Part shown: positions 1-64,000 of the stretch, one piece after another | Numbering within the stretch: the first letter of the stretch is position 1 | Layout: the number at the start of each line of letters is the position of its first letter | Program-made: the position numbers and the translations under genes | Notes under the pieces: model-generated | Told to the model about the DNA's origin: nothing | Seen by the model: only the letters and a program-made list of their open reading frames with translations | Database searches by the model: none | NCBI RefSeq assembly: GCF_002787055.1 | Contig: NZ_CP024808.1 | Coordinates: 1 to 64,000 of the forward strand | Direction of reading: 5' to 3' | Length of the DNA stretch: 64,000 nucleotides | Source: Candidatus Nitrosotenuis aquarius | GTDB lineage: Archaea; Thermoproteota; Nitrososphaeria; Nitrososphaerales; Nitrosopumilaceae

Positions 1-62
1 AAAAATTCCACACACTAATGGATTTCTGCACACTTAAGTATGCAGAAAATTTCCCAAAAATC

Positions 63-812
63 ATGCTTTATGACGCACACATCCACCTATCGGATCCAGA
101 GTATGAAAGCGAAATAGGTCTGATCATCAACTCGATGCACCAAATCGGCGTCAAAACATGCGCAGTATCAATGGATGTCCAGTCATCTAATGTCACACTG
201 GAGCTTGCCAAAAAAAGTAATCATGTCTTGCCGTTCATTGGGATTCACCCAGAAAAGGCATCAGATGATCTGGATTCAATGGTATCGCTAATTGAGCAAA
301 ATGCCAAAGTCATTTCAGGAATAGGGGAAATAGGCCTTGATAAAACCTACACAAAAAACGATAACGAGTTTGCAAGACAAAAACAGGTCTTTACCAAATT
401 GCTAGACTTGGCAGAAAAACACCACAAGCCAGTATCGGTACACTCGCGCGCAACACTGGATGAAATATTCCAAATTATTCCATCTTACAAAATTCCAGGA
501 TTTTTGCTGCACTGGTTTGCGGGAAGCAAAAAACAGCTAAGGCAAGCAATGGATCTTGGATGCTATGTTTCCTATGGTCCAGTATCTGTGTATTCACAGG
601 ACAAACAAGTCCTAATCTCTCTTACAAACAAAGACAGAATCCTAGTGGAAACGGACGGACCGGTAAGATTTTCGCGCTGCTTTGATATGAAGTCCGCTCA
701 TCCAAGCTTTATTCCAAGCGTTGTGTTTTGCATATCCAAAATACTTGGAATGTCGTACGGCGAGGCTGAAGAAATGCTTGAAGCGAATTCAAAACAATAT
801 TTGGGAATATAG
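63..812 (+). CDS. TatD-family metal-dependent hydrolase
   Basis: Predicted metal-dependent DNase/hydrolase with a TIM-barrel fold. The start at 63 gives MLYDAHIHLSD, whose HxH pair (His-6, His-8) is the first metal ligand set of the family. GIHPEKA, GEIGLDKTY (Glu metal ligand), the VHSR segment, LHWFAG and ETDGP follow in family order. An in-frame ATG at 18 would add 15 residues ahead of the strand that carries HxH and is less likely. About 250 residues is normal for TatD. The ribosomal gene eS17 follows 31 bp later. The natural substrate in archaea is not established. Confidence 0.88.
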   Translation: MLYDAHIHLSDPEYESEIGLIINSMHQIGVKTCAVSMDVQSSNVTLELAKKSNHVLPFIGIHPEKASDDLDSMVSLIEQNAKVISGIGEIGLDKTYTKNDNEFARQKQVFTKLLDLAEKHHKPVSVHSRATLDEIFQIIPSYKIPGFLLHWFAGSKKQLRQAMDLGCYVSYGPVSVYSQDKQVLISLTNKDRILVETDGPVRFSRCFDMKSAHPSFIPSVVFCISKILGMSYGEAEEMLEANSKQYLGI

Positions 813-843
813 GTATAATATACCCCACAAAGGAATTCCCATC

Positions 844-1176
844 GTGGATAGAATAAAGAGACTCTCAATGCAAGTCCTTGATCAACACAAAGACAAGTTC
901 ACAGTAGACTTTGCAGACAATAAAAAAATTCTAGACCAACTAGCAGTTGTACGCTCTAAAGGCCTCAAAAACGAGATGGCAGGCTACATCACAAAGCTTC
1001 TCAAGCGTGAAAAAGACTACCTTTCATCAAAGGAAGCACCAGTTGAAGAGGAAGACGTAGAGGAAGTTGAAGAAAACCAAGTAGAGGCAGCCGAAGAGGA
1101 AATAGTACAAGAATCAGAAACACAAGAATCCGAGATTCCTCAAGAAATCACAGTCGAGTCCGGCGAAGAATCTTAA
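844..1176 (+). CDS. rps17e: 30S ribosomal protein eS17 (S17e) with long acidic C-terminal tail
   Basis: Archaeal/eukaryotic small-subunit protein. The GTG at 844 gives VDRIKRLSMQVLDQHKDKF, and the segments TVDFADNKKIL and RSKGLKNEMAGYIT are the S17e core (residues 1 to about 62). After that comes a tail of about 48 residues made mostly of Glu, Val, Ser and Gln, which ordinary archaeal S17e (about 62-67 aa) lacks. A TATA-like box (tataatata, 815-823) lies about 25 bp before the GTG, which fits a leaderless mRNA. The longer reading frame from 721 overlaps tatD and is not needed. Confidence 0.9.
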   Translation: MDRIKRLSMQVLDQHKDKFTVDFADNKKILDQLAVVRSKGLKNEMAGYITKLLKREKDYLSSKEAPVEEEDVEEVEENQVEAAEEEIVQESETQESEIPQEITVESGEES

Positions 1177-1200
1177 GCAATACCTTTCTGTCGTTATACA

Positions 1201-1971
1201 ATGATTACAATCAAGCTCTTAGGTGGCGCAAAAAAATCATTTGGCAAAGACCTAATGCAGGCAGATCTTGACAATACCTCCATTTCAAAATTATTGGAAT
1301 ATCTCTTATCGATAAAGCCGGCAAACACACTGGAGCTAGACACCAAAAACGTCCTAATTGCGGTAAATGGGGCAGACTCATCCGCACTGCAGGGCCACAA
1401 CACTATACTGCACTCGGGAGATGTGGTAAGTATCATACCAGTAATACATGGTGGTGCAAGAACCCAGTTTGTCATACAATCAAAGAATGTCGAGCTGTTC
1501 CATATCAAAAACAAAAAGGGCAAAAACTATGACTATCTGAGTGTGCTGCGAAAAAAGTTTCCAAGCATAACAATAGAGGGTATATCATCGAGACAAATAG
1601 CAAGCATACTGCACGTCAAAAAAATACTGAGCGTATCCATGTATGCAAAAAAGAACAATTTGTTATTGTCAAAAAAATTCGAGACTGACATTTTGCTTAG
1701 GTTTGCGGCAACCACACAAATCTCGGCCGCAATAAAGCTAGTAGGCATTGAAAAAACAGACACATTTACCATAATTGCAGTTGGCTCAAAACTCCAACTT
1801 GACAGGATGCGTTCGCACTTAGAGGAACGTCTAGTGGATGTGATCTATTCCAAGAACATATCACACATCCAAAAACAATCTCACATATCAAAAAAGCATC
1901 TGGGAATAATAGATTCAAAAAACCCGCTTGAAGACCTGCTAGCAGAAAAGGCAGCAGTATTATTCCAGTGA
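1201..1971 (+). CDS. MoaD/ThiS-like ubiquitin-fold domain fused to KEOPS subunit Cgi121
   Basis: Two domains in one chain. Residues 1 to about 86 are a beta-grasp MoaD/ThiS-type domain: MITIKLLGGAKKSFGK at the start, VLIAVNG in the middle and a closing IIPVIHGG, the diglycine end of a sulfur carrier. Residues about 88-256 match Cgi121/TPRKB: LLLSKKFETDILLRFAATTQ followed by ISAAIKLVGI, the conserved core. Cgi121 is the KEOPS subunit that binds the tRNA 3' end during t6A synthesis. The convergent neighbour is a THUMP protein, so the context is tRNA modification. Whether the Gly-Gly is ever freed or conjugated cannot be told from sequence. Confidence 0.82.
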   Translation: MITIKLLGGAKKSFGKDLMQADLDNTSISKLLEYLLSIKPANTLELDTKNVLIAVNGADSSALQGHNTILHSGDVVSIIPVIHGGARTQFVIQSKNVELFHIKNKKGKNYDYLSVLRKKFPSITIEGISSRQIASILHVKKILSVSMYAKKNNLLLSKKFETDILLRFAATTQISAAIKLVGIEKTDTFTIIAVGSKLQLDRMRSHLEERLVDVIYSKNISHIQKQSHISKKHLGIIDSKNPLEDLLAEKAAVLFQ

Positions 1972-2490
1972 GCCGCGTTTTTCTCTTTGTATGCTCAAAA
2001 TGTCTACTTCTTTGAGCACGGAAACGCCGGTAATTGCGCCCAAGATCTCTACTAGTATGATCCAGTCGTATTTTTCCAGTGAGACCTTGTTTGGGATCTT
2101 GTTTGCAATCTGACTGATTATCTCGCCTGATGAAATCTCGGAATTTCTTTTCTCTATTGTTATGCGATATGTCTGGTTTTGTGCAATTTTTTCTGATTGT
2201 TTTATTGCAGCATCTGAGATTTCTGTAACATCTGTCCTTGTCACTGAAAATATTGGAATTGCGCGCATTGTGTATCTAATAGACCATGGCTCGTCTTCTA
2301 GCTTTTCTCGAATCTTTTTTATCAGATCCAGAGGGTTTGCGCTGGTGTCTATATACAAAATTCCGGAAAATTCTGTCATGGAAATTTTGGGGTCCTCATC
2401 ACCAAGCTCGGACAACAATTCCTTGATCTCCTCGGTGGTTTCGCCCTCAAAGTGTCTTGCACAAGTAACTAGGACATTCAATGAGTACAA
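1960..2490 (-). CDS. THUMP domain protein (Tan1-like tRNA-modification partner)
   Basis: About 176 residues, read from a TTG start. The opening MYSLNVLVTCARHFEGETTE is typical of the Tan1/THUMPD1 family, which helps tRNA acetyltransferase make ac4C. The core contains SGILYIDTSANPLDLIKKIR, then the segment DEPWSIRYTMRAIPI and TYRITIEKRNSEISSGEIIS, the strand-helix pattern of a THUMP fold. No methyltransferase or sulfurtransferase domain is attached, so it is likely a tRNA-binding adaptor. Its 3' end overlaps the Cgi121 fusion gene by 12 bp, tail to tail. Confidence 0.8.
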   Translation of the reverse strand: MYSLNVLVTCARHFEGETTEEIKELLSELGDEDPKISMTEFSGILYIDTSANPLDLIKKIREKLEDEPWSIRYTMRAIPIFSVTRTDVTEISDAAIKQSEKIAQNQTYRITIEKRNSEISSGEIISQIANKIPNKVSLEKYDWIILVEILGAITGVSVLKEVDILSIQREKRGSLE

Positions 2491-2553
2491 GCTAAAATCC
2501 AGTACATATTTAGCTTGATTAAAAATTAAATAAAGAAATTCTATACTAGTATC

Positions 2554-2643
2554 ATGAGCACAGAGCCTGATCTCGAAAATGACTTTGAGGACGACTTTGA
2601 AGATGCTGAAGACGAAGAAATAGAAGATGAGGATTTTGATTAG
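2554..2643 (+). CDS. small highly acidic peptide (29 aa)
   Basis: An ATG at 2554 opens a 29-codon frame ending TAG at 2641-2643. Reading: MSTEPDLENDFEDDFEDAED then EEIEDEDFD; more than half of the residues are Asp or Glu. An A/T-rich TATA-like stretch (aaaaattaaataaag, 2521-2535) ends about 20 bp upstream of the ATG, as expected for a leaderless gene divergent from the THUMP gene. Its stop overlaps the convergent regulator gene by 4 bp. I do not recognise a function; chance low-complexity coding is possible. Confidence 0.45.
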   Translation: MSTEPDLENDFEDDFEDAEDEEIEDEDFD

Positions 2644-2927
2644 ATAGTCAGACCGAAACTGTCTGCGAATTTGTTAAACGTGTTGTATGCTTGCAGGAAA
2701 TCTCTCCCGGTGCTGCTTATTTTGTACTTGCATGCACCATCGGAATTGGTCTGCTCTAGTAATCCCTGAGACACCAAAGTGCCCAGTATCTTTGATATTC
2801 TCCCATGGGAGATGTTTGCCTTTCGTATCAAATATGTGATGCTTGCACCCTCTTCGTCTGGCAAGTCGTCGCGGGTTGTAGTTAGAATATCTCCGATTAT
2901 TTTCATGTGGGTTCTGTATACTTGCAT
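2640..2927 (-). CDS. winged-helix transcriptional regulator
   Basis: 95 residues of the short archaeal winged-helix type (COG3432-like). The helix-turn-helix is the segment SITYLIRKANISHGRISKIL at residues about 28-47, followed by the wing region SQGLLEQTNSDGACKYKISSTG and a final helix FLQAYNTFNKFADSFG. The size and layout fit a DNA-binding protein without a sensor domain. Target genes are unknown; the upstream membrane protein gene at 3021-3662 lies on the same strand 93 bp away. Confidence 0.78.
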   Translation of the reverse strand: MQVYRTHMKIIGDILTTTRDDLPDEEGASITYLIRKANISHGRISKILGTLVSQGLLEQTNSDGACKYKISSTGRDFLQAYNTFNKFADSFGLTI

Positions 2928-3020
2928 TTTGACAAATTTTTTGTAAAATTATTGTTGAATATATTGGCAGGATAAGATTTTTTGACAAAATAATGTCATT
3001 GAGCTAAATTTGAGCCTGAG

Positions 3021-3662
3021 CTAGAGATTTTCATCGAACTTTATCTTTGTCAGGGGAACCTTGGTAACCGGAATAAAGAGCAGGCCTAGTCCCGTGATTT
3101 TGATGGAAATTGACACTATATTCAGTATGGATTGCGGAAATACAAAATAATACCAACCCAAAAACTCCCCAAATCCCAACAGTGCAAGGCCAGCTGCCAC
3201 AAATATGGCAGTCTTTCGCCTACTCTCAAAATACGACATCATTGTTTCAATTGCGCCGTACGCTAGCAGGATAAACGAAATGGAGCGAATCACGTTTTCT
3301 ATTGATGTAAATGAAATCAAAAACAGTGGCAGTATTCCAACTGATCTCAGATAATTTGATCTTGGAAAAAACGACTTGATTGTATGGGAAAACGCAATGA
3401 AAAAGTATCCAAGTGTCTGCACCGCAATCCCAATTGTCTGAATCCATCTCTGCGGCTCTTTTGGATCAAATACGTACGCATCAAGTGTTATGCCAAGCCA
3501 CATTATCATAAAGCCAATTCCAATTGAGAAAAACGCAAGTGTTAGCCGAAATAAAGTTGGGCTGCCAGTGTTCCTAAATCCAATGTATGACAGTATTCCA
3601 ATTATGATTCCTACGGCAAATCCTACCAAATTCAAAATGCTTTCTAAAAAAAATACTTCCAT
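3021..3662 (-). CDS. polytopic membrane protein of unknown function
   Basis: 213 residues with about seven hydrophobic segments: FAVGIIIGILSYIGF, LTLAFFSIGIGFMIMWLGI, TIGIAVQTLGYFFIAF, LPLFLISFTSIENV, SISFILLAYGAIE, FVAAGLALLGFGEFLGWYYF and VSISIKITGLGLLFIPV. No catalytic or transport motif is visible. Seven-segment sensor-like membrane proteins are common beside archaeal regulators, and a winged-helix gene lies downstream on the same strand, but a link is only inferred. Confidence 0.7.
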   Translation of the reverse strand: MEVFFLESILNLVGFAVGIIIGILSYIGFRNTGSPTLFRLTLAFFSIGIGFMIMWLGITLDAYVFDPKEPQRWIQTIGIAVQTLGYFFIAFSHTIKSFFPRSNYLRSVGILPLFLISFTSIENVIRSISFILLAYGAIETMMSYFESRRKTAIFVAAGLALLGFGEFLGWYYFVFPQSILNIVSISIKITGLGLLFIPVTKVPLTKIKFDENL

Positions 3663-3693
3663 GTACTTTGTATTGGATATTTGATTTTAAAAG

Positions 3694-3903
3694 TTAGTCC
3701 CATTCATCAAGCGTTCCGGCAGTCTGCCCCTCAGTAGAACCCGCATAATCGCCCAAAATGTCTGAATATGTCACGTCATTATGCGCAACATACTTGACAT
3801 ATTCGCCATATGACATTTCCAAGTTACAGTCTTGGCATGTCACCAAAGTAAAGTCTTGCGCCAAGTCTGCATTGCCTTTGCATTTTGGGCACTTGATCTT
3901 CAC
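3694..3903 (-). CDS. small zinc-ribbon protein
   Basis: 69 residues from a GTG. It opens KIKCPKCKGNADLAQ and then has VTCQDCNLEMSY, giving two CxxC knuckles (residues about 4-7 and 24-27) of a rubredoxin-like zinc ribbon. The rest is acidic (YSDILGDYAGSTEGQ) with no recognised domain. It is divergent from the YggX-like gene, with about 74 bp between starts. Function unknown. Confidence 0.65.
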   Translation of the reverse strand: MKIKCPKCKGNADLAQDFTLVTCQDCNLEMSYGEYVKYVAHNDVTYSDILGDYAGSTEGQTAGTLDEWD

Positions 3904-3977
3904 ACAGAATGTACTCTAATTCTGTTATTATTCATTGCCAAAAAAAGAATAAATTGACTACACATGGAGCAAGTTTG

Positions 3978-4256
3978 ATGGCGCGAGTTTGCACAAAATG
4001 CAAAAATGAGATACCTGACTCTGAGCAGCTTGACGCAGTGGGCGGAACATATCCGTGCTGTACCAAATGCTGGGAGGAATGGAAGACCTATAGAATAATG
4101 GTCATGAATGAGCTAAGGCTGGACATGTCGCTGCCAGACCACAGAAAACTGCTCAAAAAGAACGAAAAGATCTTTGTCGGGGTATTGTCGCCTCAGGGAG
4201 ACGTAATCGACTTTTCCAATGAGGACAACCGCAAACCAGACAAGCCACAGGCCTAA
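3978..4256 (+). CDS. YggX-like Fe(2+)-trafficking protein with N-terminal Cys knuckles
   Basis: Residues 25-70 (CCTKCWEEWKTYRIMVMNEL and the following RLDMSLPDHRKLLKK) match bacterial YggX around its W..W, INE, L.M and HRKLL positions. YggX protects Fe-S clusters and helps iron handling. Unlike YggX the N-terminus carries two CxxC pairs (VCTKCKNEIP and CCTKC), a likely zinc or iron site. The ATG at 3978 (MARVCTKC) is preferred to 3909, which would add 23 residues with no family match. Its end overlaps the convergent gene by 4 bp. Confidence 0.72.
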   Translation: MARVCTKCKNEIPDSEQLDAVGGTYPCCTKCWEEWKTYRIMVMNELRLDMSLPDHRKLLKKNEKIFVGVLSPQGDVIDFSNEDNRKPDKPQA

Positions 4257-4714
4257 AGACCGAGCCTTTCCTTTGCGCTATTTGGTATAATCAAGAACAG
4301 CTGCCTTTTTTGCTGCTCTGATAATCCAGAAAATATCTTTTGGACAGATTCCGCTATAGAGTCTTGGCTGGACTTGTCCAGCGACAAGAACACCTCGAGA
4401 ATCCCGTCCAGGTTAAAGAGAATCAGTTTTTGCGGGTTTCTGAGGACTTCGAACACATATGCCGATGCAAGTCCGATTCGCTTCTCCTCAGGCATTGCAG
4501 ATAGGATCTCAAGCCACGTGGCAAAAAGCTTGGCAAAGTTTGGAAACGGAATTGTGGGGCCTGCCTCCAGCGCATTGTTGATTATCTCCATCTGATCGGG
4601 TGCAGACAATGTGAAAAACTCTTCCATTCTTTTTTTGAGGATTGGCTTTCGCAAAAAATCTGGTAGGTTTGCCAAATTTACTATGATGTTTCCTGCAAAG
4701 TTTGGGTGCGACAA
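4253..4714 (-). CDS. conserved hypothetical, all-helical protein
   Basis: 153 residues from a TTG start, with short repeated helical units such as MEEFFTLSAPDQMEIINNAL, TWLEILSAMPEEKRIGLAS and VFLSLDKSSQDSIAESVQ. The repeating pattern of helix, Ser/Pro break, DQ or EE, helix suggests an alpha-solenoid or HEAT-like scaffold. No catalytic residues, signal peptide or membrane segment are visible. Convergent with the YggX-like gene. Function unknown. Confidence 0.65.
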   Translation of the reverse strand: MSHPNFAGNIIVNLANLPDFLRKPILKKRMEEFFTLSAPDQMEIINNALEAGPTIPFPNFAKLFATWLEILSAMPEEKRIGLASAYVFEVLRNPQKLILFNLDGILEVFLSLDKSSQDSIAESVQKIFSGLSEQQKRQLFLIIPNSAKERLGL

Positions 4715-4802
4715 TCAAAAGTCGCTTTGTGTCGGGGCGTTAAAAATTTAGATCGCAATTCCATAACTTGGCTTAAATTAAAGCTCAAAATCTCATCCAT
4801 TG

Positions 4803-5804
4803 ATGCCCTCGACTGTTGTAGTTGGTGGATTTTTTGGAGATGAAGGAAAAGGCAAAATCATCTCATATCTGGCGCAAAACGACAACCCAAGCATTGTAGT
4901 CAGGGGAGGGGCAGGACCAAACGCAGGCCACACAATAGAGGATGGCAACAAAAAATACAAAGTTCGAATGCTGCCCAGCGGATTTTTGAACAAAAAGGCA
5001 AGACTGATGATAGGTCCAGGCGTTGTGGTACATCCGGATGTCTTGCACAAGGAAATTGAGGAATTTGGAACTGCTCAGAGATCCTTTGTTGATAATAACT
5101 GCGGCATAATAGAAAAAACACACACCGATGCAGACGGCGGAGGCAGGCTAAAGGAAAAAATCGGAAGCACCGGTTCTGGCACGGGTCCTGCAAATGCCGA
5201 CAGAGCCATGCGTACGCTAAAGATGGCCAAAGAGATTCCCTCACTCAAGCCGTATCTAATTGATGTGGCACAGGAACTCCACACAGCACTGGATGCAGAG
5301 GAAAACGTCCTAGTTGAAGGCACACAGGGAACATTTCTCTCACTGTGGCATGGGACATACCCATTTGTCACATCAAAGGACGTCACAGCCTCAGGAATAT
5401 GCGCAGACATTGGACTTGGCCCAAAAAATGTCGACGACGTAATGGTCGTCTTCAAGTCTTATGTTACACGCGTAGGCACAGGAACACTCCAGGGTGAGCT
5501 GCCAATGGACGAGGTGGCAAAGCGTGGCTGGTCGGAAATAGGCACAGTAACAGGCAGACAGAGGCGTGCAGCCGAATTTGACTTTGCGCTTGCCAAGCGT
5601 GCAGTCATGCTCAATTCCGCAACACAAATTGCGCTCACAAAACTAGATGTATTGTTCCCAGAATGTGCGCACAAAAATTCATTTGAAGATTTGAGCGCAG
5701 CGGCAAAAAAATTCATCACAGATATAGAAGACAAAACAGACGTGGCAGTCATGCTGATAGGCACAGGCCCAGGCGTTACTGATATCATTGACTTGAGAGA
5801 ATAA
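4803..5804 (+). CDS. purA: adenylosuccinate synthetase
   Basis: Joins IMP and aspartate with GTP to give adenylosuccinate in AMP synthesis. GFFGDEGKGKI near the start is the GTP-binding P-loop with catalytic Asp; GGAGPNAGHTI carries the catalytic His, and GTGPANADRAMR, VEGTQGTFLS and GTVTGRQRRAAEFD follow in family order. 333 residues matches short archaeal PurA rather than the 430-residue bacterial form. The ATG at 4803 is preferred over the TTG at 4800. A TATA-like cttaaattaa lies about 25-30 bp upstream. Confidence 0.95.
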   Translation: MPSTVVVGGFFGDEGKGKIISYLAQNDNPSIVVRGGAGPNAGHTIEDGNKKYKVRMLPSGFLNKKARLMIGPGVVVHPDVLHKEIEEFGTAQRSFVDNNCGIIEKTHTDADGGGRLKEKIGSTGSGTGPANADRAMRTLKMAKEIPSLKPYLIDVAQELHTALDAEENVLVEGTQGTFLSLWHGTYPFVTSKDVTASGICADIGLGPKNVDDVMVVFKSYVTRVGTGTLQGELPMDEVAKRGWSEIGTVTGRQRRAAEFDFALAKRAVMLNSATQIALTKLDVLFPECAHKNSFEDLSAAAKKFITDIEDKTDVAVMLIGTGPGVTDIIDLRE

Positions 5805-5857
5805 TTGTTTGGATAATTTTTGCTAAACTTTATTTTGCCAATTGTTTTACTGGACTC

Positions 5858-6517
5858 GTGGAAAAACCAAAATCTCCTAAATACATTCAACTAGCCTCAC
5901 AATTAGAATTCTCACGCCTAGTTTCTGCGCTGGAGCGAGTTCCACGCGTATCATTTATGCACGAGCACGACGGCAAAAAAATTCTTGCAATTCAGATGGA
6001 CCTGCTCAAAGAGCGCCCAATCATATACTATGTACCACTGGACAAAAACGGCCACTATTTGGCATATGGCTTCAAAAACGGCAAAGAGGAAACATCCGTA
6101 GTCGATGCAGTATCAGAGCCGACAAAACTATACTCTCCAATAGTCAAAATCAAGGAACTACCGCCATCGCTTCGACAGCACTCTGATGAGCAGCTGGAAA
6201 AATACGAGCTAATCGAGCTTGAAGACTTGGCAAGCCTTGCAAAAATAAGCCATGGATACGAAGAAGCGCCATTTCCGCTGTTCTCATTTCCGCGGGGAGA
6301 CAAGTGGCTAATTGGTGTCTTCATGAACTTTAACGAAGACGGCCCATCATATTTCTGCCATGTCACACTTGATTCCGAGCCGACACAGCCGTTTTTGAAA
6401 TATTCAATGTTCAATGGCAATGCGCCTGTCTTTACCGACAACCTAAATGAGCACGGCTATTCGTACATCAAAATAATAAAGCTAGTAGAAACACACCCAC
6501 TAATCCATTATGAATAA
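5858..6517 (+). CDS. conserved hypothetical protein
   Basis: 219 residues from a GTG. A mixed alpha/beta protein with MDLLKERPIIYYVPLDKNGH, SYFCHVTLDSEP and YSYIKIIKLVET as strand-rich parts. No signal peptide, membrane segment or metal motif is seen. It overlaps the pyrF start by 8 bp, so the two are probably co-transcribed, but I do not recognise a family. A TATA-like ctttatttt lies about 25 bp upstream of the GTG. Confidence 0.65.
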   Translation: MEKPKSPKYIQLASQLEFSRLVSALERVPRVSFMHEHDGKKILAIQMDLLKERPIIYYVPLDKNGHYLAYGFKNGKEETSVVDAVSEPTKLYSPIVKIKELPPSLRQHSDEQLEKYELIELEDLASLAKISHGYEEAPFPLFSFPRGDKWLIGVFMNFNEDGPSYFCHVTLDSEPTQPFLKYSMFNGNAPVFTDNLNEHGYSYIKIIKLVETHPLIHYE

Positions 6518-7250
6518 TTTTTCAGAGCGAATCAAAAAACTAGCTCGACAAAAAAGCCCGCTTATTTTGGCAAATGACTATGACGATCAAAAAAATCTAG
6601 AATCTCGAACCCTAAAAAACATCAAGACACTATCTGATTATCTTTGTGCAATCAAGTTTAACTTTCATGTTTTACTACCATTAGGAGAAAAACAAATAAC
6701 CAAAATCACAAAAGCAGCACATCAAAATGGATTGCAGGTGATTGCAGATATCAAGCTAAATGACATTGGAAACACAAATCTGGTTGCCGCCAAAACATTG
6801 TGGGATTTGGGCTTTGATTGTATAATAGTAAACCCAATGATGGGCCCAGGAAACCTCCAAAAACTAATCGAGCTGTCTCACAAGAACAAAAAAGGCGTCA
6901 TTTCGCTGTGCCATATGAGCTCCCCTGAAGCCAAGGTAACGTACGAGCTAGGCGTAAAACTAGGCTCAAAGAGCACACAACTCTACAAATTATTCCTAGA
7001 ATGGGCAACAAAAATGTCCGCAGACGGAATCATTGTGGGCGCGACATTTCCAGATATCATACAATACTGCAAAAAGCAAAGCCGTGGCAAGCTAAATGTA
7101 TTTTCGCCAGGGATCGGCACGCAAGGTGGCGATATTTCCAGTACGGTGTCTGCCGGCTCTGACTATCTGATCGTCGGCAGAACAATTCTTGGATCAAAAA
7201 ACCCGGCACAGACTGCCAAAGAAATGGTAGGCCTAGCTTGCAAAAACTAG
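6510..7250 (+). CDS. pyrF: orotidine 5'-phosphate decarboxylase
   Basis: Last step of UMP synthesis. The catalytic Lys-Asp array is in VIADIKLNDIGNTN (Asp-80, Lys-82, Asp-85). LILANDYDD supplies the first substrate Asp, FSPGIGTQGGD the phosphate loop and YLIVGRTIL the final strand of the barrel. 246 residues is slightly longer than most archaeal forms. It overlaps the preceding unknown gene by 8 bp; its tail overlaps the Nudix gene on the other strand by 18 bp. PyrD and PyrK lie 23 kb away. Confidence 0.92.
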   Translation: MNNFSERIKKLARQKSPLILANDYDDQKNLESRTLKNIKTLSDYLCAIKFNFHVLLPLGEKQITKITKAAHQNGLQVIADIKLNDIGNTNLVAAKTLWDLGFDCIIVNPMMGPGNLQKLIELSHKNKKGVISLCHMSSPEAKVTYELGVKLGSKSTQLYKLFLEWATKMSADGIIVGATFPDIIQYCKKQSRGKLNVFSPGIGTQGGDISSTVSAGSDYLIVGRTILGSKNPAQTAKEMVGLACKN

Positions 7251-7655
7251 GGATTTTGATTTTTGCAGTAAACTTTTTGCATTCTGGTATGTTGTCTTGG
7301 AGTGTGCCAAGTCATATTCGAGCCAAACATGATCCAAGTGCTCGTGCGATATTGTAACGTCACTTGTCTTTGTTGTGCCCAAGAAAAACACCACTTCTTT
7401 TTTGACTAGCTTGCCGTCATACTGGTAGGTGTAGTGGATTTTTTCCTCAAAGCCGTCGATAAATTCAATGTCGGTAATTCCAGTTTCCTCTCTTGCTTCT
7501 CTAATTGCTGCCTGCCTTTCATCCTCTCCTTTTTCTATTCTGCCCTTGATAAAGTCCCAGTGGCCCGACGGATAGTGCAAAAGCAAAAACAGTTTTCGAT
7601 CTACGTCTTTTCTAAACAAAACAATTCCGGCTGATCTCTCAGATGTCTCTTGCAT
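7233..7655 (-). CDS. Nudix hydrolase (diadenosine tetraphosphatase type)
   Basis: 140 residues. A complete Nudix box GX5EX7REUXEEXGU is present at residues 38-60 (GRIEKGEDERQAAIREAREE, then TGI). The opening ERSAGIVLFRKD and HYPSGHWDFIKG resemble asymmetric Ap4A hydrolases, which clear Ap4A. The start codon shares a base with the stop codon of the polyprenyl synthase upstream on the same strand (7655), so the genes are likely one transcript. Confidence 0.88.
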   Translation of the reverse strand: MQETSERSAGIVLFRKDVDRKLFLLLHYPSGHWDFIKGRIEKGEDERQAAIREAREETGITDIEFIDGFEEKIHYTYQYDGKLVKKEVVFFLGTTKTSDVTISHEHLDHVWLEYDLAHSKTTYQNAKSLLQKSKSLVFAS

Positions 7656-8437
7656 TATTTTCCAATCCTTCTGTTTCTTTTCTGAAATGTCCTAATTGCC
7701 CGAAGCAGATCAATCTTTCTGAATTCAGGCCACAAAATATCCATAAAAATTAGCTCACTGTATGCTCCCTGCCAAAGCAAAAACCCACTCATTCGCTGTT
7801 CTCCGGATGTACGCAATATCAGATCTGGCGACTGCTGGGGCAAGTGCGCAGTATACAGGTTTGCCTCTATTACGTCTTTGTTGATGTCATTGACACTGAT
7901 ACTACCGTCCTTGATTCGAGCGGCAATCTTTTTGACTGCATCTACCAGCTCGTTTTGTCCTCCATATGCAATTGCAATATTCAGATAATGATTGTCGTAT
8001 CCTTGCGTGGCTTCGTCTAGTCTTTTGAGAACATTATTTATGGAATCTGGCAACAATTCGGTTCTTCCCATAGCCTTGACGCGCATCTTGTTTTTGTGAA
8101 TTCGCGGGTCTACGTACAATTTTTCCAGCCTTTGCCGAATCAACTCGTAGAGGTATTCCAACTCATTGTCTTTGCGATCCAGATTTTCAGTAGACAAAAC
8201 ATACAGAGTGATGATTTTGATGTCTAGTTCTTCGCACCAATCTAAAAAGTTCTCCACTGCGTCGGCTCCCTTGAAGTGGCCTTCCTTGGACATTGTCAGT
8301 GCTTTTTTTGCCCACCTTCTGTTGCCATCCAGTATTACTGCAATGTGGTTTGGGATGGTGCCGCACCTGATCTCATTTTCGAGTCTTTGCGTGTATAATT
8401 TGTAAAAATAGGAGAGAAACGGTTTTGCTTTTTCTAT
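7655..8437 (-). CDS. uppS: cis-polyprenyl diphosphate synthase (UppS family), apparent ATA start
   Basis: Builds long-chain polyprenyl diphosphate for glycan carriers. The first ATG (8293) lies after the catalytic motif: upstream, in the same open frame, are PNHIAVILDGNRRWAKK and before that KPFLSYFYKLYTQRLENEI, which are essential family parts. No ATG, GTG or TTG occurs in frame between the in-frame stop at about 8552-8554 and 8293. The best start is ATA at 8437-8435, overlapping the TAG stop of the upstream gene as ATAG; ATC at 8443 is an alternative. Downstream motifs include GHFKGA, LYVLSTENLDR, IAIAYGGQNEL, LILRTSGEQRMSGFLLWQ and FMDILWPEF. About 260 residues is normal length. Confidence 0.85.
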   Translation of the reverse strand: MEKAKPFLSYFYKLYTQRLENEIRCGTIPNHIAVILDGNRRWAKKALTMSKEGHFKGADAVENFLDWCEELDIKIITLYVLSTENLDRKDNELEYLYELIRQRLEKLYVDPRIHKNKMRVKAMGRTELLPDSINNVLKRLDEATQGYDNHYLNIAIAYGGQNELVDAVKKIAARIKDGSISVNDINKDVIEANLYTAHLPQQSPDLILRTSGEQRMSGFLLWQGAYSELIFMDILWPEFRKIDLLRAIRTFQKRNRRIGK

Positions 8438-9603
8438 TCCGATAAGACTTCTCCTCCCTTCTTTTTCCTGTATTTTCGGAATAAGAAGGTAGCAGATATC
8501 AGTGTTATTGCCAGGCCTGCCAAGAATGGCGGAATCAGGGTAAAGGAGCTCTCATCATTGACTAGCAGATTTGTAAACTGGTATACCGTTGGATATACTG
8601 AAACTAGCACAATCATGCGTAAAATATCGGTAATCTGCCTGAGGCTTCCCTTTAGCCAGTTGCTTATCAAAATTCCTCCAAATATTGCGCCTATTCCCAT
8701 CCACAAAAATGGCAATGCGCCTGCAATGAACTGGCCCAGTGTCACCTTGTCTGCAAATATGTTTGGAACACCTGAACCCAAAACTTGTGGGTCCAAAATG
8801 TTTGTGTGGATTGCAGAAAATCCAGACAATATCGATGCCAATGCAATTGTAATGCCAGTTACCACTGTGAACATTCGAATCAGGCCTGCAGGTGTAGGCT
8901 TTGCCCAGTTGGACCAGGCCCTATCTACATCAAATGCGCGGATCAAAAATGCACCGCCCAATATACTGACTAGTACTGCAAAGATTTCTTGTGTATATCC
9001 GGATATGGTGCCGATTCCGCCAATTAATAGCAAAATTCCAGGCAATCCCAAAAAGAACTTTGAATATTTTGAATCATAAACGATCATCTTTAGATATTTT
9101 CCAAAGACCGCATAGGAATACTCGACACTCCTACTTACTCGCATCACGCATCTTTGGACAGAAACAATTGGCACGACATTTTGTATTATAGGTATGACAC
9201 TTTCGTCATCTTCGCCATCTGATACAATGACTGCGCCGTTTGCCGAAAAGCTGGATAGCACCGACTTTACCTCGCGAATTATTTTTTCGTCTGCCTGGAC
9301 TCCCCTGTCACTTACTCCTGCAACCACGATTACCTCTGTTTGGTAGCCTTTGCTGATCAGGTCTTCGTACGTCTTTATTGCATAGAAAATAGAGTTTGCA
9401 TCGGCATCCTCTGGGTCCTGCAGTGCAAGCTTTTGTGCAGCTTCGATGCATGCGTTTCTGCCAACTACTGGTGTTAGAACACCAGCTTTATCGCCAACAT
9501 CGTTGTCCCTGTCTACACAAATCACTAGCAACCTGCTTGTAAGTGGCGTATCCAGTTTCTTTTCTATTTTAGAGTCTAAAGACAATACGACTATACATTG
9601 CAA
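8434..9603 (-). CDS. DUF373 family membrane protein
   Basis: 389 residues, TTG start. The N-terminal soluble part has RLLVICVDRDNDVGDKAGV, DADANSIFYAIKTYE, VIVVAGVSDRGVQADEKI and VIVSDGEDDE, the DUF373 pattern. The C-terminal half has about five to six membrane segments (LGLPGILLLIGGIGTISG, FAVLVSILGGAFLI, MFTVVTGITIALASILSG, FIAGALPFLWMGIGAIFGGI, FLAGLAITLISATFLF). Function unknown. Its stop overlaps the apparent uppS start, so the two are translationally coupled. Confidence 0.82.
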   Translation of the reverse strand: MQCIVVLSLDSKIEKKLDTPLTSRLLVICVDRDNDVGDKAGVLTPVVGRNACIEAAQKLALQDPEDADANSIFYAIKTYEDLISKGYQTEVIVVAGVSDRGVQADEKIIREVKSVLSSFSANGAVIVSDGEDDESVIPIIQNVVPIVSVQRCVMRVSRSVEYSYAVFGKYLKMIVYDSKYSKFFLGLPGILLLIGGIGTISGYTQEIFAVLVSILGGAFLIRAFDVDRAWSNWAKPTPAGLIRMFTVVTGITIALASILSGFSAIHTNILDPQVLGSGVPNIFADKVTLGQFIAGALPFLWMGIGAIFGGILISNWLKGSLRQITDILRMIVLVSVYPTVYQFTNLLVNDESSFTLIPPFLAGLAITLISATFLFRKYRKKKGGEVLSE

Positions 9604-9662
9604 AATTACCTATTAACGATTTCCAACCATTCAAAATATTACAAATAGGAATCTAGGCTCAT

Positions 9663-10202
9663 CTAGGCTGGACGGGAGTCGTTTGATGCGGCAAGCGAGT
9701 CCTGTGCCTGGGTTAGGTATTGCTCTAGTTTTGCCTTGTCTTCTGTTATGTCTGATGCCGGGTCTGACTTTAGCTTCTCTGCAATGACTGTCGTCTCTCT
9801 GAGATAGGTGTTGTATGCTCGAAGCGAGTCTGCAAGTGCCGAATAGCTTTGCATCCATTGTTCTGGCACATCTGGCTCTGTTATGCTGATTATAATGGAG
9901 CGAATCTGGCCTGACGATATTTCTGCAATCGCGATATAGTTTTCCGGTGTGATTTGACCTGATAACATCTTGTCAAATTCAATCTTGTCGGATTCTGAGA
10001 TTGCCTTTTGCTGATCAATTAGTGCGTCAAGCTCGTCACTGGGATTTGAAATCACAATGCTGGACTGGTTGTTTTGCGGAATGAACCAAACTGCAAAACT
10101 TGCCACAGTGATGGCAGCTAGCACCCCTGCAGTTATGATGAATCCTTTTTTTGATTTCAACTCAATCCAAAAATTGCACCCTATAATATAATTGAAATCC
10201 AC
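9663..10202 (-). CDS. single-membrane-anchor exported protein
   Basis: One membrane helix near the N-terminus (KKGFIITAGVLAAITVASFA) followed by about 140 residues that should lie outside the cell, mainly helical (DELDALIDQQKAISESDKIE, QYLTQAQDSLAASN). The GTG at 10202 gives 179 residues; a TTG fewer than 20 codons downstream, just before KSKKGF, would give a more usual short N-terminus. No enzyme motif. Function unknown. Confidence 0.62.
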   Translation of the reverse strand: MDFNYIIGCNFWIELKSKKGFIITAGVLAAITVASFAVWFIPQNNQSSIVISNPSDELDALIDQQKAISESDKIEFDKMLSGQITPENYIAIAEISSGQIRSIIISITEPDVPEQWMQSYSALADSLRAYNTYLRETTVIAEKLKSDPASDITEDKAKLEQYLTQAQDSLAASNDSRPA

Positions 10203-10396
10203 AAAAAATTGACATGATTTTTGCCAAAATTTTGCATTTTGTCTGATTTGATGTCATAATTAGCAAAAACAGGCCAATCCAATTTGGATCGAAATTCGCA
10301 ACTAACTACATCTCACAAATGCAGACTAGTCCATCGTATAGTAAAATAATTTTTACCGTTTCTTGCTAAATACACGCATACTGTAGACCAATCACA

Positions 10397-10540
10397 ATGG
10401 CTCAAGCTTACTGTGTAAAATGCAGAGCAAAAAGGGAAATTAAAGATCCTAAACCAACAAAGCTAAAGAATGGTCGTCCAGCTGTTAAGGGCGTTTGTCC
10501 AAAATGTGGTACCAACGTCTTTAGAATCGGCGCTGCTTAA
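10397..10540 (+). CDS. DUF5679-type zinc ribbon protein
   Basis: 47 residues: AYCVKCRAKREIKDPK, a basic middle (LKNGRPAVKG) and VCPKCGTNVFRIGAA. Two CxxC knuckles form a compact zinc ribbon of the DUF5679 type, also found at the C-terminus of some topoisomerases. Likely binds nucleic acid. A TATA-like gctaaataca lies about 25 bp before the ATG. Upstream bases 10203-10396 hold only short A/T-rich inverted repeats and no further gene. Confidence 0.82.
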   Translation: MAQAYCVKCRAKREIKDPKPTKLKNGRPAVKGVCPKCGTNVFRIGAA

Positions 10541-10600
10541 GCTAAACCACTCTTTCTTTTTGACTTAAGCTCATATAGACAGAGCTGTCTCTATTTCTTA

Positions 10601-11023
10601 TTGACCAAGGCAGACTATGAAAAGCTCCTAAAGCGAATCCAGGACAAGATCTCCGAAAAACAGACCGATGTCGTGGAGAGATTTGAGCTTCCATCGCCCA
10701 ATGTAATGTGGGAAGGCCAGCGCACCATATTGCACAATTTCATGGACTTTGCAAAAAAGCTGAGACGAGACCCAGACAAGGTTCTGCAATATTTGGCAAA
10801 GGAATTTGCAACCCCAGCTGAGCGGAGCGGAGACAAGGCAATCTTTGTTGGAAGGCGCGAACCACACGACTTTGTGAACCTGCTTAACATTTACGTCAAG
10901 GATTATCTTGAATGCCCAACCTGCAAGAGCCCAGATACCAAAATAGAGCGAGAAAACAGAATCACCTTTTTGATATGCGAGGCATGCGGCGCAAAATCAT
11001 CACTCAAAGGTAAATACGCATAA
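10601..11023 (+). CDS. translation initiation factor aIF2 subunit beta
   Basis: Part of the heterotrimeric aIF2 that delivers initiator tRNA. 140 residues from a TTG. The central domain has FELPSPNVMWEGQRTILHNF and KVLQYLAKEFAT; the C-terminal zinc ribbon has two CxxC pairs (ECPTCKSPDTK and ICEACGAKSSLKGKYA). The stop and the next start overlap at 11023. It heads a seven-gene run of translation, ribosome-assembly and topoisomerase genes. Confidence 0.93.
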   Translation: MTKADYEKLLKRIQDKISEKQTDVVERFELPSPNVMWEGQRTILHNFMDFAKKLRRDPDKVLQYLAKEFATPAERSGDKAIFVGRREPHDFVNLLNIYVKDYLECPTCKSPDTKIERENRITFLICEACGAKSSLKGKYA

Positions 11024-11319
11024 TGCGATTCTTCGTCAAGACATCTAACTATCAAAACAGCAACATGCTAAACATGTGCGATGAAGACCTTCTAGGCAAA
11101 GTAATCAAAAACGGCAAACTGCAAATCAACATCAGCAAAAGCTACTATGGCCAAAGACTAGTTGAAAAAGAAGAAGCAGAAACACTACTACAAAACTGCT
11201 CCGTCTTGAATTTGGTTGGCACAAACACCATACAAATGTCTGTTCACCTCAAAATTGGCTCGCAACAAGGAGTCAAGACAATAGACGGCGTTCCATTTTT
11301 GATAGTATTCAAAATGTAA
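11023..11319 (+). CDS. DUF424 protein, linked to aIF2-beta
   Basis: 98 residues: FFVKTSNYQNSNMLNMCDED, LLGKVIKNGKLQINISKSYYG and CSVLNLVGTNTIQMSV, the DUF424 pattern. The family commonly lies directly after aIF2-beta in archaea, as here where the genes overlap by one base, so a role near translation initiation is likely but unproven. Confidence 0.86.
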   Translation: MRFFVKTSNYQNSNMLNMCDEDLLGKVIKNGKLQINISKSYYGQRLVEKEEAETLLQNCSVLNLVGTNTIQMSVHLKIGSQQGVKTIDGVPFLIVFKM

Positions 11320-11357
11320 TACACACAATTATATACAAAAATTTCAACCCAATACCA

Positions 11358-11669
11358 TTGGGAAAGCGTAAGGTTCTAAACGAAAGTGAGCTAAAAGACA
11401 TCCAGCTGCCACAGCAAGGCGAGATGTTGGGCAGGGTCATCAAACTCTTAGGAAGTGATCAAGTGCTTGTAAAATGCACAGATGAGAAAATCCGAAGAGG
11501 AAGAATTCGTGGAACACTCAAGCGCAGAATTTGGATTAGAGACAATGATGTTGTGATCATTGCGCCATGGGATTTCAAACAAGACGACCGCGGCGACATT
11601 ACCTGGAGATTCACGCTGTCCCAGGTGGACTGGCTCAAAAACAACGGTCATTTGCCAAAAGAATTCTAA
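11358..11669 (+). CDS. translation initiation factor aIF1A
   Basis: OB-fold factor that binds the A site of the small subunit during initiation. The TTG at 11358 opens LGKRKVLNESELKDIQLPQQ; GEMLGRVIKLLGSDQVLVKC, RGTLKRRIWIRDNDVVII and WDFKQDDRGDITWRF are the usual IF1A blocks. 103 residues is typical. A TATA-like ttatataca lies at about 11330, so the gene may also have its own promoter. Confidence 0.93.
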   Translation: MGKRKVLNESELKDIQLPQQGEMLGRVIKLLGSDQVLVKCTDEKIRRGRIRGTLKRRIWIRDNDVVIIAPWDFKQDDRGDITWRFTLSQVDWLKNNGHLPKEF

Positions 11670-11681
11670 TGATGTACAAAA

Positions 11682-12476
11682 TTGTCTGAAGACGATTTTT
11701 CTGGAATAGAAGAAATAGAAGACTATGACTCTAGGTTTGCAAAAATCTTTCCAAAGCAAAAGCGGCGCAAGCCCCAAGACGGATTCAAAAACAACAAGGT
11801 AGTCAACCAAGTCCTTGACAAGACTACAATGTTTACCATGTATGAGATGATAAACGCCAAGATAATCTCATACGTAAACGGCATAGTAAAGGCAGGAAAA
11901 GAGTCTGCCCTGTTTTGGGCAGTCGACCCAGAAGGAAAGGATGTGGCACTCAAGGTATATCTGACATCGACTTCGAGTTTTAAAAAACGCGCACCATACA
12001 TCTTGGGTGATCCAAGATTTTCCCACCTCAAAAAGGGCACGAGAAACATGGTGTACCTTTGGGCCCAAAAAGAGTTCAAGAACCTCAAACAATGCATCCG
12101 ACACGAGCTGCCTGTGGCAAGACCACTCCACGTATCAAAAAACGTGCTTGCGATGGAGTTTGTCGGCAAAGCCGGAGTACCTGCACCGACACTGCATGAA
12201 ATCGAAGTCGATGAAAACGATTATGCGCAAATAATTGACTTTATCACAAAACTCTACAAAAAGGCAAAACTCGTCCATGGCGATCTCTCTGAATATAATG
12301 TGTTCAAGACAGAAGGCGGCCTAGTCGTTTTTGACTTTGGATCAGCAGTTGACACAATACACCCAAATGCTCAAAACTTTCTTGAAAGAGACATTAAAAA
12401 CATGTCATACTTTTTTGCAAAAAGAGGACTAACGGTTGCAAATCCGACTGACGTCCTTCACACAATAACATCATGA
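11682..12476 (+). CDS. rio1: RIO1-type atypical serine kinase
   Basis: Kinase/ATPase of 40S/30S maturation. 264 residues from a TTG. Seen: GIVKAGKESALFWAVD (flexible P-loop), ALKVYLTS (ATP-binding Lys), the flexible loop region FKKRAPYILGDPRFSH, the catalytic loop LVHGDLSEYNVF (Asp, Asn) and the metal loop VVFDFGSAVD. The stop overlaps the next gene's ATG by 4 bp (ATGA), so it is co-translated with the KH protein, its functional partner in ribosome assembly. Confidence 0.93.
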   Translation: MSEDDFSGIEEIEDYDSRFAKIFPKQKRRKPQDGFKNNKVVNQVLDKTTMFTMYEMINAKIISYVNGIVKAGKESALFWAVDPEGKDVALKVYLTSTSSFKKRAPYILGDPRFSHLKKGTRNMVYLWAQKEFKNLKQCIRHELPVARPLHVSKNVLAMEFVGKAGVPAPTLHEIEVDENDYAQIIDFITKLYKKAKLVHGDLSEYNVFKTEGGLVVFDFGSAVDTIHPNAQNFLERDIKNMSYFFAKRGLTVANPTDVLHTITS

Positions 12477-13039
12477 GCTTTGATAAACTAGTAAGAATTC
12501 CAGTGGACCGAGTAGGCGCACTAATTGGAAAATCTGGAAAAGTCAAAGCCCAGATAGAAAAAACATGCTTTGTAAAACTGGAAATAGACAGCGAGACAGG
12601 CGAAGTGGAAATAGTAACGGACGGCCAAATAGATCAGATCCAGCCGTTTAAGGCAGTAGAACTAGTCACCGCGATAGGCCGCGGATTCTCGCCAGAAAAC
12701 GCAATGAAGCTAATGAGGGAAGATTATGTTTTGCATGTGATGGATCTGAGAGACTTTGCAGGTAAATCCCAGCAGCAAATTGAAAGGATAAAAGGAAGAA
12801 TAATCGGAGAGGGAGGTAGAGCAAGAGCAAACATGGAAAATCTAACCAATACTAGTATCTGCGTTTATGGAAAAACTGTTTCAATAATTGGAGAGCCAAT
12901 TCAGATCAAGCTGGCAGTCTCTGCAATATCATCAATTTCTTCTGGAAGCAAGCACGGCTCTGTCTATGGAAGGCTGGAAGCAAACAAGAGAAGACAAAAA
13001 ATAGAGCGAATGCAGTTGTGGGAAAACAAAGATGTCTAA
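12473..13039 (+). CDS. KH-domain RNA-binding protein, Dim2/Pno1-like
   Basis: Two KH-type domains in 188 residues. KH1 has VRIPVDRVGALIGKSGKVKA with the GxxG loop GKSG; KH2 is the Krr1/Dim2 kind with KGRIIGEGGRARANMENLTN (GEGG loop) and YGKTVSIIGEP. Dim2/Pno1 works in 16S/18S rRNA 3' end processing with Rio and Nob1 proteins, in keeping with its overlap with rio1. It overlaps top6B by 8 bp. Confidence 0.92.
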   Translation: MSFDKLVRIPVDRVGALIGKSGKVKAQIEKTCFVKLEIDSETGEVEIVTDGQIDQIQPFKAVELVTAIGRGFSPENAMKLMREDYVLHVMDLRDFAGKSQQQIERIKGRIIGEGGRARANMENLTNTSICVYGKTVSIIGEPIQIKLAVSAISSISSGSKHGSVYGRLEANKRRQKIERMQLWENKDV

Positions 13040-14870
13040 GGAAACCTTTAGCCAGATTTCGCCAAGCGAGTTCTTTTACAGAAATAGGGACCTTGCTGGA
13101 TTTTCCAATCCCACACGTTCACTATACACTGCTGTTAGAGAATTTGTAGAAAACGCACTGGATGCATGTGACCAAAGAGGCATACTGCCAGATGTAAAAC
13201 TGATAATTCAACCAGTAGACCCAGAAAAGCCAGACCCAAAACCATACGTCCTAACTGTTAAGGATAATGGCCCAGGAATGGATTCAAAGCAAATCCCGCT
13301 TGCGTTTGGAACTGTACTGTATGGCTCTAAATTCGGCCTCAAGCAGGCACGAGGCATGTTCGGCCTAGGTGCTACAATGGCAATTTTGTACGGACAAATC
13401 ACCACAAACAAACCAGTTGTGGTGTCCAGCTCAGTTGACGGCCAGACTTCACATGAATATTCAATGATGCTTGACATTCAAAAAAACAAGCCGGTCATAC
13501 TAAAGCACACAACAAAAGAGACTGGCAAAAAAGGTCTAAATGTCTCAATAACACTAGAAGGTGACTATTCCAAGGCAGGCTCTAAAATCAGAGACTATGT
13601 GTACCAGACTTCGCTGATTACGCCATATGCAACAATATCGTTTGATGATCCAAAGGGAGAGAAATTCCAATACAAACGAATTGTTGATACAATGCCTGCG
13701 CCTCCGACAATAATCAAACCGCACCCGCACGGAGTCGACGTTGAAACCATACGCCGAATGATCGTTGACACTCATTATGAAATCCCGACACTAGATAACT
13801 CCATGATAGAAAAGGTACGCAAAGAACTGGGCCTTGCAAAAAAGAATCTAAACTTTGAGGGAATAATGCAGAGGGCAGAAAAAAAATGGGCATCACTATC
13901 AAGACCTGTCAGAGTAATAGTTGCACTAATGTCGTTTTTGCAAATGGACTTTGAGAAAGTAATGAAAATAAGAATTGATGACGTGGACTTGGCAAACAAG
14001 CACCTCACATACTGGGACTTTGGCGAATCAAAATCTGTAATGATAGACATGCCAAAATCCAGTCCGTACTATAAACAACTTGCAAACACAGTGGCTGGTG
14101 AGACACTTGGAACGTTTCTCACAAAAAGATTCCAAAGAGTAGGACCGTCCACCGCAGACAAGTTTGCGGAATTTGCAAGCCTAAAGCCTGAGAAAAGAAT
14201 CGGCTCCTTTACCAATGAGGAACTAGTACAGCTAAGCGATTCGCTGCAGAGATACGAGGACTTTTTGGCGCCCGACCCGAGCTGCCTTGCACCTCTGGGC
14301 GAAGAGCCGTTACGCAAGGGAATTGCCCAGTTTTTCAAGCCTGATTTCTTTGATGTGATACAAAGAAGCGCCTCTGCGTATTCCGGCTTTCCGTTTGTGG
14401 TGGAGATGGGAATTGCCTATGGGGGCGAGATCCCGGCAGGAAAAATCAGTGTGTACAGGTTTGCAAACAGAATCCCGTTGTTATACGATGAGGGAAGCGA
14501 TGTTGTATTGCAGGTGGTAAATGAGACGGACTGGGGCAGGTACAAGCTCAAAAACGACTCACCAGTGGTTATTGTAAGCCATATTTGTTCCACTAGAATT
14601 CCATACAAAACAGTAGGAAAGGAAAACGTAGCAGACAGGCCGGAAATTGAAAAAGAACTGCGACTTGCTTTGCAGTTTTTGCTAAGAAAGCTCTCCTCAT
14701 ACATGTCAAAGAAGGGCCTAGCAGAGGCAGAAAAGAAGAGGAGCAACTTATACCAGAAATATCTTCCATTAATTGCGCAATTTGCAACTGAGCTAGCAGG
14801 AAAAAATAAAGAGCCTGACTACAAAAAACTAATCAAAGATCTGAATACAAATGTCAAAACCGAAGAATAA
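13032..14870 (+). CDS. top6B: DNA topoisomerase VI subunit B
   Basis: ATPase subunit of the type IIB topoisomerase. GHKL fold: REFVENALDACDQRG (N box, catalytic Glu), VKDNGPGMD, FGTVLYGSKFGLKQARGMFG and GLGAT (lid and G-motifs). A H2TH segment follows (LAGETLGTFLTKRFQRVGPS), then the transducer domain with KNDSPVVIVSHICSTR (switch Lys region). 612 residues. It overlaps top6A by 20 bp. Confidence 0.96.
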   Translation: MSKETFSQISPSEFFYRNRDLAGFSNPTRSLYTAVREFVENALDACDQRGILPDVKLIIQPVDPEKPDPKPYVLTVKDNGPGMDSKQIPLAFGTVLYGSKFGLKQARGMFGLGATMAILYGQITTNKPVVVSSSVDGQTSHEYSMMLDIQKNKPVILKHTTKETGKKGLNVSITLEGDYSKAGSKIRDYVYQTSLITPYATISFDDPKGEKFQYKRIVDTMPAPPTIIKPHPHGVDVETIRRMIVDTHYEIPTLDNSMIEKVRKELGLAKKNLNFEGIMQRAEKKWASLSRPVRVIVALMSFLQMDFEKVMKIRIDDVDLANKHLTYWDFGESKSVMIDMPKSSPYYKQLANTVAGETLGTFLTKRFQRVGPSTADKFAEFASLKPEKRIGSFTNEELVQLSDSLQRYEDFLAPDPSCLAPLGEEPLRKGIAQFFKPDFFDVIQRSASAYSGFPFVVEMGIAYGGEIPAGKISVYRFANRIPLLYDEGSDVVLQVVNETDWGRYKLKNDSPVVIVSHICSTRIPYKTVGKENVADRPEIEKELRLALQFLLRKLSSYMSKKGLAEAEKKRSNLYQKYLPLIAQFATELAGKNKEPDYKKLIKDLNTNVKTEE

Positions 14871-15954
14871 AGCAGAAAAAATCGCAGCGGCAAAGTACGA
14901 GGCACTACGGGAGCTGCTAAAGTCAGAAGGTACAAAAATCTACAACGACTTGGAAAAAGGACAATTTCCGCAATTCTATGTGCCAAGCAGATCCGTTAGC
15001 AATATCGTATATGACAAAAAACTGCGCCAATATGTTCTTGGCAAGGCTGCGGGGCTTCGCAGCTCGCGCAACATGTCACAGCTACGATCATTTACGCAAC
15101 TAATCTGGCTCGCATTCTTTGCAAACAGGCTGGTCCAAGAAAAAAAATCCTCAACCCTGAGAGACATTTACTATTCATCGCAAGCCTTTGAAATCGACTT
15201 TGAGGACCAGCCAGAATCTGACAACATTATTGTGGACTTGGAGGCAGTCTTGGCAAGACCACGAGAGGACCTACACATATTCCCAGAGGAGCGAAGCAGC
15301 GTCTTTGGTGATTTGACTATAGAATATACCGTTCCTGGATATGAGGGAAGAAGGACAAATCTGTCTGACCATCCTGACGGCTATCTGATTGGCCCTAGCT
15401 TGTCCAGCGCAGAACTAGTAGATACCAGCGCAGAACTAGTCATTGCCATAGAAAAAGGTGGTCTGTTTACTAGATTTGTAGAAGAAAAGGTCGACAAAAA
15501 ATTCAAGGCAATCATTATAGATACTGCAGGACAGGCTCCGCGTTCCACCCGATACCTGCTAAAAAGATTGCACGAGCAAATGAAACTTCCAGTCGTAATT
15601 CTAACGGACGGAGACGTCTATGGGGAGCACATTGCAATGGTAATCAAGTCTGGCTCTGCAAACGCCGCACACCTCAGAGAACTAACTGTTCCTGACGCAA
15701 AGTGGGTTGGCGTGTGGGCATCCGACATTGAAAAGTACAAGCTTCCAACCATCCCTATGACAGAATCTGACATTAAGAGAATCTATGATTTGCAAAAAGA
15801 CCCAAGATATCAGGAGGGGGTCTGGAAAAAGGAGCTGGAAATATTTCTAAAAATAAAAAGAAAGGCTGAACTAGAAGCCTTCTCAAAATATGGTTTGACA
15901 AACATCACGGACAAGTACTTGCCAGAAAAACTGGAACTGGCTAAGTCTCTGTAG
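14851..15954 (+). CDS. top6A: DNA topoisomerase VI subunit A (Spo11-like)
   Basis: DNA-cleaving subunit. The catalytic tyrosine lies in STLRDIYYSSQ (Tyr-107 or Tyr-108) within the winged-helix CAP domain; the TOPRIM metal site is seen as VIAIEKGGLFTRFVEE (Glu) and VILTDGDVYGEHIA (Asp-x-Asp). 367 residues is normal. The last bases converge on a membrane Hsp20-like gene with a 14-bp overlap. Confidence 0.96.
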   Translation: MSKPKNKAEKIAAAKYEALRELLKSEGTKIYNDLEKGQFPQFYVPSRSVSNIVYDKKLRQYVLGKAAGLRSSRNMSQLRSFTQLIWLAFFANRLVQEKKSSTLRDIYYSSQAFEIDFEDQPESDNIIVDLEAVLARPREDLHIFPEERSSVFGDLTIEYTVPGYEGRRTNLSDHPDGYLIGPSLSSAELVDTSAELVIAIEKGGLFTRFVEEKVDKKFKAIIIDTAGQAPRSTRYLLKRLHEQMKLPVVILTDGDVYGEHIAMVIKSGSANAAHLRELTVPDAKWVGVWASDIEKYKLPTIPMTESDIKRIYDLQKDPRYQEGVWKKELEIFLKIKRKAELEAFSKYGLTNITDKYLPEKLELAKSL

Positions 15955-16411
15955 TCTTTCCGATTCGCAAAGTCAGAACGCCGTTTCTGTACTTAAAGTC
16001 AGAAATCTGCATTCCAGAAGCTCCTTCTACTGGAACCTCTTTTGAAAATCCGCCCGCTGCGCGAATATACAATACACCTTCTACTAGTCTTACCATGATT
16101 TTATCGTCAGGTCCTGGTACCTCTGCTACAAAGACAATCTCGTTTTCGCCCTTTATGACATCATAAACCCAGTTCTTGCTTTCTGTCTCGCGTGCAGTAT
16201 ACTTGGGCTTTTCAGTCCTAGTCATTTTTTTGATGACAAATCCCCAGTAAATCATGGTGGCAGCTGCTATCCCAATTAGGATGAAACTTACTGCACCCTG
16301 GCCGTACCGAAGTGACATGATGTACACTATGCCCAGAAATAGAATAATCATGATCGGGATGATAAAATTAATTGATTGCTCATTAGAGTACGTCCTTTTG
16401 TAGCTTGACAA
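15941..16411 (-). CDS. membrane-anchored Hsp20/alpha-crystallin-like protein
   Basis: Two N-terminal membrane helices (NFIIPIMIILFLGIVYIMSL and VSFILIGIAAATMIYWGFVI) are followed by a small beta-sandwich domain resembling Hsp20: NEIVFVAEVPGPDDKIMVRL, LYIRAAGGFSKEVPV and the closing YRNGVLTLRIGKT, which matches the conserved G-x-L strand. 156 residues from a TTG. Ordinary Hsp20 is soluble, so the anchor is unusual; the domain would face the cytosol if the hairpin topology holds. Confidence 0.75.
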   Translation of the reverse strand: MSSYKRTYSNEQSINFIIPIMIILFLGIVYIMSLRYGQGAVSFILIGIAAATMIYWGFVIKKMTRTEKPKYTARETESKNWVYDVIKGENEIVFVAEVPGPDDKIMVRLVEGVLYIRAAGGFSKEVPVEGASGMQISDFKYRNGVLTLRIGKTTET

Positions 16412-16453
16412 CTTGATTGAATTGCGTTTTGCTAAATATAAAGTAATTATGCT

Positions 16454-17644
16454 CTATAGGGGCAAAGTTATGGTAAATGTAGTGGGGTTGTTTGTAGCTG
16501 AAATAGTGCCCCTGTGTTGCTCTATTATGTTCTTGCAGCTGGCAAGCCCTAAACCGGTCCCTTCCTGCTTTGTTGTGACTAGCGGATCAAAGATCTTGCC
16601 CTGAACGCTGGATGATATTCCGGGGCCGGAATCTTCTACTTTGATCTCTATATTGTTCTGCTTTTTCTTGGCGCGAATGTTTACCGTGCCCTTGTTTTCG
16701 CCTATTGCTTGGATTGCATTTAGTATTATGTTGGAAAAGACGATCTGCATTTTTTGTGAATCGCACAACACAACAATGTCGTCTTTTGGGAAATTGATGG
16801 TAACATTTGTTGGAATCATTAGTGTTTGGAGTGCAGAGATGATTGTTTCGTGTAGTGAGGATGGTTGCTTTTTTACAATCGGGCTTCCCTTGACATAGTC
16901 TAGGACTCCGTCGATTTGGTGCGTCATGCGGAAAATTGATCTCTCGATCAACTCGATTCTCTTTAGTGTCACTTCGTCTAGATTTTTGTTTGTGACTTTG
17001 ATCAGCTGCGCAGTTCCCTTTACTACCGACAGTGGATTTTTCAGATCATGGGCAAGCCTTGATGCTAGCTCCCCTATTGCTGATAGTCTCTCTGCCTGGA
17101 TTAATTTTTCCGTTTTTTCTCTGACTTCGCCCTCTAGGACGGATTTTTGGCCCTTGAGGTTTTTTTCTAGGCTGTTGAATTTTTTGAGATTTTGTTCCAG
17201 CATTATCTTGAATTCATCCGAGTTTCTTCGCTCTTCTTGCAGCTGGCTTTCAAGTGCCAAAATTCGATTCTGCACCTGTTTTTCAACTATTTCTGTGATG
17301 TCTGTGATGATTTTGTCGGACTCGAATTCCTTTCCTAGGATCTCAAACTCTGTATTGTTTGTCTGAACAGGTATTGGCTTTCCAACCGGGACTAACATTC
17401 CTAGCTCCTTTTCAAAATTGGTTTGCATCTTTTTAATAGAGTCTATTTTTGATTTTTGATCTGCAATATGCTTGGTTAATGAATTGATGTACTTGTTGGC
17501 ATCGCGTATGTCGTCGCCAAGGTTTGTGAACTGTTTTTCTGTGGAATTTTGCGCAGGATCTTTTTCAAAAAATATCTCCTTGCCTTGCTTGTCAGAGGCA
17601 TCGGTCTTTTTATTATCATCTCTGCTGATGTACTTGCGATTCAA
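16454..17644 (-). CDS. cytosolic sensor histidine kinase
   Basis: 396 residues without membrane segments. Residues about 40-180 are charged and probably coiled coil. HisKA: LASRLAHDLKNPLSVVKGT with phosphoaccepting His-199. HATPase: NIILNAIQAIGENKG (N box), VEDSGPGISS (G1), FDPLVTTKQEGTGLGLAS (F and G2 boxes). No response regulator is adjacent, so it is an orphan kinase here; the nearest receiver protein is at 43066-43710. Confidence 0.9.
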   Translation of the reverse strand: MNRKYISRDDNKKTDASDKQGKEIFFEKDPAQNSTEKQFTNLGDDIRDANKYINSLTKHIADQKSKIDSIKKMQTNFEKELGMLVPVGKPIPVQTNNTEFEILGKEFESDKIITDITEIVEKQVQNRILALESQLQEERRNSDEFKIMLEQNLKKFNSLEKNLKGQKSVLEGEVREKTEKLIQAERLSAIGELASRLAHDLKNPLSVVKGTAQLIKVTNKNLDEVTLKRIELIERSIFRMTHQIDGVLDYVKGSPIVKKQPSSLHETIISALQTLMIPTNVTINFPKDDIVVLCDSQKMQIVFSNIILNAIQAIGENKGTVNIRAKKKQNNIEIKVEDSGPGISSSVQGKIFDPLVTTKQEGTGLGLASCKNIIEQHRGTISATNNPTTFTITLPL

Positions 17645-17756
17645 TAATCAAATTTCCCTGATGTGAAATTAAGGTGGGTTTTGTACGATCCGAACAAAAC
17701 ACCTTGAACTATGCTTACAAATCTTGATTTTTATTATCGCGCAAAAAACTACACCT

Positions 17757-17972
17757 GTGGACAAAGCTAAAAGTCCAATGAAGGGAATATTTCTAAGGGG
17801 CTCTATTATTGGCGCAATAATCACAGTTCCGTCGCTGGTTGCGTTTTTTGTCGCTTGGTTTGTTACCGGAGACAAGTATACCTCACTCATAGTGGGTGTG
17901 GTGGTGCACTTTATTGGAATGGGCTTTACTCTAAAACTATCAAAAAAATTATTCAAAATAAAGCAAAACTAG
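17757..17972 (+). CDS. small two-helix membrane protein
   Basis: 71 residues from GTG 17757 (VDKAKSPMKGIF). Two membrane helices, GSIIGAIITVPSLVAFFVAW and LIVGVVVHFIGMGFTL, then a basic tail (KLSKKLFKIKQN) that should lie inside. A TATA-like tttttattat about 25 bp upstream supports this start over the TTG at 17724. Function unknown. Confidence 0.62.
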   Translation: MDKAKSPMKGIFLRGSIIGAIITVPSLVAFFVAWFVTGDKYTSLIVGVVVHFIGMGFTLKLSKKLFKIKQN

Positions 17973-18009
17973 TTCAGATTTAATTATTCAAGTACAGTCA
18001 CAAAATACA

Positions 18010-18363
18010 ATGAATCTGGATAAAATAGAACGTGACTTGATTCATGAAGTCAAACTCGAGCCAATTGAGGCAAAGATCTTTTTGCTTGTGACAACCAAGG
18101 GTAAAATGTCTGCAGACAGAATCGCATCCGAACTTGGGTTGGACAGCAACACAGCACTGCAGGCGGCAAAAAAACTGGTCTCACTTGGCGGATTCATTGA
18201 CATGTCTGAGACGGAATTTGAGGCAATGCATCCAAGATTTACTGCAGTCAACATGTATCGCAAAATGTGCGCCAGAGAAAATATTGAATTTAAAAAAAAT
18301 CTCATAGTGGATAACATTGGCGTTGCCTTGGAGGTGCACTATGAGCGTGCAAGAACTAAATAG
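18010..18363 (+). CDS. TrmB-like helix-turn-helix protein
   Basis: 117 residues with a winged-helix of TrmB type: LEPIEAKIFLLVTTKGKMSA, DRIASELGLDSNTALQAAKK, LVSLGGFIDMSETEFEA. The tail resembles the start of a TrmB effector region but is short. A TATA-like taattatt lies about 25-30 bp upstream. The stop overlaps the next gene by 23 bp. Probably a DNA-binding regulator; target unknown. Confidence 0.68.
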   Translation: MNLDKIERDLIHEVKLEPIEAKIFLLVTTKGKMSADRIASELGLDSNTALQAAKKLVSLGGFIDMSETEFEAMHPRFTAVNMYRKMCARENIEFKKNLIVDNIGVALEVHYERARTK

Positions 18364-18784
18364 TGCCTTTTTGCGCCAAGAACCAATGAGTGTTGACACT
18401 GAAACCTGCAAACACGAGATCACTTACTTTGGAGTAACAAACGTAAATGTTGACTCTAGAACAATAGGCTCGGTGGATGTCTGGCGTTGCGCTTTGTGCA
18501 AAAAGAGGTTCTGCGAAGAAAAACAACTGGGAATCGACTCCATTGTGGATTATGTCGGCATGCCAAAAATAGAGCCCGATGAGAAATGGGCAGTCTTGGT
18601 GCGCAAATTATTCAAAGGAAAAGACAGGTGGAAGCTAGTCCGACTAAAGCAAAACGGCACACTCAAGGTGGAAAATCCGGACGACAAGGTAATTGAGATT
18701 CCAGTCCGGGATTTCAAAGTAGATGATCCTCATCATGTAAGCTTTCTAATCGATGATAACATCAACAAGGCAATAGAAATCTAG
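18341..18784 (+). CDS. conserved hypothetical with CxxC site
   Basis: 147 residues from the ATG at 18341 (MSVQELNSAFLRQEP). A Cys pattern with CKHEITYFGVTN and WRCALCKKRFCEEK suggests a single zinc site. The rest contains PVRDFKVDDPHHVSFLIDDN. No recognised family. It lies between an HTH gene it overlaps and a gene starting at the base after its stop, so the three are one transcript. Confidence 0.62.
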   Translation: MSVQELNSAFLRQEPMSVDTETCKHEITYFGVTNVNVDSRTIGSVDVWRCALCKKRFCEEKQLGIDSIVDYVGMPKIEPDEKWAVLVRKLFKGKDRWKLVRLKQNGTLKVENPDDKVIEIPVRDFKVDDPHHVSFLIDDNINKAIEI

Positions 18785-19078
18785 GTGCAAGGCTTGGACG
18801 TTGCGGTTCACATCAATAATGTCAAGGGCAACCAAATGGCGGCCAAAATCACAGGCACGTTTACCATAGACAACAACACATTCAAGTTTTCGGCAATTGC
18901 GTTTGGCAGAATTGGCGGGCACAACATTGGCGCAAAAATCTCCAAGGCAACCGAAAAAGCATTGCAAAAGCTAGGCTATGATTCCAACGAAGTAATTGAT
19001 GTTCTGCAAAAGAACCTAGTCTCCGGCAACATCACGCTACCTGAGGGCTTGAGCAGAGAGTCCTTTGCGGATTCCTAG
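18785..19078 (+). CDS. conserved hypothetical protein
   Basis: 97 residues from a GTG placed immediately after the previous stop. Reads as mixed alpha/beta ([40 protein letters not shown]). No known motif. Third gene of the 18010-19078 transcript; converges with mtnP, overlapping 4 bp. Function unknown. Confidence 0.58.
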
Positions 19079-19863
19079 AACTGGGCTTCTTCTAGGGCTT
19101 TTGCGCAGGAACATCCACGATGCTCTGGTATTGCGTCTGGAATTGATGTGAGCAGTCGCTTTGTGTTTTCTACGTTTTTGTGCAATGTCTCGATTACTTC
19201 TTTTGCGGTGACTGGCTTTTCTGCCCAGACATCATAGTCAGTGACAGTAGAAATTGACGCATAGCAGATTTGCGCCTCTCGCGCTAGCTGGCACTCTGGT
19301 ACCAATGTCATGCCAATTATGTCTGCACCAGTTGACTTGTAGAACTTTGATTCTGCCTTTGTGGAAAATCTGGGGCCTTCTATGCAGACATAGGTTGAGT
19401 TTTTGTGAACTGAAATTTTTTGCTCGCTTGCCGCATTTAGTATGGCCGATTGCAATTCCGGGCAAAACGGGTCTGCAACCGAAATGTGAATTACTTTACC
19501 TTCCTCAGAAAATGTTCCTTTGCGAGATTTTGTAAAATCAATAAACTGGTTTGGCAAAACAAAATGTCCTGGGGCAATCTCTTCTTTGAGACTTCCTACT
19601 GCGGACGGTGCAATTATTCTAGTTATTCCCATTTGCTTGAATGCCCAAATGTTTGCTCTGTAATTGATAAGGTGTGGCGGGATGGTGTGCTTTTTTCCAT
19701 GTCTTGGCATGAATGCAACTTTTTTGCCCTTGAATATGCCAACCGTAATAGAGTCAGATGGCTTGCCAAATGGCGTGTCGACTGTGATCTCTTTTGCTTC
19801 CTTTAAGAGGCCGGAATCATAAATTCCGGTTCCTCCAAAAATTCCAATGTCTGCTTGTTCCAC
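19075..19863 (-). CDS. mtnP: S-methyl-5'-thioadenosine phosphorylase
   Basis: Cleaves methylthioadenosine to adenine and methylthioribose 1-phosphate. Family motifs: [33 protein letters not shown] (phosphate site), [24 protein letters not shown] and the substrate-specificity helix [13 protein letters not shown]. 262 residues from a GTG that overlaps the apt stop by one base, so the adenine released here can be salvaged by its partner. Confidence 0.93.
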
Positions 19864-20375
19864 TAGTATCTCACCAGGGACTCTGTTCTGTATTTTGAAA
19901 TCTTTTTGATTCCACCCAATTCTGTTAGCTCCACCATGAATGCAAAGCCGGTTACTTGGCCATCAAGTCTCTCGATTAGCTCAGCTGCTGCCTTTGCGGT
20001 GCCTCCTGTGGCAAGCAAGTCATCACAAATGACTACTCGTTGGTCTTTGTTGATTGCATTTTTTTGGATCTCCATTGTTGCCTTGCCATATTCTATTGAA
20101 TATGATCTTTTGACTGTCGCACCCGGGAGCTTGCCCTGCTTTCTGATCATTATCATGCCCTTGTTGTATCGTAATGCTAGTGCGCATGCAATTGGAAATC
20201 CGCGAGACTCGATTCCTGCAAATACATCTACGTCATTTGTATGGTATCGTTTTGCAAATTCATCTATGCAATGCGACATGGCAGACGGATTTTTTAAAAT
20301 CGGGCTGATGTCTCTAAATAAAATTCCCTTCTTTGGAAAGTCTGGATATTCTGTGATGATGTTTTGAAGATTCAC
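19863..20375 (-). CDS. apt: adenine phosphoribosyltransferase
   Basis: Converts adenine plus PRPP to AMP. The PRPP loop [20 protein letters not shown] is complete; [18 protein letters not shown] and [19 protein letters not shown] are typical N-terminal blocks. 170 residues from a GTG. Forms a two-gene adenine salvage unit with mtnP. Confidence 0.93.
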
Positions 20376-20417
20376 AAGTTTGTGGGTTTGGCAGAGTAAT
20401 AAAAAGGGTTTCCTGAT

Positions 20418-22559
20418 TTATTGCAGATCAAATACAGTCTCTGCAGTTTCCGTTCCAACGGTTGCCTTGATGGTGTACTTGCCTGGCTCCATTCCCTGCG
20501 GTACTGGCCACAATGTCTGGAAACCGCCTTCTTTGGTTGAGCTCATGCTCAGGTCTATTATCTTGTTGTTCTTTGAATCCGATATTGTGATGACTACTGT
20601 CTGGGTCTTTCCTCCACCAATACCTGTAATCGTCATGTAATCGCCTGCCTTGTACGGTGTGGTCTTGTCCGTTTTGATGTTGAATGTCTTTGTTGCGGTT
20701 CCAGAAACTGTGAACTTGGCATCTGCGAACTTGGCACCGCTTTTTGCTTTTATTATCCAAGGTCCTTGCTTTGCATCGCTTGGAACTCTGAATGTTCCCT
20801 CAGAGAACTTGCCTTCCTTGTCGGAGAAGATGTCTTTTTTCTTTATTATTTTGCCCTCTGGGTCTGTCATTTCTAAACTCAGAATTGCGTTTGGATTAGT
20901 AGAGCCCAAAACCAAAATGTTGTCGCCTGGGAGATACTCTGGCTTTGTTGCTTGAATTGAGATATTTCCTGTAGTTGTTTGAAGGCCCACGGAGAATACA
21001 AGACTCGCCTCAGATTGTGGGTGCTGGATCACTACGGTGTAAACTCCTGACTTGTATTCGCTTAGTACCAAATCGTGTTCTTTACTGCCGTCAAGACCTA
21101 ATGAGATGCTTTCTGTAAGTTTGACTTTGTCGCCAGGATCAATAACCAAAATGGATATTGTTGATTTGGCAGGACCATTGATTGTAAGCTTGGCAGTCTC
21201 TGATGATGCATAATTTAGCTTGTCGAATTTGGCAATAATTTGTGGGCTTGGGAGCTCGCCTAGTCCGACTCGAACTATCTCTGTTTCATCTCCCTGAGTC
21301 AAAAACACCACATAGGTTCCTTTGGTGGATGTAGCTACAGTTTGATATTCAAATGCAAATGTGCCGGACTCGTCAAGCTCTAGCAAATCCGAAAAAATTT
21401 CTTTTCCTATTGGATCGTTGATCACAACTTGGAGTGTCTGGCTAGGCTTTGCCGTTCCATTGAAGAGGAATTTTTCACCAGGATCGTATTTTGTCTTTGA
21501 TGAATCTGTTTTGATTATCTTTGTTATGGATATGCTAAGGGATTTTGTAATGGTGTTGATGCCGTCGCTGAATTCTACGTTTCTTGTGCCTAGTGGTGCA
21601 TCTAGCGGTATTACGGTTTCGTGCTGCCAGTTACCTTGTGTGTCTACTGAGACTACTGCTTGGTATTGCTTGTTGCCTTCCAAGTCTTTGCCTGTTATAG
21701 TTACAGAGCTTCCGGGCTTGCCTGTTCCTCTTGCAGTTACTGTCTGGCCTGGCTCTGCTATTGCGACATAATTGTCAACTGTGAGTTTTTTGATATTTTG
21801 CGGTGCTGCAATTTCTTCTGATTTATCGATTCTTATGCTGATTGTCTTTTTGTTTCCCTGCGAGTCAGCAAGTGACAGATCGACTCTGTCCGCCTGTATT
21901 GTAAGTGGGATCTTGGCAGTCCCAACAACACGACCGCTTTCATCGGTTTGGATGTCTTCTAACCTTTCATTGTTTATTAGGAAGTTGAGCACGGTGTTTT
22001 TTGGGAATCCCTCACCTACTATTCTGATACTGTCTCCGGTTTTTGGAGATTCTGGAATTATTTTGAATGTTGCACTTTCAATGTTTACTGGTTGTGCAGG
22101 CTTGTCTGGTTGTTGTGGTGTCTCTGGTGTTGTCGATTTTGCTTCCTGACCTGGCGTGACTTTGCCAATTGACAGCTCATTTCCAGCACTGTCAGATGTT
22201 TTCCAATTCACTCCGGGGCTTTCGATTTCTGTCTTTATTCCAAACTTGACAGACTCTCCTGGGCCCAATGGCTCCGCTGATGTGAACACTAGGACTCCTT
22301 GTGGGTTTTTTATTCCGGTCCAACCCTTTTCTGCCTTGAATGACTTGAAGGTGCCAGAATCTTTGCCGAGCCATAGCTTTACCGTATAAACTGGAGATGA
22401 ATCATTGTTTGTAAATTCCAAGAGTGTGGTTTTTTCAAAAGCTGTACTTTTTGCGCCAGTCTCTGCGCTTGCTAGGCCAGAAGCTGAAAATATGAAAACG
22501 GTAAAAATTCCTAAAATGGCAAAAACGGAATAATTCACGTGCAATCTACCTGCCTTCAC
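20418..22559 (-). CDS. large secreted protein of repeated Ig-like domains
   Basis: 713 residues from a GTG with a signal peptide (VFAILGIFTVFIFSASGLAS-AETG). After a cellulose-binding-like first domain (VKLWLGKDSGTFKSFKAEKG) and a Pro-rich linker (TTPETPQQPDKPAQPV) there are about six beta-sandwich repeats of roughly 90-100 residues, each opening with YDPGEKF, YLPGDNI or YKAGDYM-like text and containing D-P-x-G-K. This is the macroglobulin MG2/bacterial Ig pattern of surface proteins. No membrane anchor at the C-terminus, which ends TAETVFDLQ. Probably associated with the S-layer. Confidence 0.82.
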   Translation of the reverse strand: MKAGRLHVNYSVFAILGIFTVFIFSASGLASAETGAKSTAFEKTTLLEFTNNDSSPVYTVKLWLGKDSGTFKSFKAEKGWTGIKNPQGVLVFTSAEPLGPGESVKFGIKTEIESPGVNWKTSDSAGNELSIGKVTPGQEAKSTTPETPQQPDKPAQPVNIESATFKIIPESPKTGDSIRIVGEGFPKNTVLNFLINNERLEDIQTDESGRVVGTAKIPLTIQADRVDLSLADSQGNKKTISIRIDKSEEIAAPQNIKKLTVDNYVAIAEPGQTVTARGTGKPGSSVTITGKDLEGNKQYQAVVSVDTQGNWQHETVIPLDAPLGTRNVEFSDGINTITKSLSISITKIIKTDSSKTKYDPGEKFLFNGTAKPSQTLQVVINDPIGKEIFSDLLELDESGTFAFEYQTVATSTKGTYVVFLTQGDETEIVRVGLGELPSPQIIAKFDKLNYASSETAKLTINGPAKSTISILVIDPGDKVKLTESISLGLDGSKEHDLVLSEYKSGVYTVVIQHPQSEASLVFSVGLQTTTGNISIQATKPEYLPGDNILVLGSTNPNAILSLEMTDPEGKIIKKKDIFSDKEGKFSEGTFRVPSDAKQGPWIIKAKSGAKFADAKFTVSGTATKTFNIKTDKTTPYKAGDYMTITGIGGGKTQTVVITISDSKNNKIIDLSMSSTKEGGFQTLWPVPQGMEPGKYTIKATVGTETAETVFDLQ

Positions 22560-22623
22560 GAATATTGTTTATTTACTCTTTTTGAGCGTTGGTGATGACT
22601 TGTGCGTAAAATACTTTAAGCAG

Positions 22624-24711
22624 CTATCGAGGCTTGCTTCGCTGGAACTTGGTCAGGCCCACATGGGCAGTCATGTTTTGGTGCTGTCTTATCCTCTCTG
22701 CAATAAGTCTGAACAATCCTCGGAACTGGTCCTTTGTCTTGTCTGAGAGGAAATCCGCTTCTTTTAGTGCAATTTTTTCGCAAATGTATCGAGCGATTTC
22801 TTCAATGTCAAAATCGTTCCAGCCGTCGTCTCGGTGTTCGTACCAAATGTCTTTGAGGCTTTCGATTATTCCTTTTTTGTTTCTAGCCAGAACCTCTTCT
22901 CTTGTTAGGTTTCGGAATCCTTCCTTTCTTAGCTTGATTTCATATGTCTGGTTTACTGCATGCAAATAGTCTTCTGGTAGTATGAGGTCTTCTATTGACT
23001 CAATTGACTTTCCGCCCTGTTCTAGGTATATGATTTGCATGTCTGTAAACTCGTTTGCCTTGAGCTGTTCTGCTATTTTCTTTGATTCTAGGGTGTTATC
23101 TAAAATCACAAAGACATTGTGGCCGTGGTTTCTGTAGAATATGGCAAGTGGTAGCGTAGAGTTTTTGCTGTATGACGCAACAACGTTTAGCGGATTCATC
23201 GAAATATTTGGATCCTCTAGGAACTTGTCAAATGAATTCAGAAACATTGCATCTGACATTGTCTCTACTATTATGACTGGTCGAGAGTTGGTGCCAATTT
23301 CTCTGTCCACAATAGATTCTACTAGTCCTCGTGACAAGCCATACAAAATTGGGATTAGTGTGGCGTCGTCAGCATTCCAGTAATCATAGTGGATTCTGCT
23401 GAGGTGCTTTCGTTTGTCCAACTCCACTACAAGCAGGTTGCCTGGAGTGTAATCAAATATCATAAATGGCGAATGGGTTGCATATAGGACCTGGTTTGAG
23501 CCTGCCAAATTCTTGAGAAGGTCAGATATTCCCATTTGTTGTGCTGGGTGAAGGTTTCTTGCAGGCTCATCCAAAAGCAAAATTGCCTCTTTGAGCTCTG
23601 CTCGCTGTGTTTCTGCTGCAAAGTTTACAATGAATGAAAATGTCCACTTGAATCCTTCAGCTCTTCTGCTTAGAAGACCTGTGTTTGTCACGGTTCCATC
23701 CCTGTGCACATCAGATATTACGACACTCATGATGTTGCCTGGGTTGTATCGCAGATCAACATGGATTGGGTCGCCCTTCCACGCCGGATTTAGTCTGTCA
23801 GTTAATCTTCGGCTTGCAGTGTTTAGGAGCTTGATCAGCTTTGGCGGGCTGGATTTGTATTCTTCAAGTTTTTCAGTGTCCAGCTCTGCCAGATAGAACA
23901 AGTTTCGGACTGTTTCGGCCTTGTCAAATTCCTCATAACCTGCACCTTCCAGCTTTTGTGTTTCCTTGATGTATTCGTCGAGATTTATGTTGCCATAGAT
24001 TTTCTTATAGTCAGAAAAGTAGACAAATCTTGGATGCAGGTGTTCTAGGACAAAGTTCTCTAGCGCTGTTTTTTCCGTAGCTCCAACTAGTAGCTCATCG
24101 TAGGTCTTTTCTCGCTCTTGGTAGAATCTTGACCACTCTGAGAGAATGTATGGCTCATCAGCTGCAAGCATGTTCAACGAATTGTTAAAGACTGTCATTT
24201 CGCTGAGGAATGTCTCTCTGTCCTTTGGTGGAGGACCTTCGAAGAACTTGGTGTCAAACTGAATCCTAATGTGGTTTGGTATCGCGGAGATAAAGTTTAG
24301 AATTTTCTCTGTATAATTTTCCCAGGAATTTAGCGCCTTGTCTTTTTCCTCGCTTATTTTTACAGAGCCAAAGTCATACTGGATCTTCTGACTCTTGTTG
24401 GTCCTAAAGATCCTCATGGCTGTGATCTCTGGCAAGTGCGGGAATCTTTCCTTGATTAGTTTGGTTTCTTGGCCGGTTAGATGAAAGTCGCCTTCGACTA
24501 TGACTATTTCTGACTTTAGCTCCTCTGTCATTTCATCGCACAAATCCAACTCAGATACTCGCTCGTCTCGGTTTAGCAGAGTCAATGCCTGCAGAATTGT
24601 GGTCTTGCCGCTTTCGTTTCGCCCAACAAATGCTGCCAGGTCGCCAACTTTGATTTCGCCAGAATCGTGAATGCATCGATATGCACGCACTCGGAATTTT
24701 CTTAATCGCAT
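22624..24711 (-). CDS. OLD-family-like ATPase with C-terminal TOPRIM-like domain
   Basis: 695 residues. ATPase: Walker A AAFVGRNESGKTTILQAL (residues about 26-43), Walker B ILLLDEPARNLHP and the H-loop LYATHSPFM, the arrangement of RecF/OLD proteins. The C-terminal part resembles TOPRIM: VIIVETMSDAMFL supplies the Glu and HNVFVILDNTLESKKI the Asp strand, but the usual second Asp of D-x-D is replaced (D-N-T). OLD proteins are nucleases in phage defence and DNA repair. No UvrD-like partner lies next to it. Confidence 0.8.
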   Translation of the reverse strand: MRLRKFRVRAYRCIHDSGEIKVGDLAAFVGRNESGKTTILQALTLLNRDERVSELDLCDEMTEELKSEIVIVEGDFHLTGQETKLIKERFPHLPEITAMRIFRTNKSQKIQYDFGSVKISEEKDKALNSWENYTEKILNFISAIPNHIRIQFDTKFFEGPPPKDRETFLSEMTVFNNSLNMLAADEPYILSEWSRFYQEREKTYDELLVGATEKTALENFVLEHLHPRFVYFSDYKKIYGNINLDEYIKETQKLEGAGYEEFDKAETVRNLFYLAELDTEKLEEYKSSPPKLIKLLNTASRRLTDRLNPAWKGDPIHVDLRYNPGNIMSVVISDVHRDGTVTNTGLLSRRAEGFKWTFSFIVNFAAETQRAELKEAILLLDEPARNLHPAQQMGISDLLKNLAGSNQVLYATHSPFMIFDYTPGNLLVVELDKRKHLSRIHYDYWNADDATLIPILYGLSRGLVESIVDREIGTNSRPVIIVETMSDAMFLNSFDKFLEDPNISMNPLNVVASYSKNSTLPLAIFYRNHGHNVFVILDNTLESKKIAEQLKANEFTDMQIIYLEQGGKSIESIEDLILPEDYLHAVNQTYEIKLRKEGFRNLTREEVLARNKKGIIESLKDIWYEHRDDGWNDFDIEEIARYICEKIALKEADFLSDKTKDQFRGLFRLIAERIRQHQNMTAHVGLTKFQRSKPR

Positions 24712-24812
24712 CTAGCGCACATCTGGGGTGGCAACGATTTAACTTATTCGTCATTGTGATACGCACAAAAATTGCTATAGATATAAAAACACAAGATGCC
24801 AAGAAAAACTAA

Positions 24813-25247
24813 ATGGCATCAAAAGGCATCGCGATTTTCATAATTCCAATAATTTTCTCATTTGTGTATGGGGGAGCAGTCCTCGGAACGGCGCTTTCTG
24901 GACAAATGGACGCAGTGCAGACACACTCTGGTGGCGCTATTGATATTTTGGACTTGCAATCTCAGTACTCTAGTGGAGAAAAGACTAGTGTGCAAATCTC
25001 AGTTGATGACTCTGCATATGATTGCGGGGATCTGTACATTACCATTTATGATGTCTCCGGAGGACAAAAAAAGGCAGTGAAGCAGGGTGCATTCTTTGAT
25101 CAGTGTTATGGAGAATCTGGAACCCTGCCAATCAATGACAAATTTTCAGAAACAATTGACGCAGGACAATACTTGCTTGAAGTTCAATTATTTGACAAAA
25201 ACGGAGACAAGTTCCTTAGCGCATCTCAGAGATTTAGCGTACAATAA
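24813..25247 (+). CDS. secreted small beta-rich protein
   Basis: 144 residues with a signal peptide (IAIFIIPIIFSFVYGGAVLG). The mature part is beta-rich (TSVQISVDDSAYDCGDLYIT, AGQYLLEVQLFDKNGDKFLS) with two Cys that could form one disulfide (YDCGD, DQCYG). An Ig-like fold is likely. A TATA-like agatataaaa lies about 30 bp upstream. Function unknown. Confidence 0.65.
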   Translation: MASKGIAIFIIPIIFSFVYGGAVLGTALSGQMDAVQTHSGGAIDILDLQSQYSSGEKTSVQISVDDSAYDCGDLYITIYDVSGGQKKAVKQGAFFDQCYGESGTLPINDKFSETIDAGQYLLEVQLFDKNGDKFLSASQRFSVQ

Positions 25248-25284
25248 TGCGATGTTATATATTGTAAAACAAGCGTGATTCATC

Positions 25285-25914
25285 ATGGCAAAAAAGGCTG
25301 CTGAGAAAGATTCTAAGAAAGACAAGAAAAAAGAAGAAAAGAAAACCAAGCCTGCAAAGGAAGAAAAAAAGACAAAGGCGGCCAAAGAAGACAAGAAAAA
25401 AGACAAAAAAGAAAAACTGGTCAAAAAGGAAGCAAAAGAAGAAAAAAAGAAAAAGAAGGAAGAAGAGGAACCAGAAAAAACACTAGAAGAGCAACTAGAA
25501 GAAGAATTAACAGATGAGGAAATTGAGAATTTCCAAATCGATAAAGTTGACATGGAAAAGCTCACAAACCGTGTCTGTCTGTTTTTGGCAAATTATGATG
25601 ACGGCATTGTTCAAAGCGAATTATGGAAGAAATTCAAACTTACTAGCCGTGATGGCTCTAGATTGGCGCTAAAACTAGAAAGAATGGGAATCATTACCCG
25701 TGAAAAAATTCTTGAAAACAAGAGATGGACCTATGTTCTAAAAATCAAAAAGACTCCTGTCAGCACTGACTCTATTGAGAATGCACCGTGCTTGGTGTGT
25801 CCTGTAGAACAAAAATGCTCGCTTGATGGCGAAGTGAGTCCACGAACATGTCAGTGGATTGAAGAGTGGTCAATCAATGAACTCTCTAAACCAAAGAAAA
25901 AGAAAGAACAATGA
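25285..25914 (+). CDS. RPC34-like winged-helix Fe-S protein (RNA polymerase III-type subunit)
   Basis: 209 residues. A Lys/Glu-rich tail of about 75 residues leads into a winged helix (RVCLFLANYDDGIVQSELWK, SRDGSRLALKLERMGIITRE) and then a four-Cys site, CLVCPVEQKC and the later PRTC, which matches the 4Fe-4S motif of eukaryotic RPC6/hRPC39. Orthologues of RPC34 are known in Crenarchaeota and Thaumarchaeota. A TATA-like ttatatattg lies about 30 bp upstream. The stop overlaps rlmE by 4 bp. Confidence 0.8.
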   Translation: MAKKAAEKDSKKDKKKEEKKTKPAKEEKKTKAAKEDKKKDKKEKLVKKEAKEEKKKKKEEEEPEKTLEEQLEEELTDEEIENFQIDKVDMEKLTNRVCLFLANYDDGIVQSELWKKFKLTSRDGSRLALKLERMGIITREKILENKRWTYVLKIKKTPVSTDSIENAPCLVCPVEQKCSLDGEVSPRTCQWIEEWSINELSKPKKKKEQ

Positions 25915-26507
25915 AACTACTAGATGCAAAACGTGATCATTATAGAAAGCTAGCAAAAGAGCAAGGATATAGAAGCCGTGCAACATACAAACTGCTTGAG
26001 CTAAACAATTCGTATAGGATAATTGGTCCCGGATTCAATGTTGTGGATTTGGGATGCGCACCGGGTGGATGGTTGCAGGCTGCAGTAAAGCTTGCAGGCA
26101 ACAAGGGACGGGTCGTTGGAATTGACACATCATACATGGACGAGGTAGATGGTGCTCACTTTATCAAAGGAAGCGTAGAGGACGAATCCGTTGTCGATGA
26201 AATCATCGAATATCTTGGAACAAAGGCAAACGCCGTAGTCTGCGATATTTCTCCGCAAATTACTGGCCACTGGTCAATGGATCATGCAAAACAAATCTCT
26301 CTGAATTATTCCTGCTCCAAAATAATGGATAGAGTATTGGCGCAAAAAGGAAATGCACTGTTCAAGGTTTTTGATGGCGAATACTCTATGGAGTTTCGTG
26401 ATTATCTGAAAAAGAAGTTTGCCAAGGTTCATCTAAAAAAGCCAAACGCCAGCAGAAAACCAAGCAGCGAACTGTATTTTGTCTGCCTTGGATATGGCCT
26501 AGGCTGA
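25911..26507 (+). CDS. rlmE: RlmE/FtsJ-type 2'-O-ribose rRNA methyltransferase
   Basis: 198 residues. DAKRDHYRKLAKEQGYRSRA and TYKLLELNNSYRIIGPG give the catalytic Lys region; VVDLGCAPGGWLQAA is the AdoMet motif; CDISPQITGHWSMDH gives the catalytic Asp; FKVFDGEYSMEF and HLKKPNASRKPSSELYFVC complete the K-D-K-E set. Methylates a uridine of 23S rRNA in relatives. Overlaps the RPC34-like gene as ATGA. Confidence 0.93.
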   Translation: MKLLDAKRDHYRKLAKEQGYRSRATYKLLELNNSYRIIGPGFNVVDLGCAPGGWLQAAVKLAGNKGRVVGIDTSYMDEVDGAHFIKGSVEDESVVDEIIEYLGTKANAVVCDISPQITGHWSMDHAKQISLNYSCSKIMDRVLAQKGNALFKVFDGEYSMEFRDYLKKKFAKVHLKKPNASRKPSSELYFVCLGYGLG

Positions 26508-27635
26508 AAAAATCTCTTTGATCTTGTCTATTTTGGAATTAGTCCTAAATCCAGTTGGATTAAACGAGGTGGGGCTGGCAGAAAATCCGTTTTGCTGCAG
26601 TCTTGATATTATTTGGTCTAGCGGAATTGGTGCTGACTTGAGACGCTCGGCAATCTCATCTAGGGTGTAGTAGCAAGCAGGCATCTCGGATTCAAGTAGT
26701 GCTTTTTGGATTGCCTTTTCGCATTTTTTATCCACATAATCTGGAATGTTCTGAATCATCTGCGCAACAAAGTCTTTGTCAAATAATTTGCCGATCCAAA
26801 GGGGGCCTGCCAACTCTATTGTACTAGAACACAGCTCACAACTGGATATTGACTCTGATGTTGCGCGTCTATTTCCACAGTTTTTGCAGTGGGCAATGTA
26901 TCCGATTTGGTCACGCGTGTCTGGCTTGTTTAGTATTCTAAGATAAACCCGATAATAATGCTGGTTTGTCTCTACAAACATTGGCGTTGCCTCTACGTCT
27001 AGTCTGGCTGCAACAGAAATCGTTAGGCCTAGGATCAATCGAATTGATATTTCGTTGCTGTATGCTGTCTTGACTGGAATTCCGTGGTATTTTTTCTTGC
27101 AGGCATCCTTGAACAATCCGTGCAGTACCTGTAGATCTGTTGCGGAAACTGATAACATCCCCTTGTGAACGGTTGCCCTAATTCCACAGTCAATGTATTT
27201 TGCAGGAGAACCAAACGGATCAATGTCTACAATTGCCCCGCGACTGCCCTTTTTTGAAAATGCGTTGAAAAACTGGCAAATGTCGTTTTTTGATACTTGA
27301 TAATTTGCCAGATTGTTTATCTCGGCAGATTTTTTTGATAATTCTAGGGCACTTGGGTTTAGGTCGTTTACAAAGACCTCAGTACCTGGTATCTCGTTTG
27401 CCACACGCAGTCCGCGTGCGCCAAGGCCAGAGAGTCCATCTAAAAATAACTTTTGACCTTCAAAGTTTTTCAAAAACGTGGAATAAACAATAATGGAAAA
27501 ATCGCGGCTCAGCTTTGCCCTTGGGTTGAAAAACGCAATGTCTCGCGGTGGGACCTTTTGCTCCAAAGCCCCCCTTGGAATTAGGATCTGCGTTTTTCCC
27601 TCTGTAATGGTTGTGATTTGGTTGTCTATCTGCAA
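26499..27635 (-). CDS. trm1: tRNA (guanine26-N2)-dimethyltransferase
   Basis: Adds two methyl groups to G26 of tRNA. 378 residues from a TTG. Motifs: FYNP-like FFNPRAKLSRDFSI, LDGLSGLGARGLRVANEIPG (AdoMet), VDIDPFGSPAKYIDCG (catalytic motif IV), and a zinc site CKNCGNRRATSESISSCELC typical of archaeal Trm1. Converges on rlmE, overlapping 9 bp. Confidence 0.93.
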   Translation of the reverse strand: MQIDNQITTITEGKTQILIPRGALEQKVPPRDIAFFNPRAKLSRDFSIIVYSTFLKNFEGQKLFLDGLSGLGARGLRVANEIPGTEVFVNDLNPSALELSKKSAEINNLANYQVSKNDICQFFNAFSKKGSRGAIVDIDPFGSPAKYIDCGIRATVHKGMLSVSATDLQVLHGLFKDACKKKYHGIPVKTAYSNEISIRLILGLTISVAARLDVEATPMFVETNQHYYRVYLRILNKPDTRDQIGYIAHCKNCGNRRATSESISSCELCSSTIELAGPLWIGKLFDKDFVAQMIQNIPDYVDKKCEKAIQKALLESEMPACYYTLDEIAERLKSAPIPLDQIISRLQQNGFSASPTSFNPTGFRTNSKIDKIKEIFSA

Positions 27636-27693
27636 TTGATCGCAAGTATTTTTCTCTAAAACGGTTTAATACGTATCTGTTCGAGTCAGACTC

Positions 27694-28317
27694 GTGCTGG
27701 TTTGTGGCGTAGATGAGGCAGGAAGGGGCTCCATGCTAGGTCCTTTGGTTGTTGCAGCAATTGCGATAGAAAAATCAAAAATTCCGGAACTAGAAAAAAT
27801 TGGAGTCAAGGATTCCAAGAAACTATCTCCAAAGACACGAGAAACACTATACAAGAAAATAATCAAAATTGTAGATGATTATCAAATATCAAAGGCAACC
27901 CCAAAACAAATAGATCTGGCAGTAAACCAGCACAAGCTTAACAACTTGGAATTGATTCACATGGCCAAAGTCATAACAAAACTGCAACCTTATGTTTCAT
28001 ATGTTGATTCATGCGATGTGAATGCAACACGATTTGGAAAAGAGATCGCCAAAATCACACACAGTAAAATAAAGTCATACCATCATGCAGACTCTAAATT
28101 CGTCGTAGTCTCTGCGGCGTCAATTATTGCCAAGGTGACTCGTGACAGAGCAATTGCAAGCCTTGCAAAAAAACATCCAGTGGGAAGTGGATATCCTTCT
28201 GATTCCAAGACTGTATTGTTTGTAAAAAACTGGTTTTTGCAAAACGGCAAGCTGCCCAACTATGTTAGAAAGAGCTGGGCTCCATCAAAACTGATTATGT
28301 CTCAGCCCTTGGCGTGA
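27694..28317 (+). CDS. rnhB: ribonuclease HII
   Basis: Removes RNA from RNA-DNA hybrids. From the GTG at 27694: VLVCGVDEAGRGSMLGPLVV contains the catalytic Asp-Glu pair; GVKDSKKLSPKTRE, YVDSCDVN (Asp) and YHHADSKFVVVSAASIIAKV (Asp) complete the active site. 207 residues as usual. Its tail overlaps the convergent fibrillarin gene by 16 bp. Confidence 0.94.
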   Translation: MLVCGVDEAGRGSMLGPLVVAAIAIEKSKIPELEKIGVKDSKKLSPKTRETLYKKIIKIVDDYQISKATPKQIDLAVNQHKLNNLELIHMAKVITKLQPYVSYVDSCDVNATRFGKEIAKITHSKIKSYHHADSKFVVVSAASIIAKVTRDRAIASLAKKHPVGSGYPSDSKTVLFVKNWFLQNGKLPNYVRKSWAPSKLIMSQPLA

Positions 28318-28982
28318 TATTTTGCCACGACTAAGCCGTGGTCTTTGTCGTATGGTTCTAGCGTCATGTCTTGTATGATCTCAAAGTTATTTTGGAGTTT
28401 TTTCATCTCGCTTTGAATGACGTTTTTTGGTGACTGGGTGACATCAATGCTTCTTGTTTTGATTACTAGGAAGAGATATCCGCCGTCTTTGAGGTATGCC
28501 TGGCAGTTTGTTATGGCGATCTCTGTTTGATCTGGCTGTGCTATGTCAGAATAGACGACATCTACCTTGCCGTACACGGAAAAATACTGTTTTGGGTGTC
28601 TTGCGTCCTGCAATATTGGTACGACATTTTTTCTAAAATTTGCAACCCTGTCTAAAAAGTCCCGAGCTACTCTGCTTGCATGCTCTACTGCAAAGACTAT
28701 GCCATTATATCCCACAATGTCTGATATGTGAGATACTGTTGTACCTGTAGATGCGCCTAGATACAAAACCTTGGTGCCATGAGTGATGGGAAATACATCT
28801 AATCCAATATACAGAGCAGCTGCTAGCTTGCTTCGAAACGGATCCCAAATTCGATATTCTATTTTGGACTTTTTGTAGAGTTTCTCACCATAAACAGTAT
28901 TTCCTTCAACATAATTTTCAGTGGCTAGTCTTTTTTGGCCGTCAAGTCTTAGCCAAATAAAATCAGAATCTTCGCTTTCCAA
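28302..28982 (-). CDS. flpA: fibrillarin-like 2'-O-methyltransferase
   Basis: Catalytic subunit of box C/D RNPs for rRNA and tRNA ribose methylation. 226 residues from a TTG at 28982 (LESEDSDFIWLRLDGQKRLA). Then YRIWDPFRSKLAAALYIGLD, VLYLGASTGTTVSHISDIVG (AdoMet), GIVFAVEHASRVARDF, VPILQDARHP, VDVVYSDIAQPDQTEIA and LFLVIKTRSIDVT. The open frame continues upstream inside nop5, but that part is low-complexity shadow. The TTG overlaps the nop5 end by 20 bp, so both partners are co-translated. Confidence 0.93.
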   Translation of the reverse strand: MESEDSDFIWLRLDGQKRLATENYVEGNTVYGEKLYKKSKIEYRIWDPFRSKLAAALYIGLDVFPITHGTKVLYLGASTGTTVSHISDIVGYNGIVFAVEHASRVARDFLDRVANFRKNVVPILQDARHPKQYFSVYGKVDVVYSDIAQPDQTEIAITNCQAYLKDGGYLFLVIKTRSIDVTQSPKNVIQSEMKKLQNNFEIIQDMTLEPYDKDHGLVVAKYHAKG

Positions 28983-30465
28983 ACTTTTTTCGCTTGCCGG
29001 AATCCCCTCTAAATTCTCTACGAGGGCCGTCTGATTCTCCTCTGGATCTGAATCCGTCACGTCTAGAATCCCTATCTCTGAAGCTTTGATGTGGCTTGTC
29101 ATCTCTGAATCCTTGGCGTGATCTATCATCTCTATCTCTGAAACTATCACGCGGCCTATCGTCCCGATTTCTATTCCTAAAACTATCACGCGGCCTATCG
29201 TCCCGATTTCTATTCCTAAAACTATCACGCGGCCTATCATCACTTCTTCCAAAACCTCTAGAATCTCTATCTCTTGGTCTTCTGTCTCGTCTATCGTCTC
29301 TTCTTCCAAAGTCGTGATGTCCTTCTCTTTGTGGTTGCGGTGGACGCTCTGTTGGCTCTTTGTATTTTTCTCCAATCTCTGTGACTCGAACATTTAGCTT
29401 GTCCAGTAGAGTCTGGTTTAGACCTGCACCGTATACATCAACACGTGCAGCAATTGCTGCCTTTGATGCAATGGCTCGAGCCATCTTGCCTCTCTGCCAT
29501 CGTGGTGCGGCATGAACTATTGGATGCTGGAACAAAATTCCATGTTTTGGTGGCTGAGTTCCGGTCTTTAGTGCCCGGAATAGAGCTTTTTCTGCGCCAA
29601 GGACTTGGATAGTGCTTGCAGGAAGTGTCGCCAATTTCTTGATGCTGCCCGCTTTAGCCAAAATTCTTGCCCCTACTGCAGTGCCAAGTATAGCTGCAAC
29701 GTTTGGAGCAATGACATTCATCTGAGATTCAATATGGGATTCAATTGCATTTCTTGCCTTTGCCATGTCAAGAATTTGTCTTGCTATGGATTGCACTATG
29801 GCAAGATTTTCTTGGGAAATGTCGCCACCCTTGCTCTTTTGCTGAATTACAGAAAGCATCTGGACTTTGGAATCCGGAAAGCCTGCGTCTTGGTAGACTT
29901 TGTCTGAAAGAGAAGATCTGTTTCCTGCCATGACAATTTGCGCATAACCATTTATGCTGTCTATAATGTTGTCTAGCTCCGGAAAGTGCAGGCCGTACCA
30001 TTCTCGCAGTCTTGATGATAAACCGTTAATCATTACGTCCATTTCGTCCAGCGCATTGATTGCCTGGATGATGTGCAGGTCTGGACTCTGGGATACCTCA
30101 GTAACTCTTGATGCCGATAGCGATAATGCAAAGTCTCTAAGCTTCGACATGGCGTCGCCGATATTTTTTGCAAAGCCAGCGTCAACTAGGACTTGGGGCT
30201 TGTTTGCCTGGATTTCATCCATCTGCTTTTCGTCCATTATCTGGACGTCAAGCGATTCTTTTTTGAGCGCCTTGAGCAATGCGTCATCGCTTATGAAAAA
30301 TCCTGCGTTTAGTTCTCTGAGATAATTAATGACGGAATTGTTTTTGAGATTGCCCTTTTTTGCTTCCACAAATTCCGATGCTGGGTTATCAAAGGCAAAT
30401 GATTTGGAAACTGTATTGTTTTGTGAAACTACAATGCCAAGCTCTGTTACTATAACAAAATACAC
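28963..30465 (-). CDS. nop5: Nop5 (Nop56/58) C/D RNP core protein with Arg/Asp-rich repeat tail
   Basis: 500 residues. Nop domain seen as MDVMINGLSSRLREWYGLHF, PELDNIIDSINGYAQ, NVIAPNVAAILGTAVGARIL, AGSIKKLATLPASTIQVLGA and GTQPPKHGILFQHPIVHAAP, binding L7Ae and guide RNA. After about residue 365 the tail is Arg/Asp/Phe-rich with repeats of PRDSFRNRNRDDR, ending RKKFGKRRF. Archaeal Nop5 is usually about 380-420 residues; the extra tail resembles eukaryotic RGG/KKD tails. Confidence 0.94.
   Translation of the reverse strand: MYFVIVTELGIVVSQNNTVSKSFAFDNPASEFVEAKKGNLKNNSVINYLRELNAGFFISDDALLKALKKESLDVQIMDEKQMDEIQANKPQVLVDAGFAKNIGDAMSKLRDFALSLSASRVTEVSQSPDLHIIQAINALDEMDVMINGLSSRLREWYGLHFPELDNIIDSINGYAQIVMAGNRSSLSDKVYQDAGFPDSKVQMLSVIQQKSKGGDISQENLAIVQSIARQILDMAKARNAIESHIESQMNVIAPNVAAILGTAVGARILAKAGSIKKLATLPASTIQVLGAEKALFRALKTGTQPPKHGILFQHPIVHAAPRWQRGKMARAIASKAAIAARVDVYGAGLNQTLLDKLNVRVTEIGEKYKEPTERPPQPQREGHHDFGRRDDRRDRRPRDRDSRGFGRSDDRPRDSFRNRNRDDRPRDSFRNRNRDDRPRDSFRDRDDRSRQGFRDDKPHQSFRDRDSRRDGFRSRGESDGPRREFRGDSGKRKKFGKRRF
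29143..29239. repeat. 39-bp tandem repeat in the nop5 tail
   Basis: Two perfect 39-bp units (29143-29181 and 29182-29220) and about half of a third (29221-29239). Each unit encodes 13 residues on the minus strand (PRDSFRNRNRDDR). It lies wholly inside nop5 and keeps frame, so it is a coding minisatellite and not a CRISPR array. Confidence 0.93.
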
Positions 30466-30541
30466 AATGCAGGTTTGATCTTCGGATTAAAAAAGCTACC
30501 ATAAATCAACTATTATAAGACAACAAAATCAACTCAATCAA

Positions 30542-31450
30542 GTGACGCCTGACCTTTCTGTATCGATTGGCCCAATCAAATTTGGCAGGCCTGCAATGCT
30601 TGCTTCGGGAATTTTGGGCATATCCCTTGAGGTTTTCAATCGAATTTATCGTAGCGGGGCAGGTGCAGTAGTATCAAAATCACTTAGCAAAGAGCCATGG
30701 GAAGGCTATCCAAATCCTACAATAGTTGGAATCAAGGGAGGATACCTAAATGCGGTCGGACTCTCAAATCCCGGTGCTCCATATTTTGCAAACATGATAA
30801 AGTCAAACAAGGATGTGCCAATCATAGTTAGTTTGGTTGGCTCTATTGAAGATGAATTTGAATTCATGGTGCAGCAGTTTGAAGGTTGCAACGTTGCGGC
30901 GTACGAGCTAAACCTGTCTTGTCCCCACGTGGAAAAAGTCGGCCTCGAAGTCGGCGATGATCCAAAACTGGTGACGAAGATTGTATCTCGAGTCAAGTCG
31001 GTCGCAAAAGCACCAGTGATTGGCAAGGTAGGCCTTGGCACTACAAACTATCTGGATACAGTCAAGGCGGCAATCGACGGAGGAGCAGACGCAATCACAG
31101 CAATTAACACATTGCGCGCAATGGGAATAGATGTAGAGACGCAACGACCAATACTGAGCCACAAAATTGGAGGGCTGTCTGGTCCTGCAATAAAACCCGT
31201 GGCAGTCAGATGCGTCTATGAAATCACATCAAAATACGACATTCCAGTAATTGGGTGCGGGGGCGTCTCTACATGGGAGGATGCACTAGAGTTTATCTTT
31301 GCGGGGGCATCTGCAATCCAAGTGGGCAGCGCAATAGGTGATGGGTGGATTGACGTTTTTGGAAACATCAATGACGGTATTGCAAATTACATGAAGAAAA
31401 AAGAATATTCAAAAATCTCGGAGATGGTGGGCCTTGCAAAGCGTTTCTAA
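30542..31450 (+). CDS. pyrD: dihydroorotate dehydrogenase, catalytic subunit (class 1B)
   Basis: Oxidises dihydroorotate in pyrimidine synthesis. From GTG 30542: VTPDLSVSIGPIKFGRPAML opens the FMN barrel. YELNLSCPHVEK has the class-1B catalytic Cys, GKVGLGTTNYLDTVKAAIDG the FMN phosphate region, and VIGCGGVSTWEDALEFIFAG the closing motif. The next gene, overlapping 17 bp, is PyrK, as expected for the PyrD-PyrK heterotetramer. TATA-like attataag upstream. Confidence 0.94.
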   Translation: MTPDLSVSIGPIKFGRPAMLASGILGISLEVFNRIYRSGAGAVVSKSLSKEPWEGYPNPTIVGIKGGYLNAVGLSNPGAPYFANMIKSNKDVPIIVSLVGSIEDEFEFMVQQFEGCNVAAYELNLSCPHVEKVGLEVGDDPKLVTKIVSRVKSVAKAPVIGKVGLGTTNYLDTVKAAIDGGADAITAINTLRAMGIDVETQRPILSHKIGGLSGPAIKPVAVRCVYEITSKYDIPVIGCGGVSTWEDALEFIFAGASAIQVGSAIGDGWIDVFGNINDGIANYMKKKEYSKISEMVGLAKRF

Positions 31451-32246
31451 GACCCCATCCATTAGAACAATTGAAAAGGTAATAGACGAAACCCCGACTG
31501 TCAGAACTATAATAATATCTGATTCAAATCTGGCAAATGTTCTGCCTGGACAATTCGCAATGGTGTGGATTCCGGGTGTGAATGAGCTGCCAATGAGCAT
31601 AATGATTACCGAAGAAAACGGCAAAGCCGCATTTACTGTTCGAAAGCGTGGCGTGTCATCTACTGCCTTGTATGACCTAAAGGTAGGCCAGCAAATCGGA
31701 GTACGTGGCCCATACGGCAATGCATTTGACATCCGTGACGGCAAAATTGTACTCGTTGGTGGCGGCACAGGCCTAGTCCCACTGATGAGGCTGGCAAAAT
31801 TTGCAAAGCCGACAAACGATATCACAATACTGATGGGCTCTAAATCCAAAGACGAAGTATTCTTTGAAAACCTGGCAAATAGAATTCTCAAGGACAAAAA
31901 GCACCAAGTAATAGTAACTACTGAGGATGGCTCGTACGGGGAACGAGGATTTGTAACAGATGTCCTAGAAAGACTAGTTCAGAATACCAAGTTTGACGCA
32001 ATTTACACATGTGGTCCTGAGATAATGATGCACAAAATCGTCCAGCTTGCAAATTCAAAGGGGATCTTTGTCCAAGCGTCACTGGAAAGAATGATGAAAT
32101 GCGGAATTGGAATCTGTGGAAGCTGTTGTATGGATGAAGTATTGGTGTGTCATGATGGTACGATCTTTGATGGAAAATTCCTGGCAAGCTCGCAAGAATT
32201 TGGTCACACTCATCGAGCCAAGTCTGGAATCTTGGAAAATTACTAA
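31434..32246 (+). CDS. pyrK: dihydroorotate dehydrogenase electron-transfer subunit
   Basis: Passes electrons from PyrD FMN through FAD and a 2Fe-2S cluster to NAD. 270 residues from a TTG at 31434. FAD part: LPGQFAMVWIPGVNELPMSI and RKRGVSSTALYDL; NAD part: GKIVLVGGGTGLVPLMRLAK; C-terminal cluster Cys in MKCGIGICGSCCMDEVLVCH. Overlap with pyrD shows translational coupling. Confidence 0.93.
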   Translation: MQSVSKTPSIRTIEKVIDETPTVRTIIISDSNLANVLPGQFAMVWIPGVNELPMSIMITEENGKAAFTVRKRGVSSTALYDLKVGQQIGVRGPYGNAFDIRDGKIVLVGGGTGLVPLMRLAKFAKPTNDITILMGSKSKDEVFFENLANRILKDKKHQVIVTTEDGSYGERGFVTDVLERLVQNTKFDAIYTCGPEIMMHKIVQLANSKGIFVQASLERMMKCGIGICGSCCMDEVLVCHDGTIFDGKFLASSQEFGHTHRAKSGILENY

Positions 32247-32310
32247 TCCGACAAAATACCGGCGTAAAACTACCTAAAGGTTTAAAATAAATAAAAAAAG
32301 AGACGCGTCA

Positions 32311-34041
32311 ATGGCAAAACCAAAGATCGTACTGACAGCAGACCGCACTCTGATGTCTAACTATAGGGGAATCTCACTAGCTACCTTCTTTGGATGCGCG
32401 CCAGCACTGGATCCAAACCGAGATCACAATTCTTTTTGGTACAAAATTCTAAAAAACCAAGTAACACCGAAGGTTCTCTTTGACTTTATTTGTAATCCCA
32501 TTCCGCACAACAACGGAGTTGCAGCTTATGCCCCATATGGCCTTCGAAAAGTAGAGGCGGGTTTGTTACGTGATGGATTTGCAAGAGAGGACGTGGTAGT
32601 TGCCCATCCAGACCATGTTGAGAAATTCATTGGTCCTGAAACCCAAGTAGTTGGCACATATGAGATGGACCCACTTGGAATGGGACCAGTCACCATGACA
32701 TTTACCTATGGAAGAAAGCAAATGTCATACGACGAATATTACAATATCTATTTACACAAAAAAATCATAGAGGCAAAGAAAAAATCCGGCAGCAATGCCA
32801 AAGTGATATCTGGCGCTTCTGGAACATGGCAGTACAACTATGACCCAGAAAAAATAGAAGAGCTTGGCATCTATGCTATTTTAGAAGGTGAGCTTGGAGG
32901 AATTGCACCAGAAATCGACGGCCATGCAGGACGATTCTTCAAGTACCTAATTGACGGCGAATTTGAAAACATGAATCCATTCCGAAAGCGAAGCGATTTC
33001 AAAGTTGATATCAAGGAATTTGAGAGAAACGGAAGAAAACTGCATGGAAGATTTGTGAATTTCTGGGACAGACCGGAAATTGACGAAATCCCTGAGATTG
33101 TCGAGCCATCAATGCACGGCATGATAGAAGTAATGAGGGGATGCGGACGTGGATGCAAATTCTGCGATGTGACCCTTAGAGCATTAAGGTATTATCCTCC
33201 AGAGAAAGTAAAGCGCGAAATTGAAATCAACATCAAAAAGGGTGGACTGCGTAACGCATGGCTTCACTCTGATGATATTTTCGTATATGGAATGGATCCG
33301 AGAACAAACAAGCAGATGGAGCCAAACCGCGAGGCGCTAGAGGAACTATTCCAAGCAGTAATGGACGCAGGAGTAACACACACCAACCCCACACACGGAA
33401 CACTAGCAGGAGCTATAGCAGACGAAAAATTGATTCCAAATCTCTCAAAAATAATTCATGCCAGCCCATCAAATCTCATTGGGGTACAATGTGGATTTGA
33501 GACAGGCAGCCTAAGACTGATCGGCAAATATGCAGACCGCAAACTTGCGCCATTTATGCCAGAAGAATGGCACTGGGTGGTAAAAGAGGGAGTAAAGACG
33601 CTAAACGAGAACCACTGGGTTCCGGCATTTACACTGATTATGGGCCTTGACAATGACGAAACCCCAGAAGATTCCTGGGAGACAATTCAGCTAATCAGCG
33701 AGCTGGAGCGAGAGCAGCCAGATTCCATGTTTACAACAACCCCGCTGACATTTGTCCCAATCGGACTACTGGAAAAATCAGAATTCTTTAACATTGGCAA
33801 CGAGATGAGTCCTGCACAGCTAGGTGTCATGTACAAGACCTGGCAGCACAACTTCAAGTATGGAATCCAGAAATTCATGACCAAGACTGGAACCCGCCAG
33901 ACCTCTGTCCAAAAACAGTTCTTTAACATGCTTGCCCGCTCTTTGGGCGGCGTCCCGCTGACTGCGATGGAAAAATACGCAAGAAGAAAGGGCAAAGAGC
34001 ACGAAAAGGTAATCGAGACTGTCAAGGCAAAGTACTGGTAA
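32311..34041 (+). CDS. radical SAM protein of unknown substrate
   Basis: 576 residues. The cluster motif CGRGCKFCDVTLRALRYYP (Cx3Cx2C) lies at about residues 280-298, after a long N-terminal domain with IVLTADRTLMSNYRGISLA and APYGLRKVEAGLLRDGF that looks like a cobalamin-binding-type Rossmann unit lacking the DxHxxG motif. After the barrel come SNLIGVQCGFETGSLRLIGK and FTLIMGLDNDETPEDSW. Archaeal members of this broad class include GDGT ring synthases and tetraether synthase, so a lipid role is possible but not shown. A TATA-like tttaaaataa lies about 27 bp upstream. Confidence 0.78.
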   Translation: MAKPKIVLTADRTLMSNYRGISLATFFGCAPALDPNRDHNSFWYKILKNQVTPKVLFDFICNPIPHNNGVAAYAPYGLRKVEAGLLRDGFAREDVVVAHPDHVEKFIGPETQVVGTYEMDPLGMGPVTMTFTYGRKQMSYDEYYNIYLHKKIIEAKKKSGSNAKVISGASGTWQYNYDPEKIEELGIYAILEGELGGIAPEIDGHAGRFFKYLIDGEFENMNPFRKRSDFKVDIKEFERNGRKLHGRFVNFWDRPEIDEIPEIVEPSMHGMIEVMRGCGRGCKFCDVTLRALRYYPPEKVKREIEINIKKGGLRNAWLHSDDIFVYGMDPRTNKQMEPNREALEELFQAVMDAGVTHTNPTHGTLAGAIADEKLIPNLSKIIHASPSNLIGVQCGFETGSLRLIGKYADRKLAPFMPEEWHWVVKEGVKTLNENHWVPAFTLIMGLDNDETPEDSWETIQLISELEREQPDSMFTTTPLTFVPIGLLEKSEFFNIGNEMSPAQLGVMYKTWQHNFKYGIQKFMTKTGTRQTSVQKQFFNMLARSLGGVPLTAMEKYARRKGKEHEKVIETVKAKYW

Positions 34042-34093
34042 ACCACAATTACCACTCGCATTTATAAAACCGAATTTCTAAACAAAATACACA

Positions 34094-34276
34094 ATGGCAA
34101 CCCACGGATCTATTACAAAAGCAGGAAAGGTAAAGGGCCAGACACCAAAAGTTGAGGGTCGAAAGCGAGTAGGAACAATATCCATATTGCGCAACAAGAG
34201 CAACTTTAGGAAGAGATTTGCACTGCACCGAACTCCTGGTCAAAACAAACCTGGCCAAAGAAAACGAAAACGCTAG
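34094..34276 (+). CDS. rps30e: 30S ribosomal protein eS30 (S30e)
   Basis: 60 residues. THGSITKAGKVKGQTPKVEG matches the S30 part of eukaryotic FAU (HGSLARAGKVRGQTPKV), followed by a basic tail NKSNFRKRFALHRTPGQNKP and KRKR. A clear TATA box (tttataaaac, about 34062-34071) lies 25 bp upstream, giving a leaderless mRNA. Confidence 0.92.
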   Translation: MATHGSITKAGKVKGQTPKVEGRKRVGTISILRNKSNFRKRFALHRTPGQNKPGQRKRKR

Positions 34277-34340
34277 GACTATTTCTTTTTCATAATTCAT
34301 ACGCAATCCTAAATTACTAGGTGTCGCCACACTGATCAAA

Positions 34341-34430
34341 CAGAATTGGCAAGCTAACCGTTTGGCGGTTAAAATGGGCCAAGACTTGGGACGTGCGAAT
34401 CCCCGAGTCTTTGCTCATATTTCCAAAATT
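34341..34430 (+). ncRNA. candidate structured small RNA
   Basis: In the 236-bp gap after eS30. Two adjacent hairpins: TAACCG/CGGTTA with a 5-nt loop (34355-34371) and AAGACTTGGG/CCCGAGTCTT, ten pairs with one G-U, around an 11-nt loop (34381-34411). The flanks GAATTGG (34343-34349) and CCAAAATT (34423-34430) could close a three-way junction. A TATA-like cctaaatta (34309-34317) lies about 25 bp upstream of 34341. Not a tRNA: no T-loop/D-loop set fits. The frame through it (61 codons from 34362) overlaps the next gene and I do not trust it. Confidence 0.4.
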
Positions 34431-34512
34431 GAAAATGCATCCATGATTTTAGCTAATAAGCTGGCCTCGTGGACAACACATTTTTTAATTAACAATATGA
34501 ACTTCATATCAC

Positions 34513-34671
34513 ATGAAACAATGCAAGACCTGCGGAGAACAATTTGACGGAAACGCCCGCGAGTTTTGCTCTTGGCAGTGTGAGGAAAACCACGTAAAAT
34601 CACTGCGAAAAAAACTGGATGATGCGGTAAAGACCGACCGCGGCCACACGCAAAAGCTGAGCAAACAGTAG
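34513..34671 (+). CDS. small zinc-finger protein
   Basis: 52 residues: KQCKTCGEQFDGNAREFCSW followed by QCEENHVKSL. Four Cys as CxxC...CxxxC form a treble-clef-like zinc site; the C-terminal half is a charged helix (KKLDDAVKTDRGHTQKLSKQ). TATA-like tttttaatta lies about 25 bp upstream. Function unknown. Confidence 0.7.
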   Translation: MKQCKTCGEQFDGNAREFCSWQCEENHVKSLRKKLDDAVKTDRGHTQKLSKQ

Positions 34672-34706
34672 AAGACTTTTTATTTCATTTTTGGATTATA
34701 GAAAAC

Positions 34707-34895
34707 ATGAATGGCAAGCTGAAATTCTTGGTATTGCTAATGATACTGCCACTATTGACAATAGCAGTAACCAGCATGCCGGAAGCAGACGCAGAGGGTG
34801 GGGAAAAATCTTGCTCAAAGAAGGACAAGTCTGGAAAAACCATGTCTTCTAGCGCATCTAAAATGTCATATAAAATGAGCAAAAAATCACTCTGA
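34707..34895 (+). CDS. small exported Lys/Ser/Met-rich protein
   Basis: 62 residues: a signal peptide (KLKFLVLLMILPLLTIAVTS) with likely cleavage before the EADAEGG region, then about 35 residues rich in Lys, Ser and Met (KSCSKKDKSGKTMSSSASKM). TATA-like ctttttattt about 30 bp upstream. The mature peptide is too short for a fold; Met residues could bind copper, but this is speculation. Confidence 0.55.
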   Translation: MNGKLKFLVLLMILPLLTIAVTSMPEADAEGGEKSCSKKDKSGKTMSSSASKMSYKMSKKSL

Positions 34896-34951
34896 CTGGT
34901 CTGAATTATCAAACCTTCATTTAGAAATCTCATTGATTTTTGTTATGTGTA

Positions 34952-35332
34952 ATGAAAGGACTGGAACTTGGCCTGCTTGCGGCAGGCGGAATATTGGGCA
35001 CATTTTTGCGATACAAAATTACCGAGTCGCCAATACTGTTTGGCGCGCTCCAAGTAAATGTCCTAATTGTAAATGTGATTGGCAGCTTTATTCTGGGCTT
35101 GTTTTTTGTAGCATCGACGCAATGGAGCCTTGATACAAAATACGTATTGTTCTTGGCAGTTGGGTTTTGCGGGTCTTTGACTACCATGTCTGCATTTGCA
35201 TTGGAATCTGGTAGTTTAATTGAGAACAAGCAGTTTGGCCTAGTTGCACTTAACATCTTGGCAAATGTAGGGCTGTCAATTGGTGCAATATTTGCCGGAA
35301 AATCCATCATGGGTCTTGCAATGCACGCCTAG
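34952..35332 (+). CDS. crcB: fluoride channel CrcB/Fluc
   Basis: Exports fluoride. 126 residues from ATG 34952 (MKGLELGLLAAGGILGTFLR). Family residues are seen: GTFLRYKI, NVLIVNVIGSFILG (the pore Asn) and VGFCGSLTTMSAF (the signature GFCGxxTTxSTF region). Four membrane helices. No fluoride riboswitch is visible in the 56-bp upstream gap. Confidence 0.92.
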   Translation: MKGLELGLLAAGGILGTFLRYKITESPILFGALQVNVLIVNVIGSFILGLFFVASTQWSLDTKYVLFLAVGFCGSLTTMSAFALESGSLIENKQFGLVALNILANVGLSIGAIFAGKSIMGLAMHA

Positions 35333-35374
35333 GCATCAAAACTAATTATTGATTGATGCTGTATTGGGGTGTAA

Positions 35375-35533
35375 TTGGACAAAAAATGTGTTAGATGTGG
35401 TCAGTCCTTTGAGTGCCAGGAAAACGAATCTTGCTGGTGTTTTAAGGAAGATAGAGTCAGTCCGGAATATTCGGATTGTGTGTGCAAGAATTGTCTGAAA
35501 TTACAGTATCGCAAGAAACTGATGGGGATCTAG
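35375..35533 (+). CDS. cysteine-rich CWC family protein
   Basis: 52 residues from a TTG. DKKCVRCGQSFECQENESCW then CF and a second group DCVCKNCLKLQYRKK. The CxxC, F-x-C, CWC and CxCxxC pattern is that of the small CWC family, presumably binding zinc or iron. A hairpin with a T-run follows directly. Too short for standard gene calling in some annotations. Confidence 0.75.
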   Translation: MDKKCVRCGQSFECQENESCWCFKEDRVSPEYSDCVCKNCLKLQYRKKLMGI

Positions 35534-35544
35534 TTTAAACCCAG

Positions 35545-35564
35545 TAACACAGGTGTTAATTTTT
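35545..35564 (+). terminator. hairpin plus T-run after the CWC gene
   Basis: TAACAC-AG-GTGTTA (35545-35558) followed by ATTTTT. Six-bp arms with a two-base centre, 11 bp after the CWC stop codon. T-runs alone end transcription in archaea, so the stem may be incidental. Confidence 0.5.
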
Positions 35565-35639
35565 GATTGTATCAAAACATTCGTAACTCATGGGATATGC
35601 TAAAATGTCAACCTAAGTGTGATTAGTTGTAGGTCAATC

Positions 35640-35849
35640 TTAAATCAAAGATTGGCGTATTATACTATCATGCCAGATGTAAAAGGTTACGTGTTCTGGG
35701 CATGAGCAAGTCCATTTACTATCTACCTTGATTACATCATAATCTCGGTTAGTGGTCTGCGAGTGAACGTGATAATGATAGTCTGAAACTCTGATTAGGT
35801 CTGATTTCAAGGCTATTTCTTTGCCTTTCTGCTCTCTCATGTTTTCCAT
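35640..35849 (-). pseudogene. truncated SWIM zinc-finger protein (likely transposase or regulator remnant)
   Basis: 69 residues. KSDLIRVSDYHYHVHSQTTN, then DYDVIKVDSKWTCSCPEHV is the start of a SWIM domain (CxCx(n)CxH). After CPEH the expected CKH is missing and the frame runs into HDSIIRQSLI and a stop. In thaumarchaea such N-terminal SWIM units precede DDE transposase domains, which are absent here. It starts inside the palindrome at 35848-35863. It may alternatively be a short intact protein. Confidence 0.5.
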
Positions 35850-35863
35850 ACTACTAGTAGTAT
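35848..35863. promoter_or_regulatory. 16-bp perfect palindrome, candidate RHH operator
   Basis: ATACTACTAGTAGTAT is a perfect palindrome that overlaps the minus-strand start codon (35847-35849) and lies 60 bp upstream of the RHH gene. A half-site, GTTAGTAGTATTTG, recurs at about 35904-35917 just before the RHH ATG. Ribbon-helix-helix proteins bind such repeated half-sites and repress their own genes. Confidence 0.55.
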
Positions 35864-35923
35864 TGTAACATTATATTAATATTTCTGTAAATATTTAAAT
35901 AATGTTAGTAGTATTTGTTATCC

Positions 35924-36055
35924 ATGGGTGAGAAGAAGGTCACATCTATCAAAATAGAGGAAAGCCTACACGATAGAGCCAAAATCGAAGCTATAAAGCG
36001 AAAGATCACTCTAGCCGAACTGATAGAGGAAGCGTTGAAGAAAGAAATCAAATGA
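35924..36055 (+). CDS. ribbon-helix-helix DNA-binding protein (43 aa)
   Basis: 43 residues: KKVTSIKIEESLHDRAKIEA then IKRKITLAELIEEALKKEIK. The strand KVTSIKIEES and two helices with the turn KRKITLAEL fit the CopG/Arc ribbon-helix-helix fold. It overlaps the next gene as ATGA and sits behind a palindrome. The layout (small RHH protein, then a second gene) is that of many antitoxin-toxin pairs. Confidence 0.78.
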   Translation: MGEKKVTSIKIEESLHDRAKIEAIKRKITLAELIEEALKKEIK

Positions 36056-36426
36056 AACTCTTTGAAGATTATGAAGATATTTTCCACAGGGCGTTAGACC
36101 ATTACGAAGATAAGCTGAGAATGGTTTCCAAAGAAGACGGTTTAGAATCTCTTGTTAGTAATGATCTAAACAAAAATGCGGATGATGTGAAAGAGTTAAG
36201 AGAAAATCTGGCCCGATATGATGATACTGATTTAACAGAATGGGCTAGAAAAAACCTCTGTTTGGCGTTAACTTACTATGTCGATTATCTGAAAAAATCC
36301 ATTGAGGAAACTAGAACAAATCTTAATGATCTCAACTTAGAGTTTAAACAAACTCAGAAAGAGATCGATCTGGCTGACGAGGCTAAGAAAAAATACTGCC
36401 CCGCTGGTTGGAATACCAAAAATTAG
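36052..36426 (+). CDS. unknown acidic helical protein paired with the RHH gene
   Basis: 124 residues, nearly all helical and charged: MKLFEDYEDIFHRALDHYED, DDTDLTEWARKNLCLALTYY and a coiled-coil stretch KSIEETRTNLNDLNLEFKQT. It ends AKKKYCPAGWNTKN. No known toxin domain (RelE, PIN, HEPN RxxxxH) is visible. Translationally coupled to the RHH protein, so probably its partner or a toxin of an undescribed kind. Confidence 0.62.
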   Translation: MKLFEDYEDIFHRALDHYEDKLRMVSKEDGLESLVSNDLNKNADDVKELRENLARYDDTDLTEWARKNLCLALTYYVDYLKKSIEETRTNLNDLNLEFKQTQKEIDLADEAKKKYCPAGWNTKN

Positions 36427-36498
36427 TACCGTATAACAAAGTAATGGTACTGAAACATACCAACTTTTTTAAACTAGTAGAACCATGTCTTGATCGCC

Positions 36499-36633
36499 AT
36501 GGCAGACAACTGTTCATGCAAAAAAACGTACACCTACGTGTGCAAAGATACCTCGACAGGCACATCTTGCACGCGTATTGACACAGCACCAAAGTGCTCT
36601 AGTCAAAGGGTGACTACGTTCATCAAAGTCTGA
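36499..36633 (+). CDS. small Cys/Thr-rich protein (44 aa)
   Basis: 44 residues: ADNCSCKKTYTYVCKDTSTG then TSCTRIDTAPKCSSQRVTTF. Five Cys and many Thr/Ser in strand-like spacing suggest a small metal or disulfide knuckle. TATA-like acttttttaaac at about 36462-36473 lies about 27-30 bp upstream. A perfect palindrome follows the stop. Function unknown. Confidence 0.5.
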   Translation: MADNCSCKKTYTYVCKDTSTGTSCTRIDTAPKCSSQRVTTFIKV

Positions 36634-36638
36634 TTAGT

Positions 36639-36656
36639 TTCTTGAATATTCAAGAA
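36639..36656. repeat. 18-bp perfect palindrome
   Basis: TTCTTGAATATTCAAGAA, five bases after the stop of the 44-aa gene. It could be the stem of a transcript end or a protein site. No T-run follows directly. Confidence 0.6.
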
Positions 36657-36664
36657 CTTTCAGC

Positions 36665-36700
36665 TACCCCTTATTTTTTCTAGGGGTATTTAGCTTTTTT
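36665..36700 (+). terminator. hairpin with T-run
   Basis: TACCCC (36665-36670) pairs with GGGGTA (36683-36688) across a T-rich loop, and the outer AGCT/AGCT also pairs; TTTTTT follows at 36695-36700. Looks like the terminator of the 44-aa gene, isolating radA. Confidence 0.5.
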
Positions 36701-36789
36701 GGTGGTCTTGGTGGCTATCAACCGAAACTTTACACCTCATAGATCAACCACAGATTTGACAGAATCCTAAATCGACATCTTTAATTAGG

Positions 36790-36806
36790 TAAGGTACCGT
36801 ACCTTA
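36790..36806. promoter_or_regulatory. 17-bp inverted repeat between TATA and radA start
   Basis: TAAGGTA-CCG-TACCTTA, perfect 7-bp arms, ends 4 bp before the radA ATG (36811). A TATA-like tctttaatta lies just before it, so the repeat would cover the transcription start. Position suggests a repressor site for radA. Confidence 0.5.
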
Positions 36807-36810
36807 CGGT

Positions 36811-37809
36811 ATGGTAGAAGAATTAAGACTTGACAGTCTTGACGGCGTAGGCCCAGTCACCACTAAAAAGATGACTGACGCAGGCATACACAACATTATG
36901 GACCTAGTTGTCAGAGGTCCAGTCGATATCGCTGAAGTAACTGGCATGGACAAGGAGACAGCAGAAAAGATAGTGACCAAGGCAAGGCAGGTTCTAGTCG
37001 AACAGGGCCTAATTGCCAAGGATTTTGTCACTGCAACTGAAATCTACAAAAGAAGACAGGACATTGGCAAAATCTCAACCGGTACACAATGCCTTGATCA
37101 GCTGCTAGACGGCGGAATCGAAACCCAGGCACTAACCGAAGTATATGGTGAATTTGGCTCTGGTAAAACCCAGTTCTGTCACACTGCATGTGTGATGGTA
37201 CAAAAGCCAAAGGAAGAAGGCGGACTTGGCGGCGGCGTACTATATGTCGACTCTGAGAACACCTTTAGACCAGAAAGAGTCGTATCAATCGCAAAAGCAA
37301 AGGGATTGGATCCAGAAAAAGTACTGGACAACATCATTGTTGCTCGCGCATACAACTCTGCACACCAAACACTGATCCTCGAGGAAGCTGGCGCTATCAT
37401 AGAACAACACAACATCAAGCTAATCATTGCAGACTCGGCAGTAGGTCTGTTCAGATCCGAATACCTCGGAAGAGGCACACTATCTGAGAGACAGCAAAGA
37501 CTAAACCGATTCATGCATCTGTTGGTTAGAACAGCAGAAACATACAACTGTGCAGCAATTGCAACAAACCAAGTTCAGGCATCCCCAGATGTCTTCTTTG
37601 GCGACCCAATCAAGGCAATTGGCGGAAACGTAGTTGCACACACCAGCACGTATAGAATCTACTTCAAAAAATCTGGCAAAAAGAGAATTGCTCGTATGGT
37701 AGACAGTCCTCACCATCCAGAGGAAGAGGTAATCTTTACGGTTACCGAAGGCGGAATTGCCGATCCTGAGGATGATACCAAAAAGAAGAAGAAAGCCGAA
37801 GAGGAATAG
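36811..37809 (+). CDS. radA: DNA recombinase RadA
   Basis: Archaeal Rad51/RecA: homologous strand exchange. N-terminal helix-hairpin-helix (DGVGPVTTKKMTDAGIHNIM), polymerisation region DFVTATEIYKRRQD, Walker A GEFGSGKTQ (about 113-121), YVDSENTFRPERV, Walker B LIIADSAVGLF, and loops L1/L2 (SEYLGRGTLSERQQRLNRFM, VFFGDPIKAIGGNVVAHTST). 332 residues, intein-free. Ends in an Asp/Lys-rich tail. Confidence 0.96.
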   Translation: MVEELRLDSLDGVGPVTTKKMTDAGIHNIMDLVVRGPVDIAEVTGMDKETAEKIVTKARQVLVEQGLIAKDFVTATEIYKRRQDIGKISTGTQCLDQLLDGGIETQALTEVYGEFGSGKTQFCHTACVMVQKPKEEGGLGGGVLYVDSENTFRPERVVSIAKAKGLDPEKVLDNIIVARAYNSAHQTLILEEAGAIIEQHNIKLIIADSAVGLFRSEYLGRGTLSERQQRLNRFMHLLVRTAETYNCAAIATNQVQASPDVFFGDPIKAIGGNVVAHTSTYRIYFKKSGKKRIARMVDSPHHPEEEVIFTVTEGGIADPEDDTKKKKKAEEE

Positions 37810-37825
37810 GTCTAAGGTTTAAAAT

Positions 37826-37848
37826 AAGGGCTCCAAACCCCTTTTTTT
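37826..37848 (+). terminator. radA terminator overlapping the eL21 promoter
   Basis: AAGGGCTCCAAACCCC with GGG/CCC pairing runs into TTTTTTT (37842-37848), 17 bp after the radA stop. The same DNA holds tttaaaata (37818-37826), placed about 25 bp before the eL21 ATG, so terminator and promoter overlap. Confidence 0.55.
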
Positions 37849-37850
37849 GT

Positions 37851-38153
37851 ATGACTACAAAGAAGCCATCTGGCCACTCTCATGGATTTAGACACAAGTC
37901 CAGATCCGCACTAACAAAACAACAACCACGTGGAGTGGCGTTTTTGATGAGAGAATACAAGCAAGGCGACCAGGCACTGGTGATTGTAGATCCAAGACAG
38001 CACAAGTCTTTGCCACACAGAAGATACCACGGTAAAGTGGGAACAATAACCGCAGTTGGAAGACGTGCAGTAACCATAGATGTCAAGCTAGGTAACAAGA
38101 CGAAAACCTTAATCACTAGATTGGACCATATCAAACCGTTCGGTGTGAAATAA
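37851..38153 (+). CDS. rpl21e: 50S ribosomal protein eL21 (L21e)
   Basis: 100 residues: KKPSGHSHGFRHKSRSALTK, FLMREYKQGDQALVIVDPRQ, HRRYHGKVGTITAVGRRAVT and TRLDHIKPFG are the L21e blocks. Probably leaderless. Its stop overlaps the rpoF start (38153), the usual archaeal order eL21-RpoF-DUF655-KsgA. Confidence 0.95.
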   Translation: MTTKKPSGHSHGFRHKSRSALTKQQPRGVAFLMREYKQGDQALVIVDPRQHKSLPHRRYHGKVGTITAVGRRAVTIDVKLGNKTKTLITRLDHIKPFGVK

Positions 38154-38479
38154 TGGAACAAGTAAAGAAAAGCCAGCCAATTTCATTGGCGGAAGTAAAA
38201 GAGATTTTGGAAAAAGAGGATCCAGAGAAAATGGACCAAATCCAGAGATGGACTCATGATTATGTTACCAAGTTTACCAAGCTTGATTCAAAATCTGCAA
38301 AAAAGATCAAGCAGGAACTCAAAAAGGAATGCGGACTAACAGAAGAAGAGGCAGTAGAAATTGTCAATATAATGCCAACAACACTTGCCGAGCTTAGAGC
38401 ATTCACATTTGGATGGAAAAAACTCATCCTAGCAGAAACACTAGAAAAAATTCTAAACATCATCAAGGGGAACTCTTAG
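38153..38479 (+). CDS. rpoF: RNA polymerase subunit F (Rpb4)
   Basis: Stalk subunit that pairs with RpoE (Rpb7). 108 residues: PISLAEVKEILEKEDPEKMD, RWTHDYVTKFTKLDSKSAKK, EECGLTEEEAVEIVNIMPTT-like text and AELRAFTFGWKKLI. In the conserved eL21-DUF655 neighbourhood. Confidence 0.92.
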   Translation: MEQVKKSQPISLAEVKEILEKEDPEKMDQIQRWTHDYVTKFTKLDSKSAKKIKQELKKECGLTEEEAVEIVNIMPTTLAELRAFTFGWKKLILAETLEKILNIIKGNS

Positions 38480-38497
38480 AGAATTAGGTGATCTTTT

Positions 38498-39064
38498 TTG
38501 GAAAGGAGTCATGTACCACCACGCAAGTATGAAGAATATGCATATGTCCTAGACTATGTCACGCGTGGCAGAGCAACCACAGTGCGTGGACGCGAAGGAA
38601 TAATCATAACCGCAATAGGTGAAGACAGACTGACATTATTAGAGGTCCTGGGAATGGAGGGCACTGCATTTGACATTGGCGAGAGAATCTATATTGGAAA
38701 AGAAGGCAGAACAAAAATACAATCGGTACTTGGAAAGCTAGAACACTCGCACATTTCAGCGGCAGCCCAGAGTGAGCTCAAAAATGTCATTACCAGTATT
38801 GTATCAAACAATGAAAAAAGATTTGTAGACTACATCAACAACGCACAACCACTGACGCCGAGAATTCATGCACTGGAGTTGATTCCGGGAATTGGAAAAA
38901 CCTACATGAAGACCATCCTAGAAGAGCGAGAAAAGACAAAATTTACCAGCTTTGCGGACTTGCAGGAGCGAGTTGGCCTCAAAGAACCAATGAAGCACAT
39001 CATCGACAGAATCATGGATGAGATAACTGGCGAAGTCAAAGTGACACTGTTTGTCAAAAAATAG
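38498..39064 (+). CDS. DUF655 RNA-binding protein
   Basis: 188 residues from a TTG. YEEYAYVLDYVTRGRATTVR, REGIIITAIGEDRLTLLEVL, and a helix-hairpin-helix ALELIPGIGKTYMKTILEER. OB-like N-domain plus HhH suggests nucleic acid binding. It overlaps ksgA by 14 bp; the conserved neighbourhood points to rRNA maturation. Confidence 0.9.
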   Translation: MERSHVPPRKYEEYAYVLDYVTRGRATTVRGREGIIITAIGEDRLTLLEVLGMEGTAFDIGERIYIGKEGRTKIQSVLGKLEHSHISAAAQSELKNVITSIVSNNEKRFVDYINNAQPLTPRIHALELIPGIGKTYMKTILEEREKTKFTSFADLQERVGLKEPMKHIIDRIMDEITGEVKVTLFVKK

Positions 39065-39752
39065 GCGCCAGAGACTGGGCCAACACTTTCTCAAATCGCA
39101 AAACATTGCTCAAAAAATAGTCGACTCTGCACAAATCACGCCGCAAGACACAGTATTTGAGATAGGAACTGGTCCTGGAATTCTCACGCCATTGTTGTGC
39201 GAAAATGCAAAATCCGTCATAACAATAGAGGCAGATGAATCATTATACTCTGATGCCATACTCAAATTCTCCAAGATTCCAAAACTGGAGATAATGTACG
39301 GTGATGGATTTGGAATAGATGTCGATTTTACCATATTTGTGTCAAATCTGCCATACTCTGAAAGTAAAAGAGCAATAGAGTGGCTAGGACAGAAAAAATT
39401 CAAGTGCGCCATAGTAATGGTCCAGAAGGAATTTGCAGAAAAACTGGCTGCCAAAGGCAGAAACATCCATGCAATCTCTGTGATTGCAGATTACTGCTTT
39501 GATATTAAGAAAATTGTAAAGGTTGGCAAGAGTAATTTCTCTCCCCCACCAAAGGTTGACTCTGTGGTACTGAGACTGACGCCAAAAAAGCAGATCGGCC
39601 AAGAATTGATAGATTCAGTGGAAAAATTATTCTCGCAGAGAAGAAAGACCATATCAAATATTGCAAAATCATTTGGCAAGTCCATACAATCAGATAAAAG
39701 ACTAGAGGAGCTAAGCACAGACGAGATAATCAAAATTGCAAAGCAACTCTAG
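39051..39752 (+). CDS. ksgA: 16S rRNA A1518/A1519 dimethyltransferase KsgA/Dim1
   Basis: 233 residues from a TTG. RQRLGQHFLKSQNIAQKIVD is the family start; FEIGTGPGILTPLLCE the AdoMet site; FVSNLPYSESKRAIEWLG carries the catalytic NLPY; SVIADYCFDIKKIVKVGKSN and FSPPPKVDSVVLRLTP follow. The C-terminal helical domain is short. Overlaps the next gene by 17 bp. Confidence 0.94.
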   Translation: MSKNRRQRLGQHFLKSQNIAQKIVDSAQITPQDTVFEIGTGPGILTPLLCENAKSVITIEADESLYSDAILKFSKIPKLEIMYGDGFGIDVDFTIFVSNLPYSESKRAIEWLGQKKFKCAIVMVQKEFAEKLAAKGRNIHAISVIADYCFDIKKIVKVGKSNFSPPPKVDSVVLRLTPKKQIGQELIDSVEKLFSQRRKTISNIAKSFGKSIQSDKRLEELSTDEIIKIAKQL

Positions 39753-40263
39753 GTATGATCCAGCAGAGGACACTTTTTTTCTGGCAGATCACATACAAGA
39801 CGAAAAAGGCAAAGCGGCGCTAGAAGTTGGCACAGGCTCTGGCTATCTGGCTAAAATTTTAGAGAAAAACTTTGATCTGGTCGTTGCAACCGACATTGAC
39901 TATAATACAATATCAAGACAGGGCTCGAAAATCCAAAACGGAGTATGTTGTGTTGGTGCAGATGCACTAGGAGCGCAATTTGATTTTATTGTGTGCAATT
40001 TGCCGTATCTACCATCAGATGATGTTGTAGATAGAACAGTTGATGGTGGACGGGAAGGCCTCGAAATTCCAATCCCGATAATAAAATCTGCAAAATATAG
40101 GCTCAAGCCTGGAGGCAAAATGCTGTACTTGACTTCATCTCTTGCAAATTACACAAAGCTGATGCGAGAGACAGAACTACTTGGATTTGATGTTAGGGTA
40201 TTGGCAAAAAAGAAACTATTCTTTGAAGAATTGATACTTGTAGAGGCAAAATTATTTTCTTAG
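39736..40263 (+). CDS. HemK/Mtq2-like class I methyltransferase
   Basis: 175 residues from a TTG. SRYDPAEDTFFLADHIQDEK and ALEVGTGSGYLAKIL (AdoMet) with FIVCNLPYLPSDD, the NPPY-type site that methylates Gln or similar. This is the archaeal HemK/Mtq2 class, whose target in relatives is the GGQ glutamine of aRF1 (with Trm112). Converges with the IDH gene, overlapping 12 bp. Confidence 0.88.
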   Translation: MQSNSRYDPAEDTFFLADHIQDEKGKAALEVGTGSGYLAKILEKNFDLVVATDIDYNTISRQGSKIQNGVCCVGADALGAQFDFIVCNLPYLPSDDVVDRTVDGGREGLEIPIPIIKSAKYRLKPGGKMLYLTSSLANYTKLMRETELLGFDVRVLAKKKLFFEELILVEAKLFS

Positions 40264-41304
40264 CTTTGTCTTTGCAATTCTGCAGATCTCGTCAGTCATT
40301 TGCTGTGTTGTGGCAGTTCCGCCGATATCGAACGTGACTGATTTTCCCTCATTGATTACCTGTTCTGTTGCCGCAAAAATTGCATTTCTTATGTCTCGCT
40401 CGCCAAGATATTCAACCATCCATGCTCCAGATAGTATAGCTGCAGTCGGATTTACCTTGTTTAGTCCCTTAAACGACGGCGCGCTTCCATGTGCTGCTTC
40501 GAACATTGCGTAATTATCACCCATATTTGATGAATACACCAGTCCAATAGAGCCGATGATTCCAGATGCCAATTCCGATACAATATCCATGAACAGATTA
40601 GTGCTTGCTAAAACTGCGCCGTTGAATTGTGATGGGTTTACCACTAGTTGCTGCATCATATTGTCGATGTATATTTCAGAAACCTCTAGGCCTGGAACCT
40701 GAGCGCCTGCCTTGCAGACCTCGTCCCAGAAAATTCCGTCTGTCATTTTGAGAATGTTGCGTTTTGTAATTGCAACAAACTTGTTCATATTGTAATTTTT
40801 TGCCCAACTCATTGCAGAATTGATGAATCTGCGACAGCCAGGACGTGTGATTTTTCTAATTGCAATTGCCGCGTCCTCTGTTAGCTGGACTTCTATTCCG
40901 GTATAGAGGCCTTCGGTTGCCTCCCTAAAGCAGACAAAATCCAAGTCGTGGTTTGGAGTGACTCTCTTGTATGTCTTGATTGGCCTGATGTTAGAGTATA
41001 GCTCAAATTTCTGTCGCAGTGTTACTGCAACGCTTCGAGGCGCACCTGGCTTTGGTATTGTGGTAGTTGGGCCCTTGAAGCACGCATTCGTCGTTTCCAG
41101 TAACCTCATGGTGTTTTCTGGAATGTATGTTGGGTCTTTTTCGCCGTTTTTCTGCCACTGCTCCGAGCCTGCATCAGCTAGTACCAATTCTACCTGGGAG
41201 TTGCACTCTTGCAACACCTTGATCATTGAATCGACTACCTCTGGTCCTATTCCGTCGCCCTTGATCACGGTTGCTTTTTTGCCCAATTCAGCTTTGTTGG
41301 GCAA
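40252..41304 (-). CDS. icd: isocitrate dehydrogenase (NAD(P), IDH/IMDH family)
   Basis: 350 residues from a TTG. VIKGDGIGPEVVDSMIKVL, TTTIPKPGAPRSVAVTLRQK then FELYSNIRPIKTY (isocitrate-binding Ser-Arg-Arg set), REATEGLYTGIEV, and YIDNMMQQLVVNPSQF (metal Asp and Lys region), MFEAAHGSAPSF and GKSVTFDIGGTATTQQMTDE. Most like isocitrate dehydrogenase, but isopropylmalate or homoisocitrate use is not excluded. It is the only TCA gene in view. Confidence 0.88.
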   Translation of the reverse strand: MPNKAELGKKATVIKGDGIGPEVVDSMIKVLQECNSQVELVLADAGSEQWQKNGEKDPTYIPENTMRLLETTNACFKGPTTTIPKPGAPRSVAVTLRQKFELYSNIRPIKTYKRVTPNHDLDFVCFREATEGLYTGIEVQLTEDAAIAIRKITRPGCRRFINSAMSWAKNYNMNKFVAITKRNILKMTDGIFWDEVCKAGAQVPGLEVSEIYIDNMMQQLVVNPSQFNGAVLASTNLFMDIVSELASGIIGSIGLVYSSNMGDNYAMFEAAHGSAPSFKGLNKVNPTAAILSGAWMVEYLGERDIRNAIFAATEQVINEGKSVTFDIGGTATTQQMTDEICRIAKTKLRK

Positions 41305-41371
41305 AATTTGATTATTTAACTCTAGGCTTGAAAGAAAACTACATTAGCTGATTTTTCTAAAATTACATCAA

Positions 41372-42118
41372 ATGATAATTGTTCAGCTTTCAGACATTCA
41401 TGTGGGCTCGCAGTTCAAGGAAGAAACATTTGAGCAGGTAATAGAGGAGGTAAACGAGCTCAAGCCGGACGCAGTAATACTTACGGGCGACCTCACAAAT
41501 GAAGGCCTCACAAAGGAATACGAAAAGTGCAAATCATTGATGGCAAGACTGAAAACCAAAAAAATCATCGCGCTTCCTGGAAACCACGATTACAGAAACA
41601 CCGGTTATCTATTGTTCAAAAAGCATTTTCCATTTGAGACTGTAAACGACCTTGGCGACGGAGTAGTAGTAATAACAATAGGGACAGCTCGACCCGACAG
41701 GGACGAAGGCGAAGTAGGATACAGACAAAACCTCTGGCTAGAGCGAACCATGAAAAAATATGAAAATAAAATAAAGATTCTGGCAATGCATCATCATTTG
41801 GTTGGTATTCCAGATACTGGCTCCGCACGAGTAGAGGTAATTGATGCAGGCGATGTTCTAAGAACTATACTTGCAACAAAGGTCAATCTGGTGTTGTGCG
41901 GCCACAAGCACAGGCCGTGGATCTGGAACTTCAAAGGATTATCCATAGTGAATGCAGGCACTGCATCGTCTGAGCGAGTCCGGGGATTGTTCGAGAACAC
42001 CTACAACATCATTACTATAAAGAACAAGAAAATCCACGTCGACCTCAAAATTGTCGGCGGCAAAAAAATCCCACTGGAAAGCATAGTGGAACACTATACT
42101 CGTTCCGGCGAAGAATAA
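41372..42118 (+). CDS. calcineurin-like metallophosphoesterase
   Basis: 248 residues. Metal site in order: QLSDIHVG (D-x-H), ILTGDLTNEG (GD), LPGNHDYRN (GNHD), MHHHL, and VLCGHKHRPW (GHxH). Resembles cyclic-nucleotide phosphodiesterase CpdA-type enzymes. Substrate unknown. Precedes the tRNA-Ser gene. Confidence 0.9.
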   Translation: MIIVQLSDIHVGSQFKEETFEQVIEEVNELKPDAVILTGDLTNEGLTKEYEKCKSLMARLKTKKIIALPGNHDYRNTGYLLFKKHFPFETVNDLGDGVVVITIGTARPDRDEGEVGYRQNLWLERTMKKYENKIKILAMHHHLVGIPDTGSARVEVIDAGDVLRTILATKVNLVLCGHKHRPWIWNFKGLSIVNAGTASSERVRGLFENTYNIITIKNKKIHVDLKIVGGKKIPLESIVEHYTRSGEE

Positions 42119-42158
42119 CGGCTGAATTTATTTACAGATTGGTATTTTCAGACCTTGA

Positions 42159-42242
42159 GCGGGGGTCGCCTAGCCTGGTAGGGCGTGGGATTGCTAATCC
42201 CATGTCCGCAAGGACCCGTGGGTTCAAATCCCATCCCCCGCG
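42159..42242 (+). tRNA. tRNA-Ser (anticodon GCT)
   Basis: 84 nt. Acceptor GCGGGGG/CCCCCGC with G73; anticodon arm GGGATTGCTAATCCC gives GCT, reading AGC/AGU; a long variable arm (TGTCCGCAAGGACC) is typical of Ser; T-arm GTGGGTTCAAATCCCAT. No intron and no encoded CCA. Confidence 0.94.
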
Positions 42243-42261
42243 CTTACGATTTTTCCTATAA

Positions 42262-43064
42262 CTAACGGAACTTTTCCTGAAAATTGAACCTGTTCTCATC
42301 ATTTGGCCTTGTAAACATTCTTGAGCGGTTGTATGCCCCAAACACAAACAAAAGATATGCCCAAAGATACGGAATGTCAATTGGGTGTCCTGTGTAGTAT
42401 GTCTCATCTAAAGACAAAACAAGAAAACCATAATCAGCTGCAACAAAGCAGAGCATGCCGATCAAAAGACATGACAAAAGAAAATTCATCTCACCCCTGA
42501 AGAAAAGAACCAGCCCCACTATGATTGGTACAAGTGACATGGCATCTGCAAGTGGATATGAAAGACCAAACACAGTCTCAAAATCATCAAGTTGGATTCA
42601 CTCCATGTATGGTATATTAGAAATCCAGAAATTACTAGGGAGACTCCTATGGCAAAGACGACCGTCTTGAGTGATATTGCGTTTTTGAACGGTTTGAGGT
42701 AGAAAATTGCAAATGCGATGTAAAAAGGATAACCTGCCAACCAGAAAAAGTCTGCCTCCGATGGCCAAGGGTCTACTCTGTATATTATCTCGTAGACTGT
42801 CCAGATTCTCTCTGCAATATACCAAAGAACAACAAAAACGACAAAACAAATCCAACCTCTTCCAAAATCCCCGCGGTTTCCTTCTTTGATTAGTAAAAAG
42901 ATGGATATTGCAACCAATGGAGTTGTTATTATCAAATTCAAAATGTTAGATGTTATCTCTGCATAATCTTGGCCAAAATAGTTAGCAGCTAGAATACTAA
43001 CTGTGATTGTGGCAAGAAGTGACACAAGGGATTTTCTGCTTGTTAGCAGTATACTGGCGTTCAA
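42262..43064 (-). pseudogene. polytopic membrane protein, split by a one-base frameshift
   Basis: Two overlapping frames make one protein of about 267 residues. Frame 1 (from 43064) has five membrane segments to GFLIYHTWSESNL, then should continue in another frame as DDFETVFGLSYPLADAMSLV, with three more segments to the end at 42262. One missing base near 42589 joins them; the full length 803 bp is one short of a multiple of three. It lies 2 bp after a response regulator gene, as if a sensor. No homopolymer at the site; could be a true mutation or a sequencing error. Confidence 0.72.
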
Positions 43065-43065
43065 A

Positions 43066-43710
43066 CTAGCTGCATATCACTTGTAAAAAATTGGCAATTG
43101 GATGCTGGTCTTTGACCTCGGATAGACTTTCTCTGATCGTCTTTATTATTGCTAAAGAACCATTGCCAAACATTTCATGTAGTATATCTTTTAGATATTC
43201 TGGGTGTTCTAGACAATCAGAAAAATAACAACCATGCTTTGCATGCAGACGCCTTCCGACCTCTTCTACTGTTGAAGGACTTAGTTTTTGGAGGGCTTGT
43301 GTTATTGTAAAGCTGATTAGCGCTTGTTTTTCGTTACTTACCACACTGTTTGTTTCTAGGGCTCTACCCAATAATGATTTTATTTTATTTATCTCAAATG
43401 GTTTGAGGAGAATGGCGGTAGGGTTGAGCTGGTCTAGTTTTTCATGATCGTCAGAATCTAAATCTGCAGCTATGATGACTATTTTGGCATATGGACTTGT
43501 TTTTCGAATTTCTTTTAGGGCATAAATTCCATCATAGTCAGGCATTGACAAGTCCAAAAACACAAGGTCGGGTTTGTATTTTTTGTGTATCTCGACTGCA
43601 TCTTGTCCATCATGTCCAACCGCAATGACTTTGACATCCAGCATTTCAAGATATTCTGCAAACACCTTTGCGGTATCCTCATCATCGTCTATGACCGCAC
43701 TAGTCAGCAT
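43066..43710 (-). CDS. response regulator with unknown C-terminal domain
   Basis: Receiver: AVIDDDEDTAKVFAEYLEML (acidic pocket), LVFLDLSMPDYDGIYALKEI (phosphoacceptor Asp-53), ILLKPFEINKI (Lys-103). Residues about 120-214 are helical and without HTH (ALISFTITQALQKLSPSTVE, CYFSDCLEHPEYLKDILHEM). The ATG at 43710 is preferred over 43746 because a TATA-like tttttatag lies about 30 bp upstream. Likely acts with the adjacent membrane protein. Confidence 0.87.
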   Translation of the reverse strand: MLTSAVIDDDEDTAKVFAEYLEMLDVKVIAVGHDGQDAVEIHKKYKPDLVFLDLSMPDYDGIYALKEIRKTSPYAKIVIIAADLDSDDHEKLDQLNPTAILLKPFEINKIKSLLGRALETNSVVSNEKQALISFTITQALQKLSPSTVEEVGRRLHAKHGCYFSDCLEHPEYLKDILHEMFGNGSLAIIKTIRESLSEVKDQHPIANFLQVICS

Positions 43711-43841
43711 TGAATAATGGGGAGCAAATTTAACTATAAAAAACATCGTTTAATTTCAAGGAATCTTCTTTGATCATGCCAACACAGGTATGCATGGCCA
43801 AATCCTTAAACTTAATAGACGATTCACAAACCCTTCCTATA

Positions 43842-44003
43842 ATGGGACGTCGAAAGACACAGAAGATAATCAAGACAGGTCCAAAAAATGTCACAACCGG
43901 ATTTTGCCCAAAATGTCAAACCGTGGGTCGTATTTTCATCATAGGCCAAGTTGGAGCCGAGCACGCAAAATGCGCCTCGTGCAACCAAGAGTTTGATTTG
44001 TAG
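43842..44003 (+). CDS. small zinc-ribbon protein
   Basis: 53 residues from the ATG at 43842: GRRKTQKIIKTGPKNVTTGF, CPKCQTVGRIF, then HAKCASCNQEFDL. Two CxxC pairs form a zinc ribbon with a basic N-terminal tail. A TATA-like ttaaacttaa lies about 30 bp upstream, supporting this start over 43770. Function unknown. Confidence 0.7.
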   Translation: MGRRKTQKIIKTGPKNVTTGFCPKCQTVGRIFIIGQVGAEHAKCASCNQEFDL

Positions 44004-44065
44004 AGCAAACTGGCAAAAAAGTTAACCCATAAATTTTTAAGCTCTTTTTCTGATTGTACGGTGTA

Positions 44066-44236
44066 ATGAGTACTGAAGGCGAGACAATTTATGAGCGCGT
44101 AGCCAAACTGGAAGACGAAATAGCGTCACTGCGCAACGAAGTAGATGTCCTCAAAAAAGCACTACGCAACAAGCTGGCACGACACGAAATCTCACAGATA
44201 AAGCGCGGCCACGACGTCACATCTATTATTGACTAG
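44066..44236 (+). CDS. small coiled-coil protein
   Basis: 56 residues from the ATG at 44066: MSTEGETIYERVAKLEDEIA, SLRNEVDVLKKALRNKLARH, EISQIKRGHDVTSIID. Heptads of Leu/Val from residue 10 to 38 predict one coiled coil. Converges with the SirB1-like gene, overlapping 11 bp. Function unknown. Confidence 0.6.
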   Translation: MSTEGETIYERVAKLEDEIASLRNEVDVLKKALRNKLARHEISQIKRGHDVTSIID

Positions 44237-45047
44237 ACTTTTCCCTAGTGTTTCTGATCAATTCCAAAATAAAATCAACATCTTGAGCCTCTGGCGCAAT
44301 TTCCAGATACTTGTTTAGGTGGTCTAGTGCCGGCTGGTATTTTTGCAGCCGCTCCAGAATAATTCCCTTGTCGCGTATTTCATCAGGTGATTCTGGCTCT
44401 ACAGCTAGTATCATATCTGCGCATCGCAGTGCTTTCTCATATGCATAGGACTGGGCGTACGAGTTTTTCAGGTTGCGGATTATTCTGACTAGGATTTTAT
44501 CCTCTGGTAATTCGTCTAGGAACTCTGGGGAAAACTCGATCTCCTCTCCAAAGTTTCTAAACAAAATGTCCTCTAGGTCGTCTATTGATAATAGATGCCC
44601 GCCACTAAACGGATCTAGGATCATCTCTTCATTATGCTTTACCACGACATGGCTTGGAAATCCGCATATTTTCAAGTCAAGGCCTATCCTTCTTGCAATT
44701 TCTACATAAAGAATTGACAGCGTGATTGGAATTCCGCTCTTTTTTTGCAGTACCTCGTTGAGGAAATTGTTCTTTGGATTGTAATAGTCGTCGGCGTCTC
44801 CATGGAATCCTAGCGTGTCAAAGAGGTGCTCATTTAGCATCGATATTAGGTACGTGGGATTTTTTACATCAGATAGTATCACTTTGAGTGATTTTGCAAT
44901 TTCGTTTATTCTTTGAATGTTGGATTCAATGTCCAAATCCGGATATTCCAGAATTTGCGCAAGCTTGAGGCATTTTTCGACTAGGTTGTATTTTGGGTCC
45001 TGCGCAAACGCAACCCATTCTGCAACAAACGGATCGAATTTTTCCAT
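44226..45047 (-). CDS. SirB1-like transglutaminase-fold protein with TPR
   Basis: 273 residues from the ATG at 45047 (MEKFDPFVAEWVAFAQDPKY). Core: SMLNEHLFDTLGFHGDADDY, LNEVLQKKSGIPITLSILYV, EIARRIGLDLKICGFPSHVV, DPFSGGHLLS; the catalytic Cys of transglutaminases is not clearly present, as in other SirB1 proteins. Two to three TPR units follow (AYEKALRCADMILAVEPESP, KYQPALDHLNKYLEIAPEAQ). The start codon overlaps the upstream stop. Confidence 0.8.
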   Translation of the reverse strand: MEKFDPFVAEWVAFAQDPKYNLVEKCLKLAQILEYPDLDIESNIQRINEIAKSLKVILSDVKNPTYLISMLNEHLFDTLGFHGDADDYYNPKNNFLNEVLQKKSGIPITLSILYVEIARRIGLDLKICGFPSHVVVKHNEEMILDPFSGGHLLSIDDLEDILFRNFGEEIEFSPEFLDELPEDKILVRIIRNLKNSYAQSYAYEKALRCADMILAVEPESPDEIRDKGIILERLQKYQPALDHLNKYLEIAPEAQDVDFILELIRNTREKSSQ

Positions 45048-46246
45048 TATTTCTGGTTGATTCTCTTTAGATATAACTGAGGATCTTTGAGCTCGCGCGT
45101 GCTTGGCGGATTTTGCAACAAAGTCTGGAACGTGTTTTTGCCATGACTGGAATAAACCAGACTTGTTAGGTCTTTGCCCATGTGTTTTCTTACCTGGTAT
45201 GATGAAATGTCTGTCCCCATGAATGTCGTGAGGTACTGGGCAAAATCCTCGTCGTTTGATAAAATGTTTTGAACGCAAAATTCTGCCATTCCCTCCATTG
45301 TGGAAAATATTGCGTGATGTCTCTGTATTGGAACGAGCCATCTCTGGTAAATGCCCAATAATTGCGGAATCATTGCTGATATGGTAGGGTCTATCTCTAC
45401 TTTGGTAAATGTCATCACGTCGGGCCCAAGAACATTGACAATGAAATTGTCAGGATTTAGCGTAAAGAACAGGTTTGCCATTTTTGCTATTGGAAATTCC
45501 GGTGGAACGTCTGGCAGCTGCAGATATTCTGATAATTTGCCTGCGGTGGAATCATCCAGATTCAGGATGATTTTTGCCAATTCCTCGTTTATCTGGTTTA
45601 CCTCGATTACTGCCTGCTTGTTTTGCTCGTATAGGTCATTTTGTATAGAGTGGACCAGCTCTTCTAGAATGGTCATTTTCAGCGCACCGACATAGCCAGA
45701 CCTTACTCCCTCATATCGAAGTGAATATGGTTTTCCCTGCTTGTACAAAATTATCTGCGGATAGCTGGACAGAACAAAATTATTTACAAATATTGTATCA
45801 TCCAGATAGTCGCCATAGGTTGTGGAGATTTTTGAAATGTAGGATTTTGCATATGTGGAATAGACCAAAAACTTGGCAGTGTCCTCTTTTATTATTCCTG
45901 CAATGGACTGGCGTTCCTGCTTTGCCAGTGCCGCAAATAATTTGTCGACAAATCCTCGAGCGTCCTGAGTTGCAAAAACCTTGCGGCCCTTGATTTTTTT
46001 GAGCTCTTCGAGGTCTGGGAACTCTACTCTGATGGTATTATTTGGCGCAATTCCGGTAAATTTCATTATTTTTTGCGCAAGATCTGGCATGATTTTTTGT
46101 ACGATTTGTTGCGGCGTATCGAACCTTATTGTAAATTCCGGATCCTCTGAGATTCGCGCAGACAAGTTTGCAATGTCTTTTTCCTCATTGATTTCTACGG
46201 AAATCTGATCCAGTAGTGCATCTGCAAACTCTTCAAGCTCTGTCAA
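45047..46246 (-). CDS. conserved hypothetical with altered gluzincin-like motif
   Basis: 399 residues. No signal or membrane segment. MTILEELVHSIQNDLYEQNK and later FSTMEGMAEFCVQNIL have the spacing of an HExxH...EGxAE metallopeptidase, but the first His is Glu (EELVH). It may bind metal without peptidase activity, or the likeness may be chance. The stop overlaps the start of the SirB1-like gene, so the two are one operon. Confidence 0.68.
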   Translation of the reverse strand: MTELEEFADALLDQISVEINEEKDIANLSARISEDPEFTIRFDTPQQIVQKIMPDLAQKIMKFTGIAPNNTIRVEFPDLEELKKIKGRKVFATQDARGFVDKLFAALAKQERQSIAGIIKEDTAKFLVYSTYAKSYISKISTTYGDYLDDTIFVNNFVLSSYPQIILYKQGKPYSLRYEGVRSGYVGALKMTILEELVHSIQNDLYEQNKQAVIEVNQINEELAKIILNLDDSTAGKLSEYLQLPDVPPEFPIAKMANLFFTLNPDNFIVNVLGPDVMTFTKVEIDPTISAMIPQLLGIYQRWLVPIQRHHAIFSTMEGMAEFCVQNILSNDEDFAQYLTTFMGTDISSYQVRKHMGKDLTSLVYSSHGKNTFQTLLQNPPSTRELKDPQLYLKRINQK

Positions 46247-46343
46247 CGAGAATCAGCTTTTGGCAGACAATTTAACATTAACTGGGGTTTGTTTACTTGG
46301 TACAACATTGTCCCTATATGACTTGGATTGGTATTGTGATTTA

Positions 46344-46817
46344 ATGCAAGTAAACCAAGAGAAAAAATCAGAATGGGCAAACCTGGAGGACAATTTGGGA
46401 AAAGAACCTGCACCGCAATATCTCTCAGTATGCGATGTGTGGAAGGACAGTGTCCATAAGGTTGTAACCAAGCTGGAATATCAAACTCCGATTTACCTGC
46501 AAGCATATACTCAGATTCACACGGAATTTCTGCACTGTGTGGACAATCTTTTTGGCACGTGTTATTTGTGGCAAAAGCAGTACTTTGACCGACTGGGACT
46601 AGACAAGGGAATAGTCAATGCATACGGCCAGCTCTACAATTCATGGGTTGATCAATACATGCAAGGCCTAGATGCATATGCAAACTACAAAAAAGTCCAG
46701 GCAGACATGGCAGTTGATGCCATGAAAGTTGGCAACGAGATGCTGCATTCGTGGATGGACATGTTTGGTAGAATAGTGTCATCTTGGAATTCCTGGGTTG
46801 GGCGCACCAACGTTTAA
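46344..46817 (+). CDS. helical, Trp/Tyr-rich protein, possibly phasin-like
   Basis: 157 residues from the ATG at 46344 (MQVNQEKKSEWANLEDNLGK), supported by a TATA-like ctatatga about 30 bp upstream; the longer frame from 46260 begins 14 bp from a divergent gene. Amphipathic helices with Trp, Tyr and Gln (YNSWVDQYMQGLDAYANYKK, SWMDMFGRIVSSWNSWVG) resemble phasins that coat polyhydroxyalkanoate granules. Similarity is by composition only. Confidence 0.55.
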   Translation: MQVNQEKKSEWANLEDNLGKEPAPQYLSVCDVWKDSVHKVVTKLEYQTPIYLQAYTQIHTEFLHCVDNLFGTCYLWQKQYFDRLGLDKGIVNAYGQLYNSWVDQYMQGLDAYANYKKVQADMAVDAMKVGNEMLHSWMDMFGRIVSSWNSWVGRTNV

Positions 46818-46845
46818 TTCGTTTTAGTATTTTCTGAGATTTGGT

Positions 46846-47712
46846 TTGCTCAAGTCCAGCCTGAGTTATCTGAGATGTGTCAGGTGTCACTCCAAGCTGG
46901 AGCTAGAGTCATACAAAGAAAAGGAGCAAATCATAGAAGGATTGTTATCATGCACAAAATGTGGTCTGACATATCCTGTCATTCACGGCATAGCGGTGTT
47001 GTGGGATGATTTTGCAGAATATCTGTCAAATCGCGCAAAGCTTGGAGGTGAATTGCTCCTCTCGGCAAAAACCGCACAAATCAAGTCTCTTGTAAAATCT
47101 GCATTATCCAAGGCTTCAAAATCCCAAGACCTCTCCATAATTGAAAAAAGATGGGCAGTCATATATCGGAATAATAAAAAATCAAGATTTTATGGTATGA
47201 TTCAAAAAATACTGCCAAAGGCAAATCTTGCACTAGAACATGGCTGCTCTGTTGGTATGATGACTGGATTCCTTGCAGGAAAATGTGATGTGGTGTTTGG
47301 AATTGACAAGTCGTTTTATGCAATACTTGAAGCAAAAAAGACAGGCAGGGAAAATCTGGATTACTTTGTGGCTGATTCTATGGAGCACCCATTTGGCAAA
47401 ACAAAGTTTGATCTGGTGCTTGGATTGAACCTCTTTGAGCTGGTAGAGCCAAAAAAACTAATCAAAACGCTTGCAAGCCAGGTTCCAAAACACGGCACAC
47501 TGGTACTATCGGACCCATATGACTATGAGCGTGGCGCAAAATCAGTCAAAGAACCCTTGTACGAAGATACCATACGAAAAGAAATTACCAAGCTTGGATT
47601 TTCCATAACCAGCACGACAAAAAAGCCAAGCCACATACAGTGGAATCTAAAGTTGCACCAAAGAGCGAATCTGCAATACCTAGTTGATCTGGTGGTAGCC
47701 AAAAGATCTTAA
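46846..47712 (+). CDS. methyltransferase with N-terminal Trm112-like zinc domain
   Basis: 288 residues from a TTG. Residues 10-60 look like Trm112: LRCVRCHSKLELESYKEKEQ, LLSCTKCGLTYPVIHGIAVL. The rest is a class I methyltransferase: NLALEHGCSVGMMTGFLAGK, VVFGIDKSFYAILEAKKTGR, FDLVLGLNLFELVEPKKLIK and GTLVLSDPYDYERG. Target unknown. Confidence 0.82.
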   Translation: MLKSSLSYLRCVRCHSKLELESYKEKEQIIEGLLSCTKCGLTYPVIHGIAVLWDDFAEYLSNRAKLGGELLLSAKTAQIKSLVKSALSKASKSQDLSIIEKRWAVIYRNNKKSRFYGMIQKILPKANLALEHGCSVGMMTGFLAGKCDVVFGIDKSFYAILEAKKTGRENLDYFVADSMEHPFGKTKFDLVLGLNLFELVEPKKLIKTLASQVPKHGTLVLSDPYDYERGAKSVKEPLYEDTIRKEITKLGFSITSTTKKPSHIQWNLKLHQRANLQYLVDLVVAKRS

Positions 47713-47743
47713 TGTTTTTTAGACAAGACAAAAAACCGTCCCT

Positions 47744-48433
47744 GTGGGCAAGAACAAAAAGGAAAAACCGGTCCGCAAATCAAAGACAAAATTCATAGGA
47801 ATCGGGATCATTGCCACAATTGCAGCAATAATTGGTATTGTGGCGGCAAGCGGCGGAGTGGATCTTAGCCCAACTAAAACATTGATGGACACAAACAACG
47901 GCTCACCAGTACTTGGCTCTGATGATGCACCTGTCACCATAATAGAATTCGGCGACTATCAGTGCCCGTTTTGCCAGAGATGGAACCTGCAGACAAAGCC
48001 GTTAATTGAGCAAAACTATATCGATTCTGGCCAAGTCAAGCTCATCTATATCGACCTACCAATAGTTGGAATTGATTCTCCAAAGGCGCACGCATCAAGC
48101 TATTGCGCAGACGAGCAAGGCCTGTACTGGCAGTATCATGATCACTTGTACAAGAACCAGGGGCATGAAAACGACGGATGGGCAAGAGCAGAAAAGCTCA
48201 AGGACTTGGCATCAACACTGCCTGGCCTGGACTCGGCAAAATTCAACGAATGCCTTGATTCTGGAAAATATGACAGCAGAGTACAACAAAACAAAAATGT
48301 TGCAACAAAAAGCGGCGCACGCTCTACTCCGACATTTATCATAATTGGCCCAGACGGGGATGGCACGCAAATCAGCGGGGCACAACCGTATTCAGTATTC
48401 CAGTCGGTAATTGAAGAAAAACTAGCCTCCTAG
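47744..48433 (+). CDS. membrane-anchored DsbA-like thiol oxidoreductase
   Basis: 229 residues from a GTG. One N-terminal membrane helix (IGIGIIATIAAIIGIVAASG), then a thioredoxin-fold DsbA domain facing outside: VTIIEFGDYQCPFCQRWNLQ with active site Cys-74/Cys-77, cis-Pro in GARSTPTFIIIG, and a helical insert. Probably makes disulfides in exported proteins, useful for the Cys-containing surface proteins here. Confidence 0.87.
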   Translation: MGKNKKEKPVRKSKTKFIGIGIIATIAAIIGIVAASGGVDLSPTKTLMDTNNGSPVLGSDDAPVTIIEFGDYQCPFCQRWNLQTKPLIEQNYIDSGQVKLIYIDLPIVGIDSPKAHASSYCADEQGLYWQYHDHLYKNQGHENDGWARAEKLKDLASTLPGLDSAKFNECLDSGKYDSRVQQNKNVATKSGARSTPTFIIIGPDGDGTQISGAQPYSVFQSVIEEKLAS

Positions 48434-48558
48434 GCAAGCGGCTTGCCACAGGATGCGCATTTTAGGTGTGTTGCAAGTATTGCATATTCCTGAGATTCAT
48501 TTACGCTGACGCATTGTTTTCCGCCCTCTTTGCAGAGGTGGCAAAATTCTTTAGTCAT
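48430..48558 (-). CDS. small zinc-ribbon protein (42 aa)
   Basis: 42 residues: TKEFCHLCKEGGKQCVSVNE, SQEYAILATHLKCASCGKPL. Two CxxC pairs form a ribbon. The stop overlaps the dsbA-like stop. Too short for most gene finders but codes for an intact knuckle pair. Function unknown. Confidence 0.65.
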   Translation of the reverse strand: MTKEFCHLCKEGGKQCVSVNESQEYAILATHLKCASCGKPLA

Positions 48559-48640
48559 TTTGTTTATGGGTCAAAAATTGGATAAAGCAATTTGGATGTT
48601 TGATGTCAACAAACAATTCAATGTGGTTTTAAAAAAAACA

Positions 48641-48697
48641 TATGGAAAAGCCTGGAAATGACTCCACTATGGTCGGGCATGGTATGGCTTTTCTATA
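48641..48697. repeat. 12-bp inverted repeat in the intergenic gap
   Basis: TATGGAAAAGCC (48641-48652) pairs with GGCTTTTCTATA (48686-48697), 11 of 12 plus one G-U. The inner 33 bases can form another short stem (TGGA/TCCA). It lies in a 190-bp gap with no trusted gene. Candidate small RNA or attenuator. Confidence 0.45.
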
Positions 48698-48748
48698 ATT
48701 GGTTTCTAATTGTGATATTTGAGAAAATTGGTAGATTTGACAAATGTA

Positions 48749-48946
48749 CTATTGCCCGTAATACAAAATTAGGTATTCGTCTTGGCTCTTGCGGGACTTT
48801 TTTGCTTTGAGCGCATCTTGGTACAAATCAAAGTGCTCAATTAAGTACAGTCTATTACCTGGTGCGGCAAAGGGGTCGACACCAACCAGATTGAATCCGG
48901 ATTCTGGCGTCAGTGCCTTCTTTTCATCATCGGTGATTTCTTGCAA
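48749..48946 (-). CDS. small hypothetical protein
   Basis: 65 residues from a TTG: EITDDEKKALTPESGFNLVG, VDPFAAPGNRLYLIEHFDLY, QDALKAKKSRKSQDEYLILY. Looks like real protein (mixed composition, no low complexity) but I do not recognise it. The frame continues a short way upstream without another good start. Confidence 0.55.
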   Translation of the reverse strand: MQEITDDEKKALTPESGFNLVGVDPFAAPGNRLYLIEHFDLYQDALKAKKSRKSQDEYLILYYGQ

Positions 48947-49003
48947 TTTGATTTTGTTTGTGCTATTGTATTTTTTAGATTTATGTCGACCCTGCCTCTG
49001 AAT

Positions 49004-49222
49004 TTAGTATGCCTCGATGGCTTGCCCTAGTTTGATCTTAAATTTTGTGTTTCTTGGCTTTGTTCTTAGCATAAAATTACAACACGGGCATCGCAATCCA
49101 TCCCATGTGACATAAACCTCGCAAACCTGGCACCTCTTTTGCCCAAAACGATACTTGCCCTTGTTTGGACTGCCCTTTGTTACTCTGTGTTGGTAACACA
49201 CTCCATTACATGTGCTGCCCAA
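49004..49222 (-). CDS. zinc-finger protein with two Cys clusters
   Basis: 72 residues. GSTCNGVCYQHRVTKGS then YRFGQKRCQVCEVYVTWDGL and RCPCCNFMLRTKP. Six or seven Cys and one His arranged as CxxxC, CxxC, CPCC suggest two zinc sites. The basic middle may bind nucleic acid. Function unknown. Confidence 0.66.
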   Translation of the reverse strand: MGSTCNGVCYQHRVTKGSPNKGKYRFGQKRCQVCEVYVTWDGLRCPCCNFMLRTKPRNTKFKIKLGQAIEAY

Positions 49223-49361
49223 TCTATTACCACCAATCGGAATTTGCTAAAATTCTAATCTTCATATTTTTGATCTCAGAAAAATCGCACTTAAACTGAA
49301 GCGTTACAACACATTACAGTGTATTCTTTGTTACTAAATACTGGTGCATGGAACTCAACTC

Positions 49362-50429
49362 GTGAAGGCACTAGTATACGAAGAATATGCTCCTGACGAT
49401 AATTATGCAAAAATTCTCAAAGTAAAGGAAATCCCTGATCCAAAACCAAAATCAAACGAAATTGTTCTCAAGCTCAGGGCAGCTGCTCTGAACTATAATG
49501 ATATTTGGGGAATGAGAGGGGTCCCAATTGCAATTCCGTTGCCACACATCTCTGGCTCTGATGCAGCAGGAGATGTTGTCGCAGTAGGCGAGGATGTAAC
49601 TAATTTCAAAATAGGAGACAGAGTGGTGACACACTCTAATCTTGCCTGCAGGACATGTGATCTGTGTACATCGGGAAGGGAATTTGACTGTACAAAAAGG
49701 CAGGTCTGGGGATTTCAGACAGGACCGTTGTGGGGAGCATACAGTGAGCTAGTTCACCTGCCGGAGACAAACATTTCCAAGATCCCAGAGGGGGTAAGCT
49801 ACGAGGAAGCAGCGGCCGCATCCATGACAATTCTTACCTCATGGCACATGTTGGTGGGAAGGGCAAAGATAACGCCAGGCCAAATAGTACTCATTATGGG
49901 CGGCGGCTCTGGAGTTGGCAGCTTTGGCATACAAATTGCCAAGCTGTACGGGTGCCATGTGATAGCCACATCCAGCAAGGACAAGCTAGACAAGTGCCTA
50001 AAACTTGGTGCAGACTACGCAGTGGACCACAGAAAGGAAGACTGGTCCAAAGAAGTCTACAAGATAACCAAGGACATTGCCGCAAAAGAGGGCAGAAGAC
50101 CCGGGGTGGATTTGACATTTGACCATATCGGCGAGACTCACTTTAACAAGCAACTATCACTGCTCAACTATGGCGGCACGCTTGTAACGTGCGGCGCAAC
50201 AACTGGCTATGACGCAAAAATTGATCTAAGACAAATCTTTTTCAAAGGAATCAATGTTCTTGGCTCGACTCAGGGAACAAAAGCAGAGATGGAGGCGGGA
50301 CTGTACTGGATGAGCAAGGGCAAAATCAAAGCAGAGATAGATTCAACCTATTCGTTTGAGAATGCAGCCGAAGCTCACACAAAAATGCTCAAGGGCAATT
50401 TCTTTGGCAAAATTCTGATGAAGCCGTAA
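49362..50429 (+). CDS. zinc-type alcohol dehydrogenase / quinone reductase family (MDR)
   Basis: 355 residues from GTG 49362 (VKALVYEEYAPDDNYAKILK); a GTG at 49344 would add six residues, but the TATA-like actaaatac fits 49362 better. Structural zinc site CRTCDLCTSGREFDC, NADP-site GGGSGVGSFGIQIAKLYGC, GATTGYDAKIDLRQIF. The catalytic zinc ligands are replaced by NYND and HISGSD (a typical QOR/crotonyl-CoA-like variant). Substrate unknown; crotonyl-CoA or quinone reduction is possible. Confidence 0.88.
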   Translation: MKALVYEEYAPDDNYAKILKVKEIPDPKPKSNEIVLKLRAAALNYNDIWGMRGVPIAIPLPHISGSDAAGDVVAVGEDVTNFKIGDRVVTHSNLACRTCDLCTSGREFDCTKRQVWGFQTGPLWGAYSELVHLPETNISKIPEGVSYEEAAAASMTILTSWHMLVGRAKITPGQIVLIMGGGSGVGSFGIQIAKLYGCHVIATSSKDKLDKCLKLGADYAVDHRKEDWSKEVYKITKDIAAKEGRRPGVDLTFDHIGETHFNKQLSLLNYGGTLVTCGATTGYDAKIDLRQIFFKGINVLGSTQGTKAEMEAGLYWMSKGKIKAEIDSTYSFENAAEAHTKMLKGNFFGKILMKP

Positions 50430-50448
50430 TTATCAGTGTGAATTGTAT

Positions 50449-50829
50449 CTAGACTACTTCTACTTCCCAGTCTTCGTTTATCCATGCACCGACTATTTTG
50501 GCCGGGAATTTCCATGATTCAACAATCTCCATGGTGTTCTTGATGTGTCGTATGTGCTCTTGCTTTGAAACCGGGTTTCCTGCGCAATCGTGATGGCCGG
50601 AAACTAGGATTAGTTTTGAGCCGTGTTTGCTAACTGAGATTGATACCTTTGACTTGATTTCTTCCATTTTGGCAAAATTTGCAAATAATCTGTCAATTCC
50701 TGGCTCTGTTATGGTGTCGACGTGGCCTACGTTGTATTTTTCTTGGAGCCAATGTATTATTGGAAGTTGAATTCTTCCATCCATACAACTAACGGATGTG
50801 CAGAACTTGTTAGATCGAAGCATTTCCAT
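50449..50829 (-). CDS. carbonic-anhydrase-like protein (Pro_CA_2 type)
   Basis: 126 residues from ATG 50829. CTSVSCMDGRIQLPIIHWLQ and LILVSGHHDCAGNPVSKQEH match the CxDxR and HxxC zinc set of beta-type carbonic anhydrases in a compact form. Whether it hydrates CO2 is unknown; the oxidiser/autotroph context would make it useful. Its start is 21 bp past a T-run that may end a small RNA. Confidence 0.7.
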   Translation of the reverse strand: MEMLRSNKFCTSVSCMDGRIQLPIIHWLQEKYNVGHVDTITEPGIDRLFANFAKMEEIKSKVSISVSKHGSKLILVSGHHDCAGNPVSKQEHIRHIKNTMEIVESWKFPAKIVGAWINEDWEVEVV

Positions 50830-50849
50830 CAATCCTCAAATCAAATTTG

Positions 50850-50920
50850 AAAAAAAGGCGAGAGAGCAAAGTAACTGTCGGTACAGGGAGAATGACTTGA
50901 TTACCTGAGTGTTCTCTCAC
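50850..50920 (-). ncRNA. candidate small RNA with T-run terminator
   Basis: On the minus strand GTGAGAGA (50920-50913) pairs with TCTCTCGC (50865-50858), eight pairs with one G-U, closing about 63 nt and followed at once by CCTTTTTTT (A-run at 50850-50856 on plus). Inside, CTGTACCGACAG forms a hairpin and GTAA/TTAC could extend it. A TATA-like tagtataag on minus (about 50947-50939) lies about 22-27 bp before 50920. Could instead be a leader of the carbonic-anhydrase-like gene. Confidence 0.42.
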
Positions 50921-50976
50921 AAAATACTAGTGCAGTTAATTCCACTTATACTAGTAGCATTACATTGTATTACAGA

Positions 50977-51516
50977 TTATTCAATCGGAAAAATCAGCGT
51001 AATGTTTCCTCGCTTTGATTTAATTTCTAATTTTTTATTAATAATGTCATAGAATAGCTCCCGCACCAGCGTTTCGACATACAAAGACCATTTCTCACCA
51101 AGCTCGTGCTGAATGGTGAAAATGTACGAGTCTTGGCTTTGTTCTACATTGTGCTGCATCCATGCCACGTTGAGCCATGCGCGCAAGATTTCTATGAAGT
51201 CATTAACAGTGTAATCCCTTTTCATAAAATGCAGAATATTTGAGAATGTTTCCTTTTCAATCACTTTGGCAAGGGTGACTATCTCCTTGTCCTCTAGTCT
51301 GTGTATTGCGGCATTGACAAATGGCTTTGTCATTGGAAGTAGTCCTACCTTTCTCTCATATCTGCCCCATAACACGTGATTTGAGAGTATTTTTAGTATG
51401 AGTGAATTGAAATTTACTTTTTCATAGTTTGACTCTTTTTTTAGTTCTGCAATCAGTGATGCCGGAAGTCGCAGCGTGCAAACCTGGCTTTTCTTATCAG
51501 GCTCTGTGACTACCAT
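50977..51516 (-). CDS. RHH-type regulator with helical sensor domain
   Basis: 179 residues. The start VTEPDKKSQVCTLRLPASLI then AELKKESNYEKVNFNSLILK resembles a ribbon-helix-helix: strand QVCTLRLP and two helices. The rest is helical (VNAAIHRLEDKEIVTLAKVI, FIEILRAWLNVAWMQHNVEQ) with SLYVETLVRELFYDIINKKL, a heme-NO-like layout of thaumarchaeal regulators. Ligand unknown. Confidence 0.68.
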   Translation of the reverse strand: MVVTEPDKKSQVCTLRLPASLIAELKKESNYEKVNFNSLILKILSNHVLWGRYERKVGLLPMTKPFVNAAIHRLEDKEIVTLAKVIEKETFSNILHFMKRDYTVNDFIEILRAWLNVAWMQHNVEQSQDSYIFTIQHELGEKWSLYVETLVRELFYDIINKKLEIKSKRGNITLIFPIE

Positions 51517-51520
51517 GTTT

Positions 51521-51598
51521 AGGAAACCAGTAATCTCGCATTAAATAGATTCTTAATGTTTTGATTCATGTTTTTGACAAGCCTTTATGGTTTCCTAG
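51521..51598. repeat. 9-bp inverted repeat upstream of the RHH-type regulator
   Basis: TAGGAAACC (about 51520-51528) and GGTTTCCTA (about 51590-51598) are exact reverse complements 60 bp apart, in the promoter region of the minus-strand regulator. They may be two operator half-sites. Confidence 0.4.
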
Positions 51599-51640
51599 TG
51601 TGCAATGTATGCATATTTCATAGTAATTATTAGAAATGAT

Positions 51641-51706
51641 TCTGGTACATTTGCAATTGCATTTGCACGCCTTTGTCTGCAATAGCACTGTATTGTATGT
51701 ACCAGA
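51641..51706. repeat. 10-bp perfect inverted repeat, candidate small RNA hairpin
   Basis: TCTGGTACAT (51641-51650) and ATGTACCAGA (51697-51706) are perfect reverse complements. Inside, TTTGCA and TGCAA allow inner pairing, so the 66 nt could fold as one long imperfect hairpin. The 251-bp gap 51517-51768 between the regulator and tRNA-Met holds no protein gene I trust. Confidence 0.42.
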
Positions 51707-51768
51707 TTAAATTATTCGTTTTATTCGGAATTGCTGGATTAGGACCCGCGACTAGAAACCGTAATGTA

Positions 51769-51871
51769 TGCCGGGGGTGGGTTTTGAACCCACGACCTCC
51801 AGATTATGAGTAATGCCCTTTTATCGGAGGGATAGAAGACTGGCACTCTAACCAGGCTGAGCTACCCCGGC
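51769..51871 (-). tRNA. tRNA-Met (CAT, elongator) with a non-canonical 28-nt intron
   Basis: Acceptor GCCGGGG/CCCCGGC with A73, D-arm AGCTCAGCCTGGTTAGAGT, T-arm GTGGGTTCAAAACCCAC. The unspliced anticodon arm does not pair: CCAG is followed by a 28-nt insert (51812-51839, starting TCTTCTATCCC on the minus strand) and then ACTCATAATCTGG. Removing it gives CCAGA-CTCATAA-TCTGG, the perfect elongator Met arm. The intron sits in the stem (about 30/31), not at 37/38. Mature length 75 nt. Confidence 0.85.
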
Positions 51872-51931
51872 ACAAAAACGGCTAATTTTATGGCGCAATT
51901 AAATGATTCTGCTTTGAAATTATTCCAAAAA

Positions 51932-53497
51932 TTACTGAGCTGCAATATCTTTCCATTTGGCGTCAACGGACTTGACCCAAAGGAATTTTCTCTGCAGCGA
52001 TGATGTGTAGAGCTTTTCCCAGTCTGCCTTTACTTCATTGGTCCAGGCCTTGAATACGCGCGGATCGATATAGTTTCTAAGCGACGTTCCAAGGTTATAG
52101 TCGCGAGTTTTCTCTTGTAGTTCAATTGAGAGTTTTAGCTTTTCCTGTCGGAGCTTGAGTGCTTCTTTTTGCTTTGGTGTTTTAGGAACAGATTCTTTTA
52201 GCTTTTTTAGCTGTTCTTTTTTCTTTTCTAGGCCTGCCTCGAAGCTCTTTGGAATCGTCCTTTTGTGATTACACATGATTGCCGCCTGCAAGTTTGCCAT
52301 TTTTGCAATGTAGAGTTTTTCGTTTTCAGTCTTGTCCTTGACATTTAGCTTATCAGACAGATATCGCTTGACCTCAGTTGTTGCCAAATAAGTTCTGAAA
52401 ACCTTGGCAGTGAGGCCCTTGACTATGCCACTTAGGAACTCGTTTACGTGCCTTGATGTTACACCGTCAAAGATTTCATCGCTTGGCTTTTTGTTTGATA
52501 CCAGCTTTTTGATGTTTTCAAATAACATGGCGTCATTTCCCTGCACTGGAATGGTCTCCTCCCATCGGACGCTGTCTTTGCCCAAAAAGTCAAAGTGGAT
52601 TCCCTTGTCATCTAGCTTGACATGTTCTTTGCGTAGTGTCGTGGCACCTACGGTATCTGCTTCGTCTGGGTCTTTTTCGTCTCCGACTCTCATCGACGTT
52701 CTGTATATCAAATAGCAGGCAGTGGCAATCTTGGCCTCTTTGGGATCCTTGGATTTCATGGCGGCAATTATCTTCTGCTCTACTTTGTCTATCTCCTTGC
52801 CGAGCTTGGCAGCTTTGTCGTATTTTGCCATGTCGCGCTCTTGCTTGAGGCCTGCAGTGTCTGCAAGCCAAACGTATTTTATCTTCTCAGACAATACATC
52901 GGTCCAGCATGCAAGCCACATGGAATCATGCTCGTGCACAATTTTGCCCCAGTTTCCTGGCGGGACCTTTGCTTCTTTTCCTAGGTTTAGCGTAACGTCC
53001 TTGTGTGTGATCTTGGGCTTCCATTTTCCGCGCATCGGGTGATCTCCGCGACCAATGAAGATTCCTGGAGGCTCTGCCATGTAGTTGGCCACTTCGACTT
53101 CTTTTCCATCCATGATTGCTTTGCCGTAAATTCCCTTCATTTTTTCACGGAGTTCTTTTCGTTTTTGAGCAATTGCCTTTTTCTCTTCTTTAGTTACCAA
53201 TAGTCTTGAGTCTTTTTCTCGGTCTACAATTTTGAATGCGTCTGAAAAATCAATATCTGAAATGTTCAGGCCCTTGTACTTTCCACCAAAGGTGGCAGCA
53301 AAGTCTGCAACAAAGTTCTTCTGAAAAACGGCATCCTGAACATATGGAGTGTCCTTTTTCTTTGCCCACTGATAGATCATCTCCTCTTGGAGCAAGTCTA
53401 GCTTGACTGGCTCGCCTTTGATCTTGACTTTGATTCCGCGGGTCTCATAGTCTGGCGGAAAGATGATCCCATTGTGTTGTAGCGTTTTCCATTTCAT
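51932..53497 (-). CDS. topIB: DNA topoisomerase IB (eukaryote-like)
   Basis: 521 residues. Relaxes positive and negative supercoils. N-terminal clamp: GIIFPPDYETRGIKVKIKGE, MAEPPGIFIGRGDHPMRGKW; core: MRVGDEKDPDEADTVGATTL (catalytic Arg), FRTYLATTEVKR, a coiled linker (KKKEQLKKLKESVPKTPKQK) and catalytic Tyr-476 in SLRNYIDPRVFKAW. Topo IB of this type is a thaumarchaeal and eukaryotic hallmark. Adjacent to tRNA-Met. Confidence 0.96.
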   Translation of the reverse strand: MKWKTLQHNGIIFPPDYETRGIKVKIKGEPVKLDLLQEEMIYQWAKKKDTPYVQDAVFQKNFVADFAATFGGKYKGLNISDIDFSDAFKIVDREKDSRLLVTKEEKKAIAQKRKELREKMKGIYGKAIMDGKEVEVANYMAEPPGIFIGRGDHPMRGKWKPKITHKDVTLNLGKEAKVPPGNWGKIVHEHDSMWLACWTDVLSEKIKYVWLADTAGLKQERDMAKYDKAAKLGKEIDKVEQKIIAAMKSKDPKEAKIATACYLIYRTSMRVGDEKDPDEADTVGATTLRKEHVKLDDKGIHFDFLGKDSVRWEETIPVQGNDAMLFENIKKLVSNKKPSDEIFDGVTSRHVNEFLSGIVKGLTAKVFRTYLATTEVKRYLSDKLNVKDKTENEKLYIAKMANLQAAIMCNHKRTIPKSFEAGLEKKKEQLKKLKESVPKTPKQKEALKLRQEKLKLSIELQEKTRDYNLGTSLRNYIDPRVFKAWTNEVKADWEKLYTSSLQRKFLWVKSVDAKWKDIAAQ

Positions 53498-53563
53498 AAT
53501 TCGTACCTAGTCTCTGCGGACTTTGATAAAAACTGCCTTTTCTGGCTATATCAAGTTAACCCA

Positions 53564-54391
53564 TCAAAAGAGTTCTTTTTTGAGATAGTTCTCAAACTCA
53601 ATGTCAGTCTTCATTTTCTTTGCCTCCAAAAACATAATCGCATCATTTCCTACTGGATAGCGCGGCAACGGATTTTTCTCCTTTAGGGCTTTGACTATTG
53701 TCTCTGCCACTTCTTTTGGAGGGGTGCCCATTTCTGCCATCATCTTGACTCCTGCCACTACCTTGTTTGTAATATCCTTGTATGGCGAGTCTGGTTTGGC
53801 GTTCTTTGGCATTCTCATTGAGCCAAAGAAATTGGTCTTGATCACGCCAGGTTCTATGATTATTGTGTTTACTCCAAACGGTGATAATTCGTATCTGAGG
53901 CATTCTGATAGGCCTTCCAGCGCAAACTTTGAGCTGATATAAGCTGGGGATCCAGGAAAGCCAATTCTGCCTGCAACGGAACTCACGTTTACTATGGCAC
54001 CTGACTTTTGTGATCTCATAATTGGCGCTACCTCCTGGATTAGTCTTGCCACAGCAAAAAAGTTCGTTTCAAACTGCGCCTTTAGCTCATCAATTGTGAG
54101 ATCTTCGAGACACCCAAAAATTCCATATCCCGCATTATTTACCAAAACATCGATTCGCTTTTTTTCTGTCATGACTTGCTTTATTGCCGATGAGATGGAT
54201 TCTGGCTTGTCTACATCAAGCGGTATTATTGTAATTGGAAGGTTTTCCTTTTTTACGATTTCTTGGATTTTTGCGCCCTTTTTTGTGTCTCGCATTGACG
54301 CGTAGGTGTGATATCCTTCTCTGGCCAGCGCCAAGGCAGTCTCAAAGCCAATTCCGCTAGAGCATCCAGTGACTAGGGCAACTTTGTCCAT
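53564..54391 (-). CDS. short-chain dehydrogenase/reductase
   Basis: 275 residues. NAD(P) site VALVTGCSSGIGFETALALA, VLVNNAGYGIFG, catalytic Ser in VNVSSVAGRIGFPG and YxxxK in PAYISSKFALEGLSECL. Classical SDR. Substrate unknown. No obvious operon partner. Confidence 0.9.
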   Translation of the reverse strand: MDKVALVTGCSSGIGFETALALAREGYHTYASMRDTKKGAKIQEIVKKENLPITIIPLDVDKPESISSAIKQVMTEKKRIDVLVNNAGYGIFGCLEDLTIDELKAQFETNFFAVARLIQEVAPIMRSQKSGAIVNVSSVAGRIGFPGSPAYISSKFALEGLSECLRYELSPFGVNTIIIEPGVIKTNFFGSMRMPKNAKPDSPYKDITNKVVAGVKMMAEMGTPPKEVAETIVKALKEKNPLPRYPVGNDAIMFLEAKKMKTDIEFENYLKKELF

Positions 54392-54437
54392 GATGTCCTT
54401 GGTATCATGTTCTTAATTAATCATAAAAAAAGAAAAA

Positions 54438-55010
54438 TTATCTGGCTTCGACTTTTTCCGGATGGAACGAGCCTTCGATTTCCGCATTCTTTATTTTGGC
54501 ATAGATGTGTACTGTTGGATGTCCTTCACTATCTGGTGTGTATTTTGCGGTGTAGCGACCTGGCTGTTTTTTGTCTTCGACTACTTTGAGTGTGGTCTTT
54601 TTGTCATTAAGAGTGATGTCTACTTCCAGTGACTTTGCTAGACCTTTGACTCCAGCGGATTTGTGGTTGTGAGTGTCCTTTGCTTTTTTCTTGGTAGGTT
54701 TTTTCTCATCATGGGAGTGCTTTGTTTCCTTCTTGGTTATCTTTTTCTCGTCCTGGCTGTGCTTTGTGGTCTTTTTGTCAGTCGATTTGGCATCATGGCC
54801 CTCATGAGATGTGGTTGATTTTTTGTCTGTGGCTGAGGCCTTTGAGATGTTGATCTCAATTGCGTTGGCTTTTCCTGCCACAGGAGGCTCTTTTGTCCAG
54901 CCTACCTCTACTTTGTAATCGCCAATTACCTGGTCCTTGTGGGCATAAGCATTGCCTACTAGGCCAATTGCTACTGCAAATACGACTAGGGTTGCTAGTT
55001 TTGTATTCAT
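54438..55010 (-). CDS. secreted His/Lys-rich protein with YtkA-like ends
   Basis: 190 residues from ATG 55010 with a signal peptide (LATLVVFAVAIGLVGNAYA). The mature protein opens with GDYKVEVGWTKEPPVAGKAN, like copper-associated YtkA/CopC-type beta domains, then a Lys/His/Thr-rich insert (KKTTKHSQDEKKITKKETKH and similar) of about 60 residues, then EVDITLNDKKTTLKVVEDKK, ending FHPEKVEAR. The His-Asp repeats suggest metal binding outside the cell. An upstream element at 55046-55062 is shared with the neighbours. Confidence 0.75.
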   Translation of the reverse strand: MNTKLATLVVFAVAIGLVGNAYAHKDQVIGDYKVEVGWTKEPPVAGKANAIEINISKASATDKKSTTSHEGHDAKSTDKKTTKHSQDEKKITKKETKHSHDEKKPTKKKAKDTHNHKSAGVKGLAKSLEVDITLNDKKTTLKVVEDKKQPGRYTAKYTPDSEGHPTVHIYAKIKNAEIEGSFHPEKVEAR

Positions 55011-55045
55011 CAAGGTAATTTTGTAAATAAAATAAATAATAATTC

Positions 55046-55062
55046 TGGTAGAATTATCAAAA
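55046..55062 (-). promoter_or_regulatory. shared upstream element, copy 1
   Basis: TTTTGATAATTCTACCA read on the minus strand, directly upstream of an A/T-rich TATA region and about 36 bp before the ATG at 55010. Differs from copy 2 at one of 17 positions. Confidence 0.55.
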
Positions 55063-55070
55063 TAGAATCT

Positions 55071-55568
55071 CTAGATAGAGCTAAATATGTCTGAGATGTT
55101 GTCTGCAGTCCTCTCAAACAGCGAGGTCTGGTGCTTGGCAATTATCTCTCTGATATAGTTAGAGTCTGCCAGACAAAAGACAAGCTCGTTCTCATGCAGT
55201 TTTCTGGTTACGATGCCCTGCTCTGTCATTTCTTTGAGGTATACTGATACGGTTCCTTGAGATTTTTCTGCTTTTCTTGTAATCTCTTTGAATGAAAGTT
55301 CTTTTTCTAACAGTGACACTATAATTTTCTTCATGGTTGGGTTTCGAAGATCCTTGATTAGCTGAGCTTCCTGATCTTGGATTCCACATGGATAAATCCG
55401 TGCAACTCGCGGACTGCGCTGGATTGTTATCTTGCCTGATTCTTCAATTTTGGATAGGTGGTGGCTCAGAACGCCGTTTTTGAATCCAGTCTCGCGCATT
55501 ATCTCAGAATAGCTGATTCCGGGATTCTTGCTTACTAGTTCCAGTATGGCCTCGACGCGAGTTTCCAT
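55071..55568 (-). CDS. double winged-helix transcription regulator
   Basis: 165 residues with two HTH units: RVEAILELVSKNPGISYSEI, MRETGFKNGVLSHHLSKIEE and IVSLLEKELSFKEITRKAEK, SQGTVSVYLKEMTEQGIVTR. ArsR/MarR-like. One Cys (YPCGI) and no clear metal motif. It follows the membrane gene at 55570 by one base and may control the surface locus through the shared element. Confidence 0.8.
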   Translation of the reverse strand: METRVEAILELVSKNPGISYSEIMRETGFKNGVLSHHLSKIEESGKITIQRSPRVARIYPCGIQDQEAQLIKDLRNPTMKKIIVSLLEKELSFKEITRKAEKSQGTVSVYLKEMTEQGIVTRKLHENELVFCLADSNYIREIIAKHQTSLFERTADNISDIFSSI

Positions 55569-55569
55569 T

Positions 55570-55959
55570 TTAGTCTCTCCTGAATACTCCTATTGAAAAT
55601 ATGCCCAACATTCCTATAATAAGCATATGACTAATTTGCTCCATGGTAATGGTTCCAAAATAGAAAGTGTAGGGCCAAGTCACGTCGATAATCTTGATTA
55701 TCTCAGATACTACAAACATTGAAAACGCAATTGCGGTTATTGCAAGCTTTCTTGTCTTTATCTTGGTATATGCGTATGCTGCAGATATTGTCAGAAATGT
55801 CGCAAGCGAAATTCCTGCTATGTGTAGCGATATGTGGGCAATGTGAAATCCATGGAAAATGTTTGGAATTATGATTGGCAAAAATAATATCCCAATTACT
55901 GCCAGTACGCTTACTACGAACATGTTGCTTTTGTGCTCGATAAATGCAGTCAGTGACAA
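55570..55959 (-). CDS. small four-helix membrane protein
   Basis: 129 residues from a TTG. Four helices: MFVVSVLAVIGILFLPIIIP, AHISLHIAGISLATFLTISA, LAITAIAFSMFVVSEIIKII, ISHMLIIGMLGIFSIGVF. Possibly a sensor or metal channel feeding the regulator gene that follows by one base. Has a shared upstream element (55996-56012). Confidence 0.68.
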   Translation of the reverse strand: MSLTAFIEHKSNMFVVSVLAVIGILFLPIIIPNIFHGFHIAHISLHIAGISLATFLTISAAYAYTKIKTRKLAITAIAFSMFVVSEIIKIIDVTWPYTFYFGTITMEQISHMLIIGMLGIFSIGVFRRD

Positions 55960-55995
55960 CTGGCATTATTGCCAAATTTTGCAATTTAAGGCGAC

Positions 55996-56012
55996 TGGTA
56001 GAACTATCAAAA
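55996..56012 (-). promoter_or_regulatory. shared upstream element, copy 2
   Basis: TTTTGATAGTTCTACCA on the minus strand, about 37-53 bp upstream of the membrane gene start at 55959, just ahead of a TATA-like cttaaatt. One base differs from copy 1. Confidence 0.55.
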
Positions 56013-56037
56013 ATAAAGAAAAAGAGTGAACCTTCCC

Positions 56038-57222
56038 TTATGGGAATGTATACTGACCGTTGCTTGTAGGTCCAGAATTGGTATAGTTCCTTGGCGCCTG
56101 ATCAGCTATTGGGTTTGCTGGGACCGGATTGAGCGTATTGATTGCATTTGCAATGTCTTCTAGAACATTCCAAATGTCCCAAGTGTTGTCTCTGATCTGT
56201 CCTATTGCAGTTCTGATGTCTGTTGGGTATGTCTGCTCGTTTGTTCCTGCACTGTTGTCAGGCCAAGCTATTCCCTGAGAGTAACCGTTAGTAGTTGGGC
56301 TGGATGTAAAGTTGCCCAGTCCAAATCCTCCGCTGATAGTAGCTGTTCTGTTTGATACGGTTCCACCTGAGTGGGCCTGCAATACATTATTTGTGTAGTT
56401 TGTTCCCTGAGACAAAGACAAAGTTTTGATGTTCTTACCGTCAGTCCACATGTTGATGTTTGTTAGCCCTATGCTGGTGTCGTTGTAGTAGTTGAGGCTG
56501 CCGTATATGTGGTAAAGAGTCAGGCCTTGCTGGGTGTAGTGCTGTCTGATGCTTTGTCTGTATGTGCCATCGAGTACAAATCCTGTTGGGACTTCGTGTG
56601 CTGCTAATGGCCTGGCAAACATGCCAGTTCTGCTATCAGTGTAGCCAAAAGCTCCACCTGAATTTGGTACGCAGTTACGCGCATTTCCAGTCAACACATT
56701 GCTGCTTACAGTACCAGAGCTGTTGCACCAAAACCCTGCAGTATTTGCTCCTGGGTTCGTGCCAGAATTGTCATACTTTACACCTCCATAGAGTGCCTTT
56801 CCATTATCTGTATAGCTGTAAAGTGTGGATGCTGGGTAAAAGTACGTGTCAACTTTGAGAACTTTACCTGTCGGCGTAAAGTCGTTCTGCTGATAGGCGC
56901 TCTTTGTTTGATCCCTGTGAGCATTGTTTAATCCAAATGATGTTTGCATGTGGGTCATTCTGATCTCTAAATCATGAATTCCACCCGTGTATGCTGGCTC
57001 GTCAGTCTCGCCTATTACAATTCTGAGCGTATGGTTGCCATTTGTCGGAGCGATACCTGTGCCTGAACTAATGGATCCACCAGAACCCTTGAAAACTCCA
57101 CTTCCTGGAACAATATCGAAGCTCATATGAGCATATACAGCATCAAAATTAATCATAAACATGACTGAAGAAGCCACAATAGCAACTATCAATAGATGCT
57201 TGATGTTTTTTTGCGTTGTCAT
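56038..57222 (-). CDS. large secreted protein of unknown function
   Basis: 394 residues from ATG 57222 with a signal peptide (LLIVAIVASSVMFMINFDAV, then YAHMSFD). Gly/Ser/Asn/Thr-rich, beta-type (SGVFKGSGGSISSGTGIAPT, DDEPAY-like GETDEPAYTGGIHDLEIRMT), with two Cys in FWCNSSG and NCVPNSGG likely disulfide-bonded. Several N-x-S/T sites. No C-terminal anchor. Shared element at 57262-57277. Confidence 0.72.
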   Translation of the reverse strand: MTTQKNIKHLLIVAIVASSVMFMINFDAVYAHMSFDIVPGSGVFKGSGGSISSGTGIAPTNGNHTLRIVIGETDEPAYTGGIHDLEIRMTHMQTSFGLNNAHRDQTKSAYQQNDFTPTGKVLKVDTYFYPASTLYSYTDNGKALYGGVKYDNSGTNPGANTAGFWCNSSGTVSSNVLTGNARNCVPNSGGAFGYTDSRTGMFARPLAAHEVPTGFVLDGTYRQSIRQHYTQQGLTLYHIYGSLNYYNDTSIGLTNINMWTDGKNIKTLSLSQGTNYTNNVLQAHSGGTVSNRTATISGGFGLGNFTSSPTTNGYSQGIAWPDNSAGTNEQTYPTDIRTAIGQIRDNTWDIWNVLEDIANAINTLNPVPANPIADQAPRNYTNSGPTSNGQYTFP

Positions 57223-57261
57223 ATTTTGATTTTTAAAAAATTTATACGTATTAAACAAAAT

Positions 57262-57277
57262 TGGTAGAATCGAAAAA
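57262..57277 (-). promoter_or_regulatory. shared upstream element, copy 3 (weaker)
   Basis: TTTTTCGATTCTACCA on the minus strand, about 40 bp upstream of the ATG at 57222. Shares ATTCTACCA with copies 1 and 2 and a T-run on its left. Confidence 0.45.
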
Positions 57278-57281
57278 TTTG

Positions 57282-57297
57282 TTTGAAGATTCTACTA
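57282..57297 (+). promoter_or_regulatory. shared upstream element, copy 4 (weaker)
   Basis: TTTGAAGATTCTACTA on the plus strand, just ahead of TATA-like catataaac (57302-57310) and about 38 bp before ATG 57335. Forms an inverted pair with copy 3 (GTAGAATC/GATTCTAC), so the divergent genes share a control region. Confidence 0.45.
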
Positions 57298-57334
57298 GAA
57301 ATCATATAAACAAAATCTCAAGTCAAAAACTAAA

Positions 57335-58015
57335 ATGAAGACCTTTGACACCAAAATGATAATTGCAGTAGTGGCTACTGCTGTGGCATTGGGCAGTTTT
57401 ACTTATCATTATGCAACTGCCAGTCATGGTTTTGAAACAGGAGCGATAGGTGGAGGGCTGCCTAGTGTTACAAATGTCTTGTTGGCAGGACAAGTTATGA
57501 GGCCTGGAGACTATCTTGCAATTGCAGACTTTAGTCCTAACTACGTCAGTGGACATTTACTAGTCAGAATACCATGTGATCCCACGACAAAGAAGCCACT
57601 GGTCACCCCGGTTGCTGGGCACATCGATGAGCTTCTTGATAGGACATGGGTTGCTCCAGCACAGCTAAACCTAGTTCCACATGCAAGTTCTGGCGGAATT
57701 CGAGGAGTTACGGGAACATGCGTGTATCACTCACACATTCCAGCATTGGATGTTTCCGGCGTAGGCAATCCCGGTGCACCAAGGGTAACTGATATTGGAT
57801 TGTTAAATCAAGGACAGATTAATGTGGTGTTTAGAACAGCAAATTCCGCATCATTTACGTTACTACGAGTAATGGGCGACATAAATCCGCCAAACCAATA
57901 TGGTCCAACAGGGTCAATGCCCGCACCATACAACACTGTGAACTTCCCTGAAGTGAATCTTTCAAACCCTCAGGCAAGCGTCAGTATAGACACTGCTGCA
58001 CACAGCGGCCACTAA
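57335..58015 (+). CDS. secreted protein of the surface locus
   Basis: 226 residues with a signal peptide (MIIAVVATAVALGSFTYHYA). Beta-rich mature part with LLAGQVMRPGDYLAIADFSP, VSGHLLVRIPCDPTTKKPLV and TGTCVYHSHIPALDV; two Cys probably form a disulfide and His residues are frequent. First gene of an operon: the next ATG is two bases after its stop. Confidence 0.72.
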   Translation: MKTFDTKMIIAVVATAVALGSFTYHYATASHGFETGAIGGGLPSVTNVLLAGQVMRPGDYLAIADFSPNYVSGHLLVRIPCDPTTKKPLVTPVAGHIDELLDRTWVAPAQLNLVPHASSGGIRGVTGTCVYHSHIPALDVSGVGNPGAPRVTDIGLLNQGQINVVFRTANSASFTLLRVMGDINPPNQYGPTGSMPAPYNTVNFPEVNLSNPQASVSIDTAAHSGH

Positions 58016-58017
58016 AA

Positions 58018-60339
58018 ATGGCTTTTTTTTCACTTTTTTTGATTAGACTATTTGAACAACAATTATCATACGATAATCAAAGTACGAGATCTAACTCACC
58101 AAAGATTGACACTCGATTTTTAGCATTGGGAGTTTTACTAGCTCTTGTCTGTTTAGCTCCAACATTAAATGAAGTGCATGGTCTAACTACTGCCAAAAAC
58201 TGTTCTGGATGTGTTAATAACACAAGCACCCAAATCTTGACAATTTTTAATTTCCAGACAGAGGCTAACCCCTTTCTTGGCGGCAATGCCACATTCATCA
58301 TAACTCCAAATCCTTATTCCCACACAACCAATGCGACTGATTATCTGGATCTTACTACTTGGTTTAATTTTGTGGTTTCAGACAATGGTCAATTTGATTC
58401 AGATCCAATGCCTGGAATAATAGAGCTAGTCGGGGTAAACAATGGCACGTATGGTATAATGCAGATCAAAGGAACTGCTGGATTTGGAACAGCCGTTTAT
58501 CCCGTGGCATCAGATGAAATCCTGGGAACAACTGGATTCAGCTATGTGATTCAAACCTTTGTCAACTTTACCACGACTACGTCTACTACAGTAGAGCCTC
58601 CGTTAATCAGCGATACCATATATGACAAACTCAAAAACACGGGCGGTGCCAAAATAAATGGCGTTGCGATATCTAGCAAAAATGACCTTCCGCCGGCCAA
58701 GGTTGTTGTGGCATCTCAGAAACTGACTGCAACTCCGCCTGACCATGTTGTTTTCACCCAGACGTTTTCAACTTCTGCGACTCCATCCACATTAATTAGT
58801 ACGCTTGGAATTCCGACATATTCGCCTCCAACTGACATCTCATCTGGTACCAGTACTGTGTTCATCCCACCAGTGTATGTGGCACCAGTTGCCAGTAATG
58901 GCGGAAATTTCATCCTTACGCCTGTAATGGATACGATAGTGCCTGGTTCCAACATTGTGATCAGAGCAGACAAGGTATCTCAGGGGAGTGATCATCCAAT
59001 GTTGGAATCAATTGAGCTGCCAATGAACACACAAGGAAGCAATGTTGGAATCAGTGTTAAAGTAGATGATGCTATTCCCTCCAGTTCGCCATCTATTCCT
59101 TCGGGATTTGCCAAAATATACTTGGATTTTCAAACAAGTGGCGACATTGATTTTTCTAATCCAAATGTTTACACTGAAGATCCAACCATTCGATTCACAT
59201 TAGAAAAGGTAGGCTCTGATTGCCCGACTGGTGTGACACTGTATCTTCAACAAGGAAGCAGTTGGAGTACTGTAGGATCTAGTCTGTCTCCATCTTCAAC
59301 AGGTACTCATACATGCACGTATTCAAAAACAGTTGATCATTTTTCATCATATTTGGTTGGAACAGGAAACACATCAGTTCACACCCATGGTGATAGCTCA
59401 CACAGCTCTTCCCATTCAAGTACACATGATTCCACATCACATGATGGTCATTCTGGACATTCACATGCTTCCTTGGCAGAGCACGAGCCTGGAGATCACC
59501 CGTACGAGCATGCAATACTGCAAATAACAAAGCAGCTGACGATCTATGAAATCCAGTATTCCTTGGAAACCGGAACTGCCCAAATCATAATCGGAACCGC
59601 AGGCAGTCTGGATGACATCGAAGTCCAAGTTCACGCACGAAAAACTGGATTATTTACGGCAAAGCTTGCCAAAATGAATCCATTTGAGCTGTTCAACAAG
59701 CAAAGCCATGGTGATCTTAACAAGTATGTCTTTGAGTTTCCACTGGATCCCAACGAGACTTACTTTAGAGTATCAGTAGATGATGCAAAATACACACTGG
59801 CGCAAACAGTCAACATTGATGGAATCAGAGGCAAGGTTGTGCCGTGGTATGCAGATGCGTCTGAATCATCTGATCACTTGGATCATGATTCTCATGTGAC
59901 GACCAGTCCAACAGAATATTCCACCAAATTCGATGGGGGAACAAAAACCGTATCGTACAATGACGTGCAATTCCCAATCAAATATGAGATGGCTGGCGCA
60001 ATCTCTGGCATTACTGTAGATGAAACATCAAAGTCAGTTACATTTCTCTTGTCGGAAATATCTGGAGGAATAGCAACCATTCAAATTCCAAGAAGCCTAG
60101 TTGATGCAGTTGGCGATAATTTCATAATCCTAGTTACCGCATCACCGCAAGAGCAAATCAATTATCAAATAATATCCTCGACATCAGATCATTACACGCT
60201 GCAAATGGATCTGCCAGAGGGTGCATCATCGCTTACTGTAGTCGGTACCGCGGTTGTACCGGAGTTTGGATTTTTAGCACCACTGGTACTAAGCTTGGCA
60301 ATAATTCCTATTGTAATATCAAAAAGATTTCGATTCTAG
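58018..60339 (+). CDS. surface protein with His-rich segment and PEFG C-terminal anchor
   Basis: 773 residues. Signal peptide-like RFLALGVLLALVCLAPTLNE after a short N-terminus, then Ser/Thr-rich beta domains (TGFSYVIQTFVNFTTTTSTT), a Ser/His-rich stretch near residues 455-490 (HTHGDSSHSSSHSSTHDSTS and HDGHSGHSHASLAEH), further beta domains and a C-terminal VVPEFGFLAPLVLSLAIIPI then VISKRFRF. PEFG plus hydrophobic stretch plus Arg/Lys tail is the thaumarchaeal PEFG-CTERM signal for archaeosortase. Confidence 0.85.
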   Translation: MAFFSLFLIRLFEQQLSYDNQSTRSNSPKIDTRFLALGVLLALVCLAPTLNEVHGLTTAKNCSGCVNNTSTQILTIFNFQTEANPFLGGNATFIITPNPYSHTTNATDYLDLTTWFNFVVSDNGQFDSDPMPGIIELVGVNNGTYGIMQIKGTAGFGTAVYPVASDEILGTTGFSYVIQTFVNFTTTTSTTVEPPLISDTIYDKLKNTGGAKINGVAISSKNDLPPAKVVVASQKLTATPPDHVVFTQTFSTSATPSTLISTLGIPTYSPPTDISSGTSTVFIPPVYVAPVASNGGNFILTPVMDTIVPGSNIVIRADKVSQGSDHPMLESIELPMNTQGSNVGISVKVDDAIPSSSPSIPSGFAKIYLDFQTSGDIDFSNPNVYTEDPTIRFTLEKVGSDCPTGVTLYLQQGSSWSTVGSSLSPSSTGTHTCTYSKTVDHFSSYLVGTGNTSVHTHGDSSHSSSHSSTHDSTSHDGHSGHSHASLAEHEPGDHPYEHAILQITKQLTIYEIQYSLETGTAQIIIGTAGSLDDIEVQVHARKTGLFTAKLAKMNPFELFNKQSHGDLNKYVFEFPLDPNETYFRVSVDDAKYTLAQTVNIDGIRGKVVPWYADASESSDHLDHDSHVTTSPTEYSTKFDGGTKTVSYNDVQFPIKYEMAGAISGITVDETSKSVTFLLSEISGGIATIQIPRSLVDAVGDNFIILVTASPQEQINYQIISSTSDHYTLQMDLPEGASSLTVVGTAVVPEFGFLAPLVLSLAIIPIVISKRFRF

Positions 60340-60346
60340 AAAAAAC

Positions 60347-60399
60347 GGGTGAGACGCCAAATGAATGCCAAGAGACTTTCAACAAGCATGTGTCTCACC
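60347..60399 (+). repeat. hairpin over the start of the 60365 gene
   Basis: GGTGAGAC (60348-60355) pairs with GTCTCACC (60392-60399). The loop holds the ATG at 60365, so the stem could control its translation. No riboswitch family recognised. Confidence 0.42.
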
Positions 60400-62242
60400 G
60401 AGATACTGCATAAATTATCTATTCAGAATAATTAAGGAAATTGGCAGATTTGCCAAATCCACTGTGTTGAAATTCGTTTCTTCGTTTATTAGATGGATTT
60501 ACCAATGGCAGACTGTGAAATTACCAATATTGCTTGTTTTTGGCATAATTTCTGTACTGTTTTACGCGCAGCCCTCATTTGGGCACGGAGTTGGAGGAGA
60601 AACTCTGCCTCCAGTAGTAATTGATGGCAAAAATGCAACACTTTCGCTTTTTGTAAATCCGCCAACATTTGACAAAAACACAGGTGAATACGAAATTTTA
60701 CTAAAACTATACGAGACCAACACCCAAGCAGTAATTCCACATGTAACGTATTTTGTGGAAATTAGCAAGGATGGGGAGAAATTACTCAATGAGCGATTCC
60801 ACGATGACTCTAGCAATTTATCTATCAAGGTTACACCAAAAAACACTAATCAAGTAAAGATACAGGGAAGCAATTTCGGCGAACTGGGATGGATGAAAAA
60901 CACTGATCTGTTTCCGCTTAAAGTGGAAGGGCCGATTTTTCTCTCAGGCGGATTGTACAAATTCCACATTCAGGTTCTAACTATTAATGCAGATTCGAAC
61001 AAGCTGGATCCGCCAGTAACGTTTGACGTATCAATTAGCCTTGCAGAAAAAACTGATCATCCAATATCTTACCAAAACAAGGACTATTCCCTTGGTATAA
61101 TGTCATATTATGATACAATAAGTGAATTTGAGTTTGACGAGCAATCAAGAACAATATCGTTTTCAATGCCGTATGACTGGAGTCAACAAAACATTGCGCA
61201 AACAAATGTGGTGCACCAAGAAATCCACGTGCCAAAAACATTTCCGGAATTACTTGTCACGAAATATGACGGCCTAGTCAACGGGATTCCAGTTCCTGAA
61301 TATGCAATAACAATTGATGACTATACTACAGACAGCAGAGTGGTGCATTTGGTATTGAATCAAAAGGAACTACTCTCAATTGTTGACTCGATACAGGACA
61401 AGTCCAAAATGGAGTTTGTCGTATCGCCTAGCGCAGAAGACAAGTTTCCACTCTCTGCATATACTCAGAACGCCGTCTTTCAGGTGGGGTTATCGTGGGA
61501 GCCTACGCCAATAATTCCTGAGCAAAAAACGCGATTTTACATAGACATTACCAGGTATTTTGCGCCCAAAATCCAAGAGGACGCAAAATTTGACTTTGTA
61601 GTAAAGCAGCACGGAAAGGAACTGTACAGAAAGCCAATAACGGGACTAATTGGCGCACAAGAAAAGACCAATTTCCATGATTACACATTCACAAAGGAAA
61701 ATCTGGGTCCTGCCATAATATCAATAGAGAGCATCAATGGAGAAAAAATGTCATCTGTTGATTATGTGATTGTGGTGAGGCCGCAGGAAGAAAAAAGAAC
61801 ATTTCCGATTAGAATCCCAAGTACCACCCCTGATGGCACTCAGGGCAAGCACTTTGTTGACCTGACTTGGATTCCAGAAAACCTTCAACCAGGAGAGGCG
61901 GAATTCATTTTTACCATTTATGATAGAAATCTGCAGCCAGTACCCAATGCAGAATATGACTTTGTTCTAATACAGAACGGCCAACAAATCTATGAAAATT
62001 CAGGAATTGCAAAGGCAGGTGGCAGCTTTGAGAATATGGTATTTTTTGAGCAGCACAAAGGACCAGTAACACTTGCAATACGAAATATAGATCAAAGCGG
62101 CGAATCTGTAGATCTTCCAATAGTAGTGACACCTGAATTTCCACTAGGCTTGATACTGGTAATGGTATCGACGTTCTCCGTTGTTATTGTACTTTCAAAA
62201 CTAAATAAGAAAACCGGACACATTCTACGTTACCCTTTTTAG
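60365..62242 (+). CDS. surface protein with PEF-type C-terminal anchor
   Basis: 625 residues. After a long basic start (RIIKEIGRFAKSTVLKFVSS) comes the signal segment LPILLVFGIISVLFYAQPSF, then GHGVGGETLPPVVIDGKNAT, several beta domains (YKFHIQVLTINADSNKLDPP, RFYIDITRYFAPKIQEDAKF) and C-terminal VTPEFPLGLILVMVSTFSVV then IVLSKLNKK. The PEFP motif and tail resemble PEFG-CTERM. The true start may be one of the GTG/TTG codons nearer the signal helix. Last large gene of the operon. Confidence 0.78.
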   Translation: MPRDFQQACVSPRYCINYLFRIIKEIGRFAKSTVLKFVSSFIRWIYQWQTVKLPILLVFGIISVLFYAQPSFGHGVGGETLPPVVIDGKNATLSLFVNPPTFDKNTGEYEILLKLYETNTQAVIPHVTYFVEISKDGEKLLNERFHDDSSNLSIKVTPKNTNQVKIQGSNFGELGWMKNTDLFPLKVEGPIFLSGGLYKFHIQVLTINADSNKLDPPVTFDVSISLAEKTDHPISYQNKDYSLGIMSYYDTISEFEFDEQSRTISFSMPYDWSQQNIAQTNVVHQEIHVPKTFPELLVTKYDGLVNGIPVPEYAITIDDYTTDSRVVHLVLNQKELLSIVDSIQDKSKMEFVVSPSAEDKFPLSAYTQNAVFQVGLSWEPTPIIPEQKTRFYIDITRYFAPKIQEDAKFDFVVKQHGKELYRKPITGLIGAQEKTNFHDYTFTKENLGPAIISIESINGEKMSSVDYVIVVRPQEEKRTFPIRIPSTTPDGTQGKHFVDLTWIPENLQPGEAEFIFTIYDRNLQPVPNAEYDFVLIQNGQQIYENSGIAKAGGSFENMVFFEQHKGPVTLAIRNIDQSGESVDLPIVVTPEFPLGLILVMVSTFSVVIVLSKLNKKTGHILRYPF

Positions 62243-62265
62243 TCCGATCTCAAGGTCATATCTAA

Positions 62266-62544
62266 ATGCCAAAATCACTAATCGTATTTTCTGTTCTAAT
62301 GTCCGTTTTGTTAATTACCAGCTATTCTAGCAATTTTGTTTTTGCGCAATCTAACACAAAGATCAAAAACATATCAAGTGATGACAAAAAGAACACTAGC
62401 AAAGCAAAGGTGTTTGCAGACGAAATGCGAAAAAAGGTTCTAGAAAAATACCATAATGATTACAAATCAAAAAAGTTAGACTCTAAAAAACAGATTGCGC
62501 TAGAGGCAAAGAAAAAGCTAGATTCTAAAAAGTACTCAAAATAG
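62266..62544 (+). CDS. small secreted Lys-rich protein
   Basis: 92 residues with a signal peptide (LIVFSVLMSVLLITSYSSNF, then VFAQ). The mature part is helical and Lys-rich: KIKNISSDDKKNTSKAKVFA, EKYHNDYKSKKLDSKKQIAL with repeats of K-L-D-S-K-K. Could bind the surface or nucleic acid. Last gene of the locus, 24 bp after the previous stop. Confidence 0.62.
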   Translation: MPKSLIVFSVLMSVLLITSYSSNFVFAQSNTKIKNISSDDKKNTSKAKVFADEMRKKVLEKYHNDYKSKKLDSKKQIALEAKKKLDSKKYSK

Positions 62545-62546
62545 GC

Positions 62547-63998
62547 TCAAACCAGAGGCTTGTCGCCTTCCGTGGGTTCTATTATTTCTGTAATTTCACC
62601 GTCGTTTATTTTCTGCAAAATTTCCTGTGACGCCTTTTTGTGCAAAAACTCGTTATTGTTTCCACACCTGTATGAAAAAGTACATCGAGGACATCCGGCC
62701 TCGTTATTGCACGGACATTCTTTTACAATGGAGAGGCTTCGCTCAAATGCCTTTTCGAGTCTGTCGTAGAGTGCATTGCTTGCACCATTTCCGCCAATTG
62801 CTCCATCATAGATGAAGATCAAGCCTGATGTGCCAAGTGAGATTCCACCTAGGTCCTGTGACACTCCTCCTGTGACCATGTTGCTTCCTTCTATTATGAT
62901 GTGCTCTGTTGCATGATATCCGCTTGCCTCTACGTATTCTGGATTCTCAGATGACTCCATTTGTGAGCTGGGCCTTGGTGCATGAATTACAATCCCCTTT
63001 GTCACAAAATCATATTCTAACGGCTTGTCCAGCAGTACTTTTTGGCCTTGGGTTACCTCTTGACCCAATTCAATATTGACATAGCCGTAGACCTGTTTTT
63101 GTATGTGCAATTTACAAAAATACACCTCGATTCCAAATGCACGCCTTTTTTCGTAAACAGTTTCTATTGTTGGCCACTCCTCAGTTAGTGCTTTGGTGTA
63201 ATACGGATAGTCGCGTGGTATTGCAGCAAGCTTGGCGTATTGCTTTTGCGGATAATCAAATTCCTTTACCTTGTATCTGGTTCCGGCCAGAAAATAAATC
63301 GCAGATTCGTGCAGCTCCTCTAGCGCCATTGGCAAGACTCGCTCGCCTAGCTTTTTGTCGTTATAGAAAATGTCAATGGATTTGCCTATTCCCCTAATGG
63401 AATACTCTTCCAGCATTTCTTTGATGGAATCATAGTTTGGCACATAGCGGTTTTCCTGCAAAACCAGCCTGCCAGAGTCAATGTGCTTTTGGATTGTCTC
63501 GGAATGCTCTGATAATTCGTGTTTCACAATGGGCTTGTCGCACGCCATCGCAAGGACGTGAAACTCCTCAACAAAGGGGTTTTTGGGGTCAATGTAGGTT
63601 TTCTCCACATCCTCAAAGTAGTTGTCTGGGTGGTTCTTGTAGTATTGCGATATTGGGTCATTACCCAATGCCAAAAACGCAAATCCTCGCTGCCCCTTTC
63701 TTGCAGCACGACCAATTCTCTGCATCAGCCTGTTTACTGGAATGGTGGATGAAATGACGCCATCCACATTTCCAACATCAATTCCAAGCTCCAGTGTTGG
63801 GGTGCACGATATTGACATTATCTTGTCGTCCTTGAATGACTTTTCAACAAAGCTCCTATAGTTTGCCATCAGGCCTGCACGGTGAACTCGGATGTCGATT
63901 TTTTTCTTTTTTGCCTGCATTGCCACAAGCTCGGAATTCAGATGTGAGTTTGAAAATACCATTGTTTTGTGTTTTTTTGCCACCAGTTTTTCAAGCAA
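62547..63998 (-). CDS. MrfA/YprA-like DEAD helicase, C-terminal part (cut by window end)
   Basis: 483 residues of a longer protein whose start lies past 64000. Helicase C domain: KTMVFSNSHLNSELVAMQAK, VDGVISSTIPVNRLMQRIGR, AARKGQRGFAFLALGNDPIS. DUF1998 with a four-Cys site: CPCNNEAGCPRCTFSYRCGN. YHATEHIIIEGSNMVTGGVS and IFIYDGAIGGNGASNALYDR complete the match to MrfA, a DNA-repair helicase. The N-terminal ATPase domain is not in view. Confidence 0.88.
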   Translation of the reverse strand: MLEKLVAKKHKTMVFSNSHLNSELVAMQAKKKKIDIRVHRAGLMANYRSFVEKSFKDDKIMSISCTPTLELGIDVGNVDGVISSTIPVNRLMQRIGRAARKGQRGFAFLALGNDPISQYYKNHPDNYFEDVEKTYIDPKNPFVEEFHVLAMACDKPIVKHELSEHSETIQKHIDSGRLVLQENRYVPNYDSIKEMLEEYSIRGIGKSIDIFYNDKKLGERVLPMALEELHESAIYFLAGTRYKVKEFDYPQKQYAKLAAIPRDYPYYTKALTEEWPTIETVYEKRRAFGIEVYFCKLHIQKQVYGYVNIELGQEVTQGQKVLLDKPLEYDFVTKGIVIHAPRPSSQMESSENPEYVEASGYHATEHIIIEGSNMVTGGVSQDLGGISLGTSGLIFIYDGAIGGNGASNALYDRLEKAFERSLSIVKECPCNNEAGCPRCTFSYRCGNNNEFLHKKASQEILQKINDGEITEIIEPTEGDKPLV

Positions 63999-64000
63999 GT

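Follow-up and report, generated by a model that had tools for sequence, protein, structure and literature searches.

The gene at positions 1201-1971 (+ strand) of the window, the 64,000-nucleotide stretch analysed here, encodes a Ubl (ThiS/MoaD/Urm1-like beta-grasp) domain fused to the KEOPS subunit Cgi121, with a Gly-Gly motif at the junction of the two halves. Comparative sequence evidence makes it fairly probable that the fusion product is a Ubl precursor, from which a JAMM peptidase would release the Ubl at Gly-Gly, leaving a normal Cgi121 as the second product.

Two folded halves and the Gly-Gly junction

The open reading frame, from an ATG start to a TGA stop, encodes 256 aa and is conserved over its full length in the window's family; a comparable frame was looked for on the antisense strand of 1201-1971 and none is present there. 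The Ubl domain (residues 1-85, positions 1201-1455, +) is recognized by Pfam ThiS (PF02597) with 36.1 bits (gathering threshold 22.5), the match ending at residue 85, and with 39.1 bits when this domain is searched alone. It falls below the curated NCBIfam cut-offs for SAMP1 (16.5 bits for a cut-off of 60), Urm1_like (23.4 for 70) and moaD_arch (30 for 49.5). The Cgi121 domain, whose first strand begins at residue 88 in the secondary structure of the model and which extends to residue 256 (1462-1968, +), scores 25.9 bits with Pfam CGI-121 (PF08617, gathering threshold 25) and 95.5 bits with the NCBIfam KEOPS Cgi121 profile (NF011465, cut-off 40).

An AlphaFold2 model built with 61 homologues as input has a mean pLDDT of 92.8 and predicts with high confidence that the two halves adopt the beta-grasp and Cgi121 folds. 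Foldseek retrieves with the Ubl half Urm1 (2k9x, 2.5e-05), the SAMP-type structures 2l52 and 4hro, and MoaD; with the Cgi121 half it retrieves 4ww7_B (1.7e-08), 7kjt_H, 8up5_C and 3enh_C, all with probability 1.00, 8up5 and 7kjt being structures of KEOPS and Cgi121-tRNA complexes. Both profiles being above their curated thresholds and the structural comparisons in agreement, the assignment of a MoaD/ThiS-like domain joined to Cgi121, proposed in an earlier note from the sequence alone, is confirmed, and the possibility raised there that the N-terminal domain might not be a beta-grasp is answered by the predicted model, which folds as one.

The Cgi121 core pointed out in that note, ILLRFAATTQISAAIKLVGI, corresponds to residues 164-183. 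In MjCgi121, Lys56, Met60, Gln71, Ile72 and Gly80 contact the tRNA CCA end (PMC7718258). Profile alignment to Cgi121 chains places Q173-I174 (1717-1722, +), both invariant, at Gln71-Ile72 and G182 at Gly80; the position of Lys56 is occupied by K158 and that of Met60 by T162. Since the residues equivalent to Gln71, Ile72 and Gly80 are kept, the Cgi121 half should serve t6A synthesis as usual.

The Ubl domain ends with V81-I82-H83-G84-G85, encoded at 1441-1455, of which the di-glycine tail H83-G84-G85 occupies 1447-1455 (+). The VIHGG tail was correctly read in the earlier note, but the domain was ended there at residue 86, whereas it stops at 85 and residue 86 (1456-1458, +) is Ala; the resemblance to a sulfur-carrier or SAMP tail is borne out. 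HGG closes the Ubl domain in every one of the 100 fused family members with a continuous frame. Junction statistics were drawn from 101 fused sequences, these 100 and one from outside the family: GG is kept in 100 of them and H83 in all 101, and the residue following GG is Ser in 52 and Ala in 35, thus one or the other in 87. All four Gly codons occur at G84 and also at G85, and this free synonymous change indicates that selection acts on the protein. Immediately downstream, residues 86-95 are the most variable of the protein, with a mean entropy of 2.33 bits versus 1.34 for the Ubl and 1.56 for Cgi121, and the weakest ten-residue block of the model, residues 81-90 (pLDDT 68), coincides with the GG linker. 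The invariant HGG beside a variable linker looks like a maintained cut site, and together with the codon drift and the dip in pLDDT it places the predicted cleavage after position 1455. The Ubl half is also closer to its homologues than the Cgi121 half is (mean identity to the window protein of 58% versus 45%), so it is not a decaying passenger.

An operon pair and its likely fusion and fissions

A gene for ribosomal protein S17e (844-1176, +; PF00833, 60.9 bits) lies 24 bp upstream of the fusion gene, and the two probably share an operon. This S17e carries a long acidic tail, a Glu-rich C-terminal extension from about residue 60 on. Further upstream, a TatD-family nuclease gene (18-812, +; PF01026, 179.4 bits) is a conserved neighbour, and downstream a convergent gene for a THUMP-domain protein (1960-2490, − strand; PF02926, 31.6 bits) overlaps the 3′ end of the fusion gene by 12 bp.

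The architecture as such is already known, since Makarova and Koonin described it in 2010 in all Thaumarchaea then available, apparently cotranscribed with S17 in Nitrosopumilus, and already speculated on a connection with t6A and SAMPylation (PMC2948915). The window gene is a member of this group, with the same fusion and the same ribosomal neighbourhood. In the open literature searched, we found no later work on the fusion and likewise no biochemical test since 2010. What the present comparison of nearly 190 related genomes adds is that fused genes are the norm in the family of the window, that the genes are split in 11 other families, that two secondary splits have occurred and that the HGG is under constraint. 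Thus, while the fusion was stated in 2010 for all genomes, it appears here nearly confined to one family and split in most others.

Within this family (f1, 167 genomes, each at least 85% complete), the fusion was matched in 161 genomes, almost all end to end. Being kept in almost every genome, the fused frame is not due to chance, and the two concerns of the earlier note, whether other thaumarchaeal genomes carry the fusion and whether all close relatives might have separate genes, are settled in favour of the fusion. A mis-assembly or a frameshift joining two genes, for which we found no support although split frames do occur in two genomes, is refuted by this conservation: the same continuous frame recurs in nearly all 161 matching genomes, many of them single-contig, and the architecture was published in 2010.

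In 11 families of the order besides this one (f2-f6, f9, f11, f13, f14, f16 and f17), Ubl and Cgi121 are encoded by separate, nearby genes, with a phosphoribosyltransferase gene between them in f9 and f11. The free Ubl terminates exactly at HGG in seven families (f4, f5, f8, f13, f14, f16, f17) and extends one to four residues past it in f2 (CL), f6 (L), f9 (A) and f3 (MVGV). In f8 (G031), the Ubl gene follows S17e and Cgi121 is not the adjoining gene, and in f11 (G034) the Ubl continues into a phosphoribosyltransferase domain.

With this last protein (L032 2796-3635), the same operon position holds a second fusion of the Ubl-HGG-partner type; in another lineage (G032, L037 3733-4588), a Ubl ending in HGGA and a phosphoribosyltransferase are encoded by adjacent genes. 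The same operon also encodes a conserved protein about 280 aa long with the motif DPI[IL]VD...VVLDG.HR (L032 1901-2755, L037 4634-5491, L038 2229-3041, L042 1141-1992), directly upstream of the Ubl wherever a Ubl is present. A Pfam search with the L032 copy gave no match; the protein is reminiscent of serine kinases of the ParB/SerK type, and such an enzyme would fit a sulfur-carrier pathway.

In two members of the window's own genus, the gene is split again just after HGG. In G005 (L016), HGGA-TGA overlaps a TTG start and the free Ubl keeps one extra residue; in G010 (L040), HGGNK-TGA overlaps an ATG and two extra residues are kept. The tree puts both genomes inside the genus (support 99/99), and split genes nested in this way imply that separate chains suffice. 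Taken together, the family-wide fusion, the separate genes elsewhere and the splits within the genus point to a likely history in which Ubl and Cgi121, at first successive genes of an S17e-Ubl-Cgi121 operon, were fused once, at the root of the family, and were separated again once or twice within the genus of the window.

The Ubl-Cgi121 fusion is also found in one lone MAG outside the family, Thaumarchaeota AUK156 (G038, L044 880-1614), where GG is replaced by CS (HCS). The Ubl domain being kept despite this loss, a GG-less fused form can exist. Its use as a control, being fused, with GG lost and neither E1 nor JAMM found, was set aside as anecdotal for a single, 82%-complete MAG, of which no relatives were found in two genome collections.

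Predicted release of the Ubl and the machinery available

The gene would go back to two ancestral operon neighbours that became fused, one for a Urm1/SAMP-like Ubl with Gly-Gly at its end and, after it, one for Cgi121. A JAMM (Prok-JAB) peptidase would cut after G85 and liberate the Ubl with GG at its exposed C-terminus. The released Cgi121, starting from Ala or Ser86, would join Kae1, Bud32 and Pcc1 and, in t6A synthesis, hold the CCA end of the tRNA, and the free Ubl would be adenylated by an E1 and act as sulfur carrier, in tRNA thiolation or for molybdopterin, or as protein modifier. One frame would thus give two proteins in equal numbers, as do ubiquitin-ribosomal protein or Ubl-MoaE precursors. 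We infer in this scheme the cut, which JAMM would make it, and the role or acceptor of the released Ubl.

For adenylation, the GG of a Ubl must be a free C-terminus, as is established for this protein family. In the translated product of the window gene the Gly-Gly is internal and could take this position only by cutting; the cell also possessing peptidases of the GG-freeing type, a precursor is the economical reading. The genome of the window encodes two JAMM proteins, both with the HxHx7SxxD motif (HSHPHSEASPSSTD and HSHPSGSAEPSVTD), and JAMM genes are present in 165 of the 167 family genomes, usually two apiece. This near-universality is not specific evidence, because JAMMs may act on other substrates, and most split-gene genomes carry Prok-JAB genes too. 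The same genome encodes Bud32, the KEOPS partner (TIGR03724, 215.8 bits), and an Ncs6-like thiolase (TIGR00269), the latter present in 150 of the 167 family genomes; we did not retain the thiolase as a pointer to Ubl use, as its presence does not tell whether it works with a Ubl, or with which one.

Only two Ubl-fold matches occur in the genome of the window, and both are fused. The second belongs to the E1 itself, a Ubl-ThiF protein (PF00899, 252.9 bits) encoded behind thrC with an internal AVAGG-S (L176 1840-3174). This Ubl-E1 (MoaD-MoeB) fusion, reported in 61 of 98 Thaumarchaeota (PMC11237513; see also PMC2948915), is a second capped Ubl with internal GG followed by Ser, but its partner is the activating enzyme.

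The thrC and Ubl-E1 genes are adjacent (G000 C1:1526124-1528673, L176 625-3174), and a recurrent gap or contig break falls on this segment in many otherwise near-complete drafts of the family. About 47 of the 167 family genomes lack a strong ThiF match while still keeping HGG. We dismissed these apparently E1-less genomes as proof of a non-E1 role for GG: in 28 of them that were tested, the neighbouring thrC is missing in 21 and breaks off at, or right beside, the end of a contig in seven, the Ubl-E1 gene of G121 and of G141 begins and then runs off the contig, and E1 is present in all 24 single-contig genomes of the family list. Breaks of this segment at contig ends can therefore mimic gene loss.

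The closest known parallels are the JAMM-cut fusions Ubl-MoaE of Haloferax and MoaD-MoaE of Deinococcus. HvJAMM1 cleaves SAMP1-MoaE precisely after GG, the cut in vivo requiring both HvJAMM1 and GG (PMC4443979), and DRJAMM cleaves MoaD-MoaE (PMC8832034). As in the window, an N-terminal beta-grasp ending with GG is capped at its C-terminus and a JAMM is present in the genome; the partner in the window is, however, a KEOPS subunit and not molybdopterin synthase, and its cleavage is predicted only. Compared with the Urm1, SAMP and TtuB carriers and modifiers, the window Ubl shares fold and HGG-type tail, with Urm1 and SAMP-type structures as its best structural matches, and differs by a C-terminus that is not free and by profile scores under the Urm1-like, SAMP1 and MoaD cut-offs. 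The eukaryotic ubiquitin-ribosomal protein precursors UBA52 and RPS27A are also N-terminal Ubl fusions freed by a peptidase, and in the window a ribosomal protein gene, S17e, lies upstream. Their likeness is one of analogy only, the window protein being archaeal with Cgi121 as partner.

Other readings and their consequences

Alternatively, the protein could stay fused. The Ubl would then belong permanently to KEOPS, in a structural or recruiting role such as attracting E1, thiolase or proteasome or altering assembly, and HGG would serve for contacts. Against a precursor, the conserved HGG could indeed act structurally or non-covalently. Retention of the fusion in nearly the whole family, the conservation of the Ubl beyond that of Cgi121, the GG-less fused Ubl of G038 and a spacing between GG and the first strand of Cgi121 that is unchanged in 81 of 101 sequences agree with such a module. 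We nevertheless hold it unlikely, given that two members of the genus and the majority of sister families have separate chains, that free Ubls stop at GG or shortly beyond, and that the junction has the appearance of a cut site. For similar reasons, with GG capped by Cgi121 and a tail like a cleavage site, the idea, taken from the earlier note, that KEOPS gains a functional Ubl module through the fusion is not the best-supported one.

The fusion could also be no more than a translational convenience: two operon genes would have lost the stop codon that separated them, the joint chain would be cleaved or do no harm uncut, and Ubl and t6A would be functionally unconnected. Conserved operon order and the changing partners of the Ubl, which stands behind S17e away from Cgi121 in G031 and is joined to a phosphoribosyltransferase in G034, would fit this. 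It appears rather improbable, as long retention across a whole family argues for a benefit, if only equal dosage, and archaeal Ubl genes are repeatedly linked with translation and tRNA-modification genes (PMC2948915).

The precursor reading, which we prefer, can be extended, though this is speculative and we would not expect it to hold: every Ubl in the genomes of the family would be made capped, as Ubl-Cgi121 or Ubl-E1, and JAMM cleavage would be the obligatory switch freeing active Ubl and KEOPS subunit equally, so that t6A synthesis would be coupled to sulfur transfer or protein modification. A permanent fusion would mean an additional KEOPS domain in this lineage. A precursor would mean that a strategy like that of ubiquitin precursors operates outside eukaryotes and that a peptidase controls two pathways related to tRNA modification.
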